Notes under the pieces: generated by a model | Databases searched by the model: none | The model's input: the letters and a program-made list of their open reading frames with translations, nothing else | What the model was told of the DNA's origin: nothing | NCBI GenBank assembly: GCA_947631045.1 | Contig: CANRJV010000013.1 | Span: 1 to 34,349 of the forward strand | DNA length: 34,349 nt | Reading direction: 5' to 3' | DNA from: an uncultured Bacilli bacterium | GTDB lineage: Bacteria > Bacillota_I > Bacilli_A > RF39 > UBA660 | Shown here: one piece after another, positions 1 through 34,349 of the stretch | Position numbering within the stretch: position 1 is the stretch's first letter | How the letters are laid out: every line of letters begins with the position of its first letter | Translations under genes and position numbers: made by a program

Positions 1-1
1 T

Positions 2-77
<76 letters not shown>

Positions 78-87
78 TTAAGATAAT

Positions 88-115
88 AAAAAAGCTTTAA
101 ATAAAGGCTTTTTTC
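88..115 (+). terminator. Rho-independent terminator after tRNA-Phe
   Basis: An A-rich arm AAAAAGC..TTT pairs with AAAGGCTTTTT (one bulged C) and runs into a T tract. It sits 11 bases after the tRNA CCA end and should end the tRNA transcript. Confidence 0.75.
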
Positions 116-198
116 TTTACATTTAAGAAATACTTTTTACATATAATAATTTAGTTTATACTATAATATATGCGAAAAATGTTGAAGGAGGTGTTATA

Positions 199-825
199 GT
201 GGATAAAACATTAATGGTTGCCAAATGGTTTTGTAACAATAACAATACAATTCAAACTAATTCCTATGATGGTAATGTTTTATTGAATAAATTATGCTAT
301 TATGCCAAAGCCATGTTTTTAGCATTAAATAAAGATATAATTCAGAAAGATGTTGAAGCTTGGAAAAATGGTCCGGTATTACCATATGTTTATGGTAAAT
401 ATAAATATGATAATCTCCTAAGTTTAGATGTAAAAATTGAATTATCAGATGATGAAATTAAAGTTCTTCAAATTATCAATAGATTATATGGTTATTTAAA
501 AGCCGATGTTATATCTAAGCATACTCATGAAGAATCACCATGGAACTCATTGGAAGAAAAAGTAAAAAAACAACTTAATCCTATAATATCCAATGATGCA
601 TTATTAAAAGAATATAAGGACATAATGTTAGAATTATATAACGATTATAAAGATGAAGAATTTAATGAAAAATTAGAAATCATTAATGGAAGATATTTTT
701 TCTTAACACCTGACATAACCCTAACTGATAATGAATATAACGAATTGTGTAATGCAAATTATGATGATGAAAATGTAACTTACTATGTTTCTAGAGATAA
801 TGAAGGGAATTTAATAGTATATTAA
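199..825 (+). CDS. Panacea-domain (SocA-like/DUF4065) antitoxin
   Basis: A 208-residue soluble protein. The N-terminal half (about residues 28-70), with LNKLCYYAKAMFLAL and WKNGPVLPYVYGKYK, matches the hallmark of Panacea/SocA proteins, a domain known to neutralise many unrelated toxins. Translation starts at GTG 199 behind AAGGAGGT at 185-192. The stop overlaps the ATG of the next gene by one base (TAATG), so the pair is probably translationally coupled, the usual order of antitoxin before toxin. A TATAAT at 162-167 could be the -10 box. The C-terminal part (about 150-208) is acidic and not recognised; it might bind the partner. Panacea family membership is fairly secure; antitoxin function rests on family knowledge and gene pairing. 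Confidence 0.8.
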   Translation: MDKTLMVAKWFCNNNNTIQTNSYDGNVLLNKLCYYAKAMFLALNKDIIQKDVEAWKNGPVLPYVYGKYKYDNLLSLDVKIELSDDEIKVLQIINRLYGYLKADVISKHTHEESPWNSLEEKVKKQLNPIISNDALLKEYKDIMLELYNDYKDEEFNEKLEIINGRYFFLTPDITLTDNEYNELCNANYDDENVTYYVSRDNEGNLIVY

Positions 826-1217
826 TGTTTGCAGAAGAACAAGATATTATCAATATGAAAAATATAATTTTCAAAGATGCCAAAAGAATTGATTTTTCAC
901 TAACAGGGCATCCAGTACTAATAATTTGTGTTACTGATACTCATTTTTATTATTTAACAATATCAAGTTCAAGTAATAAAACATTACATAAAAATAATTA
1001 TCAGCATTTTTTATTAAAAAGAAATAAAGATAATCAATTAAAAGCACCGGTTAATTATATTAATTTAAAGAACATATATAAGCAAGAAATAAATAGTTAT
1101 GCTCCTTATGGCTTTGTTGATGATGTGTTATTTAGAAAAATAATAAAACAACTTAAATATTATCAAGAAAAAATCAATAAAGATGAACTATATGATGAAA
1201 TAAAAAATTATATATAA
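825..1217 (+). CDS. Putative toxin partner, possibly PemK/MazF-like
   Basis: A 130-residue protein whose ATG overlaps the stop of the Panacea gene. The N-terminal half alternates hydrophobic strands (HPVLIICVTDTHFYYLTISS) and then has a KAPVNYINLKNIYK-like segment, the order seen in the SH3-like barrel of PemK/MazF endoribonucleases (a GHPVLI start, a small loop, then a strand before a helix). A C-terminal helix, about residues 100-130, follows. No diagnostic catalytic residues can be assigned by eye, so the fold is an inference. Given its place immediately after a Panacea gene, a toxin role is the best guess. An alternative is an accessory protein of unknown function. Confidence 0.55.
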   Translation: MFAEEQDIINMKNIIFKDAKRIDFSLTGHPVLIICVTDTHFYYLTISSSSNKTLHKNNYQHFLLKRNKDNQLKAPVNYINLKNIYKQEINSYAPYGFVDDVLFRKIIKQLKYYQEKINKDELYDEIKNYI

Positions 1218-1242
1218 TTTCATTAGTAATAAAAACTAAGCA

Positions 1243-1404
1243 ATGAAGATAAAAATATTTGAAGCATTAAAAATGCCTGAATCTACTGTTAATTTGGTAA
1301 TTAATAATTTGAAGTCTGCGAATATAATAAAAGAAACAACTGGATATAGTAGAAATCAAATTTTTATGTTTTCTCAATATGTAGAAATATTTTTAGCAGA
1401 ATAA
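1243..1404 (+). pseudogene. Fic-family protein remnant (C-terminal winged helix)
   Basis: A 53-codon frame resembles the extreme C-terminus of Fic/DOC adenylyltransferases that end in a winged helix: MPESTVNLVINNLKSANIIK followed by ETTGYSRNQIFMF and YVEIFL. In intact relatives this segment ends proteins of several hundred residues. Here a TAA lies two codons before the first ATG and nothing of the catalytic Fic core is seen upstream. I read it as a gene fossil left by deletion or by insertion of the toxin-antitoxin pair. A small free-standing HTH protein cannot be excluded, but no ribosome site precedes the ATG. Confidence 0.6.
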
Positions 1405-1493
1405 TTATAAAACGAAAAATCAATAAAAAATGTTCTATAAAAAATTATAGAACGAAAAAGTTAAAAAAATCGTTCTATAAAAATTTATAAAAC
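1405..1493. repeat. 40-bp-periodic palindromic repeat array
   Basis: The half-site TTATA(A/G)AAC occurs at 1405, 1445 and 1485, exactly 40 bp apart. The opposite half-site GTTCTATAA occurs at 1432 and 1472, also 40 bp apart. 1432-1453 is a perfect 9-bp inverted repeat with an AAAA spacer. The 1472-1493 copy has one mismatch. The layout resembles a multi-site operator or recombinase-binding site rather than a terminator. Confidence 0.7.
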
Positions 1494-1544
1494 AAAAATC
1501 TATATTTTTATGTTTTAAAAATGATTTTTTAATATATAAAATAT

Positions 1545-1583
1545 TTCTAGGCCAAAAAGTTATACTTTGAAATTCTAGGCCAA
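1545..1583. repeat. Short direct repeat TTCTAGGCCAA
   Basis: The 11-mer TTCTAGGCCAA occurs at 1545-1555 and again at 1573-1583, 28 bp apart, upstream of the promoter at 1642. The GC-containing core TAGGCC stands out in very AT-rich DNA. It could bind a regulator of the next gene or be a scar of insertion. Confidence 0.45.
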
Positions 1584-1641
1584 TTTTGTTCAAAATTTTA
1601 TCTATTAATTAATTCTTAAAATTTTTTAATGTTTGTATTAA

Positions 1642-1670
1642 TTGACAAATGTTTACAAATATATTATATT
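1642..1670 (+). promoter_or_regulatory. Sigma-A promoter for the 1697 gene
   Basis: A consensus -35 TTGACA at 1642-1647, a 17-bp spacer and -10 TATATT at 1665-1670. It lies 26 bp before the start codon, with a GAGGGGG ribosome site between. Confidence 0.8.
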
Positions 1671-1696
1671 TTATCTAGCAACGAGGGGGCTTTTTA

Positions 1697-2464
1697 ATGA
1701 AAAATAAAATTAAAGATAATAATATGAATAATATATATAAAAAAGTAAAAAAATATAGAATTGCTCAAAAAATTGTTTCTGGTATACCAGGAATATTATT
1801 AGGTTGTGTATTAACTTTGGGATTAGCAATATCATCAATTCCATTGTCAAATATACTATATGAAGCTGGTATTATTAGTGAGAATGTTAGTATTGTTGCC
1901 GTTTTTGGATTTCCGGTAATAACATTAGTAGGTGGTATTGTTACAATGGCATTTGGAATTGATGCACTTTCAAATCATTTTGAAAATAAAAAAAATGAAG
2001 GTATTAAAGAACTTATGGAATTAAGCAAGCAAAAAGGAAGTAACTTTGATAGAACCTTGCCAAAAACTAGAACTAAAATAGAAAAAGAAATTAATGAATA
2101 TACTAGTGTTAAAAATAATCAAATTATGGCTAAAGTAAATTTTTTTGCATCAGTAGCTAAAGACAATCAATTAATAAAACAAGAATTAGAAGAAGAATGG
2201 AAAATATATTTATTTGATAAAATCTCCCAAGAAGTTTCTGATGAATTAATTAAAGAAATTATTTTTGGATTAATGCTTTTGAATAGTAATAATTCTATTG
2301 AAAAAATTTATGAAAAATTACCTAAAAACATAACAGTATTGGAAGCTTTAATATATTTTAGCCCTAAAGGTGAAGAATTAGAAAAAGTTTTATCTGAACG
2401 TGATGATGATATTGATATTAATAATCACCTTGCCCTTTATACAACATTATTTTTACATAAATAA
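1697..2464 (+). CDS. Unknown membrane protein with two transmembrane segments
   Basis: A 255-residue protein not recognised as any named family. Two hydrophobic segments (about residues 27-53 and 66-90) form a membrane hairpin. A cytoplasmic region of about 165 residues, rich in Lys, Glu and Ile, follows and looks helical. Translation starts at ATG 1697 behind GAGGGGG. The gene has its own strong promoter at 1642-1670 and stands alone between two gene fossils, which suggests recently acquired or decaying DNA. The double-TM plus helical tail plan is shared by small membrane sensors and by effector proteins; the sequence does not decide between them. Confidence 0.75.
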   Translation: MKNKIKDNNMNNIYKKVKKYRIAQKIVSGIPGILLGCVLTLGLAISSIPLSNILYEAGIISENVSIVAVFGFPVITLVGGIVTMAFGIDALSNHFENKKNEGIKELMELSKQKGSNFDRTLPKTRTKIEKEINEYTSVKNNQIMAKVNFFASVAKDNQLIKQELEEEWKIYLFDKISQEVSDELIKEIIFGLMLLNSNNSIEKIYEKLPKNITVLEALIYFSPKGEELEKVLSERDDDIDINNHLALYTTLFLHK

Positions 2465-2481
2465 AGTATTAAAAATTAAAA

Positions 2482-2658
2482 AAGTATAAACATAACATTG
2501 ATAATGAAATAGAACTAAATCCAAAAGTATCTCAAAAAGAATTAGAAAAGGAATAAAATGTTTGTGAAAGAACAATAAGAAGATATTGTAAAATATTAAA
2601 AGATAATGGTTATATAAAGTATATTATTAATGGCAAGGTAGTAGGTGGTATATTCTAA
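2482..2658 (+). pseudogene. Winged-helix protein remnant with internal stop
   Basis: One frame reads as the helix-turn-helix tail of a larger protein: NPKVSQKELEKE, a TAA stop at 2542, then NVCERTIRRYCKILKDNGYI and a short wing. This pattern (SQKELxKE..SERTIRRxxxxLKxxGYI) is typical of the C-terminal winged helix of AlbA-type putative transcription regulators and Fic-like proteins. The internal stop and absence of any N-terminal domain mark it as a decayed fragment. It is the second such fossil within 1.5 kb. Confidence 0.6.
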
Positions 2659-2705
2659 AATAGTATAGTATAATTAAATTAATTAATTAATTGTAAGGAG
2701 GCTTT

Positions 2706-3158
2706 ATGAAAAAAACAATTATAACTATTTTATTATGTGGGGTTTTAATGTTAGGATTAACAGGTTGTGGTAAAACAAAAGGCGAGTTTGAAATTGGAAA
2801 CAAGTCTGATATTACAATTTCAAAAAATGATATTACAATGTCCATTAAAGATGGAACTTTAACAAATGAAGGTACTACTTTGGTTTTAAAAAATGATAGT
2901 GATAAATTACTTCGCTATAGTGAAGAATATAGAATACAAGTAAAAAAAGACGAAAATTGGTATAATATAAATGTTGAATTAGAATTTAATGTACCGCTTT
3001 GGGAATTAGAAACAAATAGTGAAAAAGAAATTGAATTGAACTGGGAATATAGTTATGGAAATTTGCCAAGTGGAGAATATAGAATAATTAAACAAGTTTA
3101 TTTTGAAAATGAAGAAGATCAAAAATTTTATATATCAGCAGAGTTTAATATTGATTAA
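2706..3158 (+). CDS. Lipoprotein with bacterial Ig-like (Big_14-type) domain
   Basis: A 150-residue exported protein. A lipoprotein signal peptide with lipobox LTGC puts the lipidated Cys at residue 21. The rest is a beta-sandwich domain: ITMSIKDGTLTNEGTTLVLK, then NDSDKLLRY, a WY pair and GNLPSGEYRIIKQ before the last strand. This order matches small Ig-like domains found on Firmicutes surface lipoproteins. The ribosome site AAGGAGG precedes ATG 2706 and a TATAAT lies at 2669-2674. It is followed 11 bp later by the 204-residue gene. This two-gene block is repeated at 4432-5127. The binding partner of the domain is unknown. Confidence 0.8.
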   Translation: MKKTIITILLCGVLMLGLTGCGKTKGEFEIGNKSDITISKNDITMSIKDGTLTNEGTTLVLKNDSDKLLRYSEEYRIQVKKDENWYNINVELEFNVPLWELETNSEKEIELNWEYSYGNLPSGEYRIIKQVYFENEEDQKFYISAEFNID

Positions 3159-3169
3159 AAAGGTGAGTT

Positions 3170-3784
3170 ATGAATAAAGGTTTAAAAATTACTTTAATTG
3201 TTTTATTAGTTTTAATAGGAATTATTGCTATTGATACAATTCAAGCAAAAATCTTTAATAATAGTCCAATATTAAAAATAAGAGAAAATTTAGATGGTGG
3301 AACGATTGATTATATTGATAAAGGATTATTTGTAAATCATTATAAATGTAATAATAACGAAAAGATTACTACTTGGAAAGGAACAAAGTTTGCTTGCTCT
3401 ATTAAAGATATTGAAGAAGAGTTTGATTTTTATTTATCAAAATATGATAACAATATGAATTCAGAAAAAATAAAAGAGTATTTTACTTTCAACGACCGAA
3501 AAATATATTTTACTGGTAATATAAAAGAATTTTATGTAGTTGATGGTGAAACTATGATTTTAAAATCTTATATATCAAATGTGAATCAATCTTTGGATGA
3601 TTCTATTAAAAACATAACTGATAAATTAGATGCTGTTGATATGTTAAAAGATGGTGGCACAAAAATATATAAATCAAAAGATAAAGATATGACTATAATT
3701 ACTTGTAAAACTTTAGATGGTAATAAAGATATTTATATTGGTGATTATTCAATGAAGCATGAAAGCTCTATGTGTAAGAGGTAA
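3170..3784 (+). CDS. Anchored extracytoplasmic protein, unknown function
   Basis: A 204-residue protein with an uncleaved signal anchor at about residues 5-23 and an outside domain of roughly 175 residues. The segment DYIDKGLFVNHYKCNN, followed by TTWKGTKFAC, is a pattern I associate with small anchored proteins of Clostridia and Bacilli that lack an assigned function. Three later Cys might form disulfides. It follows the Ig-like lipoprotein by 11 bp, with GGTGAG as ribosome site. The gene at 4876 is a truncated paralogue, so both proteins probably work as a surface pair. Confidence 0.7.
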   Translation: MNKGLKITLIVLLVLIGIIAIDTIQAKIFNNSPILKIRENLDGGTIDYIDKGLFVNHYKCNNNEKITTWKGTKFACSIKDIEEEFDFYLSKYDNNMNSEKIKEYFTFNDRKIYFTGNIKEFYVVDGETMILKSYISNVNQSLDDSIKNITDKLDAVDMLKDGGTKIYKSKDKDMTIITCKTLDGNKDIYIGDYSMKHESSMCKR

Positions 3785-3792
3785 AGGTATTT

Positions 3793-4398
3793 ATGAAAAA
3801 AAGAAATATTATTATAATAATTATTTTAGTCACTTGTATTATCTTATTTACTTTATATTTGTTCTTGTTTGGGGGTAATGATAATTATGATAAATATAGT
3901 AATTACCAACATATAAATATAAATACTCTTAAAAACATAAAATATACTTTTGACAATAATAATATTCCTCAAACTTATGCTATTGCTCATCTTAATGATG
4001 GTGAGGATGAGAAAGATGCTTTATTTTATAGAGTTTCTTATAATGATTACATATATATTAGTGAAATTGGTACTGGTGATCCTGAATTAGATTTCAAAAG
4101 CAACTATTTTTATACGGATGTTGAATCTAACGAATATAAACTTTTTGTTCATCGAGCTACATGGCCATTTATAGAACAATATATTTTAAACGAAGAGAAA
4201 GTAGAGGAAAAATTTTTAAATTTTGACTTATCAAAAATTAGTGAAGATGCCACTATTCAAGATATTTATAATATAAAAAATATTGAAAATAATTATATTT
4301 ATTTTAATGCAAATATAACATCAAAGAATACTGATACAAAAAATATTAATGTTAAATGTTCTTTAAAAGATTATATTTGTATAGAAGATTATTCATAA
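3793..4398 (+). CDS. Anchored extracytoplasmic protein, unknown function
   Basis: A 201-residue protein beginning with a hydrophobic anchor (about residues 5-27, very Ile-rich) and continuing into a soluble outside domain with no motif I recognise. The paired Cys near the end (KCSLKDYICIED) resembles the C-terminal Cys pattern of the preceding gene and may be a disulfide. It lies 8 bp after the 204-residue gene and should be in the same operon, between the two copies of the Ig-like/anchored-protein block. It may be a diverged member of the same surface set. Confidence 0.65.
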   Translation: MKKRNIIIIIILVTCIILFTLYLFLFGGNDNYDKYSNYQHININTLKNIKYTFDNNNIPQTYAIAHLNDGEDEKDALFYRVSYNDYIYISEIGTGDPELDFKSNYFYTDVESNEYKLFVHRATWPFIEQYILNEEKVEEKFLNFDLSKISEDATIQDIYNIKNIENNYIYFNANITSKNTDTKNINVKCSLKDYICIEDYS

Positions 4399-4431
4399 GA
4401 ATAATTAATAAATAAGGAGTAAGGAATAATT

Positions 4432-4863
4432 ATGAAAAAGAAAATAATTATCATTTTAATTGGAGTATTTTTAATAGTAAGTTTAGGTATCTATTTTATA
4501 GTAATAAAATCTCATGTTAAAATAAATACTTCTAAAGATATAACTTTAACGATTAAAGAAGATACTCTAACAAATGAAAAAGTTACTTTAATTTTAACTA
4601 ATAATAGCGATAATAATATTTTATATGGCAATCCTTATCAACTTGAAATAAAAAGATTTGATGGTTGGCACAGGATAATAAAAAATCCAGCTTTTACACT
4701 AGAGGCCTATGGTGTTTACCCTAAAGGAAGTACTGAAATTGAAGTTAATTTGAAAAATATTTATGGTAAGTTAAAAAAAGGAACCTATAGAATTATTAAA
4801 AATATCCGTTATGAAAATGAAGAAAAAAGTTTTAATTTAGCAGTTGAATTTAATATCGATTAA
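4432..4863 (+). CDS. Ig-like (Big_14-type) protein, paralogue of 2706 gene
   Basis: A 143-residue protein with the same domain as the lipoprotein at 2706: ITLTIKEDTLTNEKVTLILT, then NNSDNNILYGNPYQLEI, a W, YGKLKKGTYRIIKNIRYENE and the shared ending EFNID. Unlike its paralogue it lacks a lipobox Cys and is held by an N-terminal transmembrane segment (about residues 4-25). The ribosome site is AAGGAG at 4414-4419. The following gene is a paralogue of the 3170 gene, showing that both genes were duplicated together. Confidence 0.75.
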   Translation: MKKKIIIILIGVFLIVSLGIYFIVIKSHVKINTSKDITLTIKEDTLTNEKVTLILTNNSDNNILYGNPYQLEIKRFDGWHRIIKNPAFTLEAYGVYPKGSTEIEVNLKNIYGKLKKGTYRIIKNIRYENEEKSFNLAVEFNID

Positions 4864-4875
4864 AAAAGATGAGTT

Positions 4876-5127
4876 ATGAAAAAAGGTTTAAAAATTACTT
4901 TAATTGTTTTAGTAGTTTTAATAGGAATTATTGCAGTTGATACTCTACAAGCTATAGTCTTTAATAATAGTCCAATAATACATATAAGAGAACGCATAAA
5001 TAGATGTAATGAAAAAGACTATATAGATAAAGGAATAATAGTTAATCACTATAGTTGTAATAATGAGTCAAAAACATTATTTAAGAGTACAAAATATAAT
5101 TGTATGGTTTGTTACAATAATAAATGA
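4876..5127 (+). pseudogene. Truncated paralogue of the 3170 gene
   Basis: The first 75 or so codons match the 204-residue protein at 3170 closely: signal anchor, NNSPI, DYIDKGIIVNHYSCNN and a TKYNC segment. The frame then stops at residue 83, so about 120 residues are missing. The junction downstream shows no recognisable remainder of the gene. The first codons and the upstream GATGAG ribosome site are preserved, so a short anchored peptide could still be made. I call it a pseudogene created when the duplicated block lost its 3' part. Confidence 0.65.
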
Positions 5128-5157
5128 AAAGAATTTAATTAATTGTATGGAGGATTT

Positions 5158-6495
5158 ATGAAAAAGAAAATTTTTGGCTATTTATTATATGGTTCAGCAT
5201 TATTTTTAGTTGTTTTTTATATTATTAATGCTATTAGACCAAATGTTATTATAGATTTTGAAACAACTATAGTGTTTATTGTTATATCATGTTTACTTAT
5301 TTATTTTGGAGGATTATTACTATTTAAATATTATAAAAATGATAAACCATTAAAAATAAATTTATGGATATTTTTTGGATTATATCTTTTATTATTTATA
5401 AATTTAACTTTATTTGACTCATCATGGGGAAGACATGGATTATTTGGATCATTTAATTTAGAATATTTAAAAGAATCTATTAATCTAATTCCTTTTCGAA
5501 CTATTTATGAATTTTTAATCGAAAATTTTAATAATTTAACTGATAGTGCTACTATATTTTATAACATTTTAGGTAACTTTGTGGCTTTAATGCCAATGGC
5601 TTTCTTTTTACCACTTTTATTTAAAAAAGAAAATAAATTTAAAACATTTTTCTTAACTATATCATTAATTACCTTAGGAATTGAATTATTACAATTATTT
5701 GGGGGTGTAGGTAGATTTGATATTGATGATATTATCTTAAATGTCAGTGGCTCTCTAATAATGTTTAAAATATTAAAAATTAAAATTATTGATGATTTGG
5801 TTAAAAACATTTTCTTACTCGAAAAAAATAAAATAGATAAGAAAAAATTAATTAAGCTAATATGTCTATTTGGTCTAATATTTATTGCTATCTTGGGAGT
5901 AATTATATTCCATAATCATCTTTATAAAGAAAACCTTAGTGTATTTCAATATCAAATGAAAATAGTTGATGAGTCAACATCTTGTTTAGAAGGACTAGAC
6001 AAGTTTTATGAAAATGAATTTTATACTTATTATTTTCCATGTCAAAAGAGCGATAAAGTTTATGCTATTATCAATAATAGGGATAAATATTTAGTGAAAG
6101 ATTTACTTAACCATAATACTTCAAAATATGAAGTAGATATCAAAACAATTCAAAACAATTTAGATTTTTATAAGGTTGAATATTCTAAAGAATTTAAGTA
6201 TAGTCATATTACTTTTAGTACAGCACTACCAACCATAGATAATACAACTTCTAGTCCTAGAATCGAAATTAATAATTCAGATGATACCATTCTAGAGGCT
6301 AAATTAGATTATGATAATGCCATTATGGAAGCTGGTAATTATATTATTTCTTTACATTTTATTCCTAAAAAAGTGGGAACAACCACTATTGAAGTTGAGG
6401 TCTTTGATAGTCAAAATCAAGAATTATTAAATCAAAGAAAATATAAAGTAATAGTTAATAAAGATTTAAAAGTTCAATATGAAAAAGAAGATTAA
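5158..6495 (+). CDS. VanZ-family membrane protein with C-terminal outside domain
   Basis: A 445-residue protein. The N-terminal 210 residues hold about five transmembrane segments with the VanZ pattern: NLTLFDSSWGR, NLIPFRTIYEF, LGNFVALMPMAFFLPLLF and the acidic GGVGRFDIDDIILN. VanZ relatives are linked to glycopeptide (teicoplanin) resistance or envelope functions; most are only 150-200 residues. Here a further transmembrane helix (about 235-255) leads to an outside domain of about 190 residues ending in Ig-like strands (GTTTIEVEVFDSQNQE). ATG 5158 is chosen over an in-frame TTG at 5143 because GGAGGA at 5149-5154 fits the ATG. The function of the extra domain is unknown. Confidence 0.85.
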   Translation: MKKKIFGYLLYGSALFLVVFYIINAIRPNVIIDFETTIVFIVISCLLIYFGGLLLFKYYKNDKPLKINLWIFFGLYLLLFINLTLFDSSWGRHGLFGSFNLEYLKESINLIPFRTIYEFLIENFNNLTDSATIFYNILGNFVALMPMAFFLPLLFKKENKFKTFFLTISLITLGIELLQLFGGVGRFDIDDIILNVSGSLIMFKILKIKIIDDLVKNIFLLEKNKIDKKKLIKLICLFGLIFIAILGVIIFHNHLYKENLSVFQYQMKIVDESTSCLEGLDKFYENEFYTYYFPCQKSDKVYAIINNRDKYLVKDLLNHNTSKYEVDIKTIQNNLDFYKVEYSKEFKYSHITFSTALPTIDNTTSSPRIEINNSDDTILEAKLDYDNAIMEAGNYIISLHFIPKKVGTTTIEVEVFDSQNQELLNQRKYKVIVNKDLKVQYEKED

Positions 6496-6619
6496 AATAA
6501 ACCTAAAGTATTAAAGAAAATAAAGAAAGAGAAATAACTTTTAATTTTTTCTTAATTCTCAGTTTTTGTCCTGTACTTAATAAGCATAATCGTTTATATT
6601 GGTTAGAGGAGGGAAAACT

Positions 6620-7483
6620 ATGGACCAAGAGAAAATAGGTAAGTTTATTGCCAATTTAAGAAAAGAAAAAAAGATGACTCAAGAAGAGTTAGCTGAAAGG
6701 CTAGGAGTAACAAATAAATCTATTAGTCGTTGGGAAAATGGTAAAACAATGCCCGATTTATCACTGTTAAAAAAATTAACGGGGATTCTTGGAATAACTA
6801 TTAATGAACTTTTAAGTGGAGAAAAATTAACAAAGGAAGAATATCAAGAAAAGCTGGAAGAAAATATTGTTAACACCATTGATTATTCACATAAAAGGAT
6901 TAATCATTTAAAAATCATTTTATCTATCTTTATTGTTTTAGTTATTCTTTCTTTAGGAATTCTATCTGTTTTATTTGGTATTGATCTAAATAGAATGTAC
7001 CATAAAGAACCAGTATTTTTTAGTACCTGGGGCTTTGATTATGTTCCACCAATCAATTTAGAAAGTATGAAAATAGAAGATGCTATTAAAGAGTATCTAA
7101 TTAAAGATGATGAAAAGAATAATTATCATGAAAATGAAAAATCTTTTGTGGCATTAAAAACTTATTTAATAACTAAAAAGTTAGAAGAAAAATATTTTAT
7201 TTATGCCTGGGTTTTACAAGAAAAATATTATTTAGAAGAAGGAAATATTATAAATGATTCTGGCTCTTCTATTCCTTATAAATTTGAATTAAGAAAAAAT
7301 AAGGATACTTTTGAAGTAGTGAACTATGAAATTCCTCGAGATGGTAGTTATTATGTTAAAGATATGGAAAAAATATTTCCAAAGAGTGTTCGAAAAAATA
7401 TGGAGAAAATCCGTCAAGATGGAACGATTGAAAGATTAAAATGGATAGTTCAAGAAAATGTCAACTTATATTTTCATATATAA
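6620..7483 (+). CDS. Membrane-anchored XRE-family transcription regulator
   Basis: A 287-residue protein. Residues 4-60 are a classic HTH_3/XRE domain (MTQEELAERLGVTNKSISRW, ENGKTMPDLSLL). A transmembrane helix follows at about 95-118, and a C-terminal region of about 165 residues probably lies outside. The DNA-binding domain tied to a membrane sensor suggests control of envelope genes by an outside signal. ATG 6620 is preferred over an upstream TTG because GAGGAGGG at 6605-6612 has good spacing to it. The two small membrane genes that follow are likely co-regulated partners. The sensor half is not recognised. Confidence 0.87.
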   Translation: MDQEKIGKFIANLRKEKKMTQEELAERLGVTNKSISRWENGKTMPDLSLLKKLTGILGITINELLSGEKLTKEEYQEKLEENIVNTIDYSHKRINHLKIILSIFIVLVILSLGILSVLFGIDLNRMYHKEPVFFSTWGFDYVPPINLESMKIEDAIKEYLIKDDEKNNYHENEKSFVALKTYLITKKLEEKYFIYAWVLQEKYYLEEGNIINDSGSSIPYKFELRKNKDTFEVVNYEIPRDGSYYVKDMEKIFPKSVRKNMEKIRQDGTIERLKWIVQENVNLYFHI

Positions 7484-7543
7484 CAATTAATATTCTTTTT
7501 TAAAAAGACATAGTATAATTAAATTAGAAAGTAGGAAGCGAAT

Positions 7544-7768
7544 ATGAAAGAGAAACTTTCTAAATTATTTTTAGGCCTTTCTTTAGTTTTGATAATTATA
7601 TTTATAATTTGGTTAATTATCGATTATATTAATTATGATTCTTTTTCTAATTCGGCACCTTTTTATGCTTATATATTAATTAGAAGCTTAGAATTTATTT
7701 TACCGAGTTTAATTTTATTTATTATTTCTATAGTGCTAAAAAAGAAAGAGGAAAAAGATGAAAAATAA
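7544..7768 (+). CDS. Small membrane protein, two transmembrane segments
   Basis: A 74-residue protein made of two hydrophobic helices (about residues 9-28 and 43-66) and a basic/acidic tail KKKEEKDEK. The ribosome site AGGAAG precedes ATG 7544 and a TATAAT lies at 7514-7519. Its last 11 bases overlap the start of the next gene, indicating coupled translation. Not recognised; probably a partner of the 7758 product or of the XRE sensor. Confidence 0.65.
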   Translation: MKEKLSKLFLGLSLVLIIIFIIWLIIDYINYDSFSNSAPFYAYILIRSLEFILPSLILFIISIVLKKKEEKDEK

Positions 7769-8507
7769 GAATAGTTTAATAATTGGCCTTATTATAGTGG
7801 CACTAGTTATTTTAATTGGAGGATATCTCGGTTATAAATTATTTCTATTATCATTTTTTAATGATAAAGGATTAGATTATTCTTTTAAAGAGATTAGTAA
7901 GTCTTATGAGATAATTGAAAGTATTGAAGTAAAGAGGCAAGAATTAGCATCAGATGAGTATCTTCAATATAATGATTTAAAAATTAGAAATGATTTTAAA
8001 GAGTATGAAAGTGAAACTCATAGTGATGTTACTGGTAATTACATAGATTATGTTAATAGAACTGGAAATAGCTATATTTCTCTTGGAGAAGCCAAACCTT
8101 ATCTAGAATACTTGCATTTAAATGACTTTGATTCTAAAGAAGAAATTCAAAAAGGGGTAACCTATGCGGAAGTAAGTGAATATTTAAAAGATAATCAAGT
8201 TGATAGTGATCAAAAATTGTTTGCCTTTTTAGCAGAAGATAATTTTAAGAATAATCTTTTTACTAGTAGCAAAAAAATTAAAGGATCTTATGGCTTATAT
8301 TATGTTGCTAGTATTTTAAACCCCCACAATACTAAAATAATTAATTTAAAAGGGGATTTAGATGGTTATATGTTTGTACAAGAAGGAAATGTAACGGAAA
8401 TAAATATTTTAAAAAATGAGAAAAGATATGTAATTGTAATGGTAGGTGAATATTTTACAAATGAAAAAGTAAAAGATTTACTTAATACTATTGTAATTAC
8501 TGATTAA
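7758..8507 (+). CDS. Anchored extracytoplasmic protein, unknown function
   Basis: A 249-residue protein with an N-terminal anchor (about residues 7-31) and a soluble outside domain that I do not recognise. It overlaps the small membrane gene by 11 bp and ends at a strong hairpin shared with the convergent gene. The domain is mixed alpha/beta with no Cys. It may be the outside partner of the two membrane genes before it. Confidence 0.68.
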   Translation: MKNKNSLIIGLIIVALVILIGGYLGYKLFLLSFFNDKGLDYSFKEISKSYEIIESIEVKRQELASDEYLQYNDLKIRNDFKEYESETHSDVTGNYIDYVNRTGNSYISLGEAKPYLEYLHLNDFDSKEEIQKGVTYAEVSEYLKDNQVDSDQKLFAFLAEDNFKNNLFTSSKKIKGSYGLYYVASILNPHNTKIINLKGDLDGYMFVQEGNVTEINILKNEKRYVIVMVGEYFTNEKVKDLLNTIVITD

Positions 8508-8508
8508 T

Positions 8509-8537
8509 AAAGACCACTATAGAACAAAGTGGTCTTT
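8509..8537. terminator. Bidirectional terminator between convergent genes
   Basis: AAAGACCACT (8509-8518) and AGTGGTCTTT (8528-8537) form a perfect 10-bp stem with a 9-base loop. T-rich flanks on both sides suit termination of the plus-strand operon ending at 8507 and of the minus-strand gene ending at 8541. Confidence 0.88.
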
Positions 8538-8540
8538 TAA

Positions 8541-8981
8541 CTAATTTAAACTTTTAAAAGAATCTAATATTTTTCCTGTTGTTGGTTCAAGATAATACTC
8601 ATATTCATAATATTTATATTCAAAACTTACTTCATAGACCTTTTTTTGATATTTTGCTTCATAATCAAGTTCAATATCTAAATCTCTAATGTCATTTTTA
8701 GCTACTTTTAAATCTTTTAAAACAATATCTAAAGCTTCATCTTGAGAAATATTTTGATTAGCATTATTTGAAGAATTATTACTGCTGTCAAGAGAATTAT
8801 TATCTTCATTATTTTGATTATTATTGTTATTGTCATTTAAATATTCATAACGATCTTCTAGGTAATCTAATTTATCTTCGGTTCTGATATTTTGGAATAC
8901 GAGGATAATTACTCCAATTACTAAAATTATGATTATTAAAGCTAAGGCAATAATTAAAATATTTTTATTTTTTTCTGGCAT
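8541..8981 (-). CDS. Membrane-anchored PepSY-domain protein
   Basis: A 146-residue protein: transmembrane helix at about residues 7-30, a short coiled region, a low-complexity Asn/Ser/Asp linker (about 49-75), then a PepSY-like domain (about 78-146) with ISQDEALDIVLKDL, a DLDIELDYEAKYQKKVYEV core and a final YYLEPTTGKILDS strand. PepSY domains are thought to inhibit or modulate extracytoplasmic proteases. The ATG is preceded by AAAGGAG and by a good promoter on the minus strand. The gene converges on the sensor operon, sharing its terminator. Confidence 0.85.
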   Translation of the reverse strand: MPEKNKNILIIALALIIIILVIGVIILVFQNIRTEDKLDYLEDRYEYLNDNNNNNQNNEDNNSLDSSNNSSNNANQNISQDEALDIVLKDLKVAKNDIRDLDIELDYEAKYQKKVYEVSFEYKYYEYEYYLEPTTGKILDSFKSLN

Positions 8982-9008
8982 ATTATTCTACTCCTTTTTT
9001 CTTTATTT

Positions 9009-9037
9009 ATTATACAATATTTTAAGTTTATTGTTAA
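9009..9037 (-). promoter_or_regulatory. Promoter of the PepSY gene
   Basis: On the minus strand, -35 TTAACA (9037-9032), a 17-bp spacer and -10 TATAAT (9014-9009). It lies just upstream of AAAGGAG and the start codon at 8981. Confidence 0.75.
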
Positions 9038-9128
9038 TAATGTTATGACAAATATTATTTTCAAGATGTGAAAAATATTATATAATACATTAAACGAGGT
9101 TTTTATACGAACTCATGGGGGTGGAAAC

Positions 9129-10205
9129 ATGGCCAATTTAAAAGAAGGACAATTTAAAGATTTTTCTGGGACTTTAGGACTTACTTATCCGGCAACATTT
9201 TTTGAATATTTAAAATTATATCGTTTTAATGATGCCTTTTTTTATATAAAGTCTAAAGAAGTTTTACCACCACCTGTAATTATTCAAAAAGAGACTAAAA
9301 TTGATTATGAAAAATTAGCTAATATTGAAGGCAAAGAAAAAATTTTAGAGTTTATTTATGTTTTACAAAATCATTTTCCACCAAAAGATTTAATAATTTT
9401 TCTAAATAATTTAAAAAGTTTACAAATAAATCCGGCCGATTTAGAAGATAAGGATAAGATTGCTAAATATTTTGATGCTTGTTATGATGGAGCAAATAAT
9501 ACCATTTTTTTTAAAGCAAATAGCGATTATTTGTATCATGAATTATTTCATGTAGCAACCTGTATTTCGACTAATGGGATTCGTTATACGGGTTTTAAAC
9601 AATATTGTCATGAAAATAATTATTTTTTAGGCAGTGGTTTAAATGAAGGCTATACGGAGCTTTTAACTAGAAGATACTTCACTCAAAAATTGTCCAACAA
9701 TCATCCTTATAATTATTTAACGCATATTGCATCTTTAGTAGAAGTTATTGTGGGAGAAGCTAAAATGCAAAGTTTATATTTAAGTGCTAATTTACGAGGA
9801 CTAATTTATGAACTTCAAAAATATAATTCTAGAGAAGAAATAATTGATTTTCTTTTAATGCTAGATCATTTAAATAGTATTATTACCTATAAAGAAGCAG
9901 TTTCAAAGATAAGTTCGCAAATTAAATGGTATTTTAATAAAATTTATGAATTTTTAGTTAAGACTTATGCACAAAAGCTTATCATCCTTTATAAAGAAGG
10001 TAACATTACGATGGATATGGTTAATAATTTAATTAGTGAATTTATTTCAACTTTTGCTAGTTATTATATAATTATGAATGTTTCTTTTAAAGCTGTTAGA
10101 AATAATGTTTTAGAACATATATTGCAAACAACTTTAGAGTGTCCTGATTTATATCTTCAAGTTAAAAAAGTAAGAAAGAGAAAGAAAAATAAATTATCAA
10201 ACTAG
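9129..10205 (+). CDS. Putative zinc metalloprotease (HELFH...NEGYTE), unassigned family
   Basis: A 358-residue protein without signal peptide or clear membrane helix. It carries a gluzincin-type active site: HELFH at residues 137-141 (two His ligands and catalytic Glu) and, 31 residues on, NEGYTELLTRRYF (172-184), where Glu173 would be the third ligand. A TIFFKA strand just before HELFH fits the usual edge strand. The flanking regions (1-120 helical, 190-358 helical and basic at the end) match nothing I recognise. The ribosome site GGGGGTGG precedes ATG 9129; TATAAT at 9081-9086 is a likely -10. Protease activity is inferred from motif geometry only. It would act inside the cell unless exported by another route. 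Confidence 0.7.
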   Translation: MANLKEGQFKDFSGTLGLTYPATFFEYLKLYRFNDAFFYIKSKEVLPPPVIIQKETKIDYEKLANIEGKEKILEFIYVLQNHFPPKDLIIFLNNLKSLQINPADLEDKDKIAKYFDACYDGANNTIFFKANSDYLYHELFHVATCISTNGIRYTGFKQYCHENNYFLGSGLNEGYTELLTRRYFTQKLSNNHPYNYLTHIASLVEVIVGEAKMQSLYLSANLRGLIYELQKYNSREEIIDFLLMLDHLNSIITYKEAVSKISSQIKWYFNKIYEFLVKTYAQKLIILYKEGNITMDMVNNLISEFISTFASYYIIMNVSFKAVRNNVLEHILQTTLECPDLYLQVKKVRKRKKNKLSN

Positions 10206-10250
10206 TGTCGAATAGTTAGCTTGGAGGTATATTTTTAAAAGAAAGTATGC

Positions 10251-10256
10251 TATAAT
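10251..10256 (+). promoter_or_regulatory. Extended -10 promoter before the HD gene
   Basis: TGCTATAAT (TATAAT at 10251-10256 with an upstream TG) lies 41 bp before ATG 10298. No good -35 is present, as is usual for extended -10 promoters. It probably drives the HD gene and uppS. Confidence 0.55.
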
Positions 10257-10297
10257 TAAACCGTTGTTAATATTATTTAATGTTAAGAGGAATTTAA

Positions 10298-10813
10298 ATG
10301 AAATTAAATAAAGAATATAAAGAAATTACTAAAAATATTTTAAATGATGAGAATTTTTTAAGTCTTAAAAATGAAGCTCATCATGGAACTAATAGATATG
10401 ATCATTGTAAAAGAGTATCATATGTTAGTTTTTTGCTTGCCAAATTATTTAAAGGCGATATTAAAGATTCTTGCATTAGTGGCCTACTTCATGATTTCTT
10501 TAACGGAAGTAGTTCTTATCTTAATCATCCGAAAACAAGTAGTGACAATGCCAAAAAATATTTTCATGTTACTCCAAAAGAAGCTAGTATTATTGAAACG
10601 CATATGTATCATTATGCATTAACTAAAAAGTGTTTACCTTTTATAAATCATGATGGTAAAGTTAATCCGAAAGAATATAAGCCTTTATATAAAGAAGGGT
10701 ATATTGTTTGTGTATCAGATTTATTAGTGTCTATTTTTGAATTAGGAATGTTTAAAATTCGTTATAGTGTCTGTTTATATCTTTTATTTATAATTAATTT
10801 AATGCGTTATTAA
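10298..10813 (+). CDS. HD-domain phosphohydrolase-like protein
   Basis: A 171-residue protein with the HD metal site: His36 in RYDHCKRV, then His65-Asp66 in SGLLHDFF, and a later conserved Asp in VCVSDLLVS. The DHC-K-RV start and helix pattern match small HD hydrolases that act on nucleotides or phosphorylated metabolites. The substrate is unknown. The C-terminus ends in a hydrophobic segment (about 150-170). It begins at ATG 10298 behind AAGAGGA and lies 13 bp before uppS, so the two are likely cotranscribed. Confidence 0.8.
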   Translation: MKLNKEYKEITKNILNDENFLSLKNEAHHGTNRYDHCKRVSYVSFLLAKLFKGDIKDSCISGLLHDFFNGSSSYLNHPKTSSDNAKKYFHVTPKEASIIETHMYHYALTKKCLPFINHDGKVNPKEYKPLYKEGYIVCVSDLLVSIFELGMFKIRYSVCLYLLFIINLMRY

Positions 10814-10826
10814 AGTAGGTGATTAA

Positions 10827-11531
10827 ATGAATGTACCAAATCATGTAGCAATTATTATGGATGGTAATGGGCGTTGGGCCCAAGAACGAGGATTAAAGCG
10901 AAGTGAAGGACATAAAGAAGGAGCTAAGACTTTAGAAAAATTAGCGATTCATGCTAAAGAGTTAGGAATAAAAGTCCTATCTGTTTTTGCGTTTTCCACT
11001 GATAATTTTAAAAGAAGTAAAGAAGAAGTCGATTATTTAATGAATCTTTGTATTACTTATTTTAATGAAAAATTAAGTAAAGTCATTAATAATAATGTTA
11101 AAATTGTTTTTAGTGGTCGCCAAGAGAACTTAAGAAAAGATGTTTTAGAAGCGATGGAAAATGTTACAGAAAAAACGAAAAATAATACGGCTTGTATTTT
11201 AAATATTTGTTTTAATTATGGAGGTCAAGAAGAAATAGTTGATGCGACTAAAAAAGTTTTTAGTGATCTAAAAGATGGTAAATTAAAAGAAGAAGATTTA
11301 AATAAAGAAAATTTTTATCAATATATGTATCAAAATTTACCGCCGATTGATTTTCTAATTAGAACGGGTAAAGAGCATCGGTTAAGTGGCTTTATGCTAT
11401 ATCAAGCAACTTATGCCGAATTATATTTTGTTGATACTTATTTTCCAGATTTTTTAGAAAAAGATTTAGAAGAAGCTTTAGAATATTATAGCACTAGAGA
11501 TCGTCGATTCGGTAATGTTAAAACTGATTGA
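10827..11531 (+). CDS. uppS: Isoprenyl (undecaprenyl diphosphate) synthase
   Basis: Condenses farnesyl diphosphate with isopentenyl diphosphate units in cis to make undecaprenyl diphosphate, the lipid carrier for cell-wall synthesis. At 234 residues it is of usual family length. The signature HVAIIMDGNGRWA has catalytic Asp12. GHKEGA, FAFSTDNFKR and the C-terminal RTGKEHRLSGFMLYQATYAE motif follow in order; the family's usual RTSGE reads RTGKE. The start follows AGGTGAT. The gene ends in TGA, which supports the standard bacterial code. In many Firmicutes cdsA follows uppS; here a DUF308-like gene does. Confidence 0.97.
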   Translation: MNVPNHVAIIMDGNGRWAQERGLKRSEGHKEGAKTLEKLAIHAKELGIKVLSVFAFSTDNFKRSKEEVDYLMNLCITYFNEKLSKVINNNVKIVFSGRQENLRKDVLEAMENVTEKTKNNTACILNICFNYGGQEEIVDATKKVFSDLKDGKLKEEDLNKENFYQYMYQNLPPIDFLIRTGKEHRLSGFMLYQATYAELYFVDTYFPDFLEKDLEEALEYYSTRDRRFGNVKTD

Positions 11532-11576
11532 AAAAAAGATATAATTATTTTATAATTAAAATAGGAAGTGACTTAA

Positions 11577-12104
11577 ATGGATAGAAGAACTCTTGTCGAA
11601 TTTATAGTAGGTTGGATATTAGTGGTTGGAGCTAGTATTGTAACTCTTTTACCAATTTTTAATATTAATAATGTAAGAATAGTATTTATTATTATCATTT
11701 CCTTATATGGTATAATTCACTTAATTAAGAATTTTGCCATTTTAAATGCCAAAGATTATAGTGGTTTTAGTACCTCTTTATCTTGCGTCGCCATTTTAGT
11801 TTTACTTTTATTTTTAGATATCAATGATTCTCCTTGGAATTTAGCTCTTTGTTTATTTATTTGGGTTATTTTAATGAGTTTAACCAAATTAAAAGAAAGT
11901 GATTATTATCATGATCGGAAAAATAAATTATGGGAACTCAATGTAGTTAATTTAATTATCTTTATTTTAACGGGAATTTTAACCGCAGTTAATTTATATT
12001 ACACTAATGATATTCAAATATTAGTATTAGGATTTTTCTTCCTAATTAATGGTATTTTAGAATTAATGGATCCATTAGCGGGTTATATAATGAGTAAGAA
12101 ATAA
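11577..12104 (+). CDS. DUF308/HdeD-like multi-pass membrane protein
   Basis: A 175-residue protein with about six hydrophobic helices in three pairs, the plan of DUF308/HdeD membrane proteins. Short loops carry few charged residues, and LGFFFLINGILELMDPLAGY near the end fits the family repeat (xxxNGIxELxxxL). HdeD is linked to acid stress in enterics, but the role in Firmicutes is unknown. AGGAAGTG precedes ATG 11577, and a terminator hairpin overlaps the stop codon. Confidence 0.65.
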   Translation: MDRRTLVEFIVGWILVVGASIVTLLPIFNINNVRIVFIIIISLYGIIHLIKNFAILNAKDYSGFSTSLSCVAILVLLLFLDINDSPWNLALCLFIWVILMSLTKLKESDYYHDRKNKLWELNVVNLIIFILTGILTAVNLYYTNDIQILVLGFFFLINGILELMDPLAGYIMSKK

Positions 12105-12119
12105 CTTACTTATTTTTTT
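12093..12119 (+). terminator. Terminator overlapping the stop codon
   Basis: AGTAAG (12093-12098) pairs with CTTACT (12105-12110), followed by TATTTTTTT. The TAA stop of the DUF308-like gene lies in the loop. Confidence 0.7.
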
Positions 12120-12136
12120 AAGAAAGGTGGGTTTTA

Positions 12137-13303
12137 ATGAAAAGTAAAAAAATTATTTTCTTAAGTTTTGTTCTGGTAATCTGCCTTTTAATAATAGTTT
12201 TAGCGGGTGAATATAAAAATACTTCTTCCAAGGAATTAAATGGTTTTAAAGAAGATAATCAAGCTTCAAAAGTCGTTAATTTAACTTTAGTAGGAGATTT
12301 TCTTTTTGAGGAGCCTTTTTATAATAGTGTTAGATTAGGTGATGATCCTTCAAATTATTTTGCTAAAGTAAAAGATTATTTCCTTAATGATGATGTCTCA
12401 ATTGGTAATATGGAAGTTGTTATAGGTAATGATAATTTAGAAGTAAGTGGAACGGGCTTTAATTTTTGTGCACCTGAATATATTGGTGATTTAGTTTCCT
12501 CACTTTCTTTAGAAGTTCTAGGAACTATAAACAATCATACTTATGATAGAGGGTTAGAAGGCATTAAATCTACTTTAGATTATTTTAAAAATAACACCAA
12601 TATTTTAACGGTAGGAACAACTTTAGATGACAATTATTATGTTATTAAAGAAGTAAATGGTCTTAAATTAGGTTTTCTAGCTTATGGCTATGGAACTAAT
12701 CAAAAGGTGCCTTCGGATGAAAGAGGATATGTTTCATTATATAAAGACCCTGATACAAAAGAAATTCTTTATGAAAAAATGGAAAGAGAAGTAAGCGAAT
12801 TAAAGAAAAAGACTGATGTTATTATCGTTTTAATGCATTGGGGAAGAGAATTTACATATGAAGAAAATGAAGAGCAAAAAACTTTAGCAGAGTTTTTAAA
12901 TTCTCTAGGAGTTCATTTAATTGTGGGAAGTCATTCCCATTCTATAGAGCCAATTAAATGGATTAAGGGGGAAAATAAAACTTTAGTCTTTTATTCTTTG
13001 GGTAATTTTACTTCAGCCGATGAAGATGTCAGTAGAGCGGACGAAGAATTTGATAATGCTTACCAAGTAGGTCTACTTGCCAAATTAAAAATTTTAAAAG
13101 AAGATAATGAAATAGTCATTAAAGATATTAAAACGGAACCTATCGTCAATTATTATGATACTTCATTTCGCCATTTTGAGTTAATTCCATATTCTTTATA
13201 TACGAGTGATTATGAAAAAAGCCATTATCGTTACAATCAAAATTTTAATCGTGATTTTATTAAAAAAATGTATGAAAAAGTTATCTCTCCAGAATTTCGA
13301 TAA
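12137..13303 (+). CDS. CapA-family (PGA_cap) metallophosphatase-like protein
   Basis: A 388-residue protein with an N-terminal anchor (about residues 5-23) and an outside domain of the CapA/PgsA poly-glutamate capsule family, which has a calcineurin-like metal site. Visible motifs in order: VGDFLF (52-57), GNMEVV (90-95), INNHTYDRG (131-139), LMHWGREF (232-239) and VGSHSHSIEPI (263-273), then YSLGNF (286-291). Start at ATG 12137 behind AAAGGTGG. No capB, capC or ligase genes are nearby, so the protein may act in another envelope process, as many stand-alone CapA proteins do. Confidence 0.92.
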   Translation: MKSKKIIFLSFVLVICLLIIVLAGEYKNTSSKELNGFKEDNQASKVVNLTLVGDFLFEEPFYNSVRLGDDPSNYFAKVKDYFLNDDVSIGNMEVVIGNDNLEVSGTGFNFCAPEYIGDLVSSLSLEVLGTINNHTYDRGLEGIKSTLDYFKNNTNILTVGTTLDDNYYVIKEVNGLKLGFLAYGYGTNQKVPSDERGYVSLYKDPDTKEILYEKMEREVSELKKKTDVIIVLMHWGREFTYEENEEQKTLAEFLNSLGVHLIVGSHSHSIEPIKWIKGENKTLVFYSLGNFTSADEDVSRADEEFDNAYQVGLLAKLKILKEDNEIVIKDIKTEPIVNYYDTSFRHFELIPYSLYTSDYEKSHYRYNQNFNRDFIKKMYEKVISPEFR

Positions 13304-13360
13304 TAGGTATTTTTAAATTTCTCTAGTCATATATTTTAACTATGAAGAAAGGAATATATT

Positions 13361-13621
13361 ATGGAAATTTTAAAAGTATCTAGTAAATCAAATCCTAGTA
13401 AAGTAGCGGGAGCCATTGCGAATATTTATCGGGAAAAGGGTATTGTTGAACTACAAACTATTGGAGCGGGGTCTCTAAATCAAGCCATCAAAGCCATTGC
13501 GATATGCCGAGGATTTGTGGCTCCGACCGGTGATAATTTAGTGGTTATTCCGGCATTTAATGATATTACGATAAATGGGGAAGCCAAAACGGCCATAAAG
13601 TTAATTGTGGAGGCTAAATAA
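13361..13621 (+). CDS. spoVS: Stage V sporulation protein S
   Basis: 86 residues, the standard length of SpoVS, with the highly conserved sequence run: SSKSNPSKVAGAIAN near the start, QTIGAGSLNQAIKAIA in the middle and FNDITINGEAKTAIKLIVE near the end. SpoVS is an Alba-like small protein that affects septation and coat assembly in Bacillus, and also occurs in non-sporulating bacteria. GAAAGGA precedes the ATG. A strong terminator follows. Its presence together with CotF-like genes at 22831-23365 points to spore formation or descent from a spore former. Confidence 0.97.
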   Translation: MEILKVSSKSNPSKVAGAIANIYREKGIVELQTIGAGSLNQAIKAIAICRGFVAPTGDNLVVIPAFNDITINGEAKTAIKLIVEAK

Positions 13622-13630
13622 TAGATGAAT

Positions 13631-13653
13631 AAAGCGTGAAAGCGCTTTTTTTT
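13631..13653 (+). terminator. Terminator after spoVS
   Basis: AAAGCG/CGCTTT 6-bp stem with a TGAAAG loop, followed by eight T residues. Confidence 0.9.
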
Positions 13654-13697
13654 ATGCCTAGAATATGCTAAAATTATTTTAAGAAGGTGGTACCTGT

Positions 13698-16439
13698 ATG
13701 AAAATAGATAGAATTATTGGTAAAGCAAGAATGTTAGGACTTTCTACAGGTGACACTGATAAAAGTAATGAACTTTTAAATATTGCTAATGCTTTAGGAT
13801 TAGCTAAAAATGGTCATTATGATTTAGAAGAAGTGGAAAATTCCTTAGATGCTATGTTAGAAGAAACCAATGAGACTACCACAACTACAGAAAGTGAAGT
13901 ATCTGAAGAAGCACCTCTTCAACATCGAAATGCTATGGATAAAAAAGCTGATAGTCAAAGATTAAGTAATGAAAGTAAAAATAGAACCCAAAATAAAGTT
14001 AATGAAGGCAGTTCAAAAATGAATGATTCTGAAAGTGAAGAGAGCTCTTCAAATGAAGAAGAAAGTTTAGATAAAAAAGATGCTGATCCAAAGGAAGAAG
14101 CTGAAAATGCTGAGGAAGCTAAGCCAAAGAAACGGCCTTTTCAATTTAAAAAATCCAAAAAAAGTGCTAAAGAAGGGGCCAAAGAAGCAGGTGCCTCTGT
14201 TGTTAATAGTGCCAAAAATTTAATAGGTTTTATTATAAAACATCCTTTAATTTTTATAGTAAGTTTAGTTGTGTTAATTGTCATTATATTAGTATTAATA
14301 ATGTTATTTGATGATGAAGATTATACAAATGGTTATTTTGATCCAACTTGTGATTTTAATTTAACATATGTTAATTATGATTGTGTTGATAATACAGCCC
14401 ATGTCACAATCAAAGATTTTGTCATTGGGGCCGCTTATGCTTATTCCCAAGATTATGAATTTTCTGCGGGAGCTTATAAAGCTTTAATGATTGCGATAAA
14501 AACCAATACTTTAGCAGCTGGAGGATACACTAGCACTGCAAAATCAGTAAATGCTACTTGTCCTGTTAGATATCAAAGTGTCCCAAATGATGCTAAAGAA
14601 TCTTTAGAAAAATATTATAATAGTATTGAAAGATATTTATATATTTCTGATTCTCATGATGGAGCAATTACGTCTTTAACAGGGGCCGATACTTTAAATA
14701 TAAGTGATGAATACATTGAAAAGATTGCTAATTCTAAAAGTGGTAATTATAAATCAATTTTAAGAGAAGTTTACGGAGGAGGTAGAACATCTTCTAGTTC
14801 TAGCACTTCTAAAATTGATACATCAAAAGAGACTATTTATATTGGAGACTCTCGGATGAATGGCATGGCTAGTTATGGTATCATTGATAATGATCATGTT
14901 GTTTATCATGGAGCCAATGGTTATTGCTGGTTTAGATATAATACAAATTATGGACCATCTTGTGGTGTTACTTGGTATCGTAATGCGACAAATGATACTG
15001 GCGGTATTGGAGCAATTAATCTAGCCAATCAAAAAATGAAAAGTGGTCAAAGTTATAATATTGTTATTTGGTTAGGGGTAAATGACGCCGGTTATTTAAA
15101 TAATTATTTTGAAGTTTATAAAGCCTTAGCGGAAGGAGAATGGAGTAATCACACCATCTATATTGCTCAAGTTGGACCAGTAAAAGAAGAAATATATACA
15201 TCTACTTATTACAGGACTAATGCGGAAGTAATTGATTTTAATAATAAAATGGCTTCTTTAATTTCGGGAGCTGGTTTAAGTAATTTAATATATCTTGATT
15301 TAGGTTTAACTCAAGATTCTATTAACTGGGATGAATCAGATGGTGTTCATTATAATAAATCTGATTATCAAACAATTTTTAATTTATTTCAATCCTCAAG
15401 TGGCATAAGCGGAAATAAATCATTATATGATATTGCTAGTTATTGTGAATTTCATAAAAAAATTAATAAAGCATCAGGATGTGAATCTGGTTGGTGGTGG
15501 CCTGTAGGAGAGGCTGGTAATTTTGAGCGGGGGGATATATTAACTGGTCCTCCAGAAGTTGCTAGTTTTGGTAATGGCCGCGATTATGGATGGCGTAGCG
15601 ATCACCCAGTTTTTCATGATGGTAGATGGCATAATGGTGAAGACTTAAGCGCTGGTTATGGAATGAATGTTATTGCTTCCAGAGGCGGAACAATTATGGA
15701 CCCTGTTGATGGGGTTCCAGATGGTACAGGAAGTGGTTGTGGAAACTATGTAACGATAAATCATGGTGATGGGTATTATACTAGATATTGTCATTTAAAA
15801 AATGGTACTTTAAGTAAATATGTTTACGATGGAATGGAAGTTTCTCAAGGTCAAATTATTGCCGAAGCCGACAATACAGGATCTTCTACTGATCACCATC
15901 TTCATTTTGAAATTTGGTATTTAAAAATTGGGAATCATGATGACAGTCGAGATCCATATGATTTTATTAGTGTTAGTGATCCAAGGCCAACAGGTAATTG
16001 CAGCGTTAAAAGTAGAGTATGTCAAACTCTTAAAGGCAAAGGTTATTCTGATAATGCCATCGCCGCAATCTTAGCTAACATGGAAAAAGAAAGTAGTTTC
16101 AATTTAAATGCTTACGGTGATCCAGATTATGGCGGAAGCATAGGTTTATGTCAATGGAATACTTTTGCTGGTAGAGCTCCTGCTTTAAGAAACCATTGTC
16201 CAGGAAACTTACTTAATACAGTCGAATGTCAAGTTGATTACATGATTAGCGAATTAAATACAGCTAGTTATTCTAGTGTGGAGGCTGACTTAAGAAATAA
16301 TAATATGTCTGCTGCGGAAATGACTAGAAGTTTCTGTTTGACTTTTGAAAGACCAGCTGATAAATATAATGAATGTCAAGGTAGAATAAATTCCAACTTA
16401 CCTGGTAAATTAGAATTTGTTCAAAATGGATGTAGCTAG
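13698..16439 (+). CDS. Anchored multi-domain cell-wall hydrolase (SpoIID-like, SGNH, M23, lysozyme-like)
   Basis: A 913-residue protein. Residues 1-175 are cytoplasmic and highly charged. A transmembrane helix at about 181-203 is followed by outside domains. (a) About 235-335: a helical SpoIID-like segment (IKDFVIGAAYAYSQ, AYKALMIAIKTNTLA), tentative. (b) 379-565: SGNH hydrolase with GDSRM (Ser385), WLGVND (458-463) and DGVHYN (Asp548, His551). (c) About 600-757: M23 endopeptidase with HNGED (His645, Asp649) and HLHFE (His734, His736). (d) About 768-913: phage-tail-type lysozyme with ANMEKESSF (Glu796 or Glu798) and GLCQW. The product should cut peptidoglycan strands and crosslinks and deacylate wall polymers. 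Next come a VirB8/TcpC-like and a VirD4-like gene, so it may be the wall-piercing component of a secretion or conjugation machine. GAAGGTGG precedes the ATG. Confidence 0.88.
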   Translation: MKIDRIIGKARMLGLSTGDTDKSNELLNIANALGLAKNGHYDLEEVENSLDAMLEETNETTTTTESEVSEEAPLQHRNAMDKKADSQRLSNESKNRTQNKVNEGSSKMNDSESEESSSNEEESLDKKDADPKEEAENAEEAKPKKRPFQFKKSKKSAKEGAKEAGASVVNSAKNLIGFIIKHPLIFIVSLVVLIVIILVLIMLFDDEDYTNGYFDPTCDFNLTYVNYDCVDNTAHVTIKDFVIGAAYAYSQDYEFSAGAYKALMIAIKTNTLAAGGYTSTAKSVNATCPVRYQSVPNDAKESLEKYYNSIERYLYISDSHDGAITSLTGADTLNISDEYIEKIANSKSGNYKSILREVYGGGRTSSSSSTSKIDTSKETIYIGDSRMNGMASYGIIDNDHVVYHGANGYCWFRYNTNYGPSCGVTWYRNATNDTGGIGAINLANQKMKSGQSYNIVIWLGVNDAGYLNNYFEVYKALAEGEWSNHTIYIAQVGPVKEEIYTSTYYRTNAEVIDFNNKMASLISGAGLSNLIYLDLGLTQDSINWDESDGVHYNKSDYQTIFNLFQSSSGISGNKSLYDIASYCEFHKKINKASGCESGWWWPVGEAGNFERGDILTGPPEVASFGNGRDYGWRSDHPVFHDGRWHNGEDLSAGYGMNVIASRGGTIMDPVDGVPDGTGSGCGNYVTINHGDGYYTRYCHLKNGTLSKYVYDGMEVSQGQIIAEADNTGSSTDHHLHFEIWYLKIGNHDDSRDPYDFISVSDPRPTGNCSVKSRVCQTLKGKGYSDNAIAAILANMEKESSFNLNAYGDPDYGGSIGLCQWNTFAGRAPALRNHCPGNLLNTVECQVDYMISELNTASYSSVEADLRNNNMSAAEMTRSFCLTFERPADKYNECQGRINSNLPGKLEFVQNGCS

Positions 16440-16454
16440 TTAGGAGAGAATAAA

Positions 16455-17372
16455 ATGGGAAAAAATAACCAAAAAATTATGTTAATTATCATAGTGAGTT
16501 TGCTAATTATTACTTCTATCCTTGCCATATATTTTAGTTTTAATACAAGTACCCCTAGTGCTCCTTCTGAAGATCCATCTTCTAAAGAACCAGTTATAAG
16601 TAAAGAGATTACTAGGTTAAAAGATGTTAATACATTCTTTTCGCTTCAAAATGCCATGAATTATTTCTATGATTTAAGAGAACAAAATAGTGCCAAAGAA
16701 TTATTAGAATTATTGAATGAAGATTATAAATATAGTCATAATATAACCGAAAATAATGTTTTAACAAATATTGTTTTAGATAACGAAAGTGTTAGTTTTA
16801 ATGTCGAAGAAGCATATTATAATGCTGATAGTGATATTACTTATTATTTTCTAAAAGGTTATATAATTGGTGAATCATTTTTAGACGTGGCAACTTATAA
16901 TGATAATATTTATTTTCTTATCATAGTTGATGTCGATGATAATTATGTAGTTATGCCTTTAAACAATATAAACAATTTAGAAGAATATGCCAAAAATTAT
17001 CAGATAGAAAATTTGGATATAAATAATAATAGTCAATTTGAAATTGTAAAATTAGATGACAAAAATAAAATATCTAATTATATAAATAAATTTTCGGATT
17101 TAATGTTTTTAGATAGCAATAAGGCTTATAATATGCTAGATGTTAAAACTAAAGCAGTTTATCCTAATATTGATGATTTTAATAATAATATAAATAATAT
17201 TTATCAAAATATAAAAACGAAATTTAATTATTTTGAAAAAGAAGAGTATGAAGATAATATTAATTATAATGTTCAAACAAGAGATAATGATGGTAATACC
17301 ATAAGTATTAATATTATAGAATATTATCCCTATGATTATAAAATCGGTTTTAATTTTCTTAACAATTATTAA
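16455..17372 (+). CDS. Anchored protein, possible VirB8/TcpC-like component
   Basis: A 305-residue protein: transmembrane helix at about residues 9-28, a Pro/Ser linker, then two alpha/beta segments (about 55-180 and 190-305). Each begins with a helix pair that could be the cone of an NTF2-like fold (NAMNYFYDLREQNSAKELLE; INKFSDLMFLDSNKAYNMLD) and ends in beta strands. An anchor followed by two NTF2-like domains is the plan of TcpC/VirB8 proteins. It lies between the wall hydrolase (16 bp away) and the VirD4-like gene, as expected for that role. Sequence identity to VirB8 cannot be shown by eye. Alternative: an unrelated lipid-anchored-type surface protein. Confidence 0.55.
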   Translation: MGKNNQKIMLIIIVSLLIITSILAIYFSFNTSTPSAPSEDPSSKEPVISKEITRLKDVNTFFSLQNAMNYFYDLREQNSAKELLELLNEDYKYSHNITENNVLTNIVLDNESVSFNVEEAYYNADSDITYYFLKGYIIGESFLDVATYNDNIYFLIIVDVDDNYVVMPLNNINNLEEYAKNYQIENLDINNNSQFEIVKLDDKNKISNYINKFSDLMFLDSNKAYNMLDVKTKAVYPNIDDFNNNINNIYQNIKTKFNYFEKEEYEDNINYNVQTRDNDGNTISINIIEYYPYDYKIGFNFLNNY

Positions 17373-17380
17373 AATATTTT

Positions 17381-17409
17381 TTGCTAATATAAAGTATTTA
17401 TAGTATAAT
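17381..17409 (+). promoter_or_regulatory. Promoter of the VirD4-like gene
   Basis: -35 TTGCTA at 17381-17386, 17-bp spacer, -10 TATAAT at 17404-17409, with GGGGAGGG and ATG 17434 following. Confidence 0.75.
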
Positions 17410-17433
17410 AAGGTTGAATTGGGGAGGGTATTT

Positions 17434-19680
17434 ATGAAGTTTAAAGTAGAACCTAAAGATTTTTTCTTATTTGTTTTATATTGTATAATTTTATTATATT
17501 TATGTGCACTTGCTGTATCTAATTTATTTTGCTTACTTAATACAGGAACTTTTTATGGTTTAATACCCTTAAGTGCTTTCTCTTTAAAATATTTACCCTT
17601 TACTTTAGGACTTTTTATTGGGGCTTTGATTTTAATTTTTACAAGTGTTTCTGATTATATTTTTAATAAAGAAAAAGGGAAAGGAATCGGCCTTAAAATA
17701 GGAGAGACTAAAAGTAATGATGGTTATGCTAGATGGGCTAAAGAAAAAGAAATTAAAGAATCAAGTAATGTGGAAAAAATTAATCCCTCAGATAAAGAAT
17801 TAAAAGCCGCTGGTATACCTTTAATTAATAATGGTAAAGAAGTTTGGGTTGATAATGGTCATTATCATAACTTAGTTATTGGTTCTACTGGTAGTGGTAA
17901 AACCGAAAACTTAGTATTTCCAATGGTTAATATTTTAGCTAAAAAAGGCGAAAGTATGGTTATTACCGACCCTAAAGGAGAAATCTATACAAAAACAGCT
18001 CAAAATTTAAAAGATCGGGGCTATAAAGTTATAGTTTTAAATTTCCGGGAACCTGAAAAAGGTAATGCTTGGAATCCTTTGTATTTGCCTTATCAATATT
18101 ATAAAGAAGGTAATTATGATAAAGCTACTGAACTTTTAGATGACGTTGCTTTAAATATTTTATATGACCCTTCTAATAAAGGAGATTCGGAGTTCTGGGA
18201 AAAAGGTTCTGCCGATTATTTCTCAGGTTTAGCCTTAGGATTATTTCAAGATGCTGACCCTAAAGAAGTAAATTTAAATAGTATTAACTATATGAGTACA
18301 GTGGGTGAAGAAAGATACGCTACGAGTAATTTTATTAAAGAATATTTTAATTTAAAAGGACCAGATAGTAATGCTTATATGTTTGCCAATACGGTTATTA
18401 ATGCTCCTGGTGATACTAAAGGCGGATTGCTTTCAACTTTTAGACAAAAGATTAGAATTTTCTCAACTAGAGAAAATCTATCTGAAATGCTTTCTTATAG
18501 TGATTTTGATATGCGGGATATTGGTCGAGGTAAAACGGCTGTTTTCATGGTTATCCATGATGAAAAGAAAACTTATCATACCTTAATGACGATTTTTATT
18601 AAACAATGTTATGAAACTTTAATCGATGTAGCGCAAGCTAATGGGGGAAAACTAGAATATCGGACTAACTTTATCTTAGATGAATTCCCTAATATGCCCC
18701 CTTTAAAAGATATTGACAGTATGGTTACAGCGGCAAGAAGTAGAGATATTCGTTTTACTTTTATCATTCAAAACTTTGCCCAACTTAATGATGTTTATGG
18801 GGAAGAAGTAGCCCAAGTAATTAAAGGTAACTGTGGTAATTTAATTTATTTAATTAGTACCGAATTAAAAGCCTTAGAAGAAATCAGTAAGATGTGTGGC
18901 GATGTTAAATCGAAAGATAAAGATAAGACAGCTTCCACTCCTTTAGTTACGGTTAGTGATTTACAAAAATTAAAATTAGGAGAAGCAATTATAATTCGTT
19001 TAAGAATGTATCCATTTAAAACGAAATATACTCCTAACTTTAAAATGAATTGGGGTGAAGATTTTCCAACGGCAACTTTCCCAATTAGAGAAGCTCATAA
19101 AGTCGAATTATTTGATATAAAGAAATATGTTACGGAAGAAAAAAGAAAGAAAATGATGAATGGGGTAGGTGATATGCCAAACCCAATGGCATCTTCAATG
19201 GGTCCAGGAATGCGAGATGCCAATCCTTTTGGAATGCCTTCAAGTCCGATGACTAATCCTTTTGCCTCTCCTAGTTCTATGAGCCACCCAAATCCTTATG
19301 GTAATCCTTTTGGTGGTGGTATGCAAAATATGGATATTGATGCTATGATGAAAGATATTGATCGGAAGTTAAAAGAACTAGATGAAGAAGAGCAAAGGCA
19401 AAAAGATAAATTAAAGATGCAAAATCAAGAATTATTAAATGCTAATTATGATTTTGATAAAGAATTAGCAGATATTAAAGATGATGATTATTTAGATGAT
19501 GATTTAAAAGATGATGTGGAAACATTAGATATGCCGAAGGAAAAAGAAGTTAAAGAAGAAAAGGAAGAGAAAAAGAAAGATGCGCCAAAAGTTAATATCG
19601 ATGTTGATAGTGTTATAATGAATGAAAATGTTATAACCGATGATGAATTCTTTGATGATTTCTTTGGAGAAGATGAATAA
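17434..19680 (+). CDS. VirD4/TraG-family coupling ATPase
   Basis: A 748-residue membrane ATPase of the type IV coupling protein family, which feeds DNA or protein substrates into a secretion channel. Two transmembrane helices (about 9-30 and 53-72) precede the motor domain: Walker A GSTGSGKT (150-157), DPKGE (179-183), a helical all-alpha domain (about 225-330), Walker B FILDEF (413-418), then FIIQNFAQL. The tail (about 575-748) is unusual: a Met/Pro/Gly/Asn-rich linker, a coiled acidic stretch and a very acidic end, probably for substrate or partner binding. ATG 17434 is preferred over TTG 17419 because GGGGAGGG lies between them. No relaxase, VirB4 or VirB6 gene is visible nearby. Confidence 0.93.
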   Translation: MKFKVEPKDFFLFVLYCIILLYLCALAVSNLFCLLNTGTFYGLIPLSAFSLKYLPFTLGLFIGALILIFTSVSDYIFNKEKGKGIGLKIGETKSNDGYARWAKEKEIKESSNVEKINPSDKELKAAGIPLINNGKEVWVDNGHYHNLVIGSTGSGKTENLVFPMVNILAKKGESMVITDPKGEIYTKTAQNLKDRGYKVIVLNFREPEKGNAWNPLYLPYQYYKEGNYDKATELLDDVALNILYDPSNKGDSEFWEKGSADYFSGLALGLFQDADPKEVNLNSINYMSTVGEERYATSNFIKEYFNLKGPDSNAYMFANTVINAPGDTKGGLLSTFRQKIRIFSTRENLSEMLSYSDFDMRDIGRGKTAVFMVIHDEKKTYHTLMTIFIKQCYETLIDVAQANGGKLEYRTNFILDEFPNMPPLKDIDSMVTAARSRDIRFTFIIQNFAQLNDVYGEEVAQVIKGNCGNLIYLISTELKALEEISKMCGDVKSKDKDKTASTPLVTVSDLQKLKLGEAIIIRLRMYPFKTKYTPNFKMNWGEDFPTATFPIREAHKVELFDIKKYVTEEKRKKMMNGVGDMPNPMASSMGPGMRDANPFGMPSSPMTNPFASPSSMSHPNPYGNPFGGGMQNMDIDAMMKDIDRKLKELDEEEQRQKDKLKMQNQELLNANYDFDKELADIKDDDYLDDDLKDDVETLDMPKEKEVKEEKEEKKKDAPKVNIDVDSVIMNENVITDDEFFDDFFGEDE

Positions 19681-19691
19681 TCTTCTTTTTT
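19669..19691 (+). terminator. Terminator overlapping the VirD4-like stop
   Basis: GAAGAT (19669-19674) pairs with ATCTTC (19680-19685) with GAATA in the loop, followed by six T. The left arm is inside the coding sequence. Confidence 0.8.
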
Positions 19692-19747
19692 AGTTGAATA
19701 TAATTTTTTGAAATCAAAAATATTCATATAATAAAACGGGTGATATT

Positions 19748-20005
19748 ATGAAAACCATCAAGGAAAGTGATTTTAATCCTAATATGGGGATTTTAATTGA
19801 TGTTAAAGACCCTGTTTTATACAAAGAAAAACATAATCCTTATAGTATAAATATTTATTATGATAAACTTTTAATGAATCATAAAACCTTATTAAATAAA
19901 AACAATAAATATTATATTATGTGTGATAAAGGGCACAAAAGTAAACAAGCGGTAAGAATATTAGCTTTTTACGGATATGATGTAACATATGTAATAAATT
20001 CGTGA
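19748..20005 (+). CDS. Short rhodanese-like protein
   Basis: 85 residues with the compact rhodanese fold: ILIDVKDPVLYKEKHNPYSI (the substrate-binding start), then YYIMCDKGHKSKQAVRIL with active-site Cys59, and a final YGYDVTYV strand. Such single-domain proteins transfer sulfane sulfur, for example in thiouridine or Fe-S metabolism. The usual Arg in the active-site loop (CxxGxRS) is replaced by His-Lys, and the protein is shorter than most. GGGTGAT precedes ATG 19748; it ends in TGA. Confidence 0.85.
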   Translation: MKTIKESDFNPNMGILIDVKDPVLYKEKHNPYSINIYYDKLLMNHKTLLNKNNKYYIMCDKGHKSKQAVRILAFYGYDVTYVINS

Positions 20006-20045
20006 AAATTAATCATACTTATATTATAATAATAATGTGGTAAAT

Positions 20046-20630
20046 ATGATGGAATTTTTAAATAATACATACAATTTTATAATTAATTTAGTAAATAGTT
20101 CGACTTTTTATGGTCCATTATTTGCTTGTCTTTTAATATTTTTAGAATCTATGATTCCTGTTTTACCATTATTTGTTTTTATTACGATTATTTTTATTGC
20201 TTATGGTTATGCCCTTGGTTTTATAGTGGCCTATCTTTTAACTTGCTTAGGCTGCTTTTTTTCGTTCTATTTATGTCGAACTATCCTAAAAGATATCTTT
20301 CAAAGAAAGGTACGAAAAATTGAACAATTTGATAAATTAATGAAAAAGATTGATAAAATATCTTTAACTAGTCTCGTATTGTTAATCGCTATTCCTTTTA
20401 CGCCGGCTTTTTTAATTAATATTGCGGCGGCTTTATCAAAAATGTCTTTTAAAAAATATGCCGTTGCCATAATGATTGGGAAAATCTTTTTAGTTTTTTT
20501 CTGGGGCTTTATTGGCACAAGTTTAGTGGAAAGTTTTAAAAATCCGAAAATATTAATTGTTATTATCATTATGTTATTAGTGGCTTATTTAATTAGTAAG
20601 TTAATGGCGAAAAAGATGAATATTGAGTAA
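20046..20630 (+). CDS. DedA/VTT-domain membrane protein
   Basis: About 194 residues with five to six hydrophobic segments. The family core is visible: ESMIPVLPLFVFI near the first helices (the E...P...P motif), GCFFSFYLCR, then the re-entrant region IPFTPAFLINIAAALSKMSF. DedA/VTT proteins are thought to act as lipid scramblases or flippases, including undecaprenyl phosphate recycling. The ATG at 20046 (or 20049) is preferred to a GTG at 20037. TATAAT at 20025-20030 ends only 15 bases before the ATG, so the leader would be about 9-10 bases. Confidence 0.85.
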   Translation: MMEFLNNTYNFIINLVNSSTFYGPLFACLLIFLESMIPVLPLFVFITIIFIAYGYALGFIVAYLLTCLGCFFSFYLCRTILKDIFQRKVRKIEQFDKLMKKIDKISLTSLVLLIAIPFTPAFLINIAAALSKMSFKKYAVAIMIGKIFLVFFWGFIGTSLVESFKNPKILIVIIIMLLVAYLISKLMAKKMNIE

Positions 20631-20668
20631 AGATTATGTCAATAATATTATAAAGAAAATAGAGTAAT

Positions 20669-20697
20669 TTGACTTTAAACTAGTTAAATAGTATATT
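20669..20697 (+). promoter_or_regulatory. Promoter of the 20725 operon
   Basis: -35 TTGACT (20669-20674), 17-bp spacer, -10 TATATT (20692-20697), followed by GGGTGAT and ATG 20725. Confidence 0.75.
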
Positions 20698-20724
20698 AAA
20701 AATAGAACCATAGCGGGTGATTAG

Positions 20725-21741
20725 ATGAATAGTGAAAAGGAAGAAAAATTATTTAGCCTAGTTGATGATTTCGTCAATGATATGAAAAAATCAACCGGAG
20801 ATAATTATGATTATTCGGAAATTGTTTATTATATTGTTGAACATTTTGAAAACTGGGATGTTAATGAAACTTTTAATTGTGCTAAATATTTAGTTTTAAC
20901 TTGTAACTATACGAAAGATGAAATTCTAAATCATGAAGCAGATGATAAAATAAAGGATTTTATTAATTATCAAAAAGCTAAGAAAAGTAGTGTTGAAGAA
21001 AAAGAAAATTTAACTAAACCTGTTTCCAAGCGGGGCATTCATTTAAAAGCGAAAAGAGAAAAAACCCCGAAAGAGAAATTTAAACAAAGATTAGAAATAG
21101 GACTTTTAATTGCGGGAATTGGAACGTTGTCAATTTTGTATGCAGTAAGAAGTCACACTACAAATAATATGTTGGAAAAAGAAATAGGACGTTTTGCATC
21201 TCATGGAAAAACAATCGAGAGCATTGTAGAGCAAGCGACAGATAGTTTGGGTTATAATCCACAGGTGGGTCATGTTGAATTTGATTATCGTGAGGATATA
21301 ATCGCGGGTCATCTAGAAGATATGCTTGAAAAAAATCCTAATGTTTTAGATGATGTTTTGCATTCTATATATACAGATTTAGAGCAAAACCGGTTATATA
21401 ATATGGATACAATTATGGCTCGGTTACGTTTAAGTGCTACGAATAATGGGCATCTTCAAGAAGTTAAAGATAAAATTGATAGTTGTCAAAGTTTCTTAGA
21501 TTATGTTGTTAAATCGGGACGTATTCAGGAATTTTGTACTCCAAATGTCTTGGAGGCTATTTCTAAATATAACGCTTTAAATCATTTACAAGATCCAATG
21601 GCATTTTATAATCTAAGTATAGAAGATCAAAATGCTTTAACGGAATTCATGGATGTCTATCGGGAAAGCAAGAGTATAACTTACAATGATTCTTTAGCTA
21701 GCATTCAACAAATGAATCAGGAAGGGTCTAGAAATTTATGA
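20725..21741 (+). CDS. Unknown protein with one transmembrane segment
   Basis: A 338-residue protein that I do not recognise. Residues 1-120 are soluble and acidic then basic (ending in a Lys-rich stretch), followed by a membrane helix at about 124-141 and a helical, mostly acidic C-terminal region of about 195 residues. By the positive-inside rule the N-terminal part should be cytoplasmic and the C-terminal part outside. The gene overlaps the next by four bases (ATGA), so the two and the lipoprotein-like gene after them form one operon behind the promoter at 20669. Confidence 0.7.
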   Translation: MNSEKEEKLFSLVDDFVNDMKKSTGDNYDYSEIVYYIVEHFENWDVNETFNCAKYLVLTCNYTKDEILNHEADDKIKDFINYQKAKKSSVEEKENLTKPVSKRGIHLKAKREKTPKEKFKQRLEIGLLIAGIGTLSILYAVRSHTTNNMLEKEIGRFASHGKTIESIVEQATDSLGYNPQVGHVEFDYREDIIAGHLEDMLEKNPNVLDDVLHSIYTDLEQNRLYNMDTIMARLRLSATNNGHLQEVKDKIDSCQSFLDYVVKSGRIQEFCTPNVLEAISKYNALNHLQDPMAFYNLSIEDQNALTEFMDVYRESKSITYNDSLASIQQMNQEGSRNL

Positions 21742-21983
21742 TGAATATTGATATAATTACTTTGGAAGATGGTATAGAATATGAAGTAATTGATGCTTTA
21801 AGTCATAAAGACAATGATTATCTTATTTTACAAAAAAAAGGTGATGAAAGGGTACTTTGTGCAAGAAAAGTATTAAAAGAGAATGATGAAGAATATCTTG
21901 TCAAGTTAGATAATGACAATGAATTTACCGAAATAATGGAATTATTTTATAATAGACATAAAGGAGATAAGAATGAAAAATAA
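21738..21983 (+). CDS. DUF1292-like small acidic protein
   Basis: 81 residues with ITLEDGIEYEVIDALSHKDN, YLILQKKGDE and a final FTEIMELFYN helix, the order seen in DUF1292 (YrzB-like) proteins of Firmicutes, whose function is unknown. It overlaps the preceding stop (ATGA) and overlaps the following start by 11 bases, so translation is likely coupled throughout. The start may be ATG 21738 or 21741. Confidence 0.7.
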   Translation: MMNIDIITLEDGIEYEVIDALSHKDNDYLILQKKGDERVLCARKVLKENDEEYLVKLDNDNEFTEIMELFYNRHKGDKNEK

Positions 21984-22434
21984 AAGTATAATTATTGGTA
22001 TAGCTATTATTGTAATTGTTTGTATTATAACAACTGGTTGTGTGTTTTATAATGTTGTCGATAAAGAAGAATTTAATAAACATTTTACGGCATTAGGTTA
22101 TAGTGTAAGTGATGCTGAAGAAGGTAAATATGAAGCTGATACTTATCTAGTCGCTACTAAAGATGATGTTTCTTATAAAGTTGAATATTATGAATTTAAA
22201 GATGAAGTTGAAGCAAAAAAAGTTTATGAAAAATATAAAGATAGTATTGTAGATTATATTACCGCCAATACCGAAAACCAAGAAACAAAAGGCGCTGTAT
22301 TTGCTAAAATAGTAGCGGAATCAACTGATGATTATATTGTTATTTCCAGAGTTAAAAATACTTTAATCTTTATTGATGGAACTCATGAATATAAAGACAA
22401 TATTGATGATATATTAAAAGATATAAAATATTAG
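21973..22434 (+). CDS. Anchored or lipid-modified small protein, unknown function
   Basis: 153 residues. An N-terminal hydrophobic segment (about 5-23) ends in TTGC, a weak lipobox, so it may be lipidated at Cys23 or simply anchored. The outside domain has alternating strands and helices (YLVATKDDVSYKVEYYEF; EAKKVYEKYKDSI) and is not recognised. It is last in the operon, and its stop lies inside a terminator stem. Confidence 0.68.
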   Translation: MKNKSIIIGIAIIVIVCIITTGCVFYNVVDKEEFNKHFTALGYSVSDAEEGKYEADTYLVATKDDVSYKVEYYEFKDEVEAKKVYEKYKDSIVDYITANTENQETKGAVFAKIVAESTDDYIVISRVKNTLIFIDGTHEYKDNIDDILKDIKY

Positions 22435-22457
22435 AAGAGTAAAATCTTCTTTTTTTT
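22433..22457 (+). terminator. Terminator overlapping the stop codon
   Basis: AGAAGA (22433-22438) and TCTTCT (22445-22450) form a 6-bp stem followed by seven T. The TAG stop runs into the left arm. Confidence 0.85.
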
Positions 22458-22487
22458 ATTTTTTACAATAATGTCCGCATATTTTTG

Positions 22488-22517
22488 TTGACTTTAAAAA
22501 CTTTAGTTTGCTATACT
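22488..22517 (+). promoter_or_regulatory. Promoter of the type I toxin mRNA
   Basis: -35 TTGACT (22488-22493), 18-bp spacer, extended -10 TGCTATACT (TATACT at 22512-22517). The start point is expected near 22524-22525, which places GGAACATT at the very 5' end of the mRNA. Confidence 0.82.
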
Positions 22518-22594
22518 CTTATTAGGAACATTTGAATAGTTGGGTGTTGCCTTCATCTTAGAAGTGAATAACTTTTAAGATTGGGGGTGATGGT

Positions 22595-22675
22595 ATGAAT
22601 AAAAAAGACATTATAATTTTTTCATTATTATTAATAATTTATTCATTACTCAGAATAATTTTTCACCTTATGTAA
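22595..22675 (+). CDS. Putative type I toxin, 26-residue membrane peptide
   Basis: A 26-codon gene with a short charged start (MNKKD) followed by one hydrophobic helix (IIIFSLLLIIYSLLRIIFHLM). It has a strong ribosome site (GGGGGTGATGG at 22582-22592, close to the ATG), its own promoter and its own terminator. A divergent small RNA overlaps its 3' region. All of these are features of type I toxins such as TxpA, BsrG and Fst, which insert into the membrane. The leader has a hairpin (TCTTAGAAGT with ACTTTTAAGA, about 22558-22582, one mismatch) just before the ribosome site. Membership in a named family is not claimed. Alternatively it could be a signalling or leader peptide. Confidence 0.75.
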   Translation: MNKKDIIIFSLLLIIYSLLRIIFHLM

Positions 22676-22706
22676 AAAAAACACCTAACTCAGCAATGAA
22701 TTAGGT
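22674..22706 (-). terminator. Terminator of the antitoxin RNA
   Basis: On the minus strand ACCTAA (22706-22701) and TTAGGT (22688-22683) form a 6-bp stem with a 12-base loop, followed by GTG and a run of eight T. Confidence 0.8.
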
Positions 22707-22725
22707 ATTTCAGCAATGATTTGGC

Positions 22726-22762
22726 AACATTCAACACAAGAATATTTGAATGTTCCTTTTTT
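22726..22762 (+). terminator. Terminator of the toxin mRNA
   Basis: AACATTCAA (22726-22734) and TTGAATGTT (22746-22754) form a perfect 9-bp stem, followed by CCTTTTTT. Confidence 0.85.
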
Positions 22763-22790
22763 ATTGTATTCAAGTTTCCTTGACATATTC

Positions 22791-22819
22791 ATTATACTAT
22801 AAAAAAGTTCTTAATTCAA
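22791..22819 (-). promoter_or_regulatory. Promoter of the antitoxin RNA
   Basis: On the minus strand -35 TTGAAT (22819-22814), exactly 17 bp, then -10 TATAAT (22796-22791). Confidence 0.82.
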
Positions 22820-22830
22820 GATGTCTAATT

Positions 22831-23148
22831 TTAACTATTTAAATTATCTAATTGGGTTTGTAATTCATTATCTAATGTATTAACTTTATTTTCTTTAGCT
22901 TCTTCTAGAGTGTACCATCCGAGTTTAAACATTAATTCATAAGAAGCTCTTTGGAGTTTCATTAAATTTTCAAACATATCTTTAAACTTTTTATAAAGTT
23001 CGCTATTAGAGGCTTCCGTTAAAGCGACTGTCATATCTTTAACCATGGCTTTTAATGTACTTAAAAGCGTAGTCATATAATCTTGATCATTTAAACCTAA
23101 TCCTTTTGGAACTGGTGTTTTGGGATTAGCAATTTTTTTATTTTCCAT
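22831..23148 (-). CDS. CotF-like spore coat protein
   Basis: 105 residues from the preferred start. The sequence KGLGLNDQDYMTTLLSTLK followed by an acidic/amphipathic helix (ELYKKFKDMFENLMKLQRAS) and KLGWYTLEEA matches the CotF/coat-F helical bundle family found in endospore coats and related ferritin-like proteins. ATG 23148 is preferred to ATG 23157 because GGATGGGG is well placed only for the former. The gene overlaps the end of the upstream 75-residue gene by 11 bases, so the two are coupled. Confidence 0.8.
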   Translation of the reverse strand: MENKKIANPKTPVPKGLGLNDQDYMTTLLSTLKAMVKDMTVALTEASNSELYKKFKDMFENLMKLQRASYELMFKLGWYTLEEAKENKVNTLDNELQTQLDNLNS

Positions 23149-23365
23149 TTTCCCCATCCTTTACAATATCTAAAACTAGATTCATATTTTCTTTAAAAAG
23201 TTTAGTAGCTTCCGTAATCATATCTTTAACACTTTTATCTTCAATATAATTTAAAGCTTCCATTTCGTTTTTATAAGCGGTATGATTCCACCCAAAAATA
23301 TCTTTAAGATAAGCTAAATCTTTATCAGTTAAAATATTAGGAGCCTTTTTATAATTTTCATTCAT
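23138..23365 (-). CDS. Small coat-associated-type protein
   Basis: 75 residues: NILTDKDLAYLKDIFGWNHT followed by a long amphipathic helix. Short proteins of this pattern lie next to CotF-like genes in spore formers and resemble half of a coat-F helical bundle. AAAGGAAAA precedes the start at 23365. It is cotranscribed with the CotF-like gene and overlaps it. A sporulation role is inferred from the neighbour. Confidence 0.68.
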   Translation of the reverse strand: MNENYKKAPNILTDKDLAYLKDIFGWNHTAYKNEMEALNYIEDKSVKDMITEATKLFKENMNLVLDIVKDGENGK

Positions 23366-23485
23366 ATTATTTTTTCCTTTCTACTTTTATTATGGAAAAT
23401 TTTATTTTATCTATGTAAAAAACATTAAACCAATTTATGGAATAGTAAAGATATCTTTTAATACCATAATATTAAAGTGATAATT

Positions 23486-23986
23486 ATGAAAAAAGATATA
23501 GGAGTAAAAATTGGCGTAACATTTTATTTATGTAGTATTTTAGGTTATTTTTATGAATTAATTTTAAATTATTTTTATAAAGGTAATTTTTATAGTCATG
23601 GTTTTTTAAAGGGCCCCTGGCTTCCCATTTATGGTATAGGCTCTTTACTCCTATTACTTATAAATAAATATAAGAAAAAGCCTTTAATCATTTTTATTTT
23701 ATCCTTTTTTCTAACCGGTTTATTGGAAGGAATAAGTGGTTTTCTTTTATTAAAATTAGGAGGTATGCGCCTTTGGAATTATAAAGATCATTTTTTAAAT
23801 ATTGGAGGTTATGTCTGCCTTTTAAGTGCTTTTTGTTTTGGCATTGGTGGTTTAATTTTCACTTATTTCATAAATCCTTTTATTGAAAAAATAATAACCA
23901 AAGTCAATAATAAATTCCTAATATTTATTTTAACAATTTTAAGTTTAATATTTACCGGAGATGTCATTGCAATAATAATGAAATAA
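23486..23986 (+). CDS. CmpB-type (putative ABC transporter type IV) membrane protein
   Basis: 166 residues with five hydrophobic segments. Diagnostic pattern: LGYFYELILNYFYKGNFYSH, GFLKGPWLPIYGIGSLLLL, then a glutamate-containing helix (GLLEGISGFLLLKLGG), LWNYKDHFLNIGGYVCLLSA. This is the PF06541-type family, named as a putative ABC transporter but with no demonstrated function. ATG 23486 is preferred over GTG 23477; the GTGAT at 23477 would be the ribosome site of a very short leader behind CATAAT (23465-23470). Confidence 0.85.
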   Translation: MKKDIGVKIGVTFYLCSILGYFYELILNYFYKGNFYSHGFLKGPWLPIYGIGSLLLLLINKYKKKPLIIFILSFFLTGLLEGISGFLLLKLGGMRLWNYKDHFLNIGGYVCLLSAFCFGIGGLIFTYFINPFIEKIITKVNNKFLIFILTILSLIFTGDVIAIIMK

Positions 23987-24017
23987 TTATATAATAGTAA
24001 TGTTTTGAGGTGACGTG

Positions 24018-24710
24018 ATGGATTTAGCAGGCTATGTTGTTTTAATAATTGGTGTCAGCAGTGGTATTGGTCATACTTTGGCGAATATTTTGCATGAGTA
24101 TGGAGCAACCGTTGTGGGAACTTATAATAATCATAAAATAGAGGAATTATATGATACATATAAATGTGATTTAACTAAAGAAGAAGAGATTAAAGATTTA
24201 TTTGCGAGTGTAATTTCTAAACATGAAAAAATAGATGTAGTCGTCAATTGCGCTGCTTTGGTTATAGATAATGATTTAGAAACTAAAACTAAGAGTGAGT
24301 TTATGAAAGTTTTAGAGGTTAATTTAGTGGGTACTTTTTTGGTTTGTAAATATGCTTCTTTAAATATGGAAAAAGGCATCATAATTAATATCTCATCAAC
24401 GGACGCAACTGATACTTTTAGTCCAATATCTATGGATTATGCCGCAAGTAAAGCCGGAGTAGAAAATTTAACCAAAAATTTAGCTTTAAGATTACCTAAT
24501 TTAAAAGTATGCGCTTTGGCTCCTGATTGGGTAGATACGGATAGTGTTTTAAATATGGATCCGGAATATTTAAAAAAGGAAATGGCGCGAGTTGGTCAGG
24601 ATAAAATTTTAAAAAAAGAAGAAGTTGCTTTAAAAATATTAGAAATTATAATTAACGATGATATTCGAAGTGGGGAAGTAATTAGAATTAGTGGTAAAAA
24701 TGAAATTTAA
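24018..24710 (+). CDS. Short-chain dehydrogenase/reductase (FabG-like)
   Basis: A 230-residue classical SDR: cofactor loop GVSSGIG (12-18), NCAA (77-80), Asn102, catalytic Ser127 in NISST, and YAASK (Tyr141, Lys145). These oxidoreductases use NAD(P)H; the substrate is unknown. Length and motifs fit FabG-like members, but the first glycine motif reads GVSSGIG rather than TGGSSGIG. The start is ATG 24018 behind GAGGTGAC, not GTG 24015. Its 3' end overlaps the next gene by 11 bases. Confidence 0.93.
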   Translation: MDLAGYVVLIIGVSSGIGHTLANILHEYGATVVGTYNNHKIEELYDTYKCDLTKEEEIKDLFASVISKHEKIDVVVNCAALVIDNDLETKTKSEFMKVLEVNLVGTFLVCKYASLNMEKGIIINISSTDATDTFSPISMDYAASKAGVENLTKNLALRLPNLKVCALAPDWVDTDSVLNMDPEYLKKEMARVGQDKILKKEEVALKILEIIINDDIRSGEVIRISGKNEI

Positions 24711-25932
24711 TGAAGAAATAGTGAATTTATTTAATGAATCAGAAGAAAAATTAAAAGATATTTTTCAAAAAATTGATAAACAAGAATTTGTTAATAGTGA
24801 AAAAATTCTTAAGGCTTTTCAAGAAGTTGGAATTAATGAAGCTTGTTTTACTTCTTCAACTGGTTATGGTTATAATGATTTAGGAAGAGAAAAAATTGAA
24901 GAAGTATTTGCTCAAGTTTTAGGAGGAGAAGCTGCCTTAGTAAGAGGGCAATTTATTTCGGGAACTCATGCTTTAACTGTTTGTCTTTTTGGATTATTGC
25001 GCCCTAATGATACTCTTCTTAGTATTTCTGGCCTTCCTTATGATACTTTACATGAAGTCATAGGAATAAAAGAAAATCCTAGTTCTTTAAAATCTTTTGG
25101 AGTGAATTATGAACAAATAGATTTAATTGATAATGATTTTGATTATGAAAAAATTGCTGAAACTTTAAAGAGTAAAAAAATTAAAGTTATTGCTATTCAA
25201 AGAAGTAAGGGTTATTCTGAAAGAAAAAGTATAAGTATAACTTCTTTAGCTAAAGTAATAAAATTTATCAAAGAAATTACTCCAGAAGTTATTATTATGG
25301 TTGATAACTGTTATTGTGAATTTGTGGAAGATAAAACCCCAGTTGAAGTCGGAGCGGACATTATGGTTGGTTCTTTAATCAAAAATTTAGGGGGAGGCAT
25401 TGCTCCCAATGGTGCCTATATTGTGGGAAGAAAAGATTTAGTTAATTTATGTGCTGAAAGATTAACTGTGCCAGGAGAAGGCAAGGAAGTAGGCCCTACT
25501 TTAGGAATTAATAAAGAAATTTTAATGGGGCTCTATCATGCTCCTATGGCAGTGGCTAGTAGTTTAAAAGTAGCCATCTTAACGAGTAAAGTTTTAGAAA
25601 AATTAGGTTATAGGGTTGAACCAAGATATAATGATCATCGGGTAGACATTGTTCAAAATATTATTTTTGGTAATCGCCCAGATTTAATTAAATATTGTGA
25701 AGGTATTCAAATGGGATCAGCCATTGATGCCAATGCTTTACCAGTGCCTACTGATATGCCTGGCTATGATGATGAAATTATTATGGCTTCAGGTTCTTTT
25801 ATTCAAGGTTCATCAATTGAAATATCCTGTGATGGCCCCTTAAGAAAACCTTTTATTTGTTATCAACAAGGCGGCCTTACTTATTCTTATGGTAAGTTAG
25901 CTGTTATGATGGCCGTAAATAGATTAAAATAG
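24700..25932 (+). CDS. YnbB-type methionine gamma-lyase family PLP enzyme
   Basis: A 410-residue fold-type I PLP protein of the family once called aluminium resistance protein. The family signature is clear: FTSSTGYGYNDLGREKIE, AALVRGQFISGTHAL, then QRSKGYSERKS, VDNCYCEF and MVGSLIKNLGGGIAPNGAY with the PLP-binding Lys228. The family is related to cystathionine/methionine lyases; the natural substrate is not settled. ATG 24700 lies within the SDR 3' end, and a GTG at 24691 is in frame. A terminator overlaps its stop codon. Confidence 0.95.
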   Translation: MKFNEEIVNLFNESEEKLKDIFQKIDKQEFVNSEKILKAFQEVGINEACFTSSTGYGYNDLGREKIEEVFAQVLGGEAALVRGQFISGTHALTVCLFGLLRPNDTLLSISGLPYDTLHEVIGIKENPSSLKSFGVNYEQIDLIDNDFDYEKIAETLKSKKIKVIAIQRSKGYSERKSISITSLAKVIKFIKEITPEVIIMVDNCYCEFVEDKTPVEVGADIMVGSLIKNLGGGIAPNGAYIVGRKDLVNLCAERLTVPGEGKEVGPTLGINKEILMGLYHAPMAVASSLKVAILTSKVLEKLGYRVEPRYNDHRVDIVQNIIFGNRPDLIKYCEGIQMGSAIDANALPVPTDMPGYDDEIIMASGSFIQGSSIEISCDGPLRKPFICYQQGGLTYSYGKLAVMMAVNRLK

Positions 25933-25950
25933 TTTTATAACTATTTTTTT
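25927..25950 (+). terminator. Terminator overlapping the YnbB-type stop
   Basis: AAATAGTT (25927-25934) pairs with AACTATTT (25939-25946) around a 4-base loop, followed by further T residues. The TAG stop is in the left arm. Confidence 0.85.
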
Positions 25951-26032
25951 GTTGAAAAATGTCGAAAAAATAGAAGTTTTGACAACGTTTGTCGAAAGTG
26001 TTGAAATAGGAAAAAATATCCGTAAAATAGAG

Positions 26033-26048
26033 ACCTCGAAAGCGAGGT
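26033..26048 (+). promoter_or_regulatory. Hairpin enclosing the ribosome site of the Rpn gene
   Basis: ACCTCG (26033-26038) and CGAGGT (26043-26048) form a 6-bp GC-rich stem. The right arm contains GAGGT, the only good ribosome site for ATG 26055. The start of this gene is therefore likely to be poorly accessible in the folded mRNA. TTGACA at 25979-25984 with TGAAAT 17 bp later may be the promoter. Confidence 0.65.
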
Positions 26049-26054
26049 TAATAT

Positions 26055-26882
26055 ATGTCAATTTTGAAAAATAAAAGATTTTATGATTTAAAATATGATT
26101 TAGTTTTTAAAAGTATTATTGTAGATGATAATGATTATACTATCATGAATAGCATCTTATCTGATATCTTAGAAAAAGAAGTAAAGGTGAAAAGATATTT
26201 AAATAGTGAATTAAAAATTAAGAATAAAAAAATAAAAGGAAAAAGATTAGATATAATTGCGGAGACAACCGAAGGAGTTCTAATAAATATTGAACTAAAC
26301 ATAAATTATGATAAAAATATCAAAGAAAGGAATTTAAATTATTATTCTACATTGTATACAGAGGCTTTGGAAAAAGGTAATAAATATATCAAAGTAAAAG
26401 AGATAATCCAAATAAATTTAAATTTTAATGAAGGAAAAAATAAATCATTAAAAGAAGAATATTTACTAAGAAATAAAGCAGGAAAGATATTAGTGAAAAA
26501 TTTTAGAATCATAAATGTGAATATTGCGGGATATAAGGAAAAATGGTATGATAAAAATATCAAAGGAGATAAGAGACATATCTACTTAACAATGTTAGGA
26601 TCAAATAAAGAAGAGATAAAAGAATTAGCGAAAAAAGATGAGAAAGTAAAAGAGGTGGAAGAAAAGATGTTAAGATTTAATGAAGATGGAACAATAACAA
26701 ATTTAATGACACCAGAAGAAGAGGATGCTTTAATGGAAAGAATAATAAGAAGAAATGCTTACGAAGATGGAGTTAAGACTACAGCTATTTCGATGATAAA
26801 AGATAAAGTGCCTTTAACTAAAATAGCGCAATATACTAAATTAAGTATTAAAGAATTAAAAGAATTGAAAAACAATAAGTAA
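26055..26882 (+). CDS. Rpn/PDDEXK-family nuclease (putative transposase-like)
   Basis: 275 residues. The N-terminal domain has the family start (FYDLKYDLVFKSI) and a PD-(D/E)XK-type core: RLDIIAETTEGVLINIELN with Asp66 and Glu80, where the usual E-x-Q/K reads ELN. Rpn proteins are recombination-promoting DNA nucleases, often in many copies and often listed as transposases. The C-terminal part (about 200-275) has an acidic helix (TPEEEDALMERIIRRNAYED) and a small HTH-like tail. Part of this 3' region is duplicated immediately downstream. No inverted terminal repeats flank the gene. Confidence 0.85.
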   Translation: MSILKNKRFYDLKYDLVFKSIIVDDNDYTIMNSILSDILEKEVKVKRYLNSELKIKNKKIKGKRLDIIAETTEGVLINIELNINYDKNIKERNLNYYSTLYTEALEKGNKYIKVKEIIQINLNFNEGKNKSLKEEYLLRNKAGKILVKNFRIINVNIAGYKEKWYDKNIKGDKRHIYLTMLGSNKEEIKELAKKDEKVKEVEEKMLRFNEDGTITNLMTPEEEDALMERIIRRNAYEDGVKTTAISMIKDKVPLTKIAQYTKLSIKELKELKNNK

Positions 26883-27043
26883 AAAAGAATAAGGGGTATG
26901 GAAAAGATGTTAAGATTTAATGAAGATGGAACAATAACAAATTTAATGACACCAGAAGAAGAGAATGCTTTAATGGAGAGAATAATAAGAAGGAATGCTT
27001 ACGAAGATGGAGTTAAGACTACAGCTATTTCGATGATAAAAGA
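26661..27043 (+). repeat. 143-bp direct repeat of the Rpn gene 3' region
   Basis: 26661-26803 and 26901-27043 align without gaps at an offset of exactly 240 bp with three single-base differences that I could find. After the repeat the two sequences diverge, giving different C-terminal tails. Confidence 0.92.
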
Positions 27044-27119
27044 AAAGATACCATTAGAAATCATATCTAAAGTTACAAAATTAAGTGTTAAAGAGTTAAA
27101 AAAATTAACGGTTAGATAA
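26898..27119 (+). pseudogene. Duplicated Rpn C-terminal fragment with alternative tail
   Basis: A 73-codon frame that repeats the Rpn C-terminal region (MLRFNEDGTITNLMTPEE onwards) and then ends in its own tail, EIISKVTKLSVKELKKL, instead of TKIAQYTKLSIKELKELK. It lacks the nuclease domain. AAGGGG lies just upstream, so translation from ATG 26898 or 26907 is possible and would give a free dimerisation/HTH-type fragment. Rpn genes with internal starts making short C-terminal products are known in enterics, so a functional role is not excluded; otherwise it is a recombination remnant or tail donor. Confidence 0.65.
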
Positions 27120-27184
27120 AGTATAGTTTTGCAGGAAATTTGCAAAACTTTTAATTTTAATATATAATTTAAGCGGTGATATTT

Positions 27185-27769
27185 ATGCAAATTGATAAAG
27201 TATCAGAACCTCAAATAGCTATTAGAGTTAGTCAATATCCAACTGATAATAAATGTGAGTTTTTATTATTAGGAAGAAGTAATGTGGGAAAAAGTAGTTT
27301 TATTAACACTTTAATTGAAAGAAAGAATTTTGCTCGTACTTCATCTAAACCAGGGAAAACCCAAACTTTAAATTTTTATTTAGTTAATGATAATTTTTAT
27401 TTAGTTGATGTTCCTGGTTATGGTTTTGCCAGTGTTTCTAAGGATAAGCAAAAGAAATTTGGCATTATGATTGAAGACTATATTGCAACGAGAGAAAATT
27501 TAAAACATGTATTTTTACTTATTGATTATCGTCATAAGCCAACTGAAGATGATATTTTAATGTATAATTTCTTAAAATATTATAATTTAAATGTGACAAT
27601 TGTAGCAACAAAATATGATAAAGTTACTAAAAATGGAAGAGCTAAACAAGATAAATTAATTAAAGACGCTCTTAAATTGGATGATACGATTAATTTTTTA
27701 CCATGGTCAACAATAACAAAAAAAGGAAGAGAAGAAGTATTAGATATAATTGCGGGATATTTAAAATAA
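27185..27769 (+). CDS. ysxC: Ribosome biogenesis GTPase YsxC/EngB
   Basis: A 194-residue TrmE-Era-EngA-EngB-type GTPase that helps mature the large ribosomal subunit. G1 GRSNVGKSS, the switch region TSSKPGKTQTLNFY, G3 DVPGYGFA and G4 TKYDK are all present in order. ATG 27185 is preferred over GTG 27176 because GCGGTGAT (27172-27179) is the ribosome site. The usual partners lon or clpX are absent upstream; der lies one gene downstream, giving a small GTPase cluster with a pilin gene between. Confidence 0.96.
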   Translation: MQIDKVSEPQIAIRVSQYPTDNKCEFLLLGRSNVGKSSFINTLIERKNFARTSSKPGKTQTLNFYLVNDNFYLVDVPGYGFASVSKDKQKKFGIMIEDYIATRENLKHVFLLIDYRHKPTEDDILMYNFLKYYNLNVTIVATKYDKVTKNGRAKQDKLIKDALKLDDTINFLPWSTITKKGREEVLDIIAGYLK

Positions 27770-27783
27770 AAGAGGTGGGCATA

Positions 27784-28221
27784 GTGAATAATAAAGGTTT
27801 TACATTAATTGAACTTTTAGCAGTTATTGTTTTACTAGGAGTTATTATTACCATTGCGGTACCATCAATAAATGGTATTGTTAATAGTATTAATAAAAAT
27901 ATGTTAGAAAAAAAAGTAGTTTTAATTGAAGAAGCTGCTAGTATGATGGGAGAAGATATTAAAGGATCTATTATTAATAGTTCATTAAAATATAAAGATT
28001 TTCCTTGTAAAAGTTTTATTATAAGTGATTTAGTACCGCAATATTTAGATAAAGATAATGATAATGAATGTTTAACTAAAGATAGTACTGAGACTCTAGG
28101 ATGTATTATAAATCCTAGTGCTAAAGATACTTATTTAGATAAATTAGAAGTAATAATTTATTATAAAAATAAAAGAATTAGTGCTAAAGTAGATACTTTA
28201 GATGAACTTACATGTAGTTAG
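27784..28221 (+). CDS. Type IV pilin-like protein with prepilin leader
   Basis: 145 residues starting at GTG 27784 behind AGAGGTGGG. The N-terminus is a perfect class III signal: NNKG then FTLIELLAVIVLLG with Glu at +5, so a prepilin peptidase would cut after Gly5. The hydrophobic stalk helix continues to about residue 30. The head has four Cys, possibly two disulfides. It may be a pilin or pseudopilin for fibres or DNA uptake (ComG-type). It lies 14 bp after ysxC and its last bases overlap upstream frames of der, an unusual position. No prepilin peptidase or assembly ATPase is seen in the window. Confidence 0.88.
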   Translation: MNNKGFTLIELLAVIVLLGVIITIAVPSINGIVNSINKNMLEKKVVLIEEAASMMGEDIKGSIINSSLKYKDFPCKSFIISDLVPQYLDKDNDNECLTKDSTETLGCIINPSAKDTYLDKLEVIIYYKNKRISAKVDTLDELTCS

Positions 28222-28231
28222 GGGGATTAAT

Positions 28232-29536
28232 ATGCAAACTGTTTGCTTAATTGGAAAACCAAATGTGGGTAAAAGTAGTATTTTTAATCGATTAATTAAA
28301 GAAAAAAAATCGATTATTTTAAGTGAACCAGGAATTACCAGAGATCGCATTTATGGCACTGTAGAATATAAAAATAAAAAGTTTAGTTTAATTGATACAG
28401 GTGGTATTCATGGTGAAGCTGATAACTTTGATAAAGATATTTTAATGCAAGCATCTTTAGCTATTGAAGAAGCCGACATCATTCTTTTTGTAGTGGATGG
28501 TTTAGATAATATAACTGATGCCGATAAAAAGATTCGGAATATGCTTAAAAAAAGTCAAAAAAAAGTTATTGTTTTAGTTAATAAAATTGATAATGAAAAA
28601 AGAAATGATTTAATATATGCTTATTATGAATTAGGCTTTGAAAATATTTTACCAGTTTCGGCTGAACATAATTTAGGTTTTAAAGAATTATTAGAACTCG
28701 TTACCAAAGATATGGAGGAAGAAGAGGAAGAAAAAGAAGATATTCTAAAATTCTGTTTTATTGGTAGGCCTAATGTGGGAAAAAGTTCTTTAATTAATGC
28801 TTTACTAAATGAAAGTAGAGTAATTGTTAGTGATGAAGCGGGAACTACTAGAGATGCCATTGATACAAGACTTACTTATGATAAAAAAGATTATATTGTT
28901 ATTGATACCGCCGGAATGCGGAAAAAAGGAAGAGTATATGAAGAATTAGAAAAATATAGTTTAATGCGTAGCATGAAAGCAATCGATAGAAGTGATGTGT
29001 GTGTTTTAGTTATTGATGCTAAAGAAGGTATCATAGAACACGATAAACATATTTTATCTTACGCTATTGAGGCAGGTAAAGGAATTGTAATTTGCGTTAA
29101 TAAATGGGATACCGTTAAAAATCCTAATGAAGATTTAAAAAAATGGAAACAAGAATTAGAAGTTTATTTTAAATTTGTTCCTTATATTAATTTTGTTTTT
29201 ACTAGTGCTTTAACGAAAAAAAGATTACACACTCTAATGCCTGAAGTAATTAAAGCTTATGAAAATAATCGAAAAGAAATAAAAACTAGTTTATTAAATG
29301 ATGTTATAAGTGAAGCCGTATCTTTACATGAACCACCTTCATATAAAGGAAAGAGATTAAAAATCTACTTTGTCAGTCAAACTGGTAGTAGACCTCCGAA
29401 ATTTACTTTTAATGTTAATAGTAAAAATTTAATTCATTTTAGTTATGAAAGATATTTAGAAAATAAAATAAGAGAATCTTTTGACTTAGAGGGAACACCA
29501 ATTATATTACAATTTAAAAATAAAAATGATAAATAA
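28232..29536 (+). CDS. der: Ribosome-associated double GTPase Der/EngA
   Basis: 434 residues with two tandem GTPase domains and a C-terminal KH-like domain, needed for 50S subunit assembly. Domain 1: GKPNVGKSS, DTGGI, NKID. Domain 2: GRPNVGKSS, DTAGMR, NKWD. The end has the family pattern PPSYKGKRLKIYFVSQ and RPPKF. The two G domains are joined by an acidic Glu-rich linker. ATG 28232 follows TTAGGGGG; an in-frame ATG 28202 inside the pilin gene is less likely. A terminator follows. Confidence 0.97.
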   Translation: MQTVCLIGKPNVGKSSIFNRLIKEKKSIILSEPGITRDRIYGTVEYKNKKFSLIDTGGIHGEADNFDKDILMQASLAIEEADIILFVVDGLDNITDADKKIRNMLKKSQKKVIVLVNKIDNEKRNDLIYAYYELGFENILPVSAEHNLGFKELLELVTKDMEEEEEEKEDILKFCFIGRPNVGKSSLINALLNESRVIVSDEAGTTRDAIDTRLTYDKKDYIVIDTAGMRKKGRVYEELEKYSLMRSMKAIDRSDVCVLVIDAKEGIIEHDKHILSYAIEAGKGIVICVNKWDTVKNPNEDLKKWKQELEVYFKFVPYINFVFTSALTKKRLHTLMPEVIKAYENNRKEIKTSLLNDVISEAVSLHEPPSYKGKRLKIYFVSQTGSRPPKFTFNVNSKNLIHFSYERYLENKIRESFDLEGTPIILQFKNKNDK

Positions 29537-29542
29537 TATATT

Positions 29543-29566
29543 AGAAGCAATGCTTCTTTTTTTGTT
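29543..29566 (+). terminator. Terminator after der
   Basis: AGAAG/CTTCT stem with loop CAATG (29543-29557) followed by eight or so T residues. Confidence 0.8.
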
Positions 29567-29618
29567 CTAAATCCAATTATTTTTCATAATAATATTTTAG
29601 TTATATTAGGTGGTTATT

Positions 29619-30485
29619 GTGAAAAAATATATATCTATAGAAGAATATTTTAGAAAACAAACTATATCTAAAAAAAATAATAATAATTTAAAAATAGTTA
29701 GATATATATTTGGTTTATTATGTATAATCATTATTTTATTTTCTTTATATATTATTTTTAAATGGAGTTTTGATAATTATAAAATTCATCAAATTTATAA
29801 AAATATCAGTCAAAATATTAATTCTTATCAAAATAATAATCCTGGACAATTAGTTAATGAGCCTTATAATAAAAAAAGTAATTACTATTATTATGTTACT
29901 TTTCCTTTTTATCAAGCTGATTTTTCCAATTTATTAGAGGTAAATAATGATACAGTTGGTTTTATTAAAGTACCAAATACGATTATTAATTATCCTATAG
30001 TTCAGACTAATAATAATGAATATTATTTAACTCATTCATTTGATAAAAAGAAAAATAAAGCGGGATGGCTTTTTATGGACTATCGTAGTAGTATTGATCC
30101 TCTAGGGGATAATACTATTATTTATGGGCATAGAAGAATAGATGGAACTTTATTTGGGTCATTAAGAAATGTTTTAACATCAACTTGGCAAAATAATAAA
30201 GATAATTATATAATTTATTTTTCTACTTTAAAAGAGAATATGCTTTTTCAAATTTTTTCTATTTATACTATTGAAAAAGAAAGTTATTATATAACCACTT
30301 ATTTTCGAAATAGCCTTGAAAAACAAACATGGCTTGATACTATTCAAAAAAGGAATATTTCCAAAATAGCTACAGAAGTTGATATAAATGATAAAATTTT
30401 GACTTTATCCACTTGTTTTGGAGATTCTTCAGAAAGATTAGTAGTCCATGCTAAATTAATAAAAAAGCAAATAAATGAAAAATAG
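29619..30485 (+). CDS. Class B sortase
   Basis: A 288-residue cysteine transpeptidase that links surface proteins to the cell wall. Transmembrane helix at about residues 28-50, then the sortase barrel: TVGFIKVPNTIINYPIVQ, AGWLFMDYRSS, IIYGHR with His171, and TLSTCFGDSSERLVVHAKL with catalytic Cys266 and Arg273. The GHR/TLSTC...R arrangement and helix-rich region before Cys (about 215-250) fit class B. Start GTG 29619 follows TAGGTGG. The next gene ends in an NPGTS sorting signal and is its evident substrate. Confidence 0.94.
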   Translation: MKKYISIEEYFRKQTISKKNNNNLKIVRYIFGLLCIIIILFSLYIIFKWSFDNYKIHQIYKNISQNINSYQNNNPGQLVNEPYNKKSNYYYYVTFPFYQADFSNLLEVNNDTVGFIKVPNTIINYPIVQTNNNEYYLTHSFDKKKNKAGWLFMDYRSSIDPLGDNTIIYGHRRIDGTLFGSLRNVLTSTWQNNKDNYIIYFSTLKENMLFQIFSIYTIEKESYYITTYFRNSLEKQTWLDTIQKRNISKIATEVDINDKILTLSTCFGDSSERLVVHAKLIKKQINEK

Positions 30486-30549
30486 ATAATAATAATTAAT
30501 ATTTAGCATATGGTTTATTGTAATTGGAAAGGAGACAATATTTTTAGAA

Positions 30550-31332
30550 GTGAGAAATATTAATAAGTTTTACAAATTAAGTATCTTTTTTATTTCCTTA
30601 TTTTTAGTAACAGTTTTACAAGTTAAGGCTTTAACAGTTTGGAAATATGAAGATTGGCAAACCAAAGATTATGGAACAAAAACTAAGGTATCATCAAATA
30701 TAACAAATCTTAAAGGGGAAAAAGACGAAGATGAAGGAATGAAAAAAGGCCCTTATAATAAAGCTAGTAAAGCCAAGTTAAGTGATGGTATCACGGAAGA
30801 AGTTTATGTTGGATTAGATTTTGATAATTATAAAAAAGATGATTTGTTTGAATTATCCATAGCTATAAATAAAAAGGAAGATAATAAAGATTCTGAATAT
30901 TTAACTGAAGCAGTTGTTATGACTCAAAGAAGTAATGATAAATTTGTTTTAACAGCGGGTTGGGATAAAAGTGATGATCCTATTGCGACAATAGATGCAA
31001 ATGGAGTCTATACTTATAGATGGGAATTTAAAAAAGAAAATAATAAAATTAAAGTTAAATTTACAGTATTAGATTATGGAACAGTTTTAGGAACAACTGA
31101 TTTTGTTGAATTAGAAGTTGCTGATTCTAGTAAAGCTACGGATTTTAGATATTTATGGGCTTGCAATATTAAAGCAGATTATGGAGTAGATATTTATACT
31201 GAATTACCTCCTAAACCTGGTTCTACAGAAAATCCTGGCACTTCAGATATTAATTTGTGGTTATTCTTAGGCTTAATTGCTTTTGGAGGTACTGGTTTAA
31301 TATATCTTAATAAAAGTAAAGCTAATTGTTAG
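30550..31332 (+). CDS. Sortase-anchored surface protein (NPGTS signal)
   Basis: 260 residues: signal peptide ending at about Ala27 (LQVKA), a beta-rich outside domain (about 28-215), a Pro-rich stalk (ELPPKPGSTE), and a sorting signal NPGTS (228-232) followed by a hydrophobic helix (236-253) and the tail NKSKANC. NPxTS-type signals are typical of class B sortases, and the sortase gene lies 64 bp upstream. The start is uncertain: AAAGGAG (30528-30534) is 15 bases from the GTG at 30550, too far for an ideal site; an ATA or TTA codon nearer to it is in frame. The outside domain is not recognised. Confidence 0.88.
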   Translation: MRNINKFYKLSIFFISLFLVTVLQVKALTVWKYEDWQTKDYGTKTKVSSNITNLKGEKDEDEGMKKGPYNKASKAKLSDGITEEVYVGLDFDNYKKDDLFELSIAINKKEDNKDSEYLTEAVVMTQRSNDKFVLTAGWDKSDDPIATIDANGVYTYRWEFKKENNKIKVKFTVLDYGTVLGTTDFVELEVADSSKATDFRYLWACNIKADYGVDIYTELPPKPGSTENPGTSDINLWLFLGLIAFGGTGLIYLNKSKANC

Positions 31333-31345
31333 TAATTAAGAAGGA

Positions 31346-31371
31346 GAGAGAGTGAGACTCTTCTTTTTTTT
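31346..31371 (+). terminator. Terminator after the sorted protein gene
   Basis: A purine-rich arm including AGAGT pairs with ACTCT around GAG and is followed by TTC and eight T. It lies immediately before the G-rich leader of the next gene. Confidence 0.6.
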
Positions 31372-31546
31372 GGCATGGAGGGGAGAGGGATAAATAGGGG
31401 GCCCCGCGGGGGGGGAGGGAGGAAGATAAAAAAATAAAAAATATAAAAATATTTTCTGGAAGAAGGAGAAAGGAGGGAAGGGAGATGGAAAAGAAGAATA
31501 CGATGTTGCTGACGGTAATAGCAGTAGCAACATTATTAGTAGCGGT
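31363..31546 (+). repeat. G-rich leader and signal-sequence repeat, copy 1
   Basis: Copy 1 of a long direct repeat whose second copy is at 34182-34349. It runs from a T tract through G4-capable DNA (GGGG, GGG, GGGGG, GGGGGGGG and GGG between 31380 and 31419, loops 3-7 bases), an A-rich segment, a purine-rich ribosome site and the first 20 codons of the downstream gene. Compared with copy 2, copy 1 has one more G in the longest run (8 versus 7), small changes at the start and A-rich part, and about 10 extra bases before the ribosome site; the coding part is identical. Confidence 0.93.
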
Positions 31547-32363
31547 AGTGGGAGCAACATTCGCATACTTCAGCATAACAGTAGAAGGAGGTACATCAAC
31601 AACCGCAGCAACAATGCAAACGCAACAATTACCAACAATTACGATGAAGACTGGTGAAAGTACTTTTGGGATTGCAGCTACTGTTCAAGATATGGCGATG
31701 AATAATTCTGGTGCTAGATGGGCGATAAATACTAGTGATAAGGATAGTAGTAACGCATCTAGTGGTAAAGGTGATGAAACCGGGCTTTATTATTGGAGTT
31801 CTGAAGAGAAAAAATATAATTTATTTAGTATTTCTACAAGTGGTGTTGGTGCCACTACCGAAAACGATGGTTCGACTTACGAATGCCCGGTGACGATAAC
31901 TCTTTCTGCGGATAAAGCAATCAGTGAATTAACTAGTGGCGATTTGATATTGTATTTATATTCTAAGGGCGGAGATGTCGAAGTATCTGATATGAACGCT
32001 TCAGATAATACTCAAGATTTAATAGAAGATTGGAAAAATAGTACAAAAACATATTTAATGAATACAGAAGATAAGAGTTCTGGTCATAGTGGTGAGAACG
32101 GATGCGCAACTGAGAGGGGCTGCTACGATGTAAGTGATTTATTTAAAACATCAAATATTGAAAAAAAATTGTATACTGTCGTAATTGTTAAAAATGATAC
32201 TACTAGTAGTGATGGAGAAGGAACTTCAGTTCTTGCAAGCATGAAACTTGTTAATAAATCAAGTGCTGATCAAAGTGGTTTGGCTGGCAAAGACATCAGG
32301 ATTACTATAATATCGCAATTAGATAAAGCTGGATGTAAAGTAATTACCAAAGCAGCAGAATAA
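31485..32363 (+). CDS. SipW/TasA-like exported protein with repeated leader
   Basis: 292 residues. The start MEKKN, a hydrophobic stretch (about 7-26) and VVGATFAYFS match the SipW-dependent type of signal peptide used by TasA/camelysin-like fibre proteins (GxTxAxFS). Residues 30-55 are Thr/Ala/Gln-rich. The body is mostly beta with CPVTITLSADK, a Cys pair (GCATERGCYDV) and the end TIISQLDKAGCKVIT; it resembles camelysin-type domains only in general plan. GGAGGGAAGGGAG precedes the ATG. The first 20 codons and the whole leader are repeated at 34182, so the gene belongs to a family with constant 5' ends. Codon and base composition change after about codon 45. Confidence 0.75.
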   Translation: MEKKNTMLLTVIAVATLLVAVVGATFAYFSITVEGGTSTTAATMQTQQLPTITMKTGESTFGIAATVQDMAMNNSGARWAINTSDKDSSNASSGKGDETGLYYWSSEEKKYNLFSISTSGVGATTENDGSTYECPVTITLSADKAISELTSGDLILYLYSKGGDVEVSDMNASDNTQDLIEDWKNSTKTYLMNTEDKSSGHSGENGCATERGCYDVSDLFKTSNIEKKLYTVVIVKNDTTSSDGEGTSVLASMKLVNKSSADQSGLAGKDIRITIISQLDKAGCKVITKAAE

Positions 32364-32370
32364 TAAAATT

Positions 32371-32393
32371 GAAGAGTAAAATCTTCTTTTTTT
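32371..32393 (+). terminator. Terminator after the SipW/TasA-like gene
   Basis: GAAGA (32371-32375) and TCTTC (32382-32386) form a stem followed by seven T. The sequence is nearly the same as the terminator at 22433. Confidence 0.8.
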
Positions 32394-32439
32394 AATACCA
32401 ATTTAAAAGATAATTATTTTTCTTTTAAATTGGTATTAA
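32392..32439. repeat. 19-bp perfect inverted repeat
   Basis: 32392-32410 (TTAATACCAATTTAAAAGA) is exactly complementary to 32421-32439, with a 10-base loop. A T-rich run follows, so it could serve as a second terminator; it is much longer than the other terminators here. Confidence 0.85.
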
Positions 32440-32471
32440 TTTTTTCAACACAATAAGAGCAATTGAGAGGA

Positions 32472-32495
32472 GGAAAATGCAATATTGCATTTTCC
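32472..32495. repeat. 24-bp perfect palindrome over a micro-ORF start
   Basis: GGAAAATGCAAT (32472-32483) is followed without a gap by its exact reverse complement. GAGAGGAGG precedes it, and the ATG at 32477 opens a 10-codon frame (MQYCIFRIFL) ending at 32509. Confidence 0.8.
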
Positions 32496-32534
32496 GAATA
32501 TTTTTGTAAAACGAATTTTTTTGAAATATGATCA

Positions 32535-32578
32535 TTTATAAAATATTTTGTTAAAAAGTTTTCAAAATGTTTTATAAA
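32535..32578. repeat. 16-bp inverted repeat
   Basis: 32535-32550 (TTTATAAAATATTTTG) pairs with 32563-32578 with one G-T wobble and a 12-base loop. Confidence 0.75.
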
Positions 32579-32822
32579 GTTTGATTTTGTGTCAAAAATA
32601 GTTTTTCTTATCCTTGATTTTGTGCAAGTTACTTATTTATTAAATCTTAATAACAATATTTTTACCGCAAAATCCTTTAACACAATTTTAATTTTAAAGA
32701 TCAGATAAATTTTTATAAATTAAGAGGACAATATTATATTAATTTTTTTGCTATCTCCGATTTTTTATTAAAAACATTTCCTGATTTTTATTAATTTATT
32801 ATCCTATTTTTTCTTAATAGTG

Positions 32823-32851
32823 TTGTTTAATTAATTACAATATGATAGAAT
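32823..32851 (+). promoter_or_regulatory. Promoter of the DUF4143 ATPase gene
   Basis: -35 TTGTTT (32823-32828), 17-bp spacer, -10 TAGAAT (32846-32851), followed by AGGTGAT and ATG 32871. Confidence 0.6.
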
Positions 32852-32870
32852 AATTAATAGGTGATTAGTA

Positions 32871-34127
32871 ATGGAAAAGTATTTAAAAAGAGTTCTTGAT
32901 GATATTATTGAAAAGAAAATGCAGTCAATTGGGGCTGTATTAATTGAAGGACCAAAATGGTGTGGTAAATCAACAACTGCTAAAAATCATGCCAAAAGTA
33001 TTATTGAATTTCAAGATGTAGATAAAAAAAGTAATTATGACATTATTAATAAAACTAAACCTTCATTATTCTTAGATAATGAACGACCGCTTCTAATAGA
33101 CGAATGGCAAATGTATCCAGTTGTTTGGGATGCCATAAGAAACGATATTGATAAATCAGGTTTACAAGGGCAATTTTTATTAACTGGTTCCGCTAAGCCA
33201 ACAGAAGATAAGACAATGCATACTGGAACTGGCAGAATTAGTCGTGTTTTAATGCGACCAATGAGTTTATATGAATCAAAAGAATCAGATGGAAAAATAA
33301 GTTTGAAAGATTTATTTAATGATAATGTTGAAGTAGACATAAAAGCTAATATTTCCCTTGAAAAGATAATAAAATGGATTATAAGAGGAGGATGGCCTTT
33401 ATCTCTTTATATAAAAAATCCTGAAGAAGTTGTAAAAGACTATTATCAAAGTTTAATCCATGAAGGTGTTAACAATGAAGGTAACATTGTTTATAATCCA
33501 AATAGAATGTCTTTAATTTTAAAAAGTTTAGCTCGAAATATATCATCAATTACTAATGTATCTACTATAGAAAATGATATAAAATCAAATTATGAAAATA
33601 TTGCTAGAAATACTTTAGATGATTACCTTAATTCATTAAAAAGATTATATATATTAGAAAATATTCCGGCTTGGAATGGTAAAATGCGTTCTAAAATAGC
33701 TATTAGAAGTAAAGAAAAAATTCAATTTGTTGATCCTTCAATTGCTTGTGTAGCTTTAGGAGCAACAGAAGAAAAATTAAAAAAAGATTTAAATTCATTA
33801 GGATTATTGTTTGAAAGCTTATGTATAAGAGACCTTCGAGTTTATGCCGATTCATTAGGAGGCAAAGTTTATTATTATCATGATGAAACGGATTTAGAAA
33901 TAGATGCTATTGTTGAATTACAAAATGGTGACTGGGGAGCATTTGAAATAAAACTAGGAGCCGGATTTATAGAAGAAGCTGAAAAAAATTTAATCACTTT
34001 TAAAGAAAAAGTAGATTTAGAAAAGAAGGGAGCGCCAAAATTTCTTTGCGTATTGACAGGTATAGATTATTCATATAAAACCAATAATGGTGTATATGTT
34101 ATATCTATAGCTAATTTAAAAGATTAA
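32871..34127 (+). CDS. AAA_14/DUF4143 ATPase with PD-(D/E)XK-like C-terminus
   Basis: 418 residues. The N-terminal ATPase has Walker A EGPKWCGKST (26-35), Walker B LLIDEW (74-79) and a sensor-like LLTGSAKP. The C-terminal DUF4143 region ends in a nuclease-like core DLEIDAIVEL...FEIKLGAG (Asp345, Glu359, Lys361), the D...E-x-K pattern of PD-(D/E)XK enzymes. Family members are common, multi-copy, mobile-looking genes in gut bacteria and archaea; their role is unknown, although defence or regulation of DNA has been suggested. The gene has its own promoter and ribosome site and is bracketed by the two G-rich leader repeats, so it may be cargo of a recombining unit. Confidence 0.93.
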   Translation: MEKYLKRVLDDIIEKKMQSIGAVLIEGPKWCGKSTTAKNHAKSIIEFQDVDKKSNYDIINKTKPSLFLDNERPLLIDEWQMYPVVWDAIRNDIDKSGLQGQFLLTGSAKPTEDKTMHTGTGRISRVLMRPMSLYESKESDGKISLKDLFNDNVEVDIKANISLEKIIKWIIRGGWPLSLYIKNPEEVVKDYYQSLIHEGVNNEGNIVYNPNRMSLILKSLARNISSITNVSTIENDIKSNYENIARNTLDDYLNSLKRLYILENIPAWNGKMRSKIAIRSKEKIQFVDPSIACVALGATEEKLKKDLNSLGLLFESLCIRDLRVYADSLGGKVYYYHDETDLEIDAIVELQNGDWGAFEIKLGAGFIEEAEKNLITFKEKVDLEKKGAPKFLCVLTGIDYSYKTNNGVYVISIANLKD

Positions 34128-34168
34128 GAAAAATATCAAATAATAAAAACAAAATAATAAAAGAAAGG

Positions 34169-34188
34169 AAGAGGGGCTCTCTTTTTTT
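34169..34188 (+). terminator. Weak terminator after the ATPase gene
   Basis: AGAG/CTCT around GGG, followed by C and a run of seven T. As in copy 1, the terminator abuts the G-rich leader. Confidence 0.5.
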
Positions 34189-34349
34189 GGTGGGGAGAGA
34201 GGGATAAATAGGGGGCCCCGCGGGGGGGAGGGAGGAAGATAAAAAAATAAAAAATAAAGAAATATTTTCTGGAAGGAGGGAAGGGAGATGGAAAAGAAGA
34301 ATACGATGTTGCTGACGGTAATAGCAGTAGCAACATTATTAGTAGCGGT
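34182..34349 (+). repeat. G-rich leader and signal-sequence repeat, copy 2
   Basis: Second copy of the repeat at 31363-31546, cut by the window end. G tracts GGGG, GGG, GGGGG, GGGGGGG and GGG lie between 34192 and 34232 with the same ATAAATA and CCCCGC spacers. It lacks about 10 bases before the ribosome site relative to copy 1. It begins 55 bp after the ATPase stop codon. Confidence 0.93.
34288..34349 (+). CDS. SipW/TasA-like protein, 5' fragment (window end)
   Basis: The first 20 codons are identical to those of the gene at 31485 (MEKKNTMLLTV and the following hydrophobic stretch), with the ribosome site GGAGGGAAGGGAG directly before the ATG. The rest is outside the window, so nothing can be said about the body. 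It is probably a paralogue with a different exported domain. Confidence 0.8.
   Translation, partial: MEKKNTMLLTVIAVATLLVA

Follow-up and report, generated by a model that had tools for sequence, protein, structure and literature searches.

Our analysis indicates that the window, meaning the whole stretch of DNA analysed here (34,349 nt, an entire contig of an uncultured Bacilli bacterium), probably reaches, at its end, the opening units of a variation locus with one promoter and many silent surface-protein cassettes.

Results

The 3' end of the window falls inside a repeat. As the preliminary description had noted, a leader recurs about 2.8 kb apart, with GGGGGCCCCGCGGGG at 31397-31411 and 34211-34225, and both leaders run into an ATG (31485 and 34288). 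The second copy can be read for 20 codons, all of them identical to those of the first. The G runs indeed differ in length (8 vs. 7), both leaders fit the canonical G3+N1-7 quadruplex pattern (Table 1), and the stretch 34182-34349 matches the first copy at 91% identity, with a 10-base deletion 5' of the ribosome site. The 15-mer GGGGGCCCCGCGGGG has 6 occurrences in the 1.31-Mb source genome of the window (G000; other G numbers denote related genomes, i.e., congeners), all forward, vs. 0 for the reversed-pattern control and 0 in the 59 other genomes searched; hence, the leader repeat is not due to chance. The repeat is thus real, but its copy number had been underestimated since the block GGGGGCCCCG is present eight times in the genome, not two. 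Similarly, the label "SipW/TasA-like" holds for the signal sequence but not for the protein as a whole, which was assigned to no family by Pfam or NCBIfam at E 0.001.

Table 1. Features at the 3' end of the window.
Feature	Position	Strand	Remarks
Der (EngA) GTPase gene	28202..29536	+	Left border of locus; Pfam MMR_HSR1 and KH_dom-like
Class B sortase gene, neighbour	29610..30485	+	TIGR03064 over cut-off
Exported protein, C-terminal anchor-like segment, neighbour	30550..31332	+	ORF; anchor judged by eye; no Pfam or NCBIfam match
Terminator-like hairpin and T tract ahead of leader 1	31337..31371	+	Fold -12.1 kcal/mol, z -1.8; not among terminator-scan predictions
Leader 1, silent type (promoter not found)	31363..31484	+	
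Canonical quadruplex pattern of leader 1	31380..31415	+	Contains GGGGGCCCCGCGGGG
Conserved block ATAG-RGGCCCC	31394..31405	+	
SP1, surface-protein gene, type-A body	31485..32363	+	Probably silent copy
Constant signal-sequence arm	31485..31571	+	0/87 nt differences among SP1, SP4, SP7
AAA_14/DUF4143 ATPase gene between units	32871..34127	+	Pfam PF13173, PF13635
Terminator-like hairpin and T tract ahead of leader 2	34164..34188	+	Fold -8.2 kcal/mol, z -2.0; not among terminator-scan predictions
Leader 2, silent type	34182..34287	+	
Canonical quadruplex pattern of leader 2	34192..34228	+	
Next surface-protein gene, start only	34288..34349	+	Cut by contig end

The eight leaders of G000 lie on four contigs, all on one strand, and the contig ends (four outgoing, four incoming) are compatible with a single tandem array holding nine genes for surface proteins that carry a SipW-type signal sequence. 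These nine related genes, which by their number and by their different bodies behind a constant signal sequence support the earlier interpretation, share one orientation and have ATPase genes among them. All eight contig ends within the array fall in a leader or a gene start, so that the array is not visible on any single contig; we infer a single array in the order C13-(C49, C64, C69)-C8. In G007, G009, and G026, the Der gene is followed directly by a leader of the same kind. The signal-sequence DNA is nearly identical across copies, except in the leaderless SP6. RecA is present in the genome, as are three matches over cut-off to TIGR02228 (SipW-type signal peptidase), which we take to be the SipW model.

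Seven of the eight leaders have the GC/G-tract block, and a consensus scan recognised no promoter in them, whereas the eighth, ahead of SP3 on contig C49, has TTGACA-N17-TAAAAT in place of that block. Upstream, the two leader kinds share the RGGCCCC block as one arm; downstream, they share a second arm made up of the signal sequence and, partly, the ribosome site. These shared arms between promoter-bearing and silent copies were found in the alignments of G000, G019, and G032; in G035 the upstream block is carried by both copy types, though the aligner misplaced it. Throughout, the silence of copies was judged by the promoter consensus scan.

The one-promoter layout is common to three congeners, and others have fragments of it. 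G019, G032, and G035 each have one promoter leader, beside 5, 4, and 1 silent genes found, respectively. A near-full match to the promoter leader occurs once each in G000, G019, G032, and G035; among the matches listed, none from the other 34 of the 38 genomes spans it. The promoter copy was not found in the fragmentary arrays of G007, G009, G026, and G029. Of the 76 leaders in the family, 39 had a promoter score of 1 or less, vs. 2 of 1520 shuffles, and 0 of the 16 silent leaders tested scored 2.5 or better, a comparison that is partly circular because the silent class is partly defined by promoter absence. The first ATG is absent, as judged by eye, in silent copies of G019 (5/5), G026 (2/2 with a visible start), G029 (1/1), and G032 (3/4), while the silent genes of G000, G007, G009, and G035 and one G032 copy retain both ATG and ribosome site.

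Promoter segment and bodies have separate histories. The four promoter-bearing bodies do not form one clade (AU p = 2.6e-12, 39 rows), with the same picture in a second analysis: the promoter-bearing body of G019 is sister to a silent G032 body (support 100/99), and that of G035 to a silent G007 body (97/85). In G019, G032, G026, and G000, slots whose flanks are 88-96% identical are filled by different leader/body pairs, the promoter leader occupies different flank-defined slots between two congeners, and the same promoter segment stands ahead of different bodies in related species. Within G000, SP3 and SP7 have 32 consecutive polymorphic sites in common at their 3' ends (permutation p = 0.0002). 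Mosaicism of the G000 bodies is patchy, however, with 5 of 15 pairs lacking an excess run (p > 0.05; the test assumes that rates are even across the gene). In a homoplasy test, p was 0.015 on all sites, 0.74 on third positions, and 0.27 once SP4 was left out. The situation that would have spoken against a variation system (only two copies and no exchange of bodies) does not apply here, and both the homogenisation of the signal-sequence DNA and the exchange between promoter-bearing and silent copies across species support the earlier interpretation.

Discussion

We consider it probable that the locus generates variation in the manner of vlhA or pilE, from a single expression site and silent cassettes, at any rate on an evolutionary time scale, with exchange seen only between species. 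Only the copy adjoining the promoter would be made, and the silent copies would form a reservoir; homologous recombination across the two arms could move the promoter segment or swap bodies behind the promoter, and a lineage would thereby change its surface protein. Such variation may be programmed. Of the surface-protein variation system first proposed from the sequence, the copies, the bodies, the homogenisation, and the exchange across species are supported, but the roles given to the quadruplex and to slippage are not.

Known systems offer several parallels. In vlhA of Mycoplasma synoviae, a single promoter site lies in the same region as its promoterless relatives, as here, and recombination sets a new body behind the promoter (PMC4206340, PMC2825196). 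Besides the between-species scale of the exchange, our locus differs in its protein family and in that the silent copies retain the signal-sequence arm, ATPase genes are interspersed, and the upstream RGGCCCC block is shared. A single expression site with silent cassettes is also the likeness to vlsE of Borrelia burgdorferi, whose cassettes are contiguous (PMC11499132); however, G runs number 27 per kb in the vls region, compared to 4.8 per kb in the bodies here (4.5 in other genes). With pilE/pilS of Neisseria gonorrhoeae, the locus shares a constant N-terminus, a variable remainder, silent copies, and a G-rich element upstream.

An ordinary tandem family undergoing slow unequal crossing over, with 5' ends kept alike by concerted evolution, promoterless copies decaying or expressed by unrecognised means, and no variation system, is the less likely, yet most serious, alternative. 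Direct repeats favour unequal exchange, one G019/G032 difference is explicable by a single deletion between leaders, and all of the between-species differences could accumulate slowly in this manner. The weak homoplasy test, the start codons and ribosome sites retained by silent copies in several species, and the partial loss of the signal sequence in one G026 copy fit this explanation as well. On the other hand, plain decay would not predict that four species each have a single promoter copy with the other bodies kept open, nor the separate histories described above.

It is rather improbable that a dedicated enzyme moves the promoter segment by site-specific recombination at the RGGCCCC block, akin to Xer1 at vpma of Mycoplasma agalactiae (PMC5634654), likewise a variable surface-protein family in a small genome. 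Both copy types have the block upstream, six genomes retain it at both leader kinds, and 22 of 23 R-type matches in the genus fall at leaders of this family; the leader kinds diverge just downstream of it. However, the point of divergence lies at differing distances from the block between species, and the downstream junction is within coding sequence.

Quadruplex-started gene conversion as at pilE, with each leader's G4 as the trigger, is very unlikely. The canonical motif is found in 6 of the 7 silent leaders of G000 and on neither strand in the remaining 31.3 kb of the window, but the promoter copy lacks it; at pilE, conversely, the G4 is located close to the expressed gene (PMC3547852, PMC12871193). 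Nor is it kept in relatives, in which RGGCCCC is retained while the G tracts change. The pilE G4 requires sRNA transcription (PMC3547852). A consensus promoter scan of 30400-34349 on both strands listed no site at the two G blocks, and the block as single-stranded DNA folds no better than shuffles in a program without a quadruplex model. Because no -35/-10 pair was found around the leader G tract, the suggestion that its slippage tunes expression is also unlikely; this distinguishes the leader from meningococcal porA, with its poly-G tract inside the promoter (PMC3639595), although poly-G promoters ahead of other genes of the genus resemble porA. Such poly-G-spacer promoters do occur before other genes of the genus, and the source genome has 8 other places with poly-G between -35 and -10.

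Finally, an assembly or binning artefact, i.e., repeats of several strains piled into one metagenome bin, is hardly credible: short-read contigs do break within the repeat, but the same layout is seen in several genomes that were assembled separately, partly at the same Der locus, and the reported contamination of G000 is 0.12%.

Going beyond the single-expression-site reading, it is conceivable, although we hold this only tentatively, that the locus is a programmed coat switch of gut Bacilli in which the promoter segment hops from cassette to cassette, with RGGCCCC as a dedicated site and the signal sequence as a frozen arm, alongside a second, slippage-driven poly-G promoter array. The one-promoter, silent-cassette systems compared above (vlhA, pilE, vlsE) are all from pathogens, and a conserved example in uncultured Bacilli, which are probably gut commensals, would make coat switching a commensal strategy too. 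The finding also cautions that genomes assembled from short reads are broken at loci of this kind. If the hopping-promoter reading is true, commensals use two independent engines of surface-protein variation, perhaps against phages or mucosal antibodies.

Structure of the array

The genome and its relatives were searched for the leader, i.e., the repeated stretch 5' of the surface-protein genes. The two copies that the preliminary description had reported in the window are real and the repeat is confirmed, but the count of two is not: the 10-mer GGGGGCCCCG occurs eight times in the source genome (G000; 1.31 Mb in 81 contigs, the window being the complete contig C13), always on the plus strand, on contigs C13, C49, C64 and C69, and in 0 of 37 congeners. 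A leader 15-mer was found six times in G000 and in none of the 59 other genomes searched, and leader plus gene start, used as a DNA query, yielded 14 matches, spread over C13, C49, C64, C69 and C8. The 3' ends of C13, C49, C64 and C69 and the beginnings of C49, C64, C69 and C8 all fall within a leader or gene start. These four outgoing and four incoming ends all point the same way and fit most simply into one array, C13-(C49, C64, C69 in any order)-C8, the pieces of which total 18.1 kb and hold nine surface-protein genes. DUF4143-kind ATPase genes, some of them broken, and a minus-strand gene that reads by eye as Fic-like are interspersed among these. Der forms the left border, and a gene resembling a ZIP transporter (also by eye) lies to the right; in the congener G007, a leader match follows the Der match within about 350 bases. 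In four genomes a second, leaderless family gene stands behind type-Y bodies (a body being the gene part after the constant SipW-type signal sequence), so that certain cassettes appear to comprise a pair of genes.

Locations of array genes and associated features
Feature	Genome	Location
SP1	G000	C13
SP2-SP4	G000	C49
SP5-SP7	G000	C64
SP8	G000	C69
SP9	G000	C8
Open-frame fragments from broken DUF4143 ATPase genes, between units		L021:4707-4997; L023:1161-1880
Sortase and anchored-protein genes separating Der from array	G000	window 29610-31332
Leaderless gene after type-Y body		L022:744-1454
Leaderless gene after type-Y body	G019	C6:2265
Leaderless gene after type-Y body	G026	C63:4483
Leaderless gene after type-Y body	G032	C49:7215
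SP3-leader promoter site	G000	L021 2413-2441
Silent copy directly behind Der, minus strand	G026	L204 (C56) ~2207
Poly-G-spacer promoters, seven	G000	C6:8343-27066 (L154, L155)
Poly-G-spacer promoter, one	G000	C41:6217 (L156)

Promoter and silent leaders

Seven leaders in G000 are of the silent type, each with a GC block and without a promoter. The SP3 leader keeps the common sequence through gggggccccgcg, continues with TTGACA-N17-TAAAAT, and converges with the other leaders again ahead of the ribosome site. A separate promoter scan lists this site (11/12) and no plus-strand site at positions 31014-32284 of the window; such scans list as many sites, or nearly, in shuffled sequence (45 vs 35.4; 20 vs 21.4). 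Both leader kinds are also present in G035, G019 and G032; a search with the SP3 leader returned one near-full-length match each in G000 and these three genomes, and, among the matches listed for the remaining 34 of the 38 genomes, none that spans it.

The fetched loci, part of the listed places, hold at least 86 family genes, which divide by promoter score into 28 with an ordinary promoter, 22 with a poly-G-spacer promoter, 28 with none and 8 at contig edges; 17 of the promoterless genes were counted as silent-type, and most of the other 11 lie close behind another family gene. Of the 76 leaders long enough to be scored, 39 reached 1 or better, vs 2 of 1520 shuffles, and a score of 2.5 was reached by 0 of 16 silent leaders tested (out of 17, in a class defined partly by promoter absence). 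Silent leaders are also richer in purines (0.82, n=16, vs 0.65, n=62), and silent genes lack the first ATG in G019, G026, G029 and three of four G032 copies. In the silent G026 copy directly behind Der, the first ATG is missing, as is part of the signal sequence, while the body is open. Terminator-like hairpins 5' of four leaders tested gave z of -1.8, -2.0, -0.5 and -2.5; a terminator scan does not list these hairpins on the coding strand.

G000 carries, in addition, eight promoters of the form TTGACA-N10-G(8-9)-TATAAT, seven of them on C6 amid tandemly arranged genes whose products are long exported proteins, many of which have a VPKTNDN...KRKENN anchor at the end. These C6 genes are a second array, of slippage type. 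Genus-wide, 18 of 38 genomes contain the poly-G-spacer promoter pattern, at 62 sites altogether (tracts of 8-10 G, spacers mostly 18-20), vs 0 in a reversed-pattern control.

The conserved GC block

The conserved element is ATAG-RGGCCCC, upstream of promoter and silent copies alike. Its R-type matches, a restriction chosen after the leaders had been seen, number 23 genus-wide, 22 at family leaders in six genomes and one elsewhere (G060), over a background of nine matches with other letters and 16 in the reversed-pattern control. G tracts follow the block in silent leaders of G000, G007, G009 and G035; other purine-rich sequence takes their place in G019, G026 and part of G032. Of the seven silent leaders in G000, six contain the canonical G4 pattern (the exception being at the C49 end); the promoter leader does not. 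The pilE-like G4 role proposed earlier is not supported. In our reading, the RGGCCCC block acts as an anchor or as an arm for crossover, with G4 as a possible extra feature of the G000 species.

Evidence for exchange between species and within G000

With the signal sequence excluded from the trees, the four promoter-bearing bodies fall in separate groups, each together with silent bodies, and their union as one group is rejected (AU p = 2.6e-12; 39 rows of silent, edge, promoter and leaderless copies from nine genomes); the tree of all 87 rows agrees on these bodies. Array slots can be defined by their flanking genes. In the slot that follows an ATPase gene with 89-96% identity across four genomes, G000 has a type-A body behind a promoter leader, G032 a type-Y body behind a promoter leader, G026 a type-Y body behind a silent leader and G019 a different body, likewise behind a silent leader. 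After a second ATPase gene (95.5%, G019 vs G032), the leader is promoter-bearing in G019 and silent in G032, and in G032 a silent relative of the body that stands behind the G019 promoter follows the Fic-like gene (88%, in a stretch extending ~230 nt into the gene after it). One slot difference could have arisen by just one deletion from leader to leader.

Evidence for exchange inside G000 is weaker than that between species. Among 15 pairs of type-A bodies, the longest shared run is in excess (p < 0.05) in ten and not in five, the strongest being SP1-SP4, SP3-SP7 and SP2-SP7 (p <= 0.0004), in a test that assumes even rates along the gene. A homoplasy test is significant over all sites (0.015) and not at third positions (0.74) or with SP4 left out (0.27). 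The signal-sequence DNA is frozen, with 0/87 differences from SP1 in SP4 and SP7, and three in SP3. Cut copies differ at 0/50 (SP2), 0/67 (SP5), 3/66 (SP8) and 2/78 (SP9) positions, and leaderless SP6 differs at 14/87 and encodes almost the same peptide.

Proposed working and comparison with known systems

Most likely, only the promoter-adjacent copy would be expressed, and recombination via the two arms, the RGGCCCC block and the signal sequence, would shift the promoter segment or swap the body behind the promoter; we infer all three of silencing, switching and rate. RecA is present in G000, as are three TIGR02228-type signal peptidases, which could process the surface-protein signal sequence, and a class B sortase gene adjoins the array. 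The product is predicted to be beta-rich (AlphaFold2 pLDDT 79, pTM 0.78), and structural comparison of the prediction gave no clear relative.

The closest known kind is Mycoplasma synoviae vlhA, with which the array shares a layout of one promoter and promoterless relatives (PMC4206340; PMC2825196). pilE and vlsE follow the same logic and are set apart by where their G-rich sequence lies or how dense it is (PMC3547852; PMC12871193; PMC3585125). By its anatomy, as read from the DNA, the G000 array fits the vlhA/pilE/vlsE kind.
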